64,000 nt of DNA from Methylobacillus sp. (GCA_018607835.1 JABBAS010000031.1:53534-117533); one strand, 5' to 3'. Numbered from the stretch's first letter, positions 1 through 64,000 are shown. Notes: generated from the sequence alone by a model not told the origin. Made by a program: numbers and translations.

Positions 1-5
1 AGGCC

Positions 6-956
6 TTGACCGAGTATGTTGGGCAGGCCAAGGCGCGCGAGCAGTTGGAGATTTTCATTGGTGCGGCGAAACAGCGTGGGGAAGCCTTGGACCACGTCTT
101 GTTGTTTGGCCCGCCGGGGCTGGGCAAGACCACGCTCTCGCACATCATTGCCAACGAGTTGGGCGTGAATATGCGACAGACCAGCGGCCCCGTTCTTGAG
201 AAGCCAAAGGATTTAGCGGCCTTGCTGACCAACTTGGAACCAAACGATGTGTTGTTCATTGATGAGATACACCGCTTATCGCCCGTGGTTGAGGAGATTT
301 TGTATCCCGCGCTAGAGGACTATCAAATCGACATCATGATTGGCGAAGGCCCTGCCGCACGGTCGATTAAGTTGGACTTGCAGCCGTTTACCTTGGTCGG
401 TGCGACCACGCGCGCCGGTATGCTGACCAACCCCTTGCGTGACCGCTTCGGTATTGTTGCGCGACTGGAGTTTTACACGCCCGATGAGTTGGTAAAAATT
501 GTCACACGCAGCGCCGGATTGCTCAAGGTGCCCATCGATGTAGAAGGTGCAACGCAGTTGGCGCGCCGCTCACGCGGTACCCCGCGCATTGCCAATCGCT
601 TGTTGCGCCGCGTGCGTGACTACGCGCAGGTGAAGGGGCAAGGTCTGATCACAGAGGACATTGCCAACCAGGCCTTGAAAATGCTTGACGTTGATCCGCA
701 GGGCTTTGATGTCATGGACCGCAAGTTACTGGAGGCCGTGGTGCACCGCTTCGATGGTGGGCCCGTGGGTTTGGACAACATCGCGGCCAGTATTGGCGAG
801 GAGCGTGACACCATTGAGGATGTCATCGAGCCGTATCTGATTCAGCAAGGGTTTTTACAACGCACGCCTAGAGGGCGGGTTGCCACCTTGGCCGCCTACC
901 GCCACCTTGGCGTGACCGCCCCCGCCGATCGTGGTGGTGATTTGCTGGGTGGCTAA
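6..956 (+). CDS. ruvB: Holliday junction branch migration helicase RuvB (5' end outside window)
   Basis: [19 protein letters not shown] Walker [32 protein letters not shown]; reading frame runs to the window edge. Confidence 0.97.
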
Positions 957-1588
957 GCCGGCCTAGGCAGCGCGGCGCTGTTCAGGTGCCCTTGCTCACC
1001 CCAAGTCACCATGGTGAGTGCGTCGGGGGTCCAGATCAGCCGGTTAATCGCCGCGTTACCCAGGTGCCAGGTTCTGGGCGCCTCAATGGTCTGTCCGGTC
1101 GCCAAGCGATACAGCACGTCGAGCACGCCGCCATGGGTGGCGATGACTATTTGTTGGCCTATGTGCTGGGCCGCGATCACGTTAACCACGCCCATGATGC
1201 GGTGGCGCAGCGTCAGTAAACTTTCGCCGCCAGTCGGTGTGAAGTGGGGGTCTCTGCTACGCCACGCTCGCGCGTCGTTGGCGTGCTGCTGTTCTATTTC
1301 CTGCCAAGACAAGCCCTCGAAGTGGCCAAACTGACGCTCTTGTAAGTCGGGCTCAGTGTGCACAATCAGCCCGTGGTGAGCGGCAATGGCCTTGGCGGTG
1401 TCATGGGCGCGTGATAAGTGGCTGCTGTAAATCGCATCGATGGCTTCATCCTTCAAGCCCAAGGCCGCCTGTGTGGCTTGCTGTCGCCCGGTCTCGTTCA
1501 GGGGTATGTCGGTGCTGCCTTGTATGCGTGTTGCCACGTTCCAGTCGGTTTCGCCGTGTCGGATGGCAATGATGCGGGTGACGTCCAT
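953..1588 (-). CDS. Histidine phosphatase (phosphoglycerate mutase-like) family protein
   Basis: RHGETDWN motif near N-terminus ([17 protein letters not shown]), [12 protein letters not shown]; start trimmed from the longer ORF. Confidence 0.9.
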
Positions 1589-1619
1589 AGTTATGAGCCT
1601 CTTTGAGCGGTCGCGGGTG

Positions 1620-2561
1620 TCACAGCTCGGATGCTTGGACGGCGATGGCTCCCAGACCCGGCCACTTGATGGCTTCGGGGCTGGGCAATGGGTCTGCATC
1701 AAAGGCCTTGTCCCCCTCTTCGTCCGCAATCCCTGTGGTCTGCAGTGTGGTGAAAGGGTAGAGCTTGGTGTCCATGAGGTGGCTTGGCACCACGTTTTGT
1801 AGCGAGGTGAACATGTTTTCAACCCGCCCCGGAAAACGGGTCTCCCAGTCCTTCAGCATTTTTCCGACCTGTACGCGCTGTAGATTTTCTTGGCTGCCAC
1901 ACAAGGTACACGGGATGATGGGAAATTGCTGAATCTCAGACCAGCGCGCGGCATCAGATTCGGGCACATACGCCATCGGACGAATCACGATGTTGTTGCC
2001 GTTGTCGCTCACCAGCTTAGCGGGCATTCCTTTTAAGCGCGAACCAAAGAACATGTTGAGCAGCAGCGTTTGCAGGATGTCATCACGGTGGTGGCCAAGT
2101 GCAATTTTGGTGCACTTCAAGTCCTCTGCGACGCGATACAAAATACCCCGGCGCAGTCGGCTGCACAGGCTACACATGGTCTTGCCTTCTGGGATCTTGT
2201 CTTTGACGATGCTGTAGGTGTCTTGGTTTTCAATGTGGTATTCCACCCCTAAAGCCGCCAAGTAGTTGGGGAGTACATCGGCTGGGAAACCAGGTTGCTT
2301 TTGATCGAGGTTGACCGCCACCAAGGTGAAATTGATCGGCGCTCGGCGCTGCAGCTTCAGCAAAATATCTAGCATGGTGTAGCTGTCTTTGCCGCCGGAC
2401 ATACAGACCATTACACGGTCGCCCTCTTCGATCATGTTGTAGTCAACGATGGCCTTGCCAACGAGTCGGCAGAGTCGCTTTTCCAACTTGTGGTCTTCGC
2501 GTTGTTGTTTGGCCTCAGCGGTTTGCTGGGTTGTGGGTTCTTCTACGATAGCGTTCACCAT
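1620..2561 (-). CDS. ttcA: tRNA 2-thiocytidine(32) synthetase TtcA
   Basis: PP-loop [24 protein letters not shown] and CTLCGSQ cysteine motifs. Confidence 0.95.
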
Positions 2562-2935
2562 TCACCTCCTTGCATGCGAATAGAGACTTCGCAATCGTCA
2601 AATATTTCGAGTTTTGCTATTTTGACGCGCGCACCAATCACGCCGGGCAGTTGCATGAGTCGCGTCGTGACTTTCCCAATCAGGGTCTCAAGCAAGTTGA
2701 TGTGCGTCGCAGTGCACTCGTCAATGATGATTTGACGCACCTTGCGGTAGTCCAGCACGTGACCAATGTCGTCGTCGTGCGGCAGCAACGGCTGTCGGCC
2801 TTGGTTCAATTCGGCGTCAACTTGTATGGGCTGTGGTTGGGTGCGCTCATGCGCGAGAATGCCGAGGCTGGCAGAAAAGCGCAGACCCGACAGCGTCAGT
2901 ATTTGATTGCCCGTGGCTAGGTTGTTCGTCGTCAT
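2555..2935 (-). CDS. folB: Dihydroneopterin aldolase
   Basis: FolB-like length and motifs ([36 protein letters not shown]). Confidence 0.85.
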
Positions 2936-2950
2936 GGTTGTGTTGTCCGG

Positions 2951-3757
2951 CTACATGAGCGAAAAATCGCGGTCAAATTTAGTGAGGTGCTGGCCGCCAT
3001 CAACCAGCAAGGTGGTGCCTGTTAGCGAGTGGTTCTCTAGCGCAAAGGCCACCGTTGCCACGACATCTTCAGGGGTGCTTGATTTGCCGAGTGGCGATAG
3101 GCGGTGGCGTTCTTGAAACGTGTCATCGTTTAGAAGGTGGCTGGTGAGGGTCAGGCCAGGTGCCACGCCAACGACGCGAACGCGTGGCGCGAAGGCTTGC
3201 GCGAGCATGGTGTTCGCGGTTTCAAGTGCAGCTTTCGAGAGCGTGTAGCTGAAAAAATCGGGATTCATATTCCACAATTTTTGATCTAATAAATTTACGA
3301 CCACGCCGCAGCCTTGTGCCGCCTCGAGGTGCTTGAACAACTGCTGTGCCAAACGGACAGGCGCAAGGGTGTTGGTTTGCCAATGCGCGGCGAACAGAGG
3401 GCTATCGACGGTGTGGGCATCGTCTTGCTCAAACAGTGCCGCACTATTGATGACCGCGCCTAAGCCCCCGAAGGTCTGGATCACCTCGGCGATGATGGCG
3501 TCGCACGCATTGGTATGGGCCAAATCGCCGCCGACCATCATGTGTGCCACTTGGGGCCCCGCTTGTTGGCAGGCTGCAAGGGTTTCTGCGGCGGCCTGTT
3601 CAGAGTGTCGGTAATGCACAGCGACCTGCCAACCGTTCTTGGCAAGATGCAGCGCAATGTGCCGACCTAGCCGCGTCCCAGCGCCCGTCACAAGTACGGA
3701 TCGCGGCATGCGCGTGCCGTCGAATGCCCCTAGCGGTGGGTGGGTGTCGGTGGTCAT
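2951..3757 (-). CDS. SDR oxidoreductase, pteridine reductase/FolM-like
   Basis: TGAGTRLGRHIA (TGX3RXG), YTLSK (YxxxK); adjacent to folB. Confidence 0.8.
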   Translation of the reverse strand: MTTDTHPPLGAFDGTRMPRSVLVTGAGTRLGRHIALHLAKNGWQVAVHYRHSEQAAAETLAACQQAGPQVAHMMVGGDLAHTNACDAIIAEVIQTFGGLGAVINSAALFEQDDAHTVDSPLFAAHWQTNTLAPVRLAQQLFKHLEAAQGCGVVVNLLDQKLWNMNPDFFSYTLSKAALETANTMLAQAFAPRVRVVGVAPGLTLTSHLLNDDTFQERHRLSPLGKSSTPEDVVATVAFALENHSLTGTTLLVDGGQHLTKFDRDFSLM

Positions 3758-3813
3758 GGGCTTTTAGCGTCAATCAATAGGAAGGGGGTTGGCAGATCAG
3801 CGACAATGGCGTT

Positions 3814-5049
3814 TTGACTGTCTTTGTAGCGCCCGCAAACACCTTGGATATGAAACCCTCAAGTGTACCGACTCCTGCTGACGCGGCGGCGATACCACCC
3901 GAAATGCGGGCCCACTTGGCACGGGTGTTTGCCAAATCCGACGCTTGGCTGCCTTTTGATCAATTTATGGCCGAGGCCCTTTACGCGCCAGGCTTGGGCT
4001 ATTACGCCAACGCGTTGCCCAAACTGGGTCGTATGCCCAGCGATGGCAGTGACTTTGTGACAGCCCCCGAGTTGAGCACTGTGTTTGGGCGCACGCTTGC
4101 TAAGCAGGTAGACCAAGCCTTGCGCCTCTGTGAAGTGGACACCGTGTGGGAGTTTGGCGGCGGAACGGGTGCCTTGGCTGAGACGCTGATCACCACGTTG
4201 CTGGCCACACCAGACGCGCGACTGAAGCGTTACGTCATTGTGGAGCTCTCCAGCGAACTGCGCGCCAGACAGCAAGACCGCTTAGCACCGTTGATGACGC
4301 AGTTGGATATCCAGTGGGCGACGGCGTGGCCAGAGACATTGGACGCGGTGGTTGTGGGCAACGAGGTGCTAGATGCCATGCCCGTGCGCTTGCTTGCAAG
4401 AACCGATGGGCAGTGGGCGGAGCGTGGGGTCGCCATGGTGCCGCCTGATGACGCCCTTGCCGAAGGCCAGGCTCTAGATCATCAGGCTTGGCAATTAGCG
4501 TGGTCTGACCGTCCCAGCGACCTGCAGCCGCCCATCGCCGTTGCAGGGACACACGACTATATTTTCGAGTGGCATCAGCAAGCGCAGGCTTGGGTGGGGC
4601 AGTTGGCGCAACGGCTGACAACAGGGTGTGTCTTGCTAATTGATTATGGTTTTAGCGAGGCGGAGTACTACCACCCACAGCGCCATATGGGCACATTGAT
4701 GTGTCATCAGGGCCACCGATCCGATACCGACCCGTTGTCAGCGGTGGGACTCAAAGACCTCACGGTTCACGTCGACTTCACCGCGGTTGCCCTGGCGGCG
4801 CAGGCGCATGGTCTGGACTTGTTGGGTTACACCAGCCAAGGCCGATTTTTAATTAACTGCGGCTTTGTAGAGGTGTTGCCAACGGTGACAGACGCAGAGC
4901 AGGTCCAAGCGCTCAAGCTCATCCACGAACACGAAATGGGTGAGTTGTTCAAGGTCATGGTGCTCTGCGCACAAACGCATACGGCGGCGGTCAACAATGC
5001 AGGTGGTTTTATCGGCTTCACCGCTTTTGACCGTTGTCACAGTTTATGA
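3814..5049 (+). CDS. Class I SAM-dependent methyltransferase, MidA/NDUFAF7 family (start may be 3850)
   Basis: FMAEALYAPGLGYYANALPKLG, DFVTAPELSTVFGRTLA, EFGGGTGALAE, RGRFLINCG-like tail. Confidence 0.88.
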   Translation: MTVFVAPANTLDMKPSSVPTPADAAAIPPEMRAHLARVFAKSDAWLPFDQFMAEALYAPGLGYYANALPKLGRMPSDGSDFVTAPELSTVFGRTLAKQVDQALRLCEVDTVWEFGGGTGALAETLITTLLATPDARLKRYVIVELSSELRARQQDRLAPLMTQLDIQWATAWPETLDAVVVGNEVLDAMPVRLLARTDGQWAERGVAMVPPDDALAEGQALDHQAWQLAWSDRPSDLQPPIAVAGTHDYIFEWHQQAQAWVGQLAQRLTTGCVLLIDYGFSEAEYYHPQRHMGTLMCHQGHRSDTDPLSAVGLKDLTVHVDFTAVALAAQAHGLDLLGYTSQGRFLINCGFVEVLPTVTDAEQVQALKLIHEHEMGELFKVMVLCAQTHTAAVNNAGGFIGFTAFDRCHSL

Positions 5050-5059
5050 GGGCGTCACG

Positions 5060-5254
5060 GTGATCCGTTGGGTGGTGGTTGTTTTCTTAGCCTTGATTCT
5101 TATCAATGGCTTGCTGCCCCTGCTCAAGCGGTTTGGGGTGGGGCGCATACCCGGTGACTTCGAACTCAAGGCCTTCGGGCGGGTGTGGCCGATTCCGCTG
5201 GGGTCGACGTTGGTGCTCAGCGGTCTGTTGAGCTTGCTGACTCGCTGGTTTTAG
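5060..5254 (+). CDS. DUF2905-family small membrane protein
   Basis: Short protein with GLLPLLKRFGVGRIPGDFELKAFGRVWPIPLGSTLVLSGLLSLL; GTG start inside a longer ORF. Confidence 0.8.
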   Translation: MIRWVVVVFLALILINGLLPLLKRFGVGRIPGDFELKAFGRVWPIPLGSTLVLSGLLSLLTRWF

Positions 5255-5293
5255 TTGCTCACGACGGTCGCCCGTAGTGCAACCTAGCGCGGG

Positions 5294-6646
5294 CTAGGCG
5301 TTAAACAGTGGCGCCAACGCACTGAGGCGTGCCGCATGTATTTGCGCGGCAATCCAATCGCCTTTGCCTTCTGCGTAAGCGGGGTCTTGCATGGCGCGTT
5401 TCGCTACGGCCTGCGTGTCTACTTGCTGCGCCTGGTTGAGGGCCGTATTGAGCCAATCCGCTTGGTAGTAGGGGACCTCGGTTAAGCCCAGACGCCCCCG
5501 TGCATCGCATTCGCAGGCGCGTAGCACCTGCTGAAAACGCGCGGGTCGGCGCAGGGCGTCACAGCGCTCTAACAGCTTCAGCGTGGCGGATGCGCTCAGG
5601 TCTTTGCATCGGTGAACGTGACCGTGCTCTTTCGCCACGACCTCCGCTAATTCGCGACAGTGCTTGGGGACACGCCAGCGCACACAAACATCGCGTAGCA
5701 AGGCCAGGCTGCGTTCCTCATGCCCGGTGTGTCGCGGTAAGACGTCGGCAGGGGTGGTGCCTTTCCCAAAGTCATGGCAAAGCGCTGCGAACCGCGTAGT
5801 GAGGTCGCAATCAAGTTGCGCGCACATGTCCAAGACCATCATGGCGTGTATGCCGGTATCGACCTCGGGGTGATAGTCTGCACGTTGTGGGACGCCCCAC
5901 AGGGCATCGAGCTCGGGCAACAGCACGCGTAGGGCACCGCAGGCGCGCAGGGTTTCAAACAGGCGCGATGGCTGCGTCGCCATGAGCCCTTTGGCTAGTT
6001 CTTGCCATACGCGCTCCGCAACCAAGGCACCTACTTCGCCGTTGTCGACCATGCGGTGCATCAGGGTGTGGGTAGTCGGATCCACTGAAAAGTCAGGCCA
6101 ACGGGCATGAAACCGCGCGAGCCGCAGGATACGCACAGGGTCCTCTGAAAACGCTGCGCTGATATGCCGTAAGCGCTTGGCTTGTAGGTCAGCAACACCG
6201 TCGAAGAGGTCAATGACCGCTGTTAAGTCCGGTTGCCATCGGTCGCTGCGGGAGGTTGCCACCTGCGCCAGTGTCTCTGGATAGGCAATGGCCAAGGCGT
6301 TGATGCTCAAATCTCTGCGCGCCAAATCCTGTGCCAACGTGACGTCAGGCGCGGCGTAAAAGCTAAAGCCGTGATAGCCACTGGCTGTCTTTCGCTCGGT
6401 GCGTGCCAACGCGTATTCTTCTTGCGTGAGGGGGTGTAGAAACACAGGGAAGTCTGCGCCCACTGGGTGGAAGCCTAGGCTGGCCATGTGCTCAGGTGTG
6501 GCACCGACTACTACCCAGTCGCGGTCACTGGTGGTCTGTCCCATCAGTGCGTCGCGCACCGCACCCCCGACCAAAAACACACGCGGCTCTGCGAGGGGAG
6601 CGGTGTCGGTCGTCGTGGTGTGGGGTGACGGTTTAGCAGGGGTCAT
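5294..6646 (-). CDS. cca: Multifunctional CCA tRNA nucleotidyltransferase / HD phosphohydrolase
   Basis: VFLVGGAVRDALMG, DRDWVVVG, RRDLSINALA, ALCHDFGKG HD motif. Confidence 0.95.
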   Translation of the reverse strand: MTPAKPSPHTTTTDTAPLAEPRVFLVGGAVRDALMGQTTSDRDWVVVGATPEHMASLGFHPVGADFPVFLHPLTQEEYALARTERKTASGYHGFSFYAAPDVTLAQDLARRDLSINALAIAYPETLAQVATSRSDRWQPDLTAVIDLFDGVADLQAKRLRHISAAFSEDPVRILRLARFHARWPDFSVDPTTHTLMHRMVDNGEVGALVAERVWQELAKGLMATQPSRLFETLRACGALRVLLPELDALWGVPQRADYHPEVDTGIHAMMVLDMCAQLDCDLTTRFAALCHDFGKGTTPADVLPRHTGHEERSLALLRDVCVRWRVPKHCRELAEVVAKEHGHVHRCKDLSASATLKLLERCDALRRPARFQQVLRACECDARGRLGLTEVPYYQADWLNTALNQAQQVDTQAVAKRAMQDPAYAEGKGDWIAAQIHAARLSALAPLFNA

Positions 6647-6675
6647 GGTGAAAATGGGACGTTAACCGCCACAGT

Positions 6676-7380
6676 CTATCCTTTGCCAGATCGGTAGAGC
6701 TCTTGAAAATCCAAGAAGTCGTTTTCGGCCAGTGCCTCGTTGCACCACGCTTGAACGCTGGGCAACGCCAATACCCGTTTGACGTAGTCTTGGCTGACCG
6801 GTGAGACGGGTAGCCCGTAGGTTTTGATACGCAAAACAACCGGTGCGAAAAAGGCGTCAACCGCGCTGAACGGACCGAACATCATGGGCCCGCCGCTGTG
6901 GTTTAGCCACTCGGACCAGAGCGTATCCAGTCGTGTGAGTTCGTCTTGCAGGCCGCTGTTCTTTTTGTACAAGTCCTGTCCAATACCCACCAGGTCTGCT
7001 TCTATATTCATAGGGCATAGGCGCCGTAAATGGCCAAAGCCACTGTGCATCTCCGCCACCATACTTCTGGCAACGGCCCGTTCCGCTGAGTCGGCTGGCC
7101 AGATGGCATGCTTGGGAAAGCACTCCGCGATGCGCTCCACAATCGCAACCGAGTCCCAAATGGTTAGGGGCTTACCCCCCAAAGTGACGGCGTTGTCTAT
7201 GAGAACGGGAACCTTAGCTATCACTCCCAATCGTTGGAGGCTTTGTTTGAACTGTGAACCGGGGTCAAAGCTGTCAAAGCGCAACGACACCTCTTCAAAT
7301 GGAATGTCGAATGCGCGTAACAAGACCCATGGGCGCATAGACCAGGAAGAGTAGTTCTTGTTGCCAATGATTAGTTTCAT
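6676..7380 (-). CDS. Glutathione S-transferase family protein
   Basis: KLIIGNKNYSSWSMRPWVLLRAF N-terminal thioredoxin-like GST signature, IWDSVAIVERIAE. Confidence 0.88.
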   Translation of the reverse strand: MKLIIGNKNYSSWSMRPWVLLRAFDIPFEEVSLRFDSFDPGSQFKQSLQRLGVIAKVPVLIDNAVTLGGKPLTIWDSVAIVERIAECFPKHAIWPADSAERAVARSMVAEMHSGFGHLRRLCPMNIEADLVGIGQDLYKKNSGLQDELTRLDTLWSEWLNHSGGPMMFGPFSAVDAFFAPVVLRIKTYGLPVSPVSQDYVKRVLALPSVQAWCNEALAENDFLDFQELYRSGKG

Positions 7381-7388
7381 GTTGCCTT

Positions 7389-8327
7389 TTAGGCTCTATA
7401 CAGGTGCGCGGCAGCGTGCAAGCTGGTTGGGGAGAGCCCCCAGGTGCGGGTCATCATGTTGAGCGCATCGTCTTTGAGGCTACTCGCTTGTGCTACGTTG
7501 TCAACCTGCAGGGAGCGCACGTTGTCACGACTCATCAATGTGGGTCCCGGTAGCTGCTCCATGACCCACGCCTGCATCATGGCCACGGCATAGGGGACGT
7601 TGATGACCCACACGCGCGTGTGTTTCCAACGGGCAGTTAGTTGCACCAGTTCGCGTAGGGTGAAGACGTCGGGGCCGGTGCAGTCAATGACGCGTGTCTC
7701 GTCAGTTCCGCGAGGTGCGCGCAGACTATGGGTGATGGCGCTGGCGACATCGTTGACCCAAACGGGCTGGAAACGCGTGTTTGCACCCGCCAACGGCAGT
7801 ATGGGGGTGAGTGCCACCAGCTTTGAAAACAGGTTCAAAAACTGGTCGCGTGCGCCAAAGATAACGCTAGGGCGCAACACCGTGGTGGGACAGGCAGTGA
7901 ATGCTTGCCATACGGCTTCGCCAGCCGCTTTACTACGTTGGTAATCTGAGGGGGCGTCTGGCGATGCCCCGAGCGCACTCACGTGCACCACATGTTGCAA
8001 GGGGTGCGTGGCGTGTGCGGCGGTGCACGCGTCCGCGAGCTGGGTGGGCCAGGTGACGTGTGCTTGCTTAAAAGCGGCGGGCGTTCCGTGCAAGATAGCG
8101 ATCAGGTTAATGACCGCGTCATGACCTGCAATGAGCGTCTGCAGTGCCGCTGGGTCATCGGCCGGGCTAGGCACCACGGTGACGTTGGGTAAATGCGCCA
8201 AGCGCGTGCCTTTGCTGGGGTGACGCGTTGGCACGGTCGCCTGTATGCCGAGGCGTTGTAGCTGCTCACACAGGCTTTGCCCGACAAATCCGGTGCCGCC
8301 AAAAATAACGACTTTCGATATACGCAT
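7389..8327 (-). CDS. NDUFA9-like NAD(P)-binding epimerase/dehydratase family protein
   Basis: VVIFGGTGFVGQSLCEQL, VVHVSALGASPDAPSDYQRSKAAGE, LRPSVIFGARDQFLN. Confidence 0.87.
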   Translation of the reverse strand: MRISKVVIFGGTGFVGQSLCEQLQRLGIQATVPTRHPSKGTRLAHLPNVTVVPSPADDPAALQTLIAGHDAVINLIAILHGTPAAFKQAHVTWPTQLADACTAAHATHPLQHVVHVSALGASPDAPSDYQRSKAAGEAVWQAFTACPTTVLRPSVIFGARDQFLNLFSKLVALTPILPLAGANTRFQPVWVNDVASAITHSLRAPRGTDETRVIDCTGPDVFTLRELVQLTARWKHTRVWVINVPYAVAMMQAWVMEQLPGPTLMSRDNVRSLQVDNVAQASSLKDDALNMMTRTWGLSPTSLHAAAHLYRA

Positions 8328-8338
8328 GGGTTCTCCTG

Positions 8339-10405
8339 TTATGGGACGTCATCCTCGCCGACTTTATCGCCGGCAGGCGCCACGGGACGCAGTAAAGCAC
8401 CTAGGTCGTAGGGGCTTTGCGCTTGCATTGTTCGATAGATGGCCTGGTTGGCGATTACTTTTTGTACGTAATTCCGTGTCTCTGAAAAGGGGATGAGCTC
8501 CATCCAAATAGCGGCCTCCATAGCGGGTTCGTTGGCCTTTGGTCGCCACTGTGCTACTCGGCTTGGGCCTGCGTTGTAGGCCGCTGTGGCCATGGGAACA
8601 GATGCTGAGTACTTGGTTAACAGGGTGTGCAAGTAGTTAGATCCCAGTTGCAGGTTGACGTCAGGGGTCGCCAGTTGTCGGGTTTTAAACCGTTTGATGT
8701 TCATCCGTTTTGCCACCCATCGTCCGGTCTTGGGCATCACCTGCATGAGGCCGATTGCCCCTGCGCTTGATTTTATTTGGGCATCAAAGCGACTTTCTTG
8801 ACGAATCACACCGTAGATCAAGGCGGGGTCTAAGTCCAATGATTGCGCCTGTTGAGAAATATTGCGTGCATAGGGCGTTGGGTGGGTATAGGCCAATGGC
8901 GCGCCGGTAGGCATGCGCTCACCCGCCTGTATGCAGCGACTCCACCACTGCATACCGCAGGCGATCGCCCCTGCCGCCGCCAGATCGGCCTGAGCCATAC
9001 CGCCAGGTTGATGGAGTGCCACTGCGTACGTCCACTGGCGCGCCGCTTCTTTGGTGAGGCCCAACGCATAGGCGCTGCGTGCCGCTTTGATATTGGGGTC
9101 AGCCGCAACGCGCTTGACCGCGGCAGCCGTCGGTCGCGGTCCGTCGACGGGTCTGCGTATAGCTTGCCCCAATGTTTGTTTGGCCAATAAGCCGTAAAAA
9201 TCATCGGACGTAGCGAGTTGCGTGAGAACCGCAGTGGCGCGTGCACGCTGGCCTTGTTTAGTAGACGCTTGCATCGCGCGCGCGCGCCAAAACTGCCAAC
9301 GACTGTCGCTCTTTTGTGTGGAGGGCATCGCGTCAATAGACGCCAATACGGCTGACCAGTCGCCTGCCCGCAAGGCCGCACGAACCTGCCATTCGCGCTG
9401 TCTGTCACTGAGGTGGGCAGGCGCTATGTTTAAAAATAAGTCGTGCGCGGCGGCATTGCCTCTTAATGCCATTCGTGTCGCCACGACAGCTTGCACCGCC
9501 TGCTGCTGTTCGGGACGCAGGTGTTTCTTCCAGCGTTTAAATGCTTTGTCAAAGGCCTTGTTGTTATGTGCGGCCATGCGTATCAGGCCCAAGCTTAGCC
9601 ACTCTGACGTCTTGTTTTTGCCGGCCTGTGTGCGGTTGCGCGCTAAGGAGGGCATGTTTTTAAGCAACCATGTATAGGGCTGCTTATAAAGGGTTTTCCC
9701 GTTCGCACCTGAGCGCTTATCAATCAATGCCAAGGCGCCCAACATGGTTGAGCGACTGCCCCACTCTGCGCCTTGTCGGGCACGCATCCACAAGGTGTCG
9801 TTGCTCACCTTTTTATCGGCCACCAAGTCGCTCACGGCGCCTAAGCAGGCGGTATGCCCCGAGCTTTCTTGAAACCAAAGGTCGACCATGCGTTTGTCTG
9901 ATACGCCTTGTGCGGCACGACCGCTTGCCCGCTGTGCACGCCACACACCGCATTCGACCTGCGGGTCATCTTGCATGCGGAAGCGGGGGTGTACACGCAA
10001 CAAGGTCTCCCAATCTTGTCGTTTAATGAGTAACAGCATCCAGTCGTTGCGCAGCCGATCTTCCCAATAAGTGCCTTGCCAGCGCGCAAAGAAAGTCGCC
10101 ATGTCTTGAGGCGTCGCATTCGCGAGGTTGGACTTGCGTGTCCAATAAGCGGCCAAGCTCTCGAGTGGGTGCCCCTTGACTCTGGGTAGCAATGCATTTA
10201 ATTGCTTGGTGTTGTTTCGTGCGTAGGCCTTTTGCATGGACAGCAGTGCTTTGTCTGCTCGGGTGGTACCGGCGATGGCGTCTGAACCCGTTGGCAGGTA
10301 GAGGCTGGTCAGGATGAGGACGATGCAGACGGCGCGGCCAAGCCAGTGCAAAATGCGCTTGTACAGACGTGTATCGGATATGAATGTAATAGCCAGAAGA
10401 GACAT
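8339..10405 (-). CDS. SLT family soluble lytic murein transglycosylase
   Basis: YGVIRQESRFDAQIKSSAGAIGLMQVMPKTGRWVAKRM, TAAYNAGPSRVAQWR. Confidence 0.92.
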   Translation of the reverse strand: MSLLAITFISDTRLYKRILHWLGRAVCIVLILTSLYLPTGSDAIAGTTRADKALLSMQKAYARNNTKQLNALLPRVKGHPLESLAAYWTRKSNLANATPQDMATFFARWQGTYWEDRLRNDWMLLLIKRQDWETLLRVHPRFRMQDDPQVECGVWRAQRASGRAAQGVSDKRMVDLWFQESSGHTACLGAVSDLVADKKVSNDTLWMRARQGAEWGSRSTMLGALALIDKRSGANGKTLYKQPYTWLLKNMPSLARNRTQAGKNKTSEWLSLGLIRMAAHNNKAFDKAFKRWKKHLRPEQQQAVQAVVATRMALRGNAAAHDLFLNIAPAHLSDRQREWQVRAALRAGDWSAVLASIDAMPSTQKSDSRWQFWRARAMQASTKQGQRARATAVLTQLATSDDFYGLLAKQTLGQAIRRPVDGPRPTAAAVKRVAADPNIKAARSAYALGLTKEAARQWTYAVALHQPGGMAQADLAAAGAIACGMQWWSRCIQAGERMPTGAPLAYTHPTPYARNISQQAQSLDLDPALIYGVIRQESRFDAQIKSSAGAIGLMQVMPKTGRWVAKRMNIKRFKTRQLATPDVNLQLGSNYLHTLLTKYSASVPMATAAYNAGPSRVAQWRPKANEPAMEAAIWMELIPFSETRNYVQKVIANQAIYRTMQAQSPYDLGALLRPVAPAGDKVGEDDVP

Positions 10406-10414
10406 GGATCAATT

Positions 10415-11074
10415 ATGGATACAAGTAGCGGCGACTCCCCAAGAAAATCAGGTTTAATCCCTCAAGCGGATAAGTCGAGTTGGCGGCGACATTTGGTGGA
10501 TCAGCGCCTGCGCATGGGTGACCACGAGGATCGATCGGATTGGCTACAGCGTGTTTTGCGTGTGTGGTTGGTTGAGCGTAGCGATACCGTGATTGGTGCT
10601 TACTGGCCAATTAAGGGCGAGTTTGATGTGTTGCCTGCCCTCTTTCGGTGGCAGGAGGCTGGGCGAGAAGGCGATGCCTTGGAGGCACCGATTCAGCGTG
10701 GCATTGGGCTGCCTGTGATGAATCCAGAGGATAAAACCCTGAAATTTCACGCTTGGTATCCCGGGTGTCCCATGGAGCCAGACGCCTACAGTATCCCCAA
10801 GCCGAAAGGGACTGAAATTTTGGTCCCCACCTTGTTGTTTGTCCCCTGTGTTGGCTACGGCCCCGGCGGCTACCGCTTGGGCTATGGCGGGGGGTTTTAC
10901 GACAGAACCTTGGCGCAACTCACGCCAAGGCCATTTACCGTGGGGTTGGGCTTTGCGAATGCATTTTTACCTGATCTAGAGCCGGAGCCACACGATATCC
11001 CTTTAGATGCCATCTTGAACGAGAACGGCGTTGTCTGGCCGTTGGTGATGCCCAGCTTGGGAGAGCGCGACTGA
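10415..11074 (+). CDS. 5-formyltetrahydrofolate cyclo-ligase
   Basis: LVPTLLFVPCVGYGPGGYRLGYGGGFYDRTLA motif; start trimmed to MDTSSGD. Confidence 0.92.
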   Translation: MDTSSGDSPRKSGLIPQADKSSWRRHLVDQRLRMGDHEDRSDWLQRVLRVWLVERSDTVIGAYWPIKGEFDVLPALFRWQEAGREGDALEAPIQRGIGLPVMNPEDKTLKFHAWYPGCPMEPDAYSIPKPKGTEILVPTLLFVPCVGYGPGGYRLGYGGGFYDRTLAQLTPRPFTVGLGFANAFLPDLEPEPHDIPLDAILNENGVVWPLVMPSLGERD

Positions 11075-11170
11075 GGTGTGTGTCGGCCTGTTGTAAGCTG
11101 TTTACGGTTTGCGGACTTGTTTAATTAGCACGTCCGTTGTGTTTTATAAGTTGTCTCTTTGGAGTTGTCT

Positions 11171-12160
11171 ATGAGCAAGGCGTTTGCAAGTCAGGCTGAC
11201 TTATCAGCCAAAAACATCACGTTTGAGCAGCTATCTGCGCATTGTTGGGCTTATACCGCTGAGGGTGACCCCAATAGCGGGGTGATCATTGGTGATGAGG
11301 CCATCATGGTGTGCGACACCACGGCGACGCCGCTGATGGCGAAAGACTTGATTGCGAAAATTCGCACCGTGAGCGATAAGCCCATCAAGTACGTCCTGCT
11401 GACCCATTACCATGCGGTGCGCGTGCTGGGTGCGAGTGCGTATAAGGCAGAAGGTGCGACCGAGATCATCGCCAGTCAAGGCACGTTGGAGCTGATTCGC
11501 GAGCGTGGCGCGCAAGACATGCAAAGCGAGATGGAGCGTTTTCCACGTTTGTTTGAAGGGGCTGATTCTGTGCCAGGCCTGACATGGCCTACCTTGGTTG
11601 TCGGTGGTGGCAATCCGGTGGCTGGCGAGGTGCCGGGAAAAGTGACCTTGGATTTGGGTGGCGTTCGTGTTGCCGTGTGGCATCCCGGGCCGGGTCATAC
11701 CAAAGGGGACACGATTGCATGGGTAGAGGAAGAGGGCGTGTTGTATAGCGGCGATTTGGTCGAGTACGAGGCCGGTGTGTACACCGGTGATGCGCAATTG
11801 GCCGAATGGCCTGCGACCTTGGAGGTTTTGCGTGCCTTGAATGCCACCGCCTTGGTTCCAGGACGGGGCGAGGCGATGCAGGGGGTCGCGGGGGTGAATA
11901 AGGCGCTGGATTACACCAAGCGTTGGGTGGAGACGCTTTACCGCTGTGGGCAAGAGGCTGCCGCTCAGAACTTGGACTTGAAGGCCGCGATGGCGCATAC
12001 CCGCCAAGCCATGGACCCCATCTTTGGCCATGTCTTTATTTATGAGCATTGCTTGCCCTTTGATGTTTCGCGTGCCTTTGACGAGGCGCAAGGGATTAAG
12101 CACCCCCGCATTTGGACCGCGGCGCGTGACCAAGAAATGTGGGCGGCATTGCAGGCCTAA
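11171..12160 (+). CDS. MBL-fold metallo-hydrolase-like protein with atypical metal motif
   Basis: YVLLTHYHAVRVLGASAY in place of HxHxDH, HPGPGHTKGDTIAW, LYSGDLVEYE, LVPGRGEAM. Confidence 0.85.
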   Translation: MSKAFASQADLSAKNITFEQLSAHCWAYTAEGDPNSGVIIGDEAIMVCDTTATPLMAKDLIAKIRTVSDKPIKYVLLTHYHAVRVLGASAYKAEGATEIIASQGTLELIRERGAQDMQSEMERFPRLFEGADSVPGLTWPTLVVGGGNPVAGEVPGKVTLDLGGVRVAVWHPGPGHTKGDTIAWVEEEGVLYSGDLVEYEAGVYTGDAQLAEWPATLEVLRALNATALVPGRGEAMQGVAGVNKALDYTKRWVETLYRCGQEAAAQNLDLKAAMAHTRQAMDPIFGHVFIYEHCLPFDVSRAFDEAQGIKHPRIWTAARDQEMWAALQA

Positions 12161-12236
12161 ACGCGCGGTGCGGGATACCGTGACATCCTTTTAAAAGTAA
12201 GTACACACTATCGTTTAATTCTTTTACCAAAAACAT

Positions 12237-12276
12237 AAAAGCCCTGATTCCAGTAGATGGCTTCAGGGCTTTTTTA
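12237..12276 (+). terminator. Rho-independent terminator (possibly bidirectional)
   Basis: AAAAGCCCTGA ... TCAGGGCTTTT 11-bp perfect inverted repeat followed by a T tract, between MBL gene and imuA. Confidence 0.85.
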
Positions 12277-12330
12277 CGTTTGAACGACGGCTAGGGGTGT
12301 GGTGTCGCGGTATTAAATGCCTCAAAAGTA

Positions 12331-12346
12331 CTGTACATAAACACAG
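12331..12346. promoter_or_regulatory. Putative LexA (SOS) box upstream of imuA
   Basis: CTGTACATAAACACAG matches CTGT-N8-ACAG; extended to TACTGT...ACAGTA. Confidence 0.8.
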
Positions 12347-12391
12347 TATTTGGGGCATACTGCTTTCCCCTTTTGCTTCTTTAGGTTGTGT

Positions 12392-13276
12392 ATGTTGCCC
12401 CCTGCTAGTACGGCTGTTAGACGGTCTGTGGTTTGCTCCTCTGGCTTACCGTCTTTGGACGCTTGCCTCCCTGATGGGGGCTGGCCATGCGGTGGCGTGA
12501 TTGAGCTGATTCACGCCCAACGCTCCAAGCAGACCACCGGGGTGCGTGCATGGCAAGCCAATACGGCGTTGCTATTGCCGGCGTTAAAAAGCATTCAAAT
12601 GCAACCTGATGCGGCATCGGGTGCCGTGCGTCCGTGGGTGGCGTGGGTGGGTCCAGGGTTGGCACCCCCCGGGCACGACGGGGTGCGTACCCAGCCTTTC
12701 ACGCCGACTTGGGCCGCACAGGGGGTTGATATCAGACGCTTTGTATGGGTAAGTGCTCCGGAGCAAGCTCGCGGCGCTATGGACAACGCTTGGGCGGCAG
12801 AGCAGTTGTTGCGCTGTCAGGACGTTGGGGCTGTGGTGGTATACGGCTTGCCTGAAAGCACACAGACGAGCCAGGTATTACGCCGTCTCCAGTACACCGC
12901 GTCCCGTCATCACAAATATGTGTGGGTTATTCGTCCTGCCGAAGCGGCTGCGCACGCATCTCCTGCTGTCCTGCGCTTGCAGTGGTGCGCACACGAGGCA
13001 TCGGGCGTAGACACGTGGTTGCGCATGTTGAAATGCAGCGGTGCGATGAGTCACCAGTTGATTGCGGTCTCCCACGCGAATATAGCGGTACAGCAGGCAG
13101 TACATGCCGCTAAAACAGTGAGGCGGTGGCGGCGTGAGCAAGACGCGCTACAGCCCCTGCACACCGCGCACACCCCGCACACCCCGCACGCTGCGCATCC
13201 TTCGCACCCTTCGCTCCCACTACCCAAATCTGTCCATGCTCTGGCTAGCAACGAACCCGCTGCACTGGCTACGTGA
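12392..13276 (+). CDS. imuA: Translesion synthesis accessory protein ImuA
   Basis: Divergent SulA/RecA-like protein directly upstream of imuB and dnaE2: LPDGGWPCGGVIELIHA, LLRCQDVGAVVVYGLP, RRLQYTASRHHKYVWVIRP. Confidence 0.85.
   Translation: MLPPASTAVRRSVVCSSGLPSLDACLPDGGWPCGGVIELIHAQRSKQTTGVRAWQANTALLLPALKSIQMQPDAASGAVRPWVAWVGPGLAPPGHDGVRTQPFTPTWAAQGVDIRRFVWVSAPEQARGAMDNAWAAEQLLRCQDVGAVVVYGLPESTQTSQVLRRLQYTASRHHKYVWVIRPAEAAAHASPAVLRLQWCAHEASGVDTWLRMLKCSGAMSHQLIAVSHANIAVQQAVHAAKTVRRWRREQDALQPLHTAHTPHTPHAAHPSHPSLPLPKSVHALASNEPAALAT
13159..13212. repeat. 9-nt tandem repeat (six units) in the imuA 3' end
   Basis: Units gcacaccgc, gcacacccc, gcacacccc, gcacgctgc, gcatccttc, gcacccttc. Confidence 0.9.
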
Positions 13277-14723
13277 TGACCTGCAAGGGCTAGCCTGGCA
13301 AGCAACACACCCTTATTGGGCGCCGTTGCTGGCTTGTTGTGCGCGCTATACGCCGCATCTCTACACCCTTACCCAAGCGCCTGCGTACTGGTTGCTGGAT
13401 CTGCGCAGTGTGCAGCGGTTGTGGCGCGGGCATACCGATACGCTGGCTGCCCAGTTGCTGGGGGATTGCATGGCATGGGCGGCGACACACGACGTGCAGA
13501 ACGCCTTACATATTGGTTTGGGGAGTAGCCCGTGGCAGGCGGCAGCCCGTGTCCAGTGTGTGCTGCATCAGACGCCTAGCGCCCCCTCGGGGGTCTATCA
13601 AACGCCCGCTGTCGACACGTTGCCACTGTGGACCCTACCCGCAGTACGCCCCGGTTTGAAAGCACTGGATGCGATGGGCGTCAGGACATGGGGGGCCTTG
13701 GCATCCATTCCTCGTGCAGGGGTGATGCGGCGTTGGGGGCGGGGGGTGATCGCGCAGCTGGATCAAGCGTATGCCTTGGCGGAAACACCCTGCATCGCCA
13801 TACCGTTATCAGAGACCTTTGATGCCCGCCACGATTTGCCGACGGAGGTGATGCAGGTGAGCGAGTTGGCGGGGTGTGCAGAGGCCTTGGTTCAGGGTAT
13901 GGCGGCATGGCTGCGTGTGCGTCACTTGGAAGCAGAGGCCATTGAGTGGACGTGGTACAGCGTGCGCCGACAGCATGCAGAACACCCTGCATCTGCCGCG
14001 ACGGTGGTGCAGGTGCTGCGGGCCAGTGAGGCGCATGCAGATGCGCGCACGTGGTGGCGTTTAAGTGCAACACATTGGGATAAGCAACGCTTGCGTCAGC
14101 CGGTGGTCGCTTTGCGCTTGCGTGTGGTGTCTGCGCAGGCCCAGCGTTTGCAAACGCCCAGCCTGTTTCAAGCGCTATCCACAACAGGAGAGGCTACGCA
14201 GGAACGACTCGGCGCGTGCCTCGATCGTTTACAGGCGCGTTTGGGTGCACAGGCGGTACGTCAACCCGCCGAGGTAGATGCGATTGCGCCTGAGCATCAA
14301 CAGTGTTGGTTGCCCCATACACATCAGGCATTGCCCATTGCGGCGTGTGCAGAGCCGGTCAAGGCGAGCCATTCCACCGACGTCTGCGAAGCGGCGTTTA
14401 GCGCCGCAGTAGACCCCCGCCAAGCGGTGTATGTGCATCACATACAGCGCGTGGAGGCGATGCATCGTTTGCGCCCACCTTGGTTGTTGGAGTCACCGCA
14501 ACGCTTGGCAACCAAAAGTGAACGGCCCGTTTACGGTGGCGATTTAAGTCTGTTACTGGGGCCTGAGCGTCTCGAGGTGCTGGACTGGTCCAAGCCCACC
14601 AATGCGCAATCGATGGCGTTGATGCGGGACTACTACGTGGCGCGGAGTCCGAAGTGGGGCTTTGTCTGGATTTATAAAGTGCCACAAACTGCCCATTGGT
14701 ATTTGCACGGGCTGTATGAGTAA
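13236..14723 (+). CDS. imuB: ImuB, Y-family-like polymerase homologue (alternative GTG start at 13134)
   Basis: MLWLATNPLHW start, LGLGSSPWQAAARV, GLKALDAMGVRTWGALASIPRAGVMRRWG; between imuA and dnaE2. Confidence 0.85.
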   Translation: MLWLATNPLHWLRDDLQGLAWQATHPYWAPLLACCARYTPHLYTLTQAPAYWLLDLRSVQRLWRGHTDTLAAQLLGDCMAWAATHDVQNALHIGLGSSPWQAAARVQCVLHQTPSAPSGVYQTPAVDTLPLWTLPAVRPGLKALDAMGVRTWGALASIPRAGVMRRWGRGVIAQLDQAYALAETPCIAIPLSETFDARHDLPTEVMQVSELAGCAEALVQGMAAWLRVRHLEAEAIEWTWYSVRRQHAEHPASAATVVQVLRASEAHADARTWWRLSATHWDKQRLRQPVVALRLRVVSAQAQRLQTPSLFQALSTTGEATQERLGACLDRLQARLGAQAVRQPAEVDAIAPEHQQCWLPHTHQALPIAACAEPVKASHSTDVCEAAFSAAVDPRQAVYVHHIQRVEAMHRLRPPWLLESPQRLATKSERPVYGGDLSLLLGPERLEVLDWSKPTNAQSMALMRDYYVARSPKWGFVWIYKVPQTAHWYLHGLYE

Positions 14724-17700
14724 TTCACGCAACATCAACCCAACCCAGCCGATGGCGTATGCCGAGTTGATGGCGGTGAGTCACTTCAGCTTTCAAATGG
14801 GTGCGTCATCACCCGAGGAGTTGGTGCAACGTGCACACGCGTTGGGTTATCAAGCGCTCGCACTAACCGACCACTGCTCGGTGGCAGGCGTCGTCCGTGC
14901 ACACATTAAAGCCAAGGAATTGGGCTTGGCGTTTATTCCCGGATCGACGCTCACTTGGCCGGATGCGTGGCGGCTGGTGGTGTTGCCGCAGACGCTCAGC
15001 GGCTGGTCTGCCCTGTGTCGGTTGATTACACACGCGCGCACCGGGATGGCGTCCGACGCGCACAGCGGTGCGGCGCAGCGGGTTGAGAAGGCACATGTTC
15101 ACCTACCCATTTGGTCAGCGGTTGCGCCGCAGTTGGATGACTGCGTGTTGATACTCGTTCCGCCACGCTTGCCCTTGGATGATGGCGATGCCGCGATGCA
15201 TGCGGTGCTCGCGCGGTTGTTAGATTGGAAAAAGGTGTTGCCTGACACCCAACGCCTCTGGCTAGGTGCGGCCCTACACCAAGCGGCGGATGACGACTGG
15301 TGGCAACAACAACTGCGCTGGCTAGAGGTACAAAGCGGCGTGCCTGTGGTGTGTGTGGGCGACGTGCGTATGCATGCGCGCTCTCGTAAGCCCTTGCTCG
15401 ATGTGGTCACAGCGATTGGTTTGGGGCGAACCTTGTCGCAGTCCGGCGCCGCGCTGACGGCCAACGCGCAAATGCACTTGCGTCGCCGCTTGCAGTTGGC
15501 GCGCATCATGCCGCCCTTGTGGTTGCAACGCAGTGTGCAGATTATGCAGACGTGCGTGTTTTCACTGGATGACATCAAGTACCGCTACCCGACTGAGTCT
15601 GTCTCGCCAGGCGAGACGCCAACACAAACCTTGCGCCGATTGACCGGCGCAGGCCTGTTACAGCGTTACCCCAACGGCGTAGCGCCTGAGATACAGCAAC
15701 AGATCGAGCACGAGTTGGTACTGATTGCTGAGTTGACGTATGAAATGTATTTTTTGACCGTTCACGATCTGGTCCGATTTGCCCGAGAGCGCGGTATTTT
15801 GTGCCAAGGTCGGGGCTCTGCAGCCAACTCTGCGGTTTGCTATGCACTGGGGATCACCGAGGTCGATCCCGCGAAAAGTACCTTGTTGTTTGAGCGATTT
15901 ATAAGCCGTGCGCGCAAAGAGCCTCCTGACATTGACGTTGACTTTGAGCACCAACGGCGCGAAGAGGTGATTCAATATATTTACCAAAAATATGGTCGTG
16001 ACCGTGCAGCGATTACAGCCACGGTGATGACCTACCGACCACGCAGTGCATTGCGTGATGTGGGTAAGGTGTTGTGTGTGGATGCGCGCTTGGTTGATGC
16101 AATTAGCAAGGCACACCCTGGGCTGTATACGCGAGAGATACAAGCCGATTTACTCAATGAGGGTCTGCGCCGAGCCGGCATAACAGCGGCCAGCGTGGCG
16201 CAATATGCGCAGTGGCATCAGTGGCTGGCGCTATCGGCGCAGCTGATGGGCGCGCCGCGGCAGCTAGGGCAACACTCGGGCGGCTTTGTCTTAACACAAG
16301 GTCGGTTGAGCGATTTGGTACCCATTGAGAACGCGCGTATGCCTGAGCGCAGCTTGATTCAATGGGACAAAGATGACTTGGATGCGGTGGGCCTGCTGAA
16401 GGTAGACGTGTTGGCGCTGGGCATGTTGAGCGCTATTCGGCGTTGCTTGGCTTTGGTGGGACAGCGCCGTGGGTTAACCGCGCCCTTGCGCATGCAAGAT
16501 ATTCCCTCAGAGGATGCGGCGACTTACGAGATGCTTTGCCGCGCCGATAGCGTGGGGGTGTTTCAGGTGGAAAGTCGAGCGCAAATGAGCATGCTGCCGC
16601 GACTTAAGCCACGCTGCTTTTATGACTTGGTGGTGCAGGTGGCGATTGTGCGGCCCGGCCCCATACAAGGGGGCATGGTTCACCCATATTTGCGTCGTCG
16701 TCAGGGCATGGAGTCGGTGACGTATCCTGGTCTGGCGCTAAAAAAAGCCTTGGGGCGTACCTTGGGCGTACCCATTTTTCAAGAGCAAGTCATGCAAATT
16801 GCGATGCTGGCGGCAGGCTTTTCTGCGGAAGAAGCCGACCAGTTGCGTCGCTCTATGGCCGCTTGGAAGCGCAAAGGCGGTGTCCATCATTTTTATGAAC
16901 GCATCGTCTCAGGCATGTTGGCGCACGGTTATACCCCGGCGTTTGCAGATCAAATATTTAAACAAATAGAGGGCTTTGGTGAGTACGGTTTCCCAGAGAG
17001 TCATGCGGCGAGTTTTGCCCTCTTGGTGTACGTCAGTGCGTGGTTGAAGCGACATGAACCGGCTTGCTTCTTAGCGGCCATGTTGAATAGTTTGCCTATG
17101 GGGTTTTATGGCCCATCTCAATTGGTTCAAGATGCGCAACGCCATGGCGTAGAGGTCTTACCCGTTGACGTAGCCCACAGTGAGTGGCTGTGCACAGTGA
17201 TAGGCAGTACGGCGCCGCGCGTGCGTTTGGGGCTGTGTTTAATTTCGGGTTTGTCGCAGGCGGCCGTGCAGCGTCTGCTGTCTGCGCGGGCGTCTGCGGC
17301 GTTTGCTGATATCGCTGATTTGGCGCAGCGATCAGGTCTGGCTCAGCATGAACTGGCTTGCTTGGCGAAGGCGGATGCCATGCGTCATTTGGCAGGACAC
17401 CGTCGCTTGCAGTGGTGGGCGGCGAGTGCGGCACACGATGGCGTGCCTTTGCTCGATAGTGATGTTGGTGTTGGTGTTGGTGTTGGTGTCGGTGCAGATG
17501 TCGATGTAGAGAGTGATACAGCCAACACCGATTGGTTGCCTGCCGCCTCTTTGGGGGAGGAGGTCATACAAGACTATGCCAGTACACAACTGAGCTTGCG
17601 TGCGCACCCGGTCGCCTTGTTGCGCGTACGGCTTACGCAGAAGCGTTTGATGACGGCTAGCGTTTTAAATACCTACCCAGATCGGCGTTTGGCCAGAGCG

Positions 17701-18012
17701 TGTGGGTTGGTAACGGTGCGTCAGCGACCCAGTACGGCTAAGGGGGTGTTGTTCTTGACCTTAGAAGACGAGACTGGGCAAGTGAATGTAGTGATCTGGA
17801 AAGATTTACAGCAACAAGCTGAGCAACGGCGGGCCATGATGGGGGCTCAGTTGCTAGCGGTTTATGGGGTTTGGCAGCGTGATACAGACACCCAAACGGG
17901 TCTACCCGGGCAGGTAACCCACTTGATTGCCAAGCGGGTAGAGGATGTGAGCCATTGGCTGGTCGACTTAAATGCGTCGCCGCTGATTTACCCCAAGCAC
18001 GAGTTCCACTAA
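14716..18012 (+). CDS. dnaE2: Error-prone DNA polymerase DnaE2 (ImuC)
   Basis: PHP domain ALALTDHCSVAGVVRAH, PDIDVDFEHQRREEVIQYIYQKYGRDRAAITATVMTYRPRSALRDVGK, C-terminal OB fold; ATGAGTAA overlap with imuB stop. Confidence 0.96.
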   Translation: MSNSRNINPTQPMAYAELMAVSHFSFQMGASSPEELVQRAHALGYQALALTDHCSVAGVVRAHIKAKELGLAFIPGSTLTWPDAWRLVVLPQTLSGWSALCRLITHARTGMASDAHSGAAQRVEKAHVHLPIWSAVAPQLDDCVLILVPPRLPLDDGDAAMHAVLARLLDWKKVLPDTQRLWLGAALHQAADDDWWQQQLRWLEVQSGVPVVCVGDVRMHARSRKPLLDVVTAIGLGRTLSQSGAALTANAQMHLRRRLQLARIMPPLWLQRSVQIMQTCVFSLDDIKYRYPTESVSPGETPTQTLRRLTGAGLLQRYPNGVAPEIQQQIEHELVLIAELTYEMYFLTVHDLVRFARERGILCQGRGSAANSAVCYALGITEVDPAKSTLLFERFISRARKEPPDIDVDFEHQRREEVIQYIYQKYGRDRAAITATVMTYRPRSALRDVGKVLCVDARLVDAISKAHPGLYTREIQADLLNEGLRRAGITAASVAQYAQWHQWLALSAQLMGAPRQLGQHSGGFVLTQGRLSDLVPIENARMPERSLIQWDKDDLDAVGLLKVDVLALGMLSAIRRCLALVGQRRGLTAPLRMQDIPSEDAATYEMLCRADSVGVFQVESRAQMSMLPRLKPRCFYDLVVQVAIVRPGPIQGGMVHPYLRRRQGMESVTYPGLALKKALGRTLGVPIFQEQVMQIAMLAAGFSAEEADQLRRSMAAWKRKGGVHHFYERIVSGMLAHGYTPAFADQIFKQIEGFGEYGFPESHAASFALLVYVSAWLKRHEPACFLAAMLNSLPMGFYGPSQLVQDAQRHGVEVLPVDVAHSEWLCTVIGSTAPRVRLGLCLISGLSQAAVQRLLSARASAAFADIADLAQRSGLAQHELACLAKADAMRHLAGHRRLQWWAASAAHDGVPLLDSDVGVGVGVGVGADVDVESDTANTDWLPAASLGEEVIQDYASTQLSLRAHPVALLRVRLTQKRLMTASVLNTYPDRRLARACGLVTVRQRPSTAKGVLFLTLEDETGQVNVVIWKDLQQQAEQRRAMMGAQLLAVYGVWQRDTDTQTGLPGQVTHLIAKRVEDVSHWLVDLNASPLIYPKHEFH
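17461..17508. repeat. Degenerate hexanucleotide (GGTGTT/GATGTH) repeat within dnaE2
   Basis: gatgtt(ggtgtt)3 ggtgtc ggtgca gatgtc gatgta, encoding DVGVGVGVGVGADVDV. Confidence 0.9.
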
Positions 18013-18025
18013 TGGCGGATGAGCT

Positions 18026-18062
18026 CACCGGCGTACACAGCGACAGGCTGTGTACGCCGGTG
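18026..18062. repeat. 16-bp perfect inverted repeat between convergent dnaE2 and metK
   Basis: CACCGGCGTACACAGC-gacag-GCTGTGTACGCCGGTG. Confidence 0.9.
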
Positions 18063-18069
18063 CTTAAGC

Positions 18070-19254
18070 TTACATGCCGGCAGCGGCCTTCAGGATGGCA
18101 GCCTTATCGGTGCGCTCCCATGTGAAGTCGGGCTCATCACGACCGAAGTGGCCATAGGCGGCCGTACGTTCGTAGATGGGGCGCAGCAAATCAAGCATCT
18201 GAATAATGCCTTTAGGACGCAAGTCAAAGTGTTCACGCACCAGCAACGCCAATTGGTCATCGGAAACGACGCCTGTGCCCTCTGTATATACCGTGATGTT
18301 CATTGGTTCTGCCACGCCAATGGCGTAAGCAACTTGAATTTGGCACTGTCGAGCCAGACCGGCGGCGACGATGTTTTTTGCGACATAACGTGCGGCATAA
18401 GCGGCAGAGCGGTCCACCTTGGTTGGATCTTTGCCGCTGAAAGCGCCACCGCCGTGTGGGCAAGCGCCGCCGTAGGTGTCCACAATGATCTTGCGACCAG
18501 TTAAACCGCAGTCGCCTTGTGGGCCACCGACAACGAAACGGCCGGTTGGGTTGATCAGGTACTTGGTGTCTGCTGTGATCCACTCGGAGGGTAGGACAGG
18601 CTTGATCAGCTCTTCAATAATGGCTTCGTTAAACGAGGCCTTCATTTTGGTCGGTGACTCGCTTTGATCAGGGCTGTGCTGGGTTGACAGCACCACGGTG
18701 TCAATGCTGTGTGGCTTGCCGTCCACATAGCGCATGGTGACTTGACTCTTAGCGTCTGGGCGCAAGAAAGGCATGCGGCCGTCTTTACGTAATTGCGCTT
18801 GGCGCTCGACGAGACGGTGCGCGTAGTAGATGGGCGCAGGCATCAGGTCGGGGGTTTCGTCACAGGCGTAGCCAAACATCAGGCCTTGGTCGCCAGCGCC
18901 AATGTTTAAGTAGTCGTCACTGGCGCGGTCAACGCCTTGGGCAATGTCATTGCTCTGTTTGTCATAACAGACCATCACAGCACAGCCTTTGTAGTCGATG
19001 CCGTAGTCCGTGTTGTCGTAGCCAATGCGTTGAAGGGTGTCACGCGCCACTTGGATGTAGTCAACGTGTGCGTTGGCGGAAATTTCGCCTGCCAGAACGA
19101 CCAAGCCGGTGTTGGTCAGAGTTTCAGCAGCGACACGTGCAACGGGGTCCTGCGCCAAGATGGCGTCGAGGATGGCATCGGAAATCTGGTCTGCTACTTT
19201 GTCGGGATGACCTTCCGAAACAGATTCGGAAGTAAATAGAAAGTCATTGGCCAT
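18070..19254 (-). CDS. metK: S-adenosylmethionine synthetase
   Basis: [58 protein letters not shown]. Confidence 0.98.
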
Positions 19255-19259
19255 GAAAA

Positions 19260-19307
19260 GCTCCTAGGTAAGGTTGGTTAATCAGGCGTTGCCTGAGCCT
19301 CGGGAGC
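19260..19307 (-). promoter_or_regulatory. Candidate cis-regulatory RNA structure in metK leader
   Basis: On minus strand GCTCC pairs with GGAGC, which contains the metK Shine-Dalgarno; internal hairpin TCAGGC-AAC-GCCTGA. Confidence 0.45.
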
Positions 19308-19456
19308 ACATGGCGAACGCTTTAGCAACATTTATAAATCGCCTTGCAAGTTGTTCAGTAACTCGGCGAGCCCCTATTATAGATAGGAGTGGGCGCTATG
19401 ATCAAGGTCGCCGTCCTTACACTTTGCAACCTGTCCTTTTGTCCCGCGTGGCTGTT

Positions 19457-20299
19457 ATGTTGATACGCTTTTTTAACCTGTTGTCGCGCTGCCCTCTGTG
19501 GCTGTTGCAGTTGGGCGGCAGTGCGTTGGGTGTGGGGATCTGGTTGGGTTCTCCACGCCATCGGCGGCAGCTACGAGAAAACGCAGGGCGCGTGGGCCTG
19601 AGTCGTTATCAGCGGTGGTTAGCCATCTTACATACCGGACGCATGGTGGCCGAGTTGCCGCGTTTGTGGCTGGGTGAACCCATGCCTTTTGAGTGGTCTG
19701 GTGTGGACTTGCTGCATGCCGCTGTGCAGCGGCAAGACCGGATTTGTTTGTTGACGCCTCATATGGGGTGCTTTGAGATGTGCGCGCAAGGCTATGCGCA
19801 GACCTTCGCTCATCCTGCGCTGGGCGATGCAGCCAAGCCCATTACCGTTTTATACCGGCCCTCGCGCCAGGCGACGCTGCAACAACTCGTACATCGTGGC
19901 CGTGAGCGCAGCGGCATGTTTGCGGCGCCGGCGACACTCAGCGGTGTGAAGCAGCTCATCAAGGCCCTAAAGGGTGCGCAGACCGTGGGCCTGTTACCCG
20001 ACCAAGTGCCCCCGGATGGCATGGGTGTGTGGGCCCCATTTCTTGGCCAGCCCGCTTACACAATGACCTTGGCAGGTCGCTTGGCGAGAGAGGCCGATAC
20101 GGTGTTAATGATGTGGGGAGAGCGCCTGCCTTGGGGGCGTGGCTTTCGCTTGCACGTGGCCAAGCCCGTGGGTGTGTTACCAGCGGACCCAGAGGGTGCT
20201 GCCGCCATGGTGAATGCCTGGGTCGAGCAGACTATCCAAGCCTGCCCCGAGCAATATCTGTGGGGTTATGACCGCTTTAAAGGGCCACGCCGCCCTTAG
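19457..20299 (+). CDS. LpxL/HtrB-family lipid A biosynthesis acyltransferase
   Basis: LLTPHMGCFEMCAQ (HX4E), VLYRPSRQ, GLLPDQVPPDGMGVWAPFLGQPAYT. Confidence 0.9.
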   Translation: MLIRFFNLLSRCPLWLLQLGGSALGVGIWLGSPRHRRQLRENAGRVGLSRYQRWLAILHTGRMVAELPRLWLGEPMPFEWSGVDLLHAAVQRQDRICLLTPHMGCFEMCAQGYAQTFAHPALGDAAKPITVLYRPSRQATLQQLVHRGRERSGMFAAPATLSGVKQLIKALKGAQTVGLLPDQVPPDGMGVWAPFLGQPAYTMTLAGRLAREADTVLMMWGERLPWGRGFRLHVAKPVGVLPADPEGAAAMVNAWVEQTIQACPEQYLWGYDRFKGPRRP

Positions 20300-21102
20300 G
20301 CTGCTGGATCAGCATCGCCCAGACGCTGGTCGCCAAAGTCGGCGTTCTTATCGTCGCCACCGCCTGCTTGCGCTTCCGGCTGCTGGCCATTCCCTTGCCA
20401 TGTGGGGTCGTGCGCCCACTGATGCAGCAGCTGTGCCACCTCGTCCACGCCTTGCCGTTTGAGCGCTGAGAACAACTTTAGAGAGCCACCTGCGGTTTGC
20501 AGTTTTGCGATGGACATGGCCTTGTTGGCCTCGACGCGTGTGAGTTTGTCGGCTTTTGTGAGCAGGACCAAAAAGTCCAAGCCGTCCATCACGCGCGGTC
20601 GAATAACGTCTAACAAAATTTCGTCTAGTTCCGTGAGGCCGCGCCGTGGATCACACAACATGACAACGGCACGCAAGTTAGGTCGCGTCATGAGGTAATT
20701 GGCCATCACACGTTGCCAACGAAGTTTGGCTTCCTTGGGGACGGCCGCATAGCCGTAGCCAGGGAGGTCTGCCAAGACGGCATCCGTCACCCCATGTCGA
20801 CCCAGTGAGAATAAATTGATACTTTGGGTGCGCCCAGGCGTTTTGGATGCAAACGCCATACGCCTCGTTTGTGTCAGGGTATTGATGCTGGTCGATTTCC
20901 CCGCATTGGACCGCCCGACAAACGCTATTTCGGGCACGTCCAAATCGGGCAAATGGGTTAGCTGAGGGGCAGTGGTCAGAAATTTGGCGGTGTGTAGCCA
21001 CCCGAGTGCCGCTTCTGGGGTCACCTCTGCGCTTGGATCATCCGGACTGACAAGGTGGTCTTTATTGCCCGATGTGGCGTTTGTAGGTGCGGGATAGTTC
21101 AA
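20296..21102 (-). CDS. engB: Ribosome biogenesis GTPase YihA/YsxC (EngB)
   Basis: EIAFVGRSNAGKSTSINTL, GRTQSINLF, DLPGYGYAAVP, LTKADKL. Confidence 0.95.
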   Translation of the reverse strand: MNYPAPTNATSGNKDHLVSPDDPSAEVTPEAALGWLHTAKFLTTAPQLTHLPDLDVPEIAFVGRSNAGKSTSINTLTQTRRMAFASKTPGRTQSINLFSLGRHGVTDAVLADLPGYGYAAVPKEAKLRWQRVMANYLMTRPNLRAVVMLCDPRRGLTELDEILLDVIRPRVMDGLDFLVLLTKADKLTRVEANKAMSIAKLQTAGGSLKLFSALKRQGVDEVAQLLHQWAHDPTWQGNGQQPEAQAGGGDDKNADFGDQRLGDADPAA

Positions 21103-21247
21103 AATTAGGCCTAAATTAAAACCCCTTGGGGTGGGCGTCCTGGTTTGGGCGCTCGCTCATTGTAAAATCAGAGGTTAAGCCGGTTGCAGGAATGTCTTGC
21201 AGCCCGTCTCTTTTGTACATCAACTTGTCGCCGTGGGCCCAATCGCC

Positions 21248-21859
21248 ATGAAATTGTTTGTCTCTATTGTCTCCGTAATTAGCGCCTTTGCGCTGCAGTC
21301 CGCTCACGCTGAAACGGGAAAGCCAGATTTGGCCGCCGGCGCAGCGAAGTATGGTCAAGTCTGTGTGGCCTGCCACGCTGCTGACGGCAACTCTATGGTG
21401 CCAGCCAACCCCAAGTTGGCACAGCAACACCCCGAGTACCTCATAAAGCAGTTGCAAGAATTTAAGTCCGGCAAGCGCGCCAACGCGGTGATGGCTGGTT
21501 TTGCGGGCATTTTGTCCGACGCGGATATGCGTGATGTTTCCTACTGGCTGGCCAAACAACAGGGCAAGCCCGGTGCAGCGACAGATAAAGACTTGGTTGC
21601 TATGGGCGAGCGTATTTATCGCGGTGGCATTGCGGAGCGCAACATCCCCGCTTGTGCCGGTTGCCACAGTCCCAATGGCGCGGGCATGCCCTCGCAGTTC
21701 CCGCGTTTAAGCGGTCAGCACGCCGAGTACACCGCTACCCAACTGCGGAACTTCCGTAGCGGTGTGCGCAATAACAACGCGGCAATGACCGGTGTAGCCG
21801 CACGCATGAATGACAAAGAAATAGCGGCAGTCTCTGACTACATTGCGGGTCTTCGCTAG
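21248..21859 (+). CDS. Di-haem c-type cytochrome (cytochrome c4-like)
   Basis: Signal peptide plus two CxxCH motifs (CVACHAADG, CAGCHSPNG). Confidence 0.9.
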   Translation: MKLFVSIVSVISAFALQSAHAETGKPDLAAGAAKYGQVCVACHAADGNSMVPANPKLAQQHPEYLIKQLQEFKSGKRANAVMAGFAGILSDADMRDVSYWLAKQQGKPGAATDKDLVAMGERIYRGGIAERNIPACAGCHSPNGAGMPSQFPRLSGQHAEYTATQLRNFRSGVRNNNAAMTGVAARMNDKEIAAVSDYIAGLR

Positions 21860-21970
21860 GTCTGCTGAGAAGCCCTAGGCTTCTGAACGGTTTATACTTA
21901 AATATAAGCAATAAACCATATTTAGCGTCAAAATAGCAGGAACCTTTAGTGGTTCCGACCATCACATAAG

Positions 21971-21999
21971 GCGGGCCTTCACATGAAGCCCGCTTTTTT
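21971..21999 (+). terminator. Rho-independent terminator
   Basis: GCGGGCcTTC-acat-GAAGCCCGC-TTTTTT. Confidence 0.85.
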
Positions 22000-22050
22000 G
22001 TTTGATCGCGCACGTAGTCCCTTGTTGATCGCCTGTAAAAGTACCCTTTC

Positions 22051-24219
22051 ATGACTGTTTCCACGCAAGGTATCGAGATAAAAACCCGTCGCGCATGGGT
22101 GCGCCAGGCCATGGAGTTACTGTCCTCCATGCGGTTCGCGATCTCGCTACTCAGCATTATTTCGATTGCGTCTGTTATCGGGACCGTACTCAAGCAAAAC
22201 GAGCCGATCAATAACTACGTCAACCAGTTTGGGCCTTTTTGGTCTGAGCTGTTTGTGACCTTCTCTTTGCACACCATATACAGCGCGTGGTGGTTCCTAC
22301 TCATTTTGGCGTTCTTGGTGCTCAGCACCAGCTTGTGCATTGCGCGTCACGCCCCAAAAATACTGGTGGATTGGCGCGTATTCAAAGAAGGAATGCGCTC
22401 ACAGAGCCTGAAAGCATTTGGCAACCGCGCCAGTGGCGCATTGTCCGAGCCCACGTTGGAGGCGGCGGCGCGTGTGAGCCGTCAATTGCGTGCGGGTGGT
22501 TGGCGCGTTAAGACGCAAACGCGTGAGACCCCACATGGCCAAGGGGTGATGGTGGCGGCGAAAGCGGGTGCCGTTAACAAGGTGGGTTACTTGGCGGCCC
22601 ACAGCGCCATCGTGTTGATTTGCATCGGCGCATTATTTGATGGCGACATGGTGGTTCGCGCGCAAATGTGGCTTGGTGATAAGACCGTTTTTAAGGGCGG
22701 TGGCCTCATCGCCGATGTCCCGGCAGAGAATCGCTTATCTCTAAATAACCCCACCTTTCGCGGCAACATGCTGGTGCCCGAAGGCGCGCAAGCCAGTACC
22801 GTTATTTTGAGTCAGCCGGATGGGGTGGTGTTGCAAGACTTGCCCTTCTCCATCGAGCTGACAAAGTTTGTCGTTGAGTACTACGACACCGGTATGCCGA
22901 AGCTGTTTGCCAGCGATATCGTTATTCACGACAAAGAGACGGGTGCCCAGTTTGCGGAGCGGGTAGAGGTCAACCATCCTGTGAGTTACCGGGGTGTGCA
23001 AATCTACCAATCCAGTTTTGACGATGGTGGCTCAACCGTCTTTGCCAACGCCCTGCCTATGGGCGCGTTGACCAAGCCTTTCAAGATTGAGGGCGTGATT
23101 GGCTCCAGTGTGCCGTTGGTTCGCGATAACGAGCAGTTGACCGTTGAGTTTACGGGCCTGCGCGTGATTAACGTGGAGAACATGGCGGGCGCAAAGATGG
23201 GGCCCGATGACGGCGGCAGCGCTACCGATGTGCGCGCTGTTGATTTGGGTGCGCGATTAAAAGACCACCTAGGGTCAGGTGCCAAGTCCACGCGTGAAGA
23301 AGAGTTGCTGAACGTTGGCCCCAGCTTTAGTTATAAATTGCGCGATGCATCTGGACAAGCGATCGAGTTCAACAACTACATGTTGCCTGTGGGGTTGGGT
23401 GCGCAGCGTGCCTACTTAATGGGGGTCCGTAACACGCCTGCAGAGCCGTTTCGCTACCTACGAATTCCGGTGGATGAGACCGACAGCATCAATGGTTTTA
23501 TTGCCTTGCGTTCGGCATTGGCGGATCCCAGCATGCGGGAAAAGGCCGTCGATCGTTACATGGTGGAGGCGGCGCGCGGACGTACCGCCGCTGAACGTGA
23601 AAACTTACGTACCTCAGCGACCCGTATTCTGGGCCTGTTCGCGGGGGCCGACCCTTGGTTGGATGCCGCTCCATCGCCTGGCACGGGTTTGAACGAGCGG
23701 CCTTTGCGCTTAGGTGGCCTTTCAGCGATGTCGTACTTCTTAGAGCAAGTGGTACCAGAGAACGACCGTGAGCGGACCAGTGACGCGATGGTTACGTTGC
23801 TAAACGCGCTTATCTTTGACTTGATTCAAGAAAGCCGCGATGCGGCTGGGCTGGCACCATTGCCACGCGATGAGACAGCGCAGGCTTTCTTAAGCCAGGC
23901 TGTACTGGCTCTGAGCGATTCTTTCTTTTATCCCGCGCCCATGACCTTTGCTATGGATAACTTCGAGCATGTACAGGCCAGTGTTTTCCAATTAGCGCGC
24001 GCACCGGGTAAGACCGTGGTGTACTTGGGCTGCTTGTTCTTGATTATTGGTATCTTCGCCATGCTCTATGTCCGTGATCGACGGGTATGGGTTTGGTTGT
24101 CTCCCAGGGCAGATGGTGGCACCGAGGCCGAGATGGCCTTGTCGACCAATCGTCGGACCTTGGACGGTGACCGTGAATTTGAGCAACTTTCTAATCGACT
24201 GTTACAGGTAAAACCATGA
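22051..24219 (+). CDS. resB: Cytochrome c biogenesis protein ResB (System II)
   Basis: ELLSSMRFAISLLSIISIASVIGTVLKQNEP, multiple TM segments; upstream of ccsB. Confidence 0.92.
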   Translation: MTVSTQGIEIKTRRAWVRQAMELLSSMRFAISLLSIISIASVIGTVLKQNEPINNYVNQFGPFWSELFVTFSLHTIYSAWWFLLILAFLVLSTSLCIARHAPKILVDWRVFKEGMRSQSLKAFGNRASGALSEPTLEAAARVSRQLRAGGWRVKTQTRETPHGQGVMVAAKAGAVNKVGYLAAHSAIVLICIGALFDGDMVVRAQMWLGDKTVFKGGGLIADVPAENRLSLNNPTFRGNMLVPEGAQASTVILSQPDGVVLQDLPFSIELTKFVVEYYDTGMPKLFASDIVIHDKETGAQFAERVEVNHPVSYRGVQIYQSSFDDGGSTVFANALPMGALTKPFKIEGVIGSSVPLVRDNEQLTVEFTGLRVINVENMAGAKMGPDDGGSATDVRAVDLGARLKDHLGSGAKSTREEELLNVGPSFSYKLRDASGQAIEFNNYMLPVGLGAQRAYLMGVRNTPAEPFRYLRIPVDETDSINGFIALRSALADPSMREKAVDRYMVEAARGRTAAERENLRTSATRILGLFAGADPWLDAAPSPGTGLNERPLRLGGLSAMSYFLEQVVPENDRERTSDAMVTLLNALIFDLIQESRDAAGLAPLPRDETAQAFLSQAVLALSDSFFYPAPMTFAMDNFEHVQASVFQLARAPGKTVVYLGCLFLIIGIFAMLYVRDRRVWVWLSPRADGGTEAEMALSTNRRTLDGDREFEQLSNRLLQVKP

Positions 24220-25586
24220 CTGCAGCCACCACGACCAGCCTCCCAACCAGCGGGGGGGGCATGCCCCCAGAGGATGATGAGCCCCAGGGCTACTTTGCCA
24301 AGTTGAGCCGATTCGATTGGTTCTTCGCCGTCTTGTTGTTGCTGGGAACGGCATCGGCATTCGGTTTGTATCACCAAGCGATGGATGGCTACGAAAAAAG
24401 CATTTTGATTGGCGTAGCGCCTGCGGCGATTGCGCTCGGGTGGTTTTGGCGCCCATTGGCCAAGCTCATGATTGGCACAGCCGCGATCGCATTATTCGCG
24501 ATTTGGCTTTATCAGGGACCTGCGGGCGCTGACCTAGCCCGTGCGGAGACGGCCTTTCTTTTGAAGTATTTCCTCTCCAGCCAGTCTGCTGTTTTGTGGA
24601 TGTGCGTCCTGATCTTTATGAGTACGGCCTTTTATTGGTTCGGTATGTTCATGCAGAAACACAGCGATGCGATGGAGACTATTGGTTCACGTATGGCGTG
24701 GGTCGCGGTGGTGCTGGCGGTGGTGGGGACGCTGGTCCGGTGGTATGAGGGGCACCAGATGGGCCCGGACATTGGTCATATTCCTGTGAGTAATCTTTAT
24801 GAGGTGTTCATCCTGTTCACCTGGATGACGACGACCTTTTACCTGTACTACGAGTCCCACTACAAGACCCGCGCGTTGGGCGCCTTTGTGATGTTGGTGG
24901 TGAGTGCTGCCGTGGCGTTCTTGGTTTGGTATACCGTGGTTCGAGAGGCTCAGGCGATTCAACCGTTGGTGCCTGCCTTACAGAGTTGGTGGATGAAGGT
25001 GCATGTTCCTGCTAACTTTATTGGCTACGGCACGTTTGCTATTGCCGCGATGGTGGCGTTTGCCTATCTGATCAAGCAGCAAGCCAATGAGACCCATTGG
25101 CTCAAGTTGGCGCCGCTGTGGATATTGGGTGTCGTTTTGTGTTTTGAGCCTATTGTTTTTAGGGTGTCAACGCAGGATGGTGGAACGGGCTATTGGGTGG
25201 TTTACACCGGTGTTTCCGCGCTGATGGTCGCGGGTATTTTGTTTGGACGTAAACGCATCGCCGCACGCCTCCCCAGCCTAGAAGTGTTGGACGACGTCAT
25301 GTACAAGGCGATTGCGGTTGGTTTTGCCTTCTTCACGATCGCGACTGTTTTGGGCGCCCTGTGGGCGGCAGAAGCGTGGGGCGGCTACTGGAGCTGGGAT
25401 CCGAAAGAGACGTGGGCCCTGATCGTATGGCTCAATTACGCCGCGTGGTTGCATATGCGCATGATGAAGGGCCTACGTGGGACGGTGGCCTCTTGGTGGG
25501 CATTGGTGGGTCTCGCAATCACCACATTTGCGTTTTTAGGCGTCAACATGTTTTTGTCGGGACTGCACAGTTACGGCGAATTATGA
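24216..25586 (+). CDS. ccsB: c-type cytochrome biogenesis protein CcsB (System II)
   Basis: WAAEAWGGYWSWDPKETWALIVWLNYAAWLHMRMM (WWD domain); ATGA overlap with resB. Confidence 0.94.
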   Translation: MTAATTTSLPTSGGGMPPEDDEPQGYFAKLSRFDWFFAVLLLLGTASAFGLYHQAMDGYEKSILIGVAPAAIALGWFWRPLAKLMIGTAAIALFAIWLYQGPAGADLARAETAFLLKYFLSSQSAVLWMCVLIFMSTAFYWFGMFMQKHSDAMETIGSRMAWVAVVLAVVGTLVRWYEGHQMGPDIGHIPVSNLYEVFILFTWMTTTFYLYYESHYKTRALGAFVMLVVSAAVAFLVWYTVVREAQAIQPLVPALQSWWMKVHVPANFIGYGTFAIAAMVAFAYLIKQQANETHWLKLAPLWILGVVLCFEPIVFRVSTQDGGTGYWVVYTGVSALMVAGILFGRKRIAARLPSLEVLDDVMYKAIAVGFAFFTIATVLGALWAAEAWGGYWSWDPKETWALIVWLNYAAWLHMRMMKGLRGTVASWWALVGLAITTFAFLGVNMFLSGLHSYGEL

Positions 25587-25598
25587 TGTAATAATTAG

Positions 25599-25647
25599 AA
25601 CTATAGGACTATTACCGCTGTTTATTTGGGTATAGTTACCTATAGTT
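25599..25647. repeat. Inverted/direct repeat cluster upstream of msrP
   Basis: AACTATAGG ... TATAGTT ... CCTATAGTT; perfect 9-bp inverted arms plus a third half-site. Confidence 0.85.
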
Positions 25648-25717
25648 GCAACAAAGGGTGCCGCACCGGCATGCTTGTTCGCACGTTTGACAAAAACTGA
25701 ATGAACAGGATATCTCC

Positions 25718-26680
25718 ATGTCAAGAGACCTTCTAAACATCACCCCTGAATCTGTCTGGCTTCAGCGGCGCAAATGGCTTCAATGGGCTGGGGCCGCATC
25801 CGCGTCGGGGCTGGTTATGGGGCCTGGTGCTTTGGCGCAAACCCGTACACCGCAGGTCCAGCCGATTGTGGCGATGCCATCCGTGCCAAGCGCGCTTGCC
25901 GGTGCGCAGGCAAGCGACAAGGTGACGCCGTGGAAAGATGCGACCACCTACAACAATTTTTATGAGTTCGGGACCAGCAAGGAAGACCCGTACGAGAAAG
26001 CCCATGGATTGATCACCGAGCCTTGGCAGCTCCGTGTGGAGGGTTTGGTCAATAAACCCATGACCTTCGACATCGATGATCTGCGCACCTTTGCGCCCAT
26101 TGAGGAGCGTATCTATCGACTGCGCTGTGTTGAAGGCTGGTCTATGGTCATCCCATGGTTGGGTTACTCATTGTCTAAGTTACTCGCGGCTGTGGAGCCA
26201 CAAGGCAGCGCGAAATATGTCGCGTTTATCAGCAAGGCTGATCCGAACGTGATGCCAGGCTTGGGGTACGCTGGCTTGGATTGGCCTTACACCGAGGGAC
26301 TGCGTTTGGATGAAGCCATGAATCCACTCACGCTTTTGACGCTGGGCATGTACGGTAAAACCTTGCCAAATCAAAGTGGCGCTCCCGTTCGTATCGTCGT
26401 GCCGTGGAAATACGGATTTAAGAGCGCTAAATCAATTGTGACCATTCGCTTGACTGAGAAGCAGCCGCCAACCGCTTGGAATGCGACTGCGCCGCAAGAG
26501 TATGGCTTTTACTCCAACGTGAACCCCGATGTGAACCACCCGCGCTGGAGTCAAGCAACCGAGCGCCGTCTGGGCGAGGGCGGTCTGTTCGCGAAACGTT
26601 TGAAGACGAAGTTGTTCAACGGCTATGAGGATGAGGTCGGTCAGTTGTACGCAGGTATGGACCTGCGCCGCTACTTCTAA
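25718..26680 (+). CDS. msrP: Protein-methionine-sulfoxide reductase catalytic subunit MsrP (YedY)
   Basis: Tat-like [49 protein letters not shown]. Confidence 0.94.
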
Positions 26681-26683
26681 GGG

Positions 26684-27307
26684 ATGGCGACTGTCTCTTG
26701 GCGGACGCGCTTCCCGCGAGGGCTTAAGCCCGCCGTTTTCCTGCTCGCGTGTACACCGTTTGCCTATCTAGTCTGGGCAGTCTTTGCTAATGCCTTGGGG
26801 GCGAATCCCGCGGAAGCGCTGATTCGCTCGGCAGGCGATTGGGCGCTCCGGTTTCTGTGTCTAGTGCTCTTGGTCACGCCTTTGCGCCAATGGACGGGTG
26901 TCAGTGCGCTACTGAGTTTGCGCCGGATGCTGGGACTGTTCGTGTATTTCTATGTGCTGGTTCACTTGCTCAGCTACGCGTGGCTAGATATGTCGTGGTT
27001 GTTCGGGGATATCGTGCTCGACGTCATCAAACGCCCGTTCATCGCCGTTGGGATGGTGGCGTTTGCGCTACTGACCGCGCTGGCAATTACCTCGCCACAC
27101 GCGGTGGTGAGGCGTTTGGGCGCCAGACGCTGGAAACGGCTGCATCAGGCCGTATACGTGGTGGCTTGCTTGGCGGTGCTCCACTTCTTCTGGATGCGCA
27201 GTGGCAAGCAAGATTTTGCCGAGGTATGGGTTTACGGCGGCATACTCGCCGTGCTGCTAGGGGTTCGTTTGCGTACCTTTCTAAAGCGCCCCCGACCTGC
27301 AAAATAA
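26684..27307 (+). CDS. msrQ: Haem-binding membrane subunit MsrQ (YedZ)
   Basis: LRFLCLVLLVTPLRQWTG, RRMLGLFVYFYVLVHLLSYAWLD, WKRLHQAVYVVACLAVLHFFWM; follows msrP. Confidence 0.92.
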   Translation: MATVSWRTRFPRGLKPAVFLLACTPFAYLVWAVFANALGANPAEALIRSAGDWALRFLCLVLLVTPLRQWTGVSALLSLRRMLGLFVYFYVLVHLLSYAWLDMSWLFGDIVLDVIKRPFIAVGMVAFALLTALAITSPHAVVRRLGARRWKRLHQAVYVVACLAVLHFFWMRSGKQDFAEVWVYGGILAVLLGVRLRTFLKRPRPAK

Positions 27308-27308
27308 T

Positions 27309-28586
27309 TTACAGCAAGCGCTCATTGGCCCATTGGTCTTCGGTTCGGTCTCGTTCTCGAATGATGTGTGGCTCGGTACCGTCGACCAAGATTTCCATCG
27401 GGCGATTGCGTGAGTTGTAGTTGCTGCCCATGCTCATGCTGTAGGCGCCTGTCGATAACACCGCCAAGATATCACCCGCTTGCACAGCCAGGCTGCGGTC
27501 ACGCCCTAGCCAGTCGCCGCTTTCGCAGATCGGTCCAACCACGTCCACCATCTGCGCTGGGGTGTCGCCCGTTGTATCGACGGGCACGATGCCATGGTAG
27601 GCATCGTATAAGGTCGGCCTTGGCAGGTCATTCATAGCGGCATCGACGATGCAAAAATTCTTGTCCTCACCGGGCTTCATGTAAAGCACCTCGGTCAAAC
27701 AAACGCCCGCATTACCGACCAAGCTGCGCCCCGGTTCTATGAGTATCTTGCGGTTGCCGTAACCGCGTGCGTCTAGTTTTTCAAACAGTTTGATCCAGAG
27801 AACATCGGCGCTTGGTGGTGTGTCGCCTGCATAGTCAATACCCAAGCCACCGCCAAAATCAAGGTGCTCTAAGGCGATACCATTCGCCTCAATCGCATCG
27901 ACTAAATCCAGCATTCGATCTGCGGCGTCTAGGTAAGGGGATGCGTCAACGATTTGCGACCCAATATGACAGTCGATGCCAACGACTCTAAGCCCCGGGC
28001 ATTGAGCGGCGTAGGCGTAGGCCTGCACCACTTCCTTGTGTGCGATGCCGAATTTATTACCTTTGAGCCCAGTGGAAATGTAAGGATGGGTCTTTGCATC
28101 GACATCGGGGTTAACACGCAAACTGATGGGCGCTCGCTCACCGAAGTCCAAAGCGACCTCATTTAAGACGTCGAGTTCCGCCAGACTCTCCACGTTGAAG
28201 CAGCCTATGCCTGCGCCGAGTGCCGCCCACATTTCTTCGCGTGTTTTACCCACGCCGGAAAAAATAATTTTTTTCGCATCTGCTCCAGCGGCTAATGCCC
28301 TTGCCAATTCACCACCCGAGACGATATCGAAGCCGCAGCCCGCTTTAGCGAATAACTGCAACACAGCGAGCGAAGAGTTTGCCTTCATGGCGTAACAAAT
28401 CTGCGACTGTCTTCCCTTAAAACCGGTTTCGTAAGCCGCTAGCGCGTCCAGCATGGCGGCTTTAGAGTACACAAACAAGGGCGTGCCATGTGTCGAAGCC
28501 AGTTGCTTGAGGTCGACCTCCTCCAGAGTGAGTTGTTGCACACGATATTGCAGGTGTGTACCACGGGGGAGATTTGGGGTAGTCAT
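27309..28586 (-). CDS. lysA: Diaminopimelate decarboxylase
   Basis: GTPLFVYSKAAMLDAL, CYAMKANSSLAVL, ILIEPGRSLVGNAG, CESGDWLGRDR. Confidence 0.97.
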   Translation of the reverse strand: MTTPNLPRGTHLQYRVQQLTLEEVDLKQLASTHGTPLFVYSKAAMLDALAAYETGFKGRQSQICYAMKANSSLAVLQLFAKAGCGFDIVSGGELARALAAGADAKKIIFSGVGKTREEMWAALGAGIGCFNVESLAELDVLNEVALDFGERAPISLRVNPDVDAKTHPYISTGLKGNKFGIAHKEVVQAYAYAAQCPGLRVVGIDCHIGSQIVDASPYLDAADRMLDLVDAIEANGIALEHLDFGGGLGIDYAGDTPPSADVLWIKLFEKLDARGYGNRKILIEPGRSLVGNAGVCLTEVLYMKPGEDKNFCIVDAAMNDLPRPTLYDAYHGIVPVDTTGDTPAQMVDVVGPICESGDWLGRDRSLAVQAGDILAVLSTGAYSMSMGSNYNSRNRPMEILVDGTEPHIIRERDRTEDQWANERLL

Positions 28587-28617
28587 TTTTACGTTGGCCT
28601 GTGGGCCAGTCCTAAGG

Positions 28618-28773
28618 TTACGCGAGGTCGCGGGTAGCGCTGGCTAACGGGGTGATGCTGGGCGTGTTCATTTGAGCAGTCGGCGACCGTAAGTCGCCTT
28701 TTTGACCACAAGCAACCAGCATGGCAGCGCCAGTGACAACCAGGAGACGGACGAGTAAAGAGGTGGTGCGCAT
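28618..28773 (-). CDS. lptM: LptM/YifL-like small lipoprotein (51 aa, absent from the ORF track)
   Basis: Manual translation MRTTSLLVRLLVVTGAAMLVACGQKGDLRSPTAQMNTPSITPLASATRDLA*; lipobox LVAC-GQKGDL; between lysA and cyaY. Confidence 0.88.
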   Translation of the reverse strand: MRTTSLLVRLLVVTGAAMLVACGQKGDLRSPTAQMNTPSITPLASATRDLA

Positions 28774-28835
28774 GAGGGTAGGCGTTAAAAAGTTAGTTGA
28801 GTAAAACCACGGGAGGAAAGGGGCGAGACTTAAAA

Positions 28836-28871
28836 ATTACAATAACGGAATTCCTAGGAGATCATTGTAAT
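28836..28871. repeat. Inverted repeat spanning the cyaY ribosome-binding site and start codon
   Basis: ATTACAAT-N20-ATTGTAAT, the 3' arm overlapping the ATG at 28870. Confidence 0.8.
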
Positions 28872-29205
28872 GACCGATGCTGACTATCTAAACGCCGCCG
28901 AAAAAGCGCTGAGTGCGCTTGAGCTGGCATGTGACCGAATAAATGATGATACCGATGCGGACATCGATAACCAGCGCGTCGGGGGCATGATCACGATCTC
29001 GTTTGCGAACAATAGCCAATTGATCGTTAATTTACAAAAGCCACTGCATGAAATTTGGCTGGCGGCCAAGGCGGGTGGCTTCCATTACAAACTAGTGGAC
29101 GGTCAATGGCGAGATACCAAACAAGGCAGTGAGTTCTTTGCAGACGTCTCTCAGTACGCAACCCAACAATCGGGTGTTCCCCTGCATTTCACAGCCCAGG
29201 GTTAA
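28870..29205 (+). CDS. cyaY: Iron donor protein CyaY (frataxin homologue)
   Basis: DNQRVGGMITISFANNSQLIVNLQKPLHEIWLAAKAGGFHY. Confidence 0.94.
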   Translation: MTDADYLNAAEKALSALELACDRINDDTDADIDNQRVGGMITISFANNSQLIVNLQKPLHEIWLAAKAGGFHYKLVDGQWRDTKQGSEFFADVSQYATQQSGVPLHFTAQG

Positions 29206-31637
29206 TTTCGGAACAGATTCAAAATGTTGCTGCGTTCGTTTGCACGTGGAGAGTCAACCTCATCGCCGCGCTTCTCGGCCCCCCCGCCTTCAATGCCTTG
29301 ATTCATTCCTAGGCTGCGTATGCTTCTCGTGGGTCCCATTTCGCTGTAATACCAGTCCCCGCCCGATGAGAAAATACCGTTTGGCACCAAGGGGTTTTGG
29401 ATAGGCACGCCGTCCAACGCGACGCGCATGTAATCAATCCAGATGGGGAGGCTTAAGCCGCCCCCAGTTTCTCGGCTTCCCAGCGGACGCGGGTTGTCGT
29501 AGCCGACCCAGACAGCGGCCGTGCGTGTCGGGTGAAAGCCAACATACCAAGCGTCTTGCGAGTCATTGGTGGTGCCCGTCTTTCCAAATAGATCGGTGCG
29601 CTTCAGTTCTCTTTGTGAGCGCGCGCCCGTTCCTGAACGAGCGACTTCGTTCAGCAAGTCACTGATGATGAAGGCGTTGCGGGGAGACACGACCCGGCTG
29701 TCATCTGCCAAAACGACCTCTGGTGCCTGATAAACCACTTCGCCTTGCTGATCTTTGATTGACGTGATCAGGCGGGGTGGCAGCAAGTGGCCCCCGTTGG
29801 CGAAAACGCTATAACCGACGGCCATTTGCATGGGGTTGACGCTGCCTGCGCCAAGCGCCATCGTGAGATAGGGAGGGTGCTTGCTGGCATCGAAGCCAAA
29901 CCGGGTAATCCATTTTTGGGCGCTAATGGTGCCGACCACCTGTAGCACGCGAATGGAGACCATATTTTTCGACAAAGCGATCGCACGCCGAATGGTTAGT
30001 GCACCGTCAAATTTTTCATCGTAGTTTTGTGGTTCCCATGGCTCACCACCCGTTTCTGCCGCGGTGAAGAACAGCGGTGCATCATTAACGATGGTACTTG
30101 GCGTGATCCCTTTTTCGATAGCGGCGGAATAAATGAACGGTTTAAAGCTTGATCCTGGTTGGCGCAATGATTGCGTGACATGGTTGAATTTGCTCTTACT
30201 AAAATCGAATCCACCGACCAAGGTTTTGATATCTCCGGTGCGGGGATCCAAGCTAACGAGTCCGCCCTCGACTTCAGGTGTTTGGGTGATTGACCAATTT
30301 TCCCCATCACTGTCTTGCACAATACGGACGACGGATCCCCGGCGAATTTTTATTTTGGGTTGCGCCTTGGCTTGTAAACCTGACTGAACAGGCCTGAGGC
30401 CGTTACCTTTGATTGTGATTTCTTCGCCGTCCGCGCGGATCACCGTCACGCTTTTACTACTTGCCTTTAAAACCACTGCGGCCAACAAGTTGCCGTTGTC
30501 TGCCACTTCGCTTAATGCGTCATCTATGGCATCGGTTCGCTCTTCGGCATCTTTGGGTAAGTCAATATACTGTTCAGGACCGCGGTATTGCTGGCGTGAC
30601 TCGTAGTCGATTAAGCCCCGGCGGAGCGCTTGATAGCCCGCGATTTGCTCTTTCGACTGAATGGTTGTAAACACATTCAAACCGCGCGTATATGCCGCAA
30701 CCCCATACTGATCCACGACGGCTTGTCGCACCATTTCAGCTGCAAACTCAGCATGAACAGAGGTTCTTTTAACGGAGCCCTTGATACCCAAAGGCGCTGA
30801 TTTGGCGTTGCTCGCCTCTGTCGCTGTAATGAACCCCAGTGCCTCCATGCGATTGAGTACGTAATGTTGACGCAGTTTCGCGCGCTTTGGGTTGCGCACG
30901 GGGTTGTAGGCGGAGGGTGCTTTAGGTAGGCCGGCTAGCATGGCTGCTTCGGCCAGTGAAATGTCGCGTAGCGGTTTATTGAAGTAGGTTTGTGATGCGG
31001 CACCAAAGCCATAGGCGCGTCGACCGAGGTAAATTTGGTTGATGTAAATTTGCAAAATCTGTTCTTTTGAGAGTTCGTACTCCAGCTTGAACGTCATCAA
31101 AACTTCATAAATTTTTCGCGTGTAGGTCTTTTCTGCGGTCAGATAGACGTTGCGTGCTACCTGCATGCTGATGGTGGATGCGCCTTGACTTTTCGAACGC
31201 CCTAGGTTGGCTAAAACGGCACGCACCATACCCTTGTAGTCCACCCCGTTGTGTTGGAAAAAATTAGCATCTTCAGCCGCCAAAATGGCGTTGGTCAAGA
31301 CGGGGGGTACCTCATTAAAAGGTATGTATTGCCGCCTCTCCTCGCCAAACTCAGCCATCAGGACCTTGTCCGCTGAGTACACCCTCAAGGGTAATTTAGG
31401 CCGGTAGTTGGCGAGTTCGCCGACGCTGGGCAGGTTGGGGAAAGCAACCGCTAGAACGAAGGCGATACCCAAGGCTGCGGCCACTCCCCCGGCGGCGGCC
31501 AGACCAAACAGCCACGCCAGGCCCTTAAAGAGAATGCCAAACGCCGTCCCCTCAGCAGCAACGCCTGAACGCTTGCCGCCAGCGGGCGCGCCTTTGTAAG
31601 GCTTCTTAGGGGTGTCTGGGCCAGTGTTTTTGGACAT
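29202..31637 (-). CDS. mrcA: Penicillin-binding protein 1A
   Basis: Transglycosylase EDANFFQHNGVDYKGMVRA, QGASTISMQVARN, transpeptidase RQPGSSFKPFIYSAAIEKG, KTGTTNDSQDAWYVGF. Confidence 0.95.
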   Translation of the reverse strand: MSKNTGPDTPKKPYKGAPAGGKRSGVAAEGTAFGILFKGLAWLFGLAAAGGVAAALGIAFVLAVAFPNLPSVGELANYRPKLPLRVYSADKVLMAEFGEERRQYIPFNEVPPVLTNAILAAEDANFFQHNGVDYKGMVRAVLANLGRSKSQGASTISMQVARNVYLTAEKTYTRKIYEVLMTFKLEYELSKEQILQIYINQIYLGRRAYGFGAASQTYFNKPLRDISLAEAAMLAGLPKAPSAYNPVRNPKRAKLRQHYVLNRMEALGFITATEASNAKSAPLGIKGSVKRTSVHAEFAAEMVRQAVVDQYGVAAYTRGLNVFTTIQSKEQIAGYQALRRGLIDYESRQQYRGPEQYIDLPKDAEERTDAIDDALSEVADNGNLLAAVVLKASSKSVTVIRADGEEITIKGNGLRPVQSGLQAKAQPKIKIRRGSVVRIVQDSDGENWSITQTPEVEGGLVSLDPRTGDIKTLVGGFDFSKSKFNHVTQSLRQPGSSFKPFIYSAAIEKGITPSTIVNDAPLFFTAAETGGEPWEPQNYDEKFDGALTIRRAIALSKNMVSIRVLQVVGTISAQKWITRFGFDASKHPPYLTMALGAGSVNPMQMAVGYSVFANGGHLLPPRLITSIKDQQGEVVYQAPEVVLADDSRVVSPRNAFIISDLLNEVARSGTGARSQRELKRTDLFGKTGTTNDSQDAWYVGFHPTRTAAVWVGYDNPRPLGSRETGGGLSLPIWIDYMRVALDGVPIQNPLVPNGIFSSGGDWYYSEMGPTRSIRSLGMNQGIEGGGAEKRGDEVDSPRANERSNILNLFRN

Positions 31638-31806
31638 GTGTGGTTTCACAGTTCGATTGACCATTATAGAAACCAAGCGGGCGCGTATCGTCGTTATTTT
31701 CCGCGTCTTCTGCGTATTCACCCCTAGGTGCGTGTTGCCATTGTGGGCGCCCGCTGCCCGCCCTAGGCTAAGGGTGTGTTTGGTTGTGTTGGTGAGGGGG
31801 TCGGCT

Positions 31807-32496
31807 ATGTCAGATGGCGAACGCGCGGTGGCGGCATCCCCGCTTGTGCGGGGTGTGTCGCGCGCTCGGGCGCACCAATGGCGCGTGGCCGTGGATGTCG
31901 ATGCGTCTCGTTATGCCGGGGTTGTCCGCGGAGACGACGTCTCAGGTTGCTTGCGCCCCCTTGTGACACCGGAATCAGTGCGTCGACCGAGGCGTCAAGG
32001 GGCGTTCCAGCTGCGCCGCCGGACCTCGGTTGCGGTGTGCATCTCGGCAACGGCGATGCATCAACAGTTGTTTGATTTACCGGCTTGGCTAACCCCATTA
32101 CAAGCATGGGCAGAGGTACAGTTGGTAGCGGCGCGCAGCTGCACGCCGGCTCAGGACTGGTGGTTTGATGCGCATCCCATACGGTCGCGCGGCGAGGCGG
32201 TGGAGTGGGCGCTTTACAGCATGCCGGTTATCGCCATCGCGCAACGGTGGGATGCACTCCAAGAACTGCGGCCCGTCCGCCCGGTGGCCGAGCCGCCGCG
32301 CACTTGGGGTAGCCGGTTTAAGCCGTTAAACCCCATTGGCCTTGCGGGTTGGTCATTGGCCGCTGTGGTCCCCTTGACAGGGCGAGGCCCTGACGACCGT
32401 GACGACCTTGAGCGGCCGACCTTGCACGCCTTGATGGCGGTTGCGCGCTGGGGTGAGAGCCAACGTCGAGGAGGCCCTTGGTGGCTACGAACCTAG
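31807..32496 (+). CDS. Short, divergent PilM-like type IV pilus/DNA-uptake protein (assigned mainly by position)
   Basis: First gene of the cluster divergent from PBP1A and upstream of PilN/O/P/Q-like genes; weak sequence recognition. Confidence 0.5.
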   Translation: MSDGERAVAASPLVRGVSRARAHQWRVAVDVDASRYAGVVRGDDVSGCLRPLVTPESVRRPRRQGAFQLRRRTSVAVCISATAMHQQLFDLPAWLTPLQAWAEVQLVAARSCTPAQDWWFDAHPIRSRGEAVEWALYSMPVIAIAQRWDALQELRPVRPVAEPPRTWGSRFKPLNPIGLAGWSLAAVVPLTGRGPDDRDDLERPTLHALMAVARWGESQRRGGPWWLRT

Positions 32497-33071
32497 TGCC
32501 TGACGGCTTCATTGCGGTCAACCTCCTGCCTTACCGGACGGTTGCCTTGCGTCGGTATCGCCGAGAGTTCTGGCTGCTGCTTGGCGCCATGGTGTTTCTT
32601 GTGTTCTCGGTTGTCGTGCTGGCCGTGTCGGATTGGCAGCGTACGCGTGAGCACTACGAGCTGTATCGTGCGCAGTTGGCGCGAGTAGATGAAGCGCTCG
32701 CCCAAGCCCAGGCGGAGCAGATAGCGGTCACGCGTGCGCTGAAAAGCGTTGCCAGCGTGCGTGCACAAGATCTTCTGGCGCAGTCGCGGACCGAGTGGCA
32801 GCTAGCCGTCGTCGCCCACACATTGCATAGCGTCCCAAAGGGCATTCGTGTGTTGGGCTTCCAGGCCGATGGTGGTCACGTTGTGATCAATGGCTCAGCA
32901 CAGCGTTTGTCAGATCTGCTCGTATTTCACGCCATATTGGTAACGTATTGGCGCCCGCGTGCCAGCGTGCGTATAGCGCCAGCGGGCCCCATTCGCAAAG
33001 CGGGTCTGGGACGGTGTTGCGACTTCGTTATGCACGTGCGTCTAACGCCCCCATCGGCGGTTACACCATGA
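32481..33071 (+). CDS. pilN: PilN-like inner membrane protein
   Basis: AVNLLPYRTVALRRYRREFWLLLGAMVFLVFSVVVLAV, coiled coil, position. Confidence 0.78.
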   Translation: MATNLVPDGFIAVNLLPYRTVALRRYRREFWLLLGAMVFLVFSVVVLAVSDWQRTREHYELYRAQLARVDEALAQAQAEQIAVTRALKSVASVRAQDLLAQSRTEWQLAVVAHTLHSVPKGIRVLGFQADGGHVVINGSAQRLSDLLVFHAILVTYWRPRASVRIAPAGPIRKAGLGRCCDFVMHVRLTPPSAVTP

Positions 33072-34090
33072 CGCACGGTCCGCCGAACTTACCGTTTTTA
33101 TTGCGACCACGGTGGCAGCGTCTTTGTTTTGCGGCGTGTGGTGTGTTGGCTGTGGCGGTCCTGGCGTGTGCAGTGGTGTACGCCAATGGCTGGTCTGAAC
33201 ACGTGGCGCGTGAAGTCGCATTGTCTAAGCGCTCGAAAACGCTGGCGGACCGCGTCCAGAAGACGGCGCACTTGCGGGGTTTGGGCGGTGCCGCAGGTAC
33301 AGCGCGACTTGGGAGGCCCGTTGGGGCGACACAACCTGAGGACCTGCTGCCGTTGCTGCTGCGACAGCTTGCCCATGCACGCCTGCAAGCCCCGACTTGG
33401 AAGTCGGCATCAATCGGCGCACGTGATGCGTCCAAGGTGTCTGTTGTCACGCTGGGCGGGCAGGGTGACGTACGCCAGGTATTGGACCTATTGGCAGTTT
33501 TAGTGCAGCGCTTTTGGGTGCATCAATTTAAGATGACGCGGCCATCCGTCGAGACCGCGCGCAAGGGTGGTTTCGTACCGGGTCGGTTGAGTGCGTGGAA
33601 GCTGCGTGTGGACGTTGCCCGCTCGCGGGGCGGGCCCCAAGCCGAGTCGTCGCAGCGCTGGCAGGTAACCAGTGTCGGCGCTAAGGCACTGGGCGCTAAG
33701 GCACTCGGCGCCGTTCCTAGTCCTTTGCTGGCGGCAGCGGTACCTGCGGTGGCAAAGCCGGAAGAGGTGGCAAACGTAGCCGATCCAGTGGGTCCTGCAA
33801 ACGCGGCGGTTCAGACGAGACTGCCCGTGCCGTTGAATCAGTTATTTTGGGCGGGTTCTGTTGAATCGCGTGAGCGGTCGGTGGCCATTGTGCGCGCTGC
33901 GGGGCGTCTTTATCGCGTCGCAGTTGGCGATCGTATTGGACTAATCGGTGCGCTTGTGGTGGCCATTAAGCCAACCGCCGTGATGGGTTTGCATGGCCCA
34001 TTACTCATACGTATGCCGAACGCACAGCCTGGGAGAGAAGGTAGGCCAACCGGCCATACGAGCCAAAGCCACAAACGGGGGGCGCCGTGA
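33068..34090 (+). CDS. PilO-like protein apparently fused to a PilP-like C-terminal domain
   Basis: N-terminal TM and coiled coil; C-terminal PLNQLFWAGSVESRERSVAIVRAAGRLYRVAVGDRIGLIGALVVAIKPTAVMGLHGPLLIRM resembles PilP; no separate pilP. Confidence 0.65.
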   Translation: MTHGPPNLPFLLRPRWQRLCFAACGVLAVAVLACAVVYANGWSEHVAREVALSKRSKTLADRVQKTAHLRGLGGAAGTARLGRPVGATQPEDLLPLLLRQLAHARLQAPTWKSASIGARDASKVSVVTLGGQGDVRQVLDLLAVLVQRFWVHQFKMTRPSVETARKGGFVPGRLSAWKLRVDVARSRGGPQAESSQRWQVTSVGAKALGAKALGAVPSPLLAAAVPAVAKPEEVANVADPVGPANAAVQTRLPVPLNQLFWAGSVESRERSVAIVRAAGRLYRVAVGDRIGLIGALVVAIKPTAVMGLHGPLLIRMPNAQPGREGRPTGHTSQSHKRGAP

Positions 34091-35790
34091 GCCAGCAGAC
34101 AGGCTCAGGAATGGGTGGTGTGGCGGTAGGCGTCTTGTGCGCCGTGATGGCATTGTTAGCGTCGGGGTGTACGGCTTTGCCTGAGGCTGCCCCCGTGACC
34201 ACCGCCATCGTAGACCCCACGTTGCTGGTTGTGGCCGAGGAGGCGCGCGCGGCAGGCGCGTTGTCTGCCGGGCTACTCGCTTCGCCGGTGGTGGCCAGGG
34301 TCTCACCGCCGCCCGCGTCGGAAAAGAGGCCGCCGTTAGTGCCCTTAAAACAAGCAGAAAGTGCAGCAGCGGGTGCGGGTGCGGGTGCAGGCGGGGGTGC
34401 GGATGTAGGTGACGTGTGGGTTGGGTATGGTGGGCGTGTGCCTGCTTGGTCTGACCGCGTGTATCCGCTACCCAACGCACGCGCATCGCCTCTTCTACGG
34501 CTCACTTTTGACCAAGTCGACGCGCAGGTCGCGCTCCAGGCAATTGCCATGGTGGCTGAGCGCAACATCGTCATCGCCCACGGGGTCACAGGTAAGGTGT
34601 CGCTGAGCCTCCATGATGTGCCTTGGTATGTTGCCATGACCGGTGTCTTGCGTGTCAGTGGGTTACTGGTTCAGCAACAAGCCGGTATTTTGTGGGTGGC
34701 TGCCTTGGATGAGGTGGCTAGCCTTGAGCTAGAGGCAAAGCGACGCCGAGATAACGTACGCTTGGCTGCACCGCTGGAGACGCGTATCTTTGCGTTGAAT
34801 TACGCGCGCGCCAAGGATGTAGCGGCCTACCTGCAAGGAGAGGGGAACAAGCGAACGGCAAAGGAGCCGCTCGTGCAGGACGTTGCCGCGCAGTCGGAGG
34901 CAAGTGGGTCCGTGCGGGTGACACCACGCCTCGCCGGTGGCACCAATCAGGCTGGGCTTGGGCTGAGCGGTCAGGGTGGTTTGGGTGGTTTGTTATCCAG
35001 CAGGGGTGTCGTTATTGCAGAGACCCGAACCAACCAGTTGTTCGTCAGTGACAAGGTGCCGCGTATGGCGAGGATTGCGGCATTTATTCGGCTCTTAGAT
35101 AAGCCCGTTCGGCAGGTCTTAATTCAGGCGCGGATCGTGGAGGCAGATGATGGATTTAGCCAGTCGCTGGGGGTGCGGTTAAGTCGGCACGCCGAACCCA
35201 TTGTCCAACTCCCAGCCGTTGGCCTAGGTGGTCGCGAACCTGCCGTGCTTGCATTGTCACTTTTTCGTCCGGGAACAGACCATTTGATTGCCTTGGAACT
35301 CACGGCATTAGAGGCGACAGGCAAAGGGAAAATTGTCTCGCGTCCCACCATCGTCACCGCCAACCTCGTGAAGGCGCTGATTGAACAAGGTACGGAATAC
35401 CCTTACCAATCCATCAACGCCAACGGGAGCGCCTCTGTCCAATTTAGAAAGGCGACGTTGCGGCTAGAGGTTACGCCGCATGTGACGCCCAACGGACACG
35501 TGATGTTGGACGTCGACATTCACAAAGACAGTCGTGGAGAAACGACAGCGCAGGGTGTCGCCATAAACACCAAACATGTGCAAACACAGGTTTTGGTGGA
35601 AAACACAGGGACGGTGGTGATCGGCGGTATATTTGAGCGTTACGATAGGAACGAAGAAACAAAAGTGCCTTTTCTCGGCGATTTGCCGGGTATAGGCTAT
35701 TTGTTTAAGACGCAAAGCGAGCGTGCGGATCGCTCAGAGATGCTGATTTTTCTCACGCCTTATATTTTGAAGCAGGATGGCGCGTCATAA
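34087..35790 (+). CDS. pilQ: PilQ/HofQ-type secretin with N-terminal lipobox
   Basis: FDQVDAQVALQAIAMVAERNIVIAHGVTGKVSLSLHDVPW, secretin domain VLIQARIVEADDGFSQSLGVRL, VPFLGDLPGIGYLFKTQ, MLIFLTPYIL. Confidence 0.9.
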   Translation: MSQQTGSGMGGVAVGVLCAVMALLASGCTALPEAAPVTTAIVDPTLLVVAEEARAAGALSAGLLASPVVARVSPPPASEKRPPLVPLKQAESAAAGAGAGAGGGADVGDVWVGYGGRVPAWSDRVYPLPNARASPLLRLTFDQVDAQVALQAIAMVAERNIVIAHGVTGKVSLSLHDVPWYVAMTGVLRVSGLLVQQQAGILWVAALDEVASLELEAKRRRDNVRLAAPLETRIFALNYARAKDVAAYLQGEGNKRTAKEPLVQDVAAQSEASGSVRVTPRLAGGTNQAGLGLSGQGGLGGLLSSRGVVIAETRTNQLFVSDKVPRMARIAAFIRLLDKPVRQVLIQARIVEADDGFSQSLGVRLSRHAEPIVQLPAVGLGGREPAVLALSLFRPGTDHLIALELTALEATGKGKIVSRPTIVTANLVKALIEQGTEYPYQSINANGSASVQFRKATLRLEVTPHVTPNGHVMLDVDIHKDSRGETTAQGVAINTKHVQTQVLVENTGTVVIGGIFERYDRNEETKVPFLGDLPGIGYLFKTQSERADRSEMLIFLTPYILKQDGAS

Positions 35791-35824
35791 GCGCCGACCT
35801 GTACTTAGCCGACCGAACTACACC

Positions 35825-36403
35825 ATGTCTGTCATCGCAATTGTTGGAATGCCGGGGTCTGGCAAGACGACGGTGGGGCGTCACCTGGCGCGACGCCTAG
35901 GGCGGCAGTTTGTCGACAGCGATCACGAGTTGGAGCGCGAACTGGGCTGCACAGTAAAGCAGTACTTCGAGGTGCATGGCGAGGCAAGTTTTAGAGATGC
36001 CGAGTCCGCCGTACTGGCACGCTTATGCGTGGATGCTGACAAAGGGGAAAAGGTCTCCGGCATCGTTTTGGCAACAGGCGGTGGTGCGGTTCTTAGGCCT
36101 GAAAACCGAGCTTGTTTGCGTGCGCAGGCGTGGGTGGTTTACCTCCGGTCGTCACCCGTCGAATTGGCCAAACGCCTGCGTTACGATAAAACACGTCCCT
36201 TGCTACAAGGGGGGCATGCGGGTGAGCGCTTGCAAAACTTGTTTGAACAGCGCGACCACTTGTATCAAGAAGCGGCCCATTTTTCGGTCGATACCGGGCG
36301 CCCAAGCGTCCATATGCTGGTTAACACCATTGCCATGCAGCACGAGATGCGCGATCTGGCGACGGTGACACCCGCAACCCAACGTTCCCAAAGCCCACCA
36401 TGA
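35825..36403 (+). CDS. aroK: Shikimate kinase
   Basis: [43 protein letters not shown]. Confidence 0.96.
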
Positions 36404-37560
36404 CAGCGCCTGTACTACCCCCCCTTGACGTGTCCACTGCCGCAGATGCGGGTGAGTTAACGCGGGTTCCAATTGCCATGGGGGAGCGCAGTTACGACAT
36501 CTACATTGGTGCGGATACATGGCGCAATGAAAGCGTTTGGCACGGCTTGCCTCAGGCGCAAACCGCGCTCATCGTCACCAACACCGTGGTGGGGCCCCTC
36601 TACACGGCGCAATTGAAAGCGGCGATTGACGGCGTGTATGCACGTGTCGTGGTGTTGGAGTTGCCTGATGGCGAGGCCACCAAGGACTGGGTGCATTTGC
36701 AGCGCATTTTTGATGTGTTGCTCGACGAGCATGCAGACCGTAAGACCGTATTGTTTGCACTCGGTGGCGGCGTGATTGGCGACATGACCGGCTTTGCTGC
36801 GGCGTGCTATATGCGTGGCGTCCCTTTCGTACAGGTGCCCACGACCTTGCTGTCGCAGGTGGACTCATCCGTGGGAGGCAAGACCGCTGTTAACCACCCA
36901 CGCGGTAAAAACATGATCGGTGCGTTCTACCAACCGGAGCGCGTCATTTGTGACTTGCGGGCCTTGCAGACCCTGCCGGCGCGTGAAATGAGTGCGGGTT
37001 TGGCCGAGGTCATTAAATATGGGCCCATCGCCGATCCGGCGTTCTTAGATTGGTTAGAAGCCAATATGGCGGGCCTGCGAAGCGGGGATACCCATTTACT
37101 GGGCCAAGCGGTTAAGCGCAGTTGCGAGATCAAGGCCTGGGTGGTTTCTCAGGATGAGCGCGAGTCGGGCGTGCGGGCCATTCTGAATTTTGGGCATACC
37201 TTTGGACACGCGATAGAAGCGGGCCTCGGCTTTGGGACGTGGTTGCACGGTGAAGCGGTCGGTTGCGGTATGGTGATGGCCGCCCACTTGTCGCAGCGGT
37301 TGGGCTTGATTGACATGGATGCGGTGGTGCGTTTGACCCGCATCATTGATAGTGCCGGCTTGCCCATAAAAGGGCCAAAATTGACGGATGCTTCCGGGCA
37401 GTCGTCCGAAGATATTTACCTAGAGCACATGCGCGTGGACAAGAAGGCGCAGGGCGGCCACATACGCTTCGTTTTAATCTGTGACAGCGGTCTGGCGCAG
37501 GTGGGTGCCGCGGATGATGACGTGGTGCGCGCCGTCATCGAGGCCTGTTGTGTTGCGTGA
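36400..37560 (+). CDS. aroB: 3-dehydroquinate synthase
   Basis: [60 protein letters not shown]. Confidence 0.97.
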
Positions 37561-38773
37561 TGTGGTTCAACACCCCTTGGGCGCGCTGGCGTCCTACGCA
37601 AGCGACCCGTCAACGAGCCAAGGCCGCCTCCATCCGCAAGCGGCCGCGCTGACACGGAATGAGTTCCAGCGAGATCGGGACCGCGTCATACACTCCACGG
37701 CATTTCGCCGTCTGGTATACAAAACACAGGTTTTCCTGAACCATGAGGGCGACTTGTTTCGCACGCGACTGACGCACTCTCTGGAGGTGGCGCAGATAGG
37801 GCGAAGCATTGCCCGTAATTTAGGGCTGCATGAGGATTTAGTGGAGGCCGTGGCGCTTGCGCATGACCTTGGGCACACGCCATTTGGCCACGCTGGCCAG
37901 GACGCGTTGAATGAAGCCATGCGTCAACATGTAAGCGATCATGCGGACACGCTGGTGGATGGATTGGGGTTTGAGCACAACCTGCAGAGCCTGCGGGTGG
38001 TCGATACCTTGGAGCGGTCTTACCCTGAGTTTGATGGCTTGAATTTAAGCTTTGAGACACGCGAAGGGGTGCTGAAGCACTGCGCATTAAGCCATGCGAG
38101 GCGGCTAGAGGCACAGCGACCTAACGATGTGGGCGCACGCTTCATCAACAAAACATCCCCATCGCTAGAGGCGCAGTTGTGTAACTTGGCCGACGAAATC
38201 GCCTACAACGCTCACGACGTTGACGATGGCGTGCGCTCGGGCCTCATTGACTTTGAGCAACTGCAGTCGGTTCCTTTGGTGCTGACGTATGCCAACGAGG
38301 CCAAGCGTGCATTCCCTCACTTGCTTGGAAGACGCTTGTTGGCCGAGACGATTCGCCGCATATTGACGGCTCAGGTATTTGATGTCACAGCGCAGACCCG
38401 CCAAAATATCCAAGATGCCGGCGTCGCGACAGTCGACGACGTGCGTGCTTTACCCGGTGATTTGGTTGGCTTTTCACCGGCCATGCGCCGTGAATCCATC
38501 GTGCTAAAACAATTCTTATTTGCCAATTTGTACCGCCACCCGCAGGTGGCGGAGATGACAGCAACAGCCAAGGGCGTGGTCACCGACTTGTTTGCGGCCT
38601 ACCTCGCAGCCCCCGACATGATGGACACCTCAGCGCCCAAGGCGAGTACGGTGCAGCGATCGGTCTCGGACTACATAGCGGGTATGACGGATCGGTTCGC
38701 CATGCGCGAGCACGCACGCATCACGGGGGAGGATGTGTTTGGTGCGGGCGCGACGTTGAGGCCGCATGGCTAG
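37550..38773 (+). CDS. dgt: Deoxyguanosinetriphosphate triphosphohydrolase
   Basis: [60 protein letters not shown] (HD motif); start near 37550 uncertain. Confidence 0.93.
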
Positions 38774-39473
38774 GTTGGCCCGTTTGACGGCGCCGGGTTT
38801 TGTGCACCACATCGTGGTTCGAGGCAACAACGGCGCAGCGGTATTCCGGGATGTATCAGACCGTGCGCACTGGGTTGACTGCTTAAGGCGTTTTAGCGCG
38901 TCCAATCAGGTGACTGTCCATGCCTATGTGCTGCTGAAAGATGAGGTTCAGCTACTGGTTACGCCTGAGAGCACGGGAAGTGTGTCGCGGATGATGCAAG
39001 CGATCGGCCGGCAATACGTCACGACGTTCAATCGCAAATATCGCCAAACAGGTACCTTATGGGAGGGCCGCTACCGCTGTAGCCTGATTCAGGCCGATGC
39101 GTATTTGCTGCCCTGCATGGTCTACATGGACCTTGCCCCCGTGCGTGCGGGGGAGGTGGCTGAGGCGAGCGCCCATTCGTGGGGAAGCTATGCCCATTAC
39201 GTGGGCGTAACGCAAGAGCCTTGGTTGGTCGCATCGCCGCGGGTTTGGACGTTAGGCAATACGCCGTTTGCCCGCGAGGCGGCTTACCGGGATCGCGTCG
39301 TGGCCGGCTTAAGTGCTGCGCTGGTGCAGACGATTCGCGACCACACGCACAACGGCTGGGCCTTGGGCGATGAGGCGTTTCTAACAGCGTTGCAAGGCAT
39401 CGTTTCTCGCCGCGTTAGCAAGGGGAAAGCGGGCCGTCCCAACAAGTCAAACCCTTTATCTGACCCCAATTAA
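38766..39473 (+). CDS. RAYT (REP-associated tyrosine transposase)-like protein with degenerate HUH motif
   Basis: PGFVHHIVVRGNNGAAVFRDVSDR, HAYVLLKDEVQLLVTP, MMQAIGRQYVTTFNRKYRQTGTLWEGRYRCSLI, YMDLAPVRAGEV. Confidence 0.85.
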   Translation: MARLARLTAPGFVHHIVVRGNNGAAVFRDVSDRAHWVDCLRRFSASNQVTVHAYVLLKDEVQLLVTPESTGSVSRMMQAIGRQYVTTFNRKYRQTGTLWEGRYRCSLIQADAYLLPCMVYMDLAPVRAGEVAEASAHSWGSYAHYVGVTQEPWLVASPRVWTLGNTPFAREAAYRDRVVAGLSAALVQTIRDHTHNGWALGDEAFLTALQGIVSRRVSKGKAGRPNKSNPLSDPN

Positions 39474-39522
39474 TTCAATTTGGTCGTTGCGGTCTTTTAA
39501 ATAAGGTACTGACCCTAATTTA
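39460..39522. repeat. Two direct CTGACCC(C/T)AATT(A) motifs after the RAYT-like gene
   Basis: CTGACCCCAATTA at 39460-39472 and CTGACCCTAATTTA at 39509-39522, 49 nt apart. Confidence 0.8.
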
Positions 39523-39588
39523 TCTTCTTGCCAGCTTAAGGGTTTTACCTTATTCTCCTTGCCTTCATGGATGCAACAGGAGCGCAGG

Positions 39589-44295
<4,707 letters not shown>

Positions 44296-44321
44296 GCGGT
44301 AGACACCATTAGGAGAACAGC

Positions 44322-45788
44322 ATGGGAAAAATTACGGGTTTCATGGAATTTGAGCGTCTTGAAGAGGGCTACTTGCCCGCAAAAGAGCGTTTGAAAAACT
44401 ACAAAGAGTTTGTCATTGGGTTGGATGACGTAGGCGCAAAGCAGCAGTCTGCGCGGTGCATGGACTGTGGCACGCCGTTTTGTAATAGCGGTTGTCCGGT
44501 TAACAACATCATTCCTGATTTCAACGAACTGGTCTTTCAGGGTGATTGGAAGAACGCGATCGATGTCTTGCACAGCACGAACAACTTCCCGGAGTTCACG
44601 GGTCGAATTTGTCCCGCACCGTGTGAGGCCGCCTGCACCCTGAATGTGAATGACGATGCGGTGGGCATCAAGTCGATTGAGCATGCCATTATCGACAGGG
44701 CATGGGCGGAGGGCTGGGTTCAGCCGCAAGCCAGTGCGACAAAAACCGGTAAAACCGTGGCCGTTGTTGGCGGCGGACCCGCTGGGTTAGCCGCGGCACA
44801 GCAGCTGGCGCGCGCGGGGCACCTGGTGACCGTATTTGAGAAAAATGACCGCGTAGGTGGTTTGTTGCGCTATGGCATCCCCGACTTCAAGATGGAGAAA
44901 ATCCATATTGATCGCCGCGTTGCCCAGATGGAAGCGGAAGGCGTGGTGTTCAAGACGGGCGTTTTGGTCGGTGCAATGCCTGAAGGCAGTGTGGTGACCA
45001 ACTGGGCAAAAACTGTCGTCTCTGCTGAAGAGCTGCAAGCGTCGTTTGATGCCGTGCTACTCACCGGTGGGGCCGAACAGTCGCGCGATCTGCCAGCGCC
45101 TGGGCGTGATCTTGCCGGCATTCATTTCGCAATGGAATTTTTGCCCCAGCAAAACAAAGTCAATGCAGGTGATGAGTTGACGGGGCAACTGCGCGCTGAT
45201 GGCAAGCACGTGGTGGTGATCGGTGGCGGCGATACCGGTAGCGATTGCGTGGGTACCAGCAACCGCCACGGCGCGGTGAAAGTGACGCAGTTTGAGCTGA
45301 TGCCTCAACCACCCGAGCAGGAGAACAAGCCCATGGTGTGGCCGTACTGGCCGCTGAAGCTGCGCACAAGTTCTAGTCATGAAGAAGGTTGTGAGCGCGA
45401 GTTTGCGATTTCAACCAAGGCCTTCGTTGGCGAAAAAGGGCAAGTGACGGGTGTGCAGACCGTCCGTGTGGAGTGGAAAGATGGCAAGATGGTCGAGGTG
45501 GCAGGAAGCGAGGAGCTGATTAAGGCGGACTTGGTGCTGCTTGCCATGGGTTTTGTAAGCCCCGTTGCGACCGTGATGTCTGCCTTTGGGGTCGATGTTG
45601 ATGCGCGTGGCAACGCACAGGCGGGTGTCGATGAGGTGGGTGGCTACCTGACAAATGTCGACAAGGTGTTCGCTGCAGGCGACATACGCCGTGGACAGAG
45701 CTTGGTTGTCTGGGCAATCCGCGAAGGCCGGCAGGCCGCACGGGCGGTTGACCAGTACCTGATGGGCGCCAGCGTGCTGCCGCGATAG
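44322..45788 (+). CDS. gltD: Glutamate synthase small (beta) subunit
   Basis: [55 protein letters not shown]. Confidence 0.97.
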
Positions 45789-45892
45789 CGGCGCAAACTG
45801 GGGGCGATCGCCTGGCAAGGCGGGCCGTTGCAAGCGTTCGCTGAGCCTGCTAGTCTCTTATTGATTTCCATCTAATAGCTGTGGGGAGTTGC

Positions 45893-46708
45893 TTGACCGA
45901 TTCACAACGCATTCGACTAGACCGCGTCAGCTTTGCTTACACGGCCGGCGGTCGTCCAATATTGAACGACGTATCTATAGAGATACCCGTTGGTAAAGTG
46001 ACGGCCTTGTTGGGTGCGTCTGGCGGTGGGAAGACAACCGTGCTTCGGTTGTTGAGTGGCCAGTACCGTGCGCATGCTGGACGTGTTGATGTGTTCGGCA
46101 CCGATGTCACGGACTTGCCGCACGCGGCCCTCTACGCTTTGCGTCGGCGCATGGGCATGCTGTTTCAGTTTGGTGCTTTGTTTACGGACATGTCGGTGTT
46201 CGACAACGTCGCGTTTCCCTTGCGTGAGCATACCCAGTTACCGGACTCCATGGTGCGGGACATTGTGCTGATGAAGCTGAATGCGGTGGGCTTGCGTGGT
46301 GCGCGCGACTTGATGCCTAGCGAGATATCTGGCGGTATGGCGAGACGTGTGGCCTTAGCGCGTGGGATCGCACTTGACCCACAACTCATGATGTACGACG
46401 AGCCGTTTGCGGGCTTGGATCCTATCTCCCTTGGAACGGCAGCCAAGCTGATTCGGGAGTTGAATGACGCGCTGGGTATGACGTCGGTATTGGTTTCGCA
46501 CGACGTAGACGAGACGCTTGCCATGGCCGATCATGTCGTTATTTTGGCCAACGGCGGTGTAGCGATACAGGGTTCCCCGGCCCAAGTCCGCGCCTCCCAC
46601 GATCCGTTAATTAGGCAGTTTATTGGCGGGCATGCCACGGGCCCGGTGCAGTTTCATCACCCAGCGGTCGATTTGGTCACCGACTTATTGGGCGAGGCCA
46701 ACGCATGA
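45893..46708 (+). CDS. mlaF: MlaF-like phospholipid ABC transporter ATPase
   Basis: GASGGGKTTVLRLLSG, SGGMARRVALARGIALDPQLMMYDEPFAGLDPIS; TTG start. Confidence 0.93.
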   Translation: MTDSQRIRLDRVSFAYTAGGRPILNDVSIEIPVGKVTALLGASGGGKTTVLRLLSGQYRAHAGRVDVFGTDVTDLPHAALYALRRRMGMLFQFGALFTDMSVFDNVAFPLREHTQLPDSMVRDIVLMKLNAVGLRGARDLMPSEISGGMARRVALARGIALDPQLMMYDEPFAGLDPISLGTAAKLIRELNDALGMTSVLVSHDVDETLAMADHVVILANGGVAIQGSPAQVRASHDPLIRQFIGGHATGPVQFHHPAVDLVTDLLGEANA

Positions 46709-47490
46709 ATATCGTTGAACGGTTAAGCCAGATCGGCTTTGCAACCCGCCGAGAGTTGGTGGGTATCGGCTACGCTTGTCGCGTTTTTGTCGCCTTGTTG
46801 CGCGTTGCGCCCGCGTCGTTTAAGCGCTTTGGTCTGATACGGGATCAAATCTACTTTTTAGGCAACCACTCACTTGCCATCATCACGGTGTCAGGCCTGT
46901 TTGTTGGCTTTGTCCTTGGGCTGCAGGGTTACTACACCTTGCAACGGTACGGAGCTTCCGAAGCCCTAGGCTTGGTCGTGACGCTCAGCCTGGTGCGGGA
47001 GTTGGGGCCTGTTGTCGCGGCCCTGTTGTTCGCTGGGCGTGCTGGAACAGCCCTCACAGCCGAAATTGGCTTGATGCGTGCCGGTGAGCAACTGGTGGCC
47101 ATGGAAATCATGGCGGTTGACCCGATCACACGGGTGTTGGCGCCGCGGTTTTGGGGTGGGGTGATTAGCTTGCCTCTGCTCGCGGCTGTTTTTAGCGCGG
47201 TGGGTATCGTCGGTGGTTGGTTGGTGGGGGTGGTTTTGATCGGCGTCGATACCGGCGCCTTTTGGAGTCAAATTGAGGGTGGCGTTGATTTCTGGCGGGA
47301 TGTCGGTAATGGCATCATCAAGAGCGTTGTCTTTGGGGTTGCCGTCACCTTCATTGCCGTCCTGCAGGGGTATGCGGCTTTGCCGACACCGGAAGGCGTT
47401 TCACGCGCAACAACGCGCATGGTGGTGATTGCCTCCCTGACGGTTTTGGGGTTGGACTTTTTGTTGACGGCGTTGATGTTTAGTATTTAA
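46705..47490 (+). CDS. mlaE: MlaE-like permease
   Basis: LRELGPVVAALLFAGRAGTALTAEIGLMRAGEQLVAMEIMAVDP. Confidence 0.95.
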   Translation: MNIVERLSQIGFATRRELVGIGYACRVFVALLRVAPASFKRFGLIRDQIYFLGNHSLAIITVSGLFVGFVLGLQGYYTLQRYGASEALGLVVTLSLVRELGPVVAALLFAGRAGTALTAEIGLMRAGEQLVAMEIMAVDPITRVLAPRFWGGVISLPLLAAVFSAVGIVGGWLVGVVLIGVDTGAFWSQIEGGVDFWRDVGNGIIKSVVFGVAVTFIAVLQGYAALPTPEGVSRATTRMVVIASLTVLGLDFLLTALMFSI

Positions 47491-47535
47491 CGACGGCAGA
47501 TTGGCCTGTTTGAAAACGGCCTAAAGGGGTTGGGA

Positions 47536-48015
47536 ATGCAAAAAAATAGTAACGATGTATGGGTGGGTTTGTTTGTGCTCATCGGGGCGCTCGCCATTTT
47601 GTTTATGGCGTTGAAGTCCGCGAACTTGCTTCAGACAAGGTTTCAGTCAACCTACGAGATACACGCCCGTTTTGAAAACGTCGGTGGCGTGAAGGTCAAG
47701 GCCGCCGTTAAAAGCGCAGGCGTCGTCGTCGGGCGCGTGCGCTCCATAGGCTTTGATAGCCAGCGCTTCCAAGCCAATGTGGTTATTGCGATGGACAAGG
47801 CGTTCACCTTCCCTAAGGACAGTTCGCTAAAAATTCTAACCAGCGGTCTGTTGGGCGAGCAGTACATAGGTATTCAACCCGGCTATGCTGAGGACTTCTT
47901 GGCTGACGGCGACCGGGTGGCGGAGACCCAGTCTGCTGTTGTTTTAGAGAACTTAATTAGTCAGTTCATCTTTAACCAAGCGGGCAAGACACCCGCCGGC
48001 GCGCCTGCGAAGTAG
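47536..48015 (+). CDS. mlaD: MlaD-like MCE domain protein
   Basis: DVWVGLFVLIGALAILFMALK, FENVGGVKVKAAVKSAGVVVGRV, GLLGEQYIGIQPG. Confidence 0.95.
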   Translation: MQKNSNDVWVGLFVLIGALAILFMALKSANLLQTRFQSTYEIHARFENVGGVKVKAAVKSAGVVVGRVRSIGFDSQRFQANVVIAMDKAFTFPKDSSLKILTSGLLGEQYIGIQPGYAEDFLADGDRVAETQSAVVLENLISQFIFNQAGKTPAGAPAK

Positions 48016-48063
48016 TGCCATGACGCCCTGCGCCGTGGGTGGCGACCGCGTTATGATCTGTCC

Positions 48064-48801
48064 ATGACCGAACGACACATGAGATTTTTGGTGTCCATGC
48101 TTTTGAGTGTGGTGGTGGTGGGTTGCGCGTCGGGTCCCCAGGCCAATCCCCAAGATCCTTTTGAGCCATTTAACCGCCGCGTGGACGCGTTCAATCAAGC
48201 GATTGACAAGGCCGCGCTAAAACCCATCGCCGAGACCTACGTGGAAGCGACACCCCAGGTGGTGCAAACGGGGGTGAGCAACTTCTTTGATAATTTAGAA
48301 GACGCATGGTCCACGGTCAACGCGGCCCTGCAACTGCGCCCTAAAGAAGCTGTCAGTAATGGCGCACGCGTGTTGGTTAATTCGACAGTGGGTGTGGTGG
48401 GCCTCATTGATTGGGCGACACCCATGGGCATTCCGCGCTCCAAGCATGACCTAGGTCAAACACTGGGTCGCTGGGGAGCGCCGATGGGACCATATGTCGT
48501 CTTACCCTTGCTAGGGCCTTCGACGTTGCGTGACACCGCAGGGCTTGTGTTGATCTCTGGTAACCCGGCGCTTGCACAGGTGGACGATGTCTCAACCCGC
48601 AATACCCTGCGTGTGGTTGGTGCCCTAGATACGCGCGCGAGCCTATTGCAAGCGACGAATGCGCTTGATTCGATCGCCTTAGATAAATACAGTTTCACAC
48701 GGACTGTGTTTTTGAAGCGACGCGAGTTGGCAACCCAGTCTATGTTCAGCGACCCACCCAAAGCCGATCAGGCCGATTCGGACGATCCTGCCGATTGGTA
48801 G
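48064..48801 (+). CDS. mlaA: MlaA (VacJ) outer membrane lipoprotein
   Basis: VVVGCASG lipobox, DPFEPFNRRVDAFNQAID, GPYVVLPLLGPSTLRDTAG. Confidence 0.95.
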   Translation: MTERHMRFLVSMLLSVVVVGCASGPQANPQDPFEPFNRRVDAFNQAIDKAALKPIAETYVEATPQVVQTGVSNFFDNLEDAWSTVNAALQLRPKEAVSNGARVLVNSTVGVVGLIDWATPMGIPRSKHDLGQTLGRWGAPMGPYVVLPLLGPSTLRDTAGLVLISGNPALAQVDDVSTRNTLRVVGALDTRASLLQATNALDSIALDKYSFTRTVFLKRRELATQSMFSDPPKADQADSDDPADW

Positions 48802-48847
48802 GTGGGGCATCGTGGCAGCGCCGGGCGATAACCTGATAAGCTAAACC

Positions 48848-49492
48848 ATGAAAAATATTTTTTTACGTCTTGCCCACCCTGCGCGGGTTGTTGTTTTCGC
48901 ACTCACTGCGTTGGGCGCCTTCCAGGCGAGCGCGGTAGAGATGGAGGGCCCCAACGTCCTGATTCAACGCATTGCTGATCGGGTCATCGAGACGGTCAAG
49001 ACCGACCCCAGCTTGTCTGCTGGGAACGTAGCGGGTCTGCAACGTGTCGTTGATATGCAAATCATGCAGCATGTCAATTTTCAGCGCATGACGGCAGCGA
49101 CGGTCGGGCGGTCTTGGCGCACGGCGACCCCCGCACAACGGATGGCTCTGCAAACCGAGTTCAAAACCTTGCTTATCCGGACCTATGCCGGTGCGGTCCG
49201 CCAGATGAAAGACCGCCGCGTAGCCGTGAAGCCTTTGCGGTTGTTGCCTGACGACGCGCGCGTGATTGTGCGCTCTGAGGTCGTGGGTGGTGGTCAGCCA
49301 ATACAATTAGATTACCGTTTAGAGAAGACGCCGAATGGCTGGTTGATTTATGACATCAATGTACTGGGCTTGTGGTTGGTTGAGACCTACCGTACCCAGT
49401 TTTCTTCCGTGAGCGGCCCGGACGGGGACGTTGAGATGCTTCTCAATGCGCTCAAGGCCTTGAATGCGGCAAACGAAGCGACAGCAGGATAA
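48848..49492 (+). CDS. mlaC: MlaC-like periplasmic phospholipid-binding protein
   Basis: Signal peptide, FQRMTAATVGRSWRTATPAQRMALQTEFKTLLIRTYAGAV. Confidence 0.93.
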   Translation: MKNIFLRLAHPARVVVFALTALGAFQASAVEMEGPNVLIQRIADRVIETVKTDPSLSAGNVAGLQRVVDMQIMQHVNFQRMTAATVGRSWRTATPAQRMALQTEFKTLLIRTYAGAVRQMKDRRVAVKPLRLLPDDARVIVRSEVVGGGQPIQLDYRLEKTPNGWLIYDINVLGLWLVETYRTQFSSVSGPDGDVEMLLNALKALNAANEATAG

Positions 49493-49555
49493 GCGGGGCA
49501 GGCGAGCCCAAATCGGCTCCCGTACACGTTAGAAACACCAAACAGCCCGCACCCT

Positions 49556-49849
49556 ATGTCGCTCCCTGTCACCATCGCACTCCCTCAAAGCCTGACGCAC
49601 GAAACCAGCGCGCAGGCGCTGGACTTGCTCGGTAATCGGCTGTTGGCTTCAGCAAGCAGCAAGCACTTGGTCGTCGATGCAGGCGCGCTTCAGGTCTTCG
49701 ACTCAAGCGCGTTGAGCGTCCTTTTAGGCCTCAGGCGCTTGACGGTCGCACAGTCGATGTCGTTTGAGGTCGCCTCGCTCCCCGTTAAATTACAGCAGTT
49801 GGCGGTGGCTTACGGCGTGGACCGCGCTTTAGGTGGCCGCACAGACTAA
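49556..49849 (+). CDS. mlaB: MlaB-like STAS domain protein
   Basis: LVVDAGALQVFDSSALSVLLGLRR; position in mla operon. Confidence 0.85.
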   Translation: MSLPVTIALPQSLTHETSAQALDLLGNRLLASASSKHLVVDAGALQVFDSSALSVLLGLRRLTVAQSMSFEVASLPVKLQQLAVAYGVDRALGGRTD

Positions 49850-49861
49850 AATAAGCGGCTA

Positions 49862-50767
49862 ATGACCGCTATTTCCTTTCAAGACGTCTCTAAGACGTAT
49901 CTCACTCCCAAAGGCCCATTCAACGCCCTGAACCATGTCAGCTTTGACATAGAGCCAGGGGAGTTTTTTGGCTTACTTGGCCCCAACGGGGCCGGTAAAA
50001 CCACACTCATCAGCATTTTGGCGGGGCTCACACGTGCCACAGCAGGAGCTGTCACGGTGAATGGCTTTGATGTTGTTCGCGACTATGCCAATGCCAGACG
50101 CGCGCTGGGCGTGGTGCCTCAAGAGTTGGTGTTCGACCCATTCTTCTCGGTTCGCGAGGCCTTGCGCTTTCAGAGCGGTTACTTTGGTATTCGAAACAAC
50201 GGTGCGTGGATTGACGATTTGCTGCAAGGTCTTGGGCTTGCGGACAAAGCGACGGCCAACATGCGTCAGTTGTCCGGCGGCATGAAGCGCCGCGTACTCA
50301 TGGCACTGGCTTTGGTGCACAAGCCCCCGGTTCTGGTTTTGGATGAGCCCACTGCCGGCGTTGATGTGGAGTTGCGTCAAACGCTGTGGCAATTCGTCAG
50401 TCAGCTAAATAAGAACGGTACCTCTGTGCTGCTAACGACACACTACCTAGAAGAGGCCGAGGCCTTGTGCGCGCGTATCGCGATGGTGAAGAGGGGACAA
50501 CTCGTTGCGTTAGAGAAAACCAGTGATTTGTTAGAGCGTGCATCGGCGAGCGTGCTGCGTTTCAAGCTCGATACCCCGCTGCCCGAGGGGTTGCGATCGC
50601 AGGCGCGCGTTACCGGGCGTGTGGTGCAGTTGCCCGCCCCAAATGCAGAGATCGTCGAGCAGATTTTGGCGCAAGTGCGTGCGGCGGGTGGCATCGCAGA
50701 GCAGGTTGAAATCAGACCAGCTGATCTCGAGGATGTCTTTCTGGCGGTTATGGAGAACCCATCATGA
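49862..50767 (+). CDS. ABC-2 type exporter ATPase
   Basis: GPNGAGKTTLISILAGL, LSGGMKRRVLMALALVHKPPVLVLDEPTAGVD. Confidence 0.93.
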   Translation: MTAISFQDVSKTYLTPKGPFNALNHVSFDIEPGEFFGLLGPNGAGKTTLISILAGLTRATAGAVTVNGFDVVRDYANARRALGVVPQELVFDPFFSVREALRFQSGYFGIRNNGAWIDDLLQGLGLADKATANMRQLSGGMKRRVLMALALVHKPPVLVLDEPTAGVDVELRQTLWQFVSQLNKNGTSVLLTTHYLEEAEALCARIAMVKRGQLVALEKTSDLLERASASVLRFKLDTPLPEGLRSQARVTGRVVQLPAPNAEIVEQILAQVRAAGGIAEQVEIRPADLEDVFLAVMENPS

Positions 50768-51519
50768 ACGGCTGGGAAATGCTTTTTTATAAAGAAGTCT
50801 TGCGCTTCTGGAAGGTCGGTTTCCAAACGGTCGCGGCGCCGGTGCTGACGGCCATGATGTACATGCTCATTTTTGGTCATGTGTTGGAAGGTCGGGTTGA
50901 GGTCTTTGATGGTGTGTCGTACACCGCATTTCTGGCGCCTGGCCTGGTCATGATGAGTATGTTGCAGAACGCCTTCGCCAACAGCTCGTCATCGCTAATA
51001 CAAAGCAAGGTGATGGGTAACCTGATCTTTATCTTGCTGACACCCTTGTCTCATTGGGCGTGGTTCTGGGCGTATGTTGCCTCATCGGTGGTGCGTGGCT
51101 TAGCCGTTGGCGTGGGTGTGATGCTGGTGACCAGTTGGTACGGGCAGCCGCACTTCGAACACCCGCTGTGGATACTGATGTTTGCAGCCTTAGGCTGTGG
51201 TTTGATGGGCGCCATGGGCATTGTGGCCGCGTTGTGGGCAGAAAAATTCGACCAGTTGGCGGCGTTCCAAAATTTCGTGATTGTGCCAATGACTTTTTTA
51301 AGTGGTGTTTTTTATTCCATACAGTCGTTACCACCGTTGTGGCAAACCGTGAGCCATTTCAACCCCTTCTTTTACATGATTGATGGGTTTCGTTACGGCT
51401 TTTTTGGTCACAGTGATGTGACGCCGTGGTTGAGCTTGTCGGTTGTGGCGACGGCGTTTTTAATTGCGGGTGGCGTCGCTGAGCGTATGCTGCGCACGGG
51501 CTACAAAGTGCGGCAATGA
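50764..51519 (+). CDS. ABC-2 type exporter permease
   Basis: APGLVMMSMLQNAFANSSSSLIQSKVMGNL, FVIVPMTFLSGVFYSIQSLP. Confidence 0.92.
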   Translation: MNGWEMLFYKEVLRFWKVGFQTVAAPVLTAMMYMLIFGHVLEGRVEVFDGVSYTAFLAPGLVMMSMLQNAFANSSSSLIQSKVMGNLIFILLTPLSHWAWFWAYVASSVVRGLAVGVGVMLVTSWYGQPHFEHPLWILMFAALGCGLMGAMGIVAALWAEKFDQLAAFQNFVIVPMTFLSGVFYSIQSLPPLWQTVSHFNPFFYMIDGFRYGFFGHSDVTPWLSLSVVATAFLIAGGVAERMLRTGYKVRQ

Positions 51520-51557
51520 GCATGCGATTCCTTACCTATTAAGCGAGAACCAATTCA

Positions 51558-51794
51558 ATGACCGATCAAGAACTACATCAAATTATCGCCGCCGGCCTGG
51601 ACTGCTCTCACCTAGAAGTGAGCGGCGATGGTCGCCATTGGACGGCTGTTATTGTGTCGCCCGCTTTTGAGGGGCTACGCGCGATCGCGCGGCATCAAAA
51701 AGTATATGCGGCGCTGGGGCAGCGCATGGCAACCGATGAGGTGCACGCCTTGTCTATGCGCACATTGACACCGGCTGAGTGGGCCAGCGCGTAA
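51558..51794 (+). CDS. BolA/IbaG family protein
   Basis: Short protein, HLEVSGDGRHWTAVIVSPAFEGLRAIARHQKVYAALGQRMATDEVHALSMRTLTPAEW. Confidence 0.9.
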   Translation: MTDQELHQIIAAGLDCSHLEVSGDGRHWTAVIVSPAFEGLRAIARHQKVYAALGQRMATDEVHALSMRTLTPAEWASA

Positions 51795-51843
51795 AGCCTT
51801 GCCCAGATGCACTTACACAATATTTATTTAGTGGCTTAAATCC

Positions 51844-53118
51844 ATGGACCAGCTAAAGATTATGGGCGGACGCGATCTCCAAGGCGAGATTGATATCGCG
51901 GGTGCTAAAAACGCGACGCTGCCAGAATTATGCGCGGCGTTGCTGACGTCCCACCCGGTGGTGCTTCGCAACGTCCCGCAGCTGCAAGATGTCCGCACCA
52001 TGCTGACGTTGCTCAAGAATATGGGCGTGGTCGCAGAGCGAAGCGAAGACCACACGGTGAGCCTAAACGCTGGCCAGGTCGCGACGCTTGAAGCGCCTTA
52101 TGACTTGGTTAAAACCATGCGAGCCTCCATTTTGGTCTTGGGGCCTTTGCTGGCGCGTTTCGGTCGCGCACGCGTGTCATTGCCCGGTGGTTGTGCGATT
52201 GGCTCGCGACCGGTGGATCAACACATCAAAGGTCTGGAGGCCATGGGCGCGGTCATTACCGTGGCGCATGGTTACATCGAGGCCAGCTTGCCACCGGGCC
52301 AAAGCCGTCTCAAAGGGGCGCATATCACCACCGACATGGTGACGGTGACAGGGACAGAAAATTTCCTAATGGCGGCATCGCTTGCCGACGGGGAAACCGT
52401 GCTGGAGAATGCGGCGCAGGAGCCAGAGATCACTGATTTGGCGGAAATGTTGATCGGCATGGGGGCCGATATTGTGGGCCATGGGACCCGTCGCATTCGC
52501 ATTCGCGGTGTTGCCGAGCTGACTGGTTGCACGCATACGGTAGTGGCTGACCGCATTGAGGCGGGTACCTTTTTGTGTGCGGTGGCGGCGGCCGGTGGCG
52601 ACGTGTTTTTGCGTCACGCGCAAGCCGCACACCTGGATGCGGTGATTGATAAATTAAGAGAAGCCGGTGTGTCTGTGCAGCCCGAGTCGGATGGCCTGCG
52701 GGTGCGCAGTGCGGGCGCCTTGGCGTTGAAGGCGCAGTCTTTTCGGACAACCGAATACCCGGGCTTCCCGACGGACATGCAGGCGCAGTTCATGGTGTTG
52801 AACGTCGCTGCTAAGGGACCGAGTACGGTCACAGAGACGATTTTTGAGAATCGTTTTATGCACGTGCAGGAGTTGCAGCGCCTGGGTGCCCACATTACGG
52901 TGGAAGGCAAGACGGCTATCATCAATGGCGGTGTTGCGCTGAGCGGTGCGCACGTGATGGCGACGGATCTGCGGGCTTCGGCCAGCTTGGTTATTGCGGG
53001 CCTGGTCGCGGATGGTGAGACCATCGTGGAGCGGGTATACCACTTGGATCGTGGCTACGATCGCATGGAGGTAAAACTCCGTGCATTGGGTGCCCACATT
53101 GAACGCGTTCGCGCATGA
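51844..53118 (+). CDS. murA: UDP-N-acetylglucosamine 1-carboxyvinyltransferase
   Basis: [63 protein letters not shown]. Confidence 0.97.
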
Positions 53119-53130
53119 GGAAGTAAGCCC

Positions 53131-53790
53131 GTGATTACATTGGCCTTGTCCAAGGGACGTATTTTTGATGAAACGCTGCCGCTGATCGCTGCCGCCAATA
53201 TCTCTGTGCTGGAGGATCCAAATACCTCGCGTAAGTTGATTTTGCCGACCTCGCGCTCGGATGTGCAAGTGGTGCTCGTTCGGGCAACCGATGTCCCTAC
53301 TTATGTGGCGCAAGGGGGCGCTGATGTGGGGGTGGTTGGTCTAGATACCTTGATTGAGCATGCAGCGGAGACCGGTGGTCATGATTTGTATCAGCCCATT
53401 GACCTGCACATTGCCAAGTGTCGATTGAGTGTCGCCGTTCGTGCGGATTTTGATTACGCGAGTGCCGTGAAGCAAGGCTCACGACTGCGGGTTGCAACCA
53501 AATACACGCACGCGGCACGTGAGTTCTTTGCTAGCAAGGGTGTGCACGTTGATTTAATTAAGTTGTACGGCAGTATGGAGCTTGCGCCCCTAACCGGTTT
53601 AGCCGACGCGATTGTTGATTTGGTCTCCACTGGTAACACACTGAAGGCCAATCACTTGGTTGAGGTGGAGCACATCATGGACATCAGTTCACGCCTCGTC
53701 GTGAACCCTGCGAGCCTGAAGTTGAAGCGTGAGACCCTGCAGCCCCTCGTGCAGGCCATACGCGATGCGGTTGCCCTTAACGCGAAATAG
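53131..53790 (+). CDS. hisG: ATP phosphoribosyltransferase, short form
   Basis: [52 protein letters not shown]; 219 aa, no C-terminal regulatory domain. Confidence 0.95.
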
Positions 53791-53805
53791 AAAGACTTAA
53801 CAACC

Positions 53806-55125
53806 ATGTCAGGTGTCTTGAACATCCCCGTTCTGAATACGTCGCAGACAGATTTCGAAGCGCAATTTCACGCGCGCTTGCATTGGTCTGGTGACACAGA
53901 CGATGCGATTGAAGCGCGTGTAGCGGACATCATTGCGGCTGTGCGGGCAGATGGTGACGCGGCCGTATTGGCGTTCACACATCAATTTGATAGCCTGCAG
54001 GCGCCAACGATGCGTGACTTGGAGATTACGCAAGGGGAGATGCGTGCGGCCTACGAGGGGTTGCCCATCGACCAACGAGAGGCCCTGACTGACGCGGCGG
54101 GGCGGATTCGCAGCTACCACGAGGCACAAAAGGCGGCTAACGGACAGTCGTGGCAATACCTTGATGCGGAAGGTAACTTATTGGGTCAGAAGGTGACACC
54201 GCTAGACCGTGTCGGTATTTACGTCCCGGGCGGGAAGGCTGCGTATCCGTCCAGCTTGCTCATGAACGCCATCCCCGCGCATGTGGCTGGTGTCGACGAG
54301 ATCGTGATGGTCGTCCCGACGCCGTGGGGTGAAAAAAATGCCTTGGTACTCGCCGCCGCCTACGTGGCAGGGGTGACCAAGGCTTACACCATTGGTGGTG
54401 CGCAGGCCGTTGCCGCCTTGGCCTATGGCACAGAGACAATTCCAAAGGTTGACAAAATCACTGGCCCCGGAAACGCCTATGTGGCCAGCGCGAAGCGCCG
54501 TGTGTTTGGCCAAGTCGGTATCGACATGATCGCCGGGCCAAGCGAAATCTTGGTCCTCGCTGATGGGTCGACGCCGGCCGATTGGGTGGCCATGGACTTG
54601 TTCAGTCAGGCCGAACACGATGAGCTGGCACAAAGCATTTTGCTGACGCCTGACGCTGACTACGCGCAAGCGGTGCTTGCGGCCATGACCCGCCTGTTGC
54701 CCTCCATGCCAAGGGCGGCCATCATTGAGCGCTCATTAAATGACCGAGGTCTGGTGGTGATTACGCGCGATATGGCGCAAGCCTGCGACATTAGCAACCG
54801 GATTGCCCCTGAGCACCTAGAGGTTTCCAGCGCGCAACCGCACGACTGGGAACCCCTTTTGAAGCACGCGGGTGCGCTGTTTTTAGGCGCCTACACCAGC
54901 GAGTCACTCGGCGACTACTGTGCGGGTCCCAACCACGTCTTACCCACCTCTGGCACCGCGCGATTTAGTTCACCACTGGGCGTATATGACTTCCAAAAGC
55001 GCAGTAGTCTGATTGAGGTGAGTGTGGAGGGCGCGCAGGTGTTGGGTCGGATTGCGCAGACGTTGGCCATGGGCGAAGGCTTGCAGGCCCATGCGCAATC
55101 TGCTGCGATGCGCTTAAAAAAATGA
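53806..55125 (+). CDS. hisD: Histidinol dehydrogenase
   Basis: [55 protein letters not shown]. Confidence 0.97.
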
Positions 55126-55169
55126 TGGCAGAGTCTGCACCTCATTGCCCTTTCTCTGTTTAACCGCTT

Positions 55170-56345
55170 ATGTCCGCCAATAACCAAACTTATAACCACA
55201 GCCAAGCGCTCTCAAAGGCATCCGCCGAGGCACCTACGGCAACGCGTGCCGACGGCAATCGGGCGACCTTGGCGTCGGCCATGCGCGTCTTGCGCCCTGA
55301 TTTAGCGGCTATGCACGCCTATGTGGTCCAAGATGCAGCGGGCATGGTCAAGCTAGATGCCATGGAGAACCCGTACCGGCTCTCAGACACCTTGCAGGCA
55401 GCGCTCGGCGCGCGGTTGGCCAACGTCGCGGTGAACCGCTACCCTGGTCAGCGCGTGGATGCGTTGAAGCAGGCGTTGACACAGTACGTGGATCTCCCAT
55501 CTGACATGGGTCTTGTGTTGGGCAATGGGTCTGACGAGCTTATTTCGCTGCTGGCATTGGCCTGTGACCGCCCGCATGCGACCGTGTTAGCCCCAGAGCC
55601 CGGCTTCGTGATGTACGCCGTCAGCGCCAACTTGCAAGGTTTGACCTATGTGGGTGTGCCCTTGCTGCCCGATTTTTCCTTGGATGTGGATGCGATGTTG
55701 GCGGCGATAGACCAGCATCAGCCCGCCATCATCTACCTTGCCAACCCCAATAACCCAACGGCAAATGCTTGGGATGTGGATGCGATGCGTCAGATCATCG
55801 CCGCGGCACCCGGATTGGTGGTCGTCGACGAGGCCTATCAGCCCTTTGCGGACACCACTTGGTTGGATGAAATACGACGAGATGCTGCCGCTAACCAGCA
55901 TGTTTTGTTGATGCGAACGCTCTCTAAATTTGGTTTGGCAGGCGTTCGGGTGGGCTATATGGTCGGGGCCGCCGCTTTAATTTCTCAAATCGATAAATTG
56001 CGGCCGCCCTACAACATCAGTGTGCTGAATGCCGAGTGCGCTCTGTTTGCGCTGGAGCACGCAGATGTCTTTGCCGGGCAAGCGTCGGCTATTCGCGCTG
56101 ATCGAACGCAGCTACAGGCTAGCTTGGCGGCTTTTCCCCGTTGTGAGGTGTATCCGAGTCAGGCCAACATGATCTTGATGCGTGTACCAGACGCAACAAA
56201 GACCTTTCAGGCGCTCAAGGCGGCGGGGGTCTTGGTGAAGAATGTTTCTACAATGCACGTATTACTGCGTAACTGCTTGCGCATCACGGTCGGTACGCCC
56301 GACGAAAACGCCCAACTGCTGACTGCTTTGAAAGCTGCCTTATGA
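55170..56345 (+). CDS. hisC: Histidinol-phosphate aminotransferase
   Basis: [51 protein letters not shown]. Confidence 0.96.
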
Positions 56346-56953
56346 ACGCCCCGGTCATAGAGACACCCCGCAAGGGCGATGTCACCCGCAACACCGCTGA
56401 GACGCAAATCCGCGTTCAAGTGAATTTAGATGGCACGGGACAGGCACATTTGCAGACGGGCATTGGATTTTTTGACCACATGCTGGATCAAATCGCTCGC
56501 CATGGCTTGATTGACTTGGATATTCAAGCGGTTGGCGATTTGCACATTGACGGCCACCACACGGTGGAGGACGTCGGCATCACCTTAGGTCAAGCGGTGG
56601 CGCAAGCCATTGGCGAAAAGCGGGGCATCATGCGCTATGGCCATGCCTATGTGCCGCTGGATGAGGCCTTGTCGCGCGTGGTCATTGACTTCTCGGGTCG
56701 CCCTGGCTTGCATATGGACGTGCCGTTTAAAAGTGGCATGGTCGGCGCGTTTGACACCCAGTTGGCATTTGAGTTTTTCCAAGGTTTCGTCAACCACGCC
56801 GGTGTGACACTGCACATTGACAACCTCAAAGGTGAGAATGCGCACCACCAAGCGGAAACGGTGTTTAAGGCCTTTGCGCGTGCGATGCGGTCCGCCCTGA
56901 CGCGTGACCCACGTGCGCCGACGGCGGTGCCTTCCACCAAGGGTAGCCTGTAA
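56342..56953 (+). CDS. hisB: Imidazoleglycerol-phosphate dehydratase
   Basis: [47 protein letters not shown]. Confidence 0.97.
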
Positions 56954-57012
56954 TTATCTGGCAAGCGCGGCCTCTACCTAGACGTGGCCTCCTTTAAATG
57001 CGAGTCTGAACG

Positions 57013-57687
57013 GTGTCGTCTTCTTCAAAATCCGCCCCCTTTGTGGCCATCGTCGACTACGGCATGGGCAACCTGCGTTCGGTGTACAACGCGCTCTCTT
57101 TTGTGGCGCAGGGTAGTGGGCTGGACGTCAAAATAACCAATAAACCCGCTGATGTCGCCAACGCCGACCGTATTTTGTTACCCGGGCAAGGCGCTATGGG
57201 CGACTGTGTCGCCGAGCTCAACCGGTCGGGTATGCGCGACGTCGTTCTGCGCGCTGCAGAGAGTAAGCCGCTGTTCGGCATCTGTGTGGGGATGCAAATG
57301 TTGTTGTCACACAGCGAGGAAAATGACACCCAAGGATTGAACTTGATTCCCGGCAGCGTCAGAAAATTTCAATTACAAGATGCGTTACAGGCGGATGGTA
57401 GCCGGTTCAAAGTACCTCAAATGGGTTGGAATACGGTCCATTACTCGGCTGATGGCGTGGTTCACCCGTTATTTAACGGCGTGGCAGATGGCTCACATTT
57501 TTACTTTGTGCACAGCTTTTTTGCAGCAACGCAGACCCCTGCGCACTGCGCAGGACAGACCCATTATGGGGATTGGTTTTGCGCCGCGATTGCGCGTGAC
57601 AACCTGTTTGCGACCCAGTTCCATCCGGAGAAGAGTGCCGATCAAGGTTTGACACTCTACAAAAACTTTTTAAACTGGAACCCGTGA
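57013..57687 (+). CDS. hisH: Imidazole glycerol phosphate synthase subunit HisH
   Basis: [49 protein letters not shown]. Confidence 0.97.
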
Positions 57688-57745
57688 GGCCTTCGTGCCC
57701 ACCCGTTTTTGCCTCGCCCTTTCTCAACCTAACCAAAAAATAGCC

Positions 57746-58486
57746 ATGTTGCTGATTCCTGCTATCGATCTAAAAGATGGTCAATGTGTTCGCCTAAAAC
57801 AGGGTGATATGGACCAAACCACCGTGTTCGGAGAAGACCCTGCCGCAGTCGCACGCAGTTGGGTGGATAAGGGCGCGCGTCGCATTCATTTGGTGGATCT
57901 CAACGGAGCGTTCGCTGGGCAACCCAAAAATGAGTTGGCGATTAAGCGCATCTTGGCCGAAGTCGGTGATACGGTCGATGTGCAGTTGGGGGGCGGTATT
58001 CGCGATCTCGACACCATCGAGCGTTATTTGGATGCGGGTTTGGCTTATGTGATTATTGGCACAGCCGCCGTGAAAAATCCTGGCTTTTTGCAAGACGCCT
58101 GCTCGGCATTTGGCGGACACATTATTGTGGGCTTAGATGCCAAAGACGGTAAAGTGGCGACCGATGGTTGGAGTAAATTGACGGGGCATGAGGTCGTTGA
58201 CCTTGCGCTTAAGTACCAAGACTACGGCGTCGAAGGCATTATTTACACTGACATTGGCCGGGATGGCATGCTGTCAGGCATCAATATTGACGCCACGGTG
58301 AAACTCGCCCAAGCGCTAAAAATCCCGGTGATTGCGTCTGGCGGCCTGTCCAATATGGACGACATCCGCTCCCTGTGTGCCGTCGAGGAAGAGGGTGTTG
58401 AGGGTGTCATTTGTGGCCGCGCCATTTACTCAGGCGATTTGGATTTTGAAGCGGCACAAGCGCTTGCGGATGATCTGAATGGTTGA
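57746..58486 (+). CDS. hisA: HisA phosphoribosylformimino-AICAR ribotide isomerase
   Basis: [48 protein letters not shown]. Confidence 0.97.
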
Positions 58487-58516
58487 TGTTGTACCGCCGA
58501 TAAGTGGGGTGCGCTA

Positions 58517-59326
58517 ATGCTGGCAAAGCGGATCATTCCTTGTCTGGACGTAGCGGGTGGGCGCGTGGTGAAAGGCGTCAACTTCGTGGCCTTGCGAGAT
58601 GCGGGTGACCCTGTCGAAATTGCCGCACGCTATAACGCGCAGGGCGCGGATGAAATTACGTTTTTAGATATCACGGCAACCAGTGACGGGCGTGATCTCA
58701 CGCTGCATATGATTGAGTCGGTGGCCTCGCAGGTGTTTATCCCCTTGACGGTGGGGGGCGGCGTACGCACGGTCGAGGATGTGCGACGCCTGCTGAACGC
58801 TGGCGCGGATAAAACGAGCTTCAACTCCGCTGCCATTGCGAATCCCGATGTCATCAATGATGCCTCGGCCAAATATGGGTCGCAGTGTATCGTGGTGGCC
58901 ATCGATGCCAAACGGCGCGGCGGCGATGAACTCGCGTTGCGCGGACCGGGTTGGGATGTTTATAGCCACGGCGGACGTCAAAACACCGGTCTAGACGCGG
59001 TCGAATGGGCTAAAAAAATGGTGTCTGCGGGGGCGGGTGAGATCTTGCTGACGAGTATGGACAGGGATGGGACCAAGTCTGGGTTTGATTTGAAGCTGAC
59101 CCGTGAGATCAGTGACTCGGTGCACGTCCCAGTGATCGCTTCTGGCGGCGTTGGTCAGTTAGAACACTTGGTTGAAGGTATCAGTGAGGGACATGCCGAT
59201 GCGGTCTTGGCCGCAAGTATTTTCCACTTCGGACAGCACACCGTTGGTGAGGCGAAAGCCATGATGCACAGCCGTGGCATACCGGTGCGCTTGGATAAGC
59301 CAGCGGCTCAACAGGTGGCCTCATGA
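58517..59326 (+). CDS. hisF: Imidazole glycerol phosphate synthase subunit HisF
   Basis: [62 protein letters not shown]. Confidence 0.98.
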
Positions 59327-59721
59327 GTTGGCTAGACAAGGTTAAGTGGGATGCCCAGGGGCTGGTTCCGGCGATTGCGCAGGAGCAGGGTAGCGGCGAT
59401 ATCCTGATGGTGGCCTGGATGAATCGAGAGGCGCTGACCTTAACGAATGCGTTGGGGCGGGCGGTTTATTACAGTCGGTCGCGCCAGAAACTTTGGCATA
59501 AAGGTGAAGAGTCGGGTCATGTGCAACAGCTGCATGCCATTCGTCTCGACTGCGATGGGGATGTGGTGCTTTTACAAGTGACGCAACTGGGGCATCACCC
59601 AGGCATCGCCTGTCATACGGGTCGCCATAGTTGCTTTTTTCGCGAATTAAAGACCGATGCATGGGTCGCTATTGATCCGGTTTTGAAAGATCCCGGTGAC
59701 ATTTACAAACAGGGTGAATGA
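59323..59721 (+). CDS. hisI: Phosphoribosyl-AMP cyclohydrolase
   Basis: [55 protein letters not shown]. Confidence 0.97.
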
Positions 59722-59722
59722 C

Positions 59723-60136
59723 ATGAGTAACACCGATACGCTGATGCGCTTAGCCGAGGTGATTGAGTCGCGCAAAGAAAAAAACGGGGGTGATCCCGAT
59801 GTGAGTTATGTGGCGCGATTGCTGGCAAAGGGGCCCGATAGCTTTTTAAAAAAGGTGGGAGAGGAAGCCACCGAGGTGGTGATGGCGGCCAAAGATGTAG
59901 ACCACGCGTCCGGCGATAGCGCCGCACTGCCGGCGCTACGCGCAGGCTTAGTGGGCGAGATGGCGGATTTGTGGTTCCACACCATGATTACCTTGGCGCA
60001 CTTTGACCTGACACCCAACGACGTCTTGGCTGAACTCGCACGCCGCGAAGGGCTTGGCGGTTTGGAGGAAAAAGCGTTGCGCAAGTCGGCTCAACGCGAC
60101 GTCGATGACGCAATCCCCGCGTCGACGCACAAGTAG
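59723..60136 (+). CDS. hisE: Phosphoribosyl-ATP pyrophosphatase
   Basis: [35 protein letters not shown]. Confidence 0.95.
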
Positions 60137-60142
60137 TCGCGT

Positions 60143-60547
60143 TTGATGCATCCTCACGACAACCCCACTTTCGACGCGCAGCAGGCCGCCTTGGCGCGCC
60201 TACGTGGGCTCAATACAACCAGCGTGGTCAGTTATGTCCTGCACACCATCGTCGCCATTGGTGCCCTGATTCCAGGTGGTCAATGGGGGCCACTACTGTT
60301 GTTAGTGGCCTTGGTGATCGATATGTATAAGCGCAACGATGCCCAAGGGACGTGGTACGCCTCTCATTTTTCGTGGCGCTTGCGCTCGGTTTTTTGGGCG
60401 GGCTTTGCCTATCTCGTCACCTTGCCTTTGTGGCTGCTGTTTCTCTGGCCAGGGTGGCTCGCTTGGCTGCTGATTTCGATTTGGTTTTTAATTCGAATCG
60501 TTCGTGGTTTCATGGGGTTAAACGCCGGGCGAGATATGCCTGCTTGA
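60143..60547 (+). CDS. Small membrane protein, DUF4870-like
   Basis: Three to four hydrophobic segments, HTIVAIGALIPGGQWGPLLLLVALVIDMYKRNDAQGTWYASHFSWRLRSVFW; adjacent to hisE. Confidence 0.7.
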   Translation: MMHPHDNPTFDAQQAALARLRGLNTTSVVSYVLHTIVAIGALIPGGQWGPLLLLVALVIDMYKRNDAQGTWYASHFSWRLRSVFWAGFAYLVTLPLWLLFLWPGWLAWLLISIWFLIRIVRGFMGLNAGRDMPA

Positions 60548-60577
60548 GGCAATTTTTATAAAAGGAAGCGATAAGCC

Positions 60578-60952
60578 ATGTCTGCCGAGCTGAGAGATCA
60601 CGACGAAAACTGTTTGTTTTGTAAAATTGCAAGCGGTCACATACCCAGTAAAAAAGTCTACGAAGACGAAGACATCTTTGCGTTTCACGACATTGCCCCG
60701 TGGGCACCGGTGCATTTTTTGATCGTTCCTAAGAAGCATATTCCGTCTATGGCGCAACTGACTCCGGCCGATGCAGGCGTCATGGGGAAAATAATGACGC
60801 TGGCGCCGCAACTGGCGTTAGAACAAGGTTGCGCGCCCTACCCGAATGGGGGCTTCCGTGTGGTGGTGAATACGGGTGCGCACGGTCACCAAGAGGTACA
60901 CCACCTACACGTACACGTCATGGGTGGTCCCAGGCCTTGGAATAAGGGCTAA
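60578..60952 (+). CDS. HIT family protein (HinT-like)
   Basis: CLFCKIASGHIPSKKVYEDEDIFAFHDIAP, HQEVHHLHVHVMGG. Confidence 0.95.
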   Translation: MSAELRDHDENCLFCKIASGHIPSKKVYEDEDIFAFHDIAPWAPVHFLIVPKKHIPSMAQLTPADAGVMGKIMTLAPQLALEQGCAPYPNGGFRVVVNTGAHGHQEVHHLHVHVMGGPRPWNKG

Positions 60953-61078
60953 GGGCTGAGCAGATCTTTTTGTAGGTGAATTTTCACCGGCAAGCCGATA
61001 TCCGCTCTGGGCGACGTAGAATTTGACGGAATAACAGGCTGGCGCTAGGCTAGTGGACTAAAAGTTTAGGAGATTCTC

Positions 61079-61309
61079 ATGGGTGCTTTTTCAATTTGGC
61101 ATTGGCTTATCGTTCTGCTGATCGTTGTGATGGTCTTTGGCACGAAAAAGCTCAAAAACCTAGGCTCAGACTTGGGTGGGGCCGTTAAGGGTTTCAAAGA
61201 CGGCATGAAACAGGGCGAGTCGGACGAGACACCAGAGCAGGTTGCGCAGGCTACCGCAACGGAAAAGACGGCTGAAACCATAGACGTCGAAGCGAAGGCC
61301 AAATCCTAA
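61079..61309 (+). CDS. tatA: Sec-independent translocase subunit TatA
   Basis: [44 protein letters not shown]. Confidence 0.96.
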
Positions 61310-61389
61310 GTGTCTCCATGGGGCGAGTCCCCGGTGGGTAGGCTGGCGCCACTATCGGTTGCCAGAAGCCACGAGCGAACAGATGACAC

Positions 61390-61899
61390 ATGATTGATTT
61401 AGGTATTTCAAAACTGGCGATGATCGGCGTGGTTGCGCTCATCGTCATTGGGCCAGAAAAGCTCCCTCGCGTAGCGCGTACCGTTGGTACCCTGCTGGGT
61501 AAGGCCCAGCGTTATATTTCCGACGTCAAGTCAGAGGTCAGCCGTTCGATGGAGCTCGACGAGTTGCGCAAGGCTAAAGAGGGCTTTGAGGGGGCTGTCA
61601 AGGACGCAACCAAGGCGGTAGAGTCTTCCGGTAAGGACTTTGAAGAGTCTTGGTCCGAAGCGACTAAAGGCCTAGAGTCTTCGGACGGTGAGGCCTCCGG
61701 AGATATTGAAAAATTTGACTACGGCTATCCCGATCTCAGTGAAACCCCGTTTTACAAGACACCCAAGAAGCGGTGGCGGTCAAAACAGTCTGCTGTACCC
61801 AAGTGGTTTAAAGCCCGCAGCGGTGGCCGCTCACATATTCAGTCAGGCGCGGCGCGCGTGGCTCGTTTTCGCCCCCGTGTGAAACCAATTGCGGACTAA
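61390..61899 (+). CDS. tatB: Sec-independent translocase subunit TatB
   Basis: [47 protein letters not shown]. Confidence 0.95.
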
Positions 61900-61911
61900 A
61901 TACCCTTAAAA

Positions 61912-62691
61912 ATGAGTGATTCCACTTCCAAGCCAGACGAGTTGGCGGGTACAGAGCAGTCCTTTGTGCAGCACCTCTTGGAGCTGCGCAACCGCTTGGT
62001 GTATTCCTTTTTTGGCTTGCTTGTTTGCATGGGCGCCCTTGCGATCTGGCCGGGGCCTGCAACCCTGATTGACTGGATTGCGATACCCATACAGGCGCAC
62101 ATGCCGCCCAACACCAAGCTCATTGCAGTTGGCGTTTTTTCACCCTTCTTCATACCGCTAAAGGTACTGATGATGGCGTCGTTTTTACTGTGCCTGCCTT
62201 GGCTGATGTTTCAGGCGTGGTCGTTTGTGGCGCCAGGCTTGTATAGCAAGGAAAAGCGCTTCGCTGTGCCGTTAATCATTTTCGGTAGCTTGTTGGCCTA
62301 TCTGGGCATTGGGTTTGTTCAGTTCTTAGTGCTGGACAAAATGTTCGCGTTTATCCAAGCCTTTGCTCCGCCAAGCGTTGCAGCGACCCCCGATATTGCG
62401 TCCTATGTAGAGGCTATTTTGTCGCTCTACCTCGCGTTCGGCCTTGCCTTCCAAGTGCCGATTGTGGTGATGCTATTGGTACGTTTTGGGATGGTGAACG
62501 TGGAGCAGTTGTCGGCTTTCAGAGGCTATTTCGTGGTGCTCGCCTTTGTCATCGCTGCGTTGGTGACGCCACCCGATGTGATCTCACAACTGTCCTTGGC
62601 GATTCCCATGTGCCTGCTTTATCAGTGCGGCATTTGGGGCGCTAAATGGTTTGCCAAGCCGATCAAGTCTGAGGACACCGACGAGAGCTGA
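61912..62691 (+). CDS. tatC: Sec-independent translocase subunit TatC
   Basis: FVQHLLELRNRLVYSFFGLL, FKAPLKVLM-like FFIPLKVLMMASFLLCLPWLMFQAWSFVAPGLYSKEK. Confidence 0.96.
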   Translation: MSDSTSKPDELAGTEQSFVQHLLELRNRLVYSFFGLLVCMGALAIWPGPATLIDWIAIPIQAHMPPNTKLIAVGVFSPFFIPLKVLMMASFLLCLPWLMFQAWSFVAPGLYSKEKRFAVPLIIFGSLLAYLGIGFVQFLVLDKMFAFIQAFAPPSVAATPDIASYVEAILSLYLAFGLAFQVPIVVMLLVRFGMVNVEQLSAFRGYFVVLAFVIAALVTPPDVISQLSLAIPMCLLYQCGIWGAKWFAKPIKSEDTDES

Positions 62692-62698
62692 AAATGCG

Positions 62699-63868
62699 TT
62701 ATCGACTCCGCTGGTGTGGATGCGGTCGCTGTTGAGGCTTGATTGAGAGGGCGAGTTGTTGACCATTCCGCCAAATGGCGACGTCCGTCGTTGCGCCGGG
62801 CGCCAATGCCGATACGATGTTCAGCAAATCACGGACGCTCTGAATGTCTTGCTTGTCGATGCTGAGCATGACATCGCCCGGTCGTATGCCTGCACGCGAT
62901 GCGGGTCCACTTTGTAAAACGCCTGCGACCAACACACCTTTGTTTACGTTGAGGTCTAGGTTGCTAGCCATCTCTGGTGTCAATGCTTGCGGCTCGATTC
63001 CAATCCAGCCGCGCGTAACAGATCCTTTTTCTACGATGTCTTGCAACACGCTAGAAGCCACCGAGGCGGGAATGGCGAAACCAATTCCTAGGGAGCCACC
63101 CGACTGCGAATAAATAGCGGTATTGATGCCCACTAAATCCCCGTTAACGTCGACCAGCGCGCCCCCGGAGTTGCCGGGGTTAATGGCCGCGTCAGTTTGA
63201 ATGAAGTTCTCGTAGGTGTTGATCCCCAATTGCGTGCGACCCAGCGCGCTCACGATACCGCTGGTGACCGTTTGCCCTACGCCAAATGGGTTGCCAATAG
63301 CCAACACCGTGTCACCGACAAAAATCGCGTTCGAATCCCCCATGGTGATGGCGGGAACCTCGCCGATGGCGATTTGTAGCACGGCCAAGTCGGTGTCGGG
63401 GTCAACGCCTAACAGGCTGGCGGACGTTCGTCGTCCATCGGCCAGCGTGACCTGAATCGTGTCAGCGTTTTCAACCACATGGTGATTGGTCAAAATATAG
63501 CCGCGTGGACTCACAATCACGCCAGAGCCCATATTGGCGCGGCCGGGCGCTGTTGGGTTCTGCTCAGGGTCACCGAAGAAGAAACGAAACAAGGGGTCAT
63601 TGCTGCGCGGGTCTTGTTGGGCGTCACCGGCCTTGCTAGCCTGAATGCTGACCACGGCGGGCAGCGCGGCCTCTGCCGCAGCGCGCAGGCTACCTGCGGC
63701 GCTTGGCGCTTTTTGCGTGACCGGTGCGCGCGTGACCAGGGTGTGGGATGACCAAGCGAGGTGGTCCAGCCGCTGCAGCCACTGCGGCTTGAGTGTCAAG
63801 ACCACAAAATACGTAGCGAGCAAGACAGTTGCCGCCTGCGAGAATAAGAGCCAAAGACGTTTCATCAT
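62699..63868 (-). CDS. DegQ/DegS-type trypsin-like serine protease with PDZ domain
   Basis: GSGVIVSPRGYILTNHHVVENA, DTDLAVLQI, INPGNSGGALVDVNGDLVGINTAI, single N-terminal TM, PDZ region. Confidence 0.93.
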   Translation of the reverse strand: MMKRLWLLFSQAATVLLATYFVVLTLKPQWLQRLDHLAWSSHTLVTRAPVTQKAPSAAGSLRAAAEAALPAVVSIQASKAGDAQQDPRSNDPLFRFFFGDPEQNPTAPGRANMGSGVIVSPRGYILTNHHVVENADTIQVTLADGRRTSASLLGVDPDTDLAVLQIAIGEVPAITMGDSNAIFVGDTVLAIGNPFGVGQTVTSGIVSALGRTQLGINTYENFIQTDAAINPGNSGGALVDVNGDLVGINTAIYSQSGGSLGIGFAIPASVASSVLQDIVEKGSVTRGWIGIEPQALTPEMASNLDLNVNKGVLVAGVLQSGPASRAGIRPGDVMLSIDKQDIQSVRDLLNIVSALAPGATTDVAIWRNGQQLALSIKPQQRPHPHQRSR

Positions 63869-64000
63869 GCTATTGTGGCGCGGTACGGGTGGTTTCTGCA
63901 CGCCGCATGGTGATTGTCCGCATGCATTGAGCGCTGTTTGGTACATTCTCACAAAAGCCACCGAGCGCCTGCTGCGCCCACCTAACGCAAGTTGAAGTTG

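Follow-up and report, generated by a model that had tools for sequence, protein, structure and literature searches.

The site between mrcA and aroK in a Methylobacillus sp. genome holds four genes, where relatives have five, among them a separate pilO and a lipoprotein gene pilP. This raises the question of whether the third of the four genes truly encodes PilO and PilP in one protein or whether the boundary between two genes was lost in sequencing or assembly, and what such a protein would mean for the pilus machine to which it belongs. The locus was analysed within a stretch of DNA of 64,000 nt (the window), taken from a genome of 2.42 Mb in 76 contigs that is 99.8% complete.

Organization of the locus

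The gene order in the window is mrcA (on the minus strand), a pilM-like gene, pilN, the fused gene, pilQ and aroK (Table 1), and family relatives carry their pilMNOPQ genes at the same mrcA-aroK site. An earlier note on this DNA had described a mrcA-pilMNOPQ-aroK synteny with four genes standing for five, which is borne out by the gene order and by the relatives. The pilM-like protein has no Pfam or NCBIfam match; in a profile-profile comparison the alignment of the genus set matched PilM (hhalign, 62.7%, E 7e-5) over columns 90-191 of the 358 columns of the PilM profile. Likewise, no Pfam match above the cut-off was obtained for the PilN of the window, and its orthologues in genus mates match PilN weakly in Pfam. 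PilM and PilN form one protein in three genus mates (G001, G002 and G008) and in locus L128.

Table 1. Positions of the genes and protein parts of the locus, counted from the first nucleotide of the window
Feature	Position	Strand	Basis of assignment
mrcA, penicillin-binding protein 1A; left flank, conserved	29202..31721	-	
pilM-like, 229 aa; truncated and strongly diverged, only the PilM N-terminal lobe recognisable	31807..32496	+	hhalign; position between mrcA and pilN
pilN, 197 aa; VNLLPYR motif kept ahead of the membrane helix	32478..33071	+	position; motif read from sequence
Fused pilO-pilP gene, 340 aa	33068..34090	+	profiles, AlphaFold, Foldseek, match to fused-family profile
PilO part: membrane helix/coiled coil (residues 10-71), ferredoxin-like domain (about 90-184)	33095..33619	+	AlphaFold, Foldseek, hhalign
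Linker, Ala/Pro/Val-rich, disordered (residues 188-246, about 60 residues)	33629..33805	+	pLDDT under 50, alignments
PilP/HR beta domain (residues 255-315)	33830..34012	+	pLDDT 91-95, Foldseek, hhalign
pilQ secretin, 567 aa; N0, N1 and secretin domains, without AMIN	34087..35790	+	Pfam, TIGR02515
Lipoprotein-type signal of PilQ, ending in lipobox-like ALLASGC (Cys28)	34087..34170	+	read from sequence
aroK; right flank, conserved	35777..36403	+	Pfam SKI, E 2e-45

Identity of the two halves of the fused protein

Single-sequence searches with the fused protein gave weak results: the Pfam model of PilP matched residues 255-305 with 18.8 bits (E 0.0016), below the cut-off of 25.6, a score just over the cut-off being reached in genus mate G001, and there was no Pfam match of PilO (PF04350) to the window protein. 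The identity of both parts was settled by profile-profile comparison, for which the profiles of the window's lineage comprised four genus members. The C-terminal part matched the canonical PilP alignment (hhalign, 98.2%, E 4e-14) and the N-terminal part the canonical PilO alignment (95.9%, E 6e-9), while the control comparisons with PilO and PilP swapped yielded 0.1 and 0.2%. In addition, a profile of 13 fused proteins matched solved PilO structures (2rjz, 3jc8 chain O and 5uvr) at positions 65-186 and solved PilP structures (4av2, 2ivw, 2lc4 and 2y4x) at positions 219-355.

The AlphaFold model of the fused protein, built from 41 alignment rows, consists of a helix (residues 10-71), an alpha/beta domain (90-184), a disordered stretch (about 188-246) and a beta domain (255-314; pLDDT 91-95). 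Its overall values (pLDDT 70, pTM 0.38) are those to be expected when a flexible linker joins two domains, so that the placement of the domains relative to each other carries no meaning. Searches of the model against the PDB with Foldseek gave modest E-values (best 1.3e-3), and the top 13 matches were without exception PilO, PilP or, in the piliated-machine model, its chains O and P, with 2rjz and 3jc8 chain O as PilO-type and 2ivw, 2y4y and 2lc4 as PilP-type matches; the HR domain of GspC appeared at rank 15, the GspC matches being 3oss chain C and 6hcg chain e. Moreover, three residues that are invariant in the fused set, Pro219, Gly263 and Gly287, are spaced almost like Pro66, Gly112 and Gly136 of PilP. 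Pro219 is located in the linker, at a distance from the domain that agrees with that of the PF motif in the N-terminal arm of PilP.

Positions 33068-34090 thus encode a single PilO-PilP protein, in which a membrane helix, a coiled coil and a ferredoxin-like periplasmic domain of the PilO family are followed, on one uninterrupted polypeptide, by the HR beta-sandwich domain of the PilP family. The earlier note had proposed this composition, with an Ala/Pro/Val-rich linker joining the halves, and profiles, AlphaFold and Foldseek concur with it, the C-terminus folding as PilP and the N-terminus as PilO.

Fused gene or assembly artefact

A frameshift in the assembly, by which the earlier note thought a real pilO/pilP boundary might have been removed, is excluded, because independent assemblies of the three genus mates G001, G002 and G008, one of them a single contig, show this fusion too, each time in an uninterrupted open frame. 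Apart from the unusual architecture itself nothing speaks for an assembly or sequencing artefact that erased the boundary, and the linker retains no lipobox cysteine ahead of the PilP domain as a separate lipoprotein PilP would have; we regard such an artefact as next to impossible. Nor was a second, canonical PilP found anywhere in the 99.8% complete genome. The fusion is fixed in a lineage and is no artefact. G009, which is placed in the same genus, keeps pilO apart from a pilP with a lipobox, and its PilQ contains an AMIN domain.

Distribution among relatives and number of origins

The survey of relatives, which revealed the fusion in other lineages of the family besides the three genus mates, yielded uninterrupted full-length matches to the fused profile in at least 14 of 401 family genomes and at least 5 of 141 genera (g1, g24, g63, g106 and g113) among the matches listed, and weakly scoring fusions may be absent from these counts as well as from the class-wide count. 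Fused loci were found in Cupriavidus gilardii USM5 (L082), a Cupriavidus MAG (L068) and Variovorax ginsengisoli DS1607 (L127), and also in the Comamonadaceae or Burkholderiales MAG loci L128, L135 and L140. In C. gilardii USM5 and V. ginsengisoli DS1607 one polypeptide scores above the cut-off of the Pfam model for PilO as well as that for PilP. The fusion is not common across the class, as the sample of 232 genomes contained no uninterrupted full-length fusion except the window's own among the matches listed. The full-length matches in G252, G339, G285 and G368 contain stops and were read as adjacent genes in the same frame.

For the number of origins, a tree of the flanking genes mrcA, aroK and aroB (53 rows) was used, on which six changes between the fused and the separate state are found, at least five of them forced by well-supported branches. 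Such change counts give no direction, gain or loss; since separate genes are near-universal, it is simpler to read the changes as gains of the fusion. A single clade of fused loci was rejected by AU tests with 46 rows, both for the flanking genes (p 2e-6) and for PilQ (p 4e-39), these tests having been run after the tree had been seen and the PilQ set containing long branches and a half-filled row for the window. A single origin followed by vertical inheritance is rejected by these tests. Transfer of one fused cluster between conserved flanks is not supported either, because the fused rows are dispersed on the PilQ tree as well. Besides the window's lineage, at least four further lineages of the family have the fusion, which has arisen repeatedly, on the simpler reading at least five times.

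PilQ and the missing AMIN domains

The PilQ of the window has the Pfam domains Secretin, Secretin_N and N0 and matches TIGR02515 with 375 bits, and the N-terminal AMIN domains that PilQ of a type IVa machine would have were not found in it with Pfam. In Pseudomonas aeruginosa, AMIN binds peptidoglycan, and the localisation of PilO depends on AMIN via PilP (PMC5285504). The distance from the PilP stop to the N0 domain of PilQ is 39-135 residues in all 21 fused loci (20 distinct ones, since L066 and L046 come from the same genome). In 77 loci with separate genes its median is 280 residues, 70 being long and seven short. With Pfam, AMIN was found in both long PilQs checked and in none of five PilQs of fused lineages, the window's included. 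Fusion and AMIN loss are thus associated, completely so in the count, and the association is suggestive, because the five independent pairs available to the sign test of fusion against short PilQ (p 0.25) are too few for significance.

Shortened PilQs occur in G194 (50 residues) and G183 (175 residues, partly shortened), which are unfused sisters of fused loci, and this fits a shortening that preceded the fusion. G009, an unfused member of the window's genus, retains a long PilQ.

The remaining pilus genes and ComEC

Elsewhere in the genome pilB, pilC and pilin genes were found. A single T2SSE ATPase exceeds the cut-off; it is PilB-like, has no counterpart to positions 1-187 of the PilB model and adjoins pilC-like and prepilin-peptidase-like genes, and neither PilT nor PilU was found in the window genome. 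The PilC protein matches the GspF model best. The pilin genes comprise one for a major pilin and three minor pilin-like ones, and no pilX or pilY1 was seen next to them. PilB, PilC, PilQ, the major pilin and a candidate PilD, assigned from position and reading, are present as components of a type IVa machine, to which the retraction ATPase PilT (PilU) would also belong. There was no clear match to a PilF-type pilotin in the window genome. The lipoprotein-type PilQ was considered as a stand-in for PilF and discarded, since genus mates carry a lipobox PilQ (GLAACQ, VAACQ and LLSACQ) together with a PilF-like protein. ComEC of the transformation machinery is encoded at G000:C16:104517-105395 (E 2e-52); ComEC is also found in many bacteria without known competence.

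The fused genus mates have a single ATPase too, and the unfused G009 has a PilT-like match. Loss of PilT is no general companion of the fusion, as the fused lineages g106, g63 and Variovorax retain a match of PilT size; in one genome of g113 there is just one ATPase. The earlier note's description of a re-organised type IV pilus/DNA-uptake cluster is supported, and the reduction goes further than it had noted, with a truncated PilM, an AMIN-less PilQ of lipoprotein type and no PilT.

Probable function of the locus

The product of the locus is probably the alignment complex that spans the envelope in a minimal type IV pilus machine, and a DNA-uptake pilus would be the best fit, because one ATPase is combined with ComEC, similar to Haemophilus, whose pilus lacks PilT and still takes up DNA (PMC6668835). 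ComEC together with the reduced gene set would thus point to DNA uptake without motorised retraction.

The strong divergence of PilM and PilN raises the alternative that the machine is decaying and that the fusion marks a stage in the degeneration of a locus without a working machine. A barely recognisable PilM, the missing start of PilB, the absence of PilT and the lack of a clear PilF would fit such decay; however, every frame is open in four species with flanking genes no more than 71% identical to those of the window, the PilP domain has kept its conserved residues, the secretin domains are retained, and minor pilins, pilB, pilC and comEC persist, which makes decay unlikely. A further alternative is a non-retracting filament for secretion or adhesion, type II-like, in which PilM-PilN would stand for GspL and the fused protein for GspM and GspC together. 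It could account for the fused PilM-PilN of the genus mates and L128, for the single ATPase without a retraction motor and for GspF as the best model for PilC. Since the secretin is clearly a PilQ by its TIGR02515 score, the locus occupies the conserved pilMNOPQ site and ComEC is present, we consider this filament improbable and retain the minimal pilus machine as the preferred reading.

PilM of the standard complex holds the N-terminus of PilN in a clamp, PilN pairs with PilO, and the unstructured arm of PilP binds PilNO while its HR domain binds N0 of PilQ (PMC5285504, PMC4471445). In the fused protein, the former PilP arm would be the linker that runs straight on from PilO, and the PilO membrane helix would take over from the lipid anchor of PilP. 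PilO, still pairing with PilN, may itself bring the HR domain to the PilQ secretin for docking, without a lipid anchor, and the two proteins would be fixed at a 1:1 stoichiometry. That the secretin-docking domain is covalently tethered to the inner membrane, as proposed in the earlier note, is supported by sequence and model. This tethering is a smaller departure than was implied, because a lipid already anchors PilP in the canonical complex, and the HR domain of GspC in type II secretion sits on a membrane helix of the same protein.

Comparison with known systems

The novelty implied by the earlier note did not hold, given the recurrence within the family and a published precedent: Korotkov et al. 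(2011) mentioned a PilO-PilP fusion in "a few cases", for example Pseudomonas putida Q88CU9, and used it for the question of inner-membrane complex stoichiometry (PMC3169554). The window gene is a diverged further case of this published fusion. As in the window, PilO and PilP form, according to the published mention, one polypeptide of a type IV pilus system in P. putida, which belongs to another bacterial order. The PilP part in the window is further from the Pfam model than that of the other fused lineages, and its partner PilQ is AMIN-less. No further description of a PilO-PilP fusion was found in the literature searched beyond Korotkov et al. (2011), in which literature the repeated origin and the link to AMIN-less secretins appear to be undescribed.

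The canonical PilMNOP-PilQ complex of P. aeruginosa, Neisseria and Myxococcus shows the same succession of domains up to the secretin, but differs from the window in a separate lipoprotein PilP, a full-length PilM, an AMIN-bearing PilQ and the presence of PilT/PilU. A short secretin and a short PilM, as in the window, occur in the com/pil genes of Haemophilus influenzae and in hofMNOPQ of Escherichia coli; unlike in the window, ComC and ComD are two proteins there, as are HofO and HofP. GspC of type II secretion resembles the window protein in uniting an HR domain and a transmembrane helix in one chain, and the PilM-PilN fusion of the relatives corresponds to GspL. Nevertheless, a GspC has a transmembrane helix, an HR and in some cases a PDZ domain, and GspD as partner, whereas in the window the helix comes from the PilO/GspM-like domain that forms the N-terminal half, no separate GspC or GspM is present and the secretin is PilQ.

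As a tentative possibility, the fusion could be a convergent step in the reduction of type IV pili to non-twitching DNA-uptake machines, in which the secretin would first lose its peptidoglycan-binding AMIN domains and the HR domain of PilP would then be joined covalently to PilO, some lineages also joining PilM with PilN, so that a complex of three parts similar to type II secretion results. A 1:1 ratio of PilO to PilP bears on the debated stoichiometry of the inner-membrane complexes of pili and type II secretion systems. With Variovorax ginsengisoli, a cultured isolate carrying the fusion is at hand that is amenable to testing. The recurrence of the fusion beside AMIN-less secretins suggests that anchoring of the secretin to the cell wall and a separate, lipid-anchored PilP are linked.

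PilQ, minor pilins and neighboring genes

A lipobox was found on PilQ of the window's genus, both in the window (34087-34170) and at the loci L045, L046, L048 and L049, whereas PilQ of the other lineages with fused PilO-PilP that were looked at differs in having none. A clear PilF/PilW pilotin was not found in the window's genome, and a PilF-like protein is present in genus mates. The minor pilin cluster of the window's genome comprises only three genes (fimT-like, pilV-like and pilW-like), one of which contains a masked run of N.

In Cupriavidus gilardii USM5 (L082) and a related MAG (L068), pilM was not seen in the mrcA-pilN interval of about 500 bases. Separately, an ORF resembling REP-associated tyrosine transposases (Y1) follows dgt in the window (38766-39473); similar ORFs occupy the equivalent position in L082 and L068 and lie close to it in Variovorax ginsengisoli DS1607 (L127).

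PilB, PilM and PilN

PilB of the window's genome lacks its N-terminal part (matched model positions 188-561 of 564), and PilM of the same genome is truncated as well. In type II secretion, the counterpart of the missing PilB region contacts GspL, the counterpart of PilM. Some relatives, namely genus mates and a Comamonadaceae MAG (L128), have PilM and PilN fused in a single polypeptide, an arrangement resembling that of GspL; in L128 both PilM_2 and PilN score above their Pfam cut-offs.

Coordinates of pilus genes in the window's genome (G000) and in relatives
Feature	Position	Strand	Context
pilB, N-terminally shortened	G000:C9:134605-135744 (L178:8591-9784)	-	
Minor pilin cluster	L180:5349-7223 (G000:C55)		between ribD and nrdR
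PilM-PilN fused gene	L045:5214-6209	-	genus mate
PilM-PilN fused gene	L046, about 3186-4322	-	genus mate
PilM-PilN fused gene	L049:5157-6344	-	genus mate
PilM-PilN fused gene	L128:4208-5404	+	Comamonadaceae MAG
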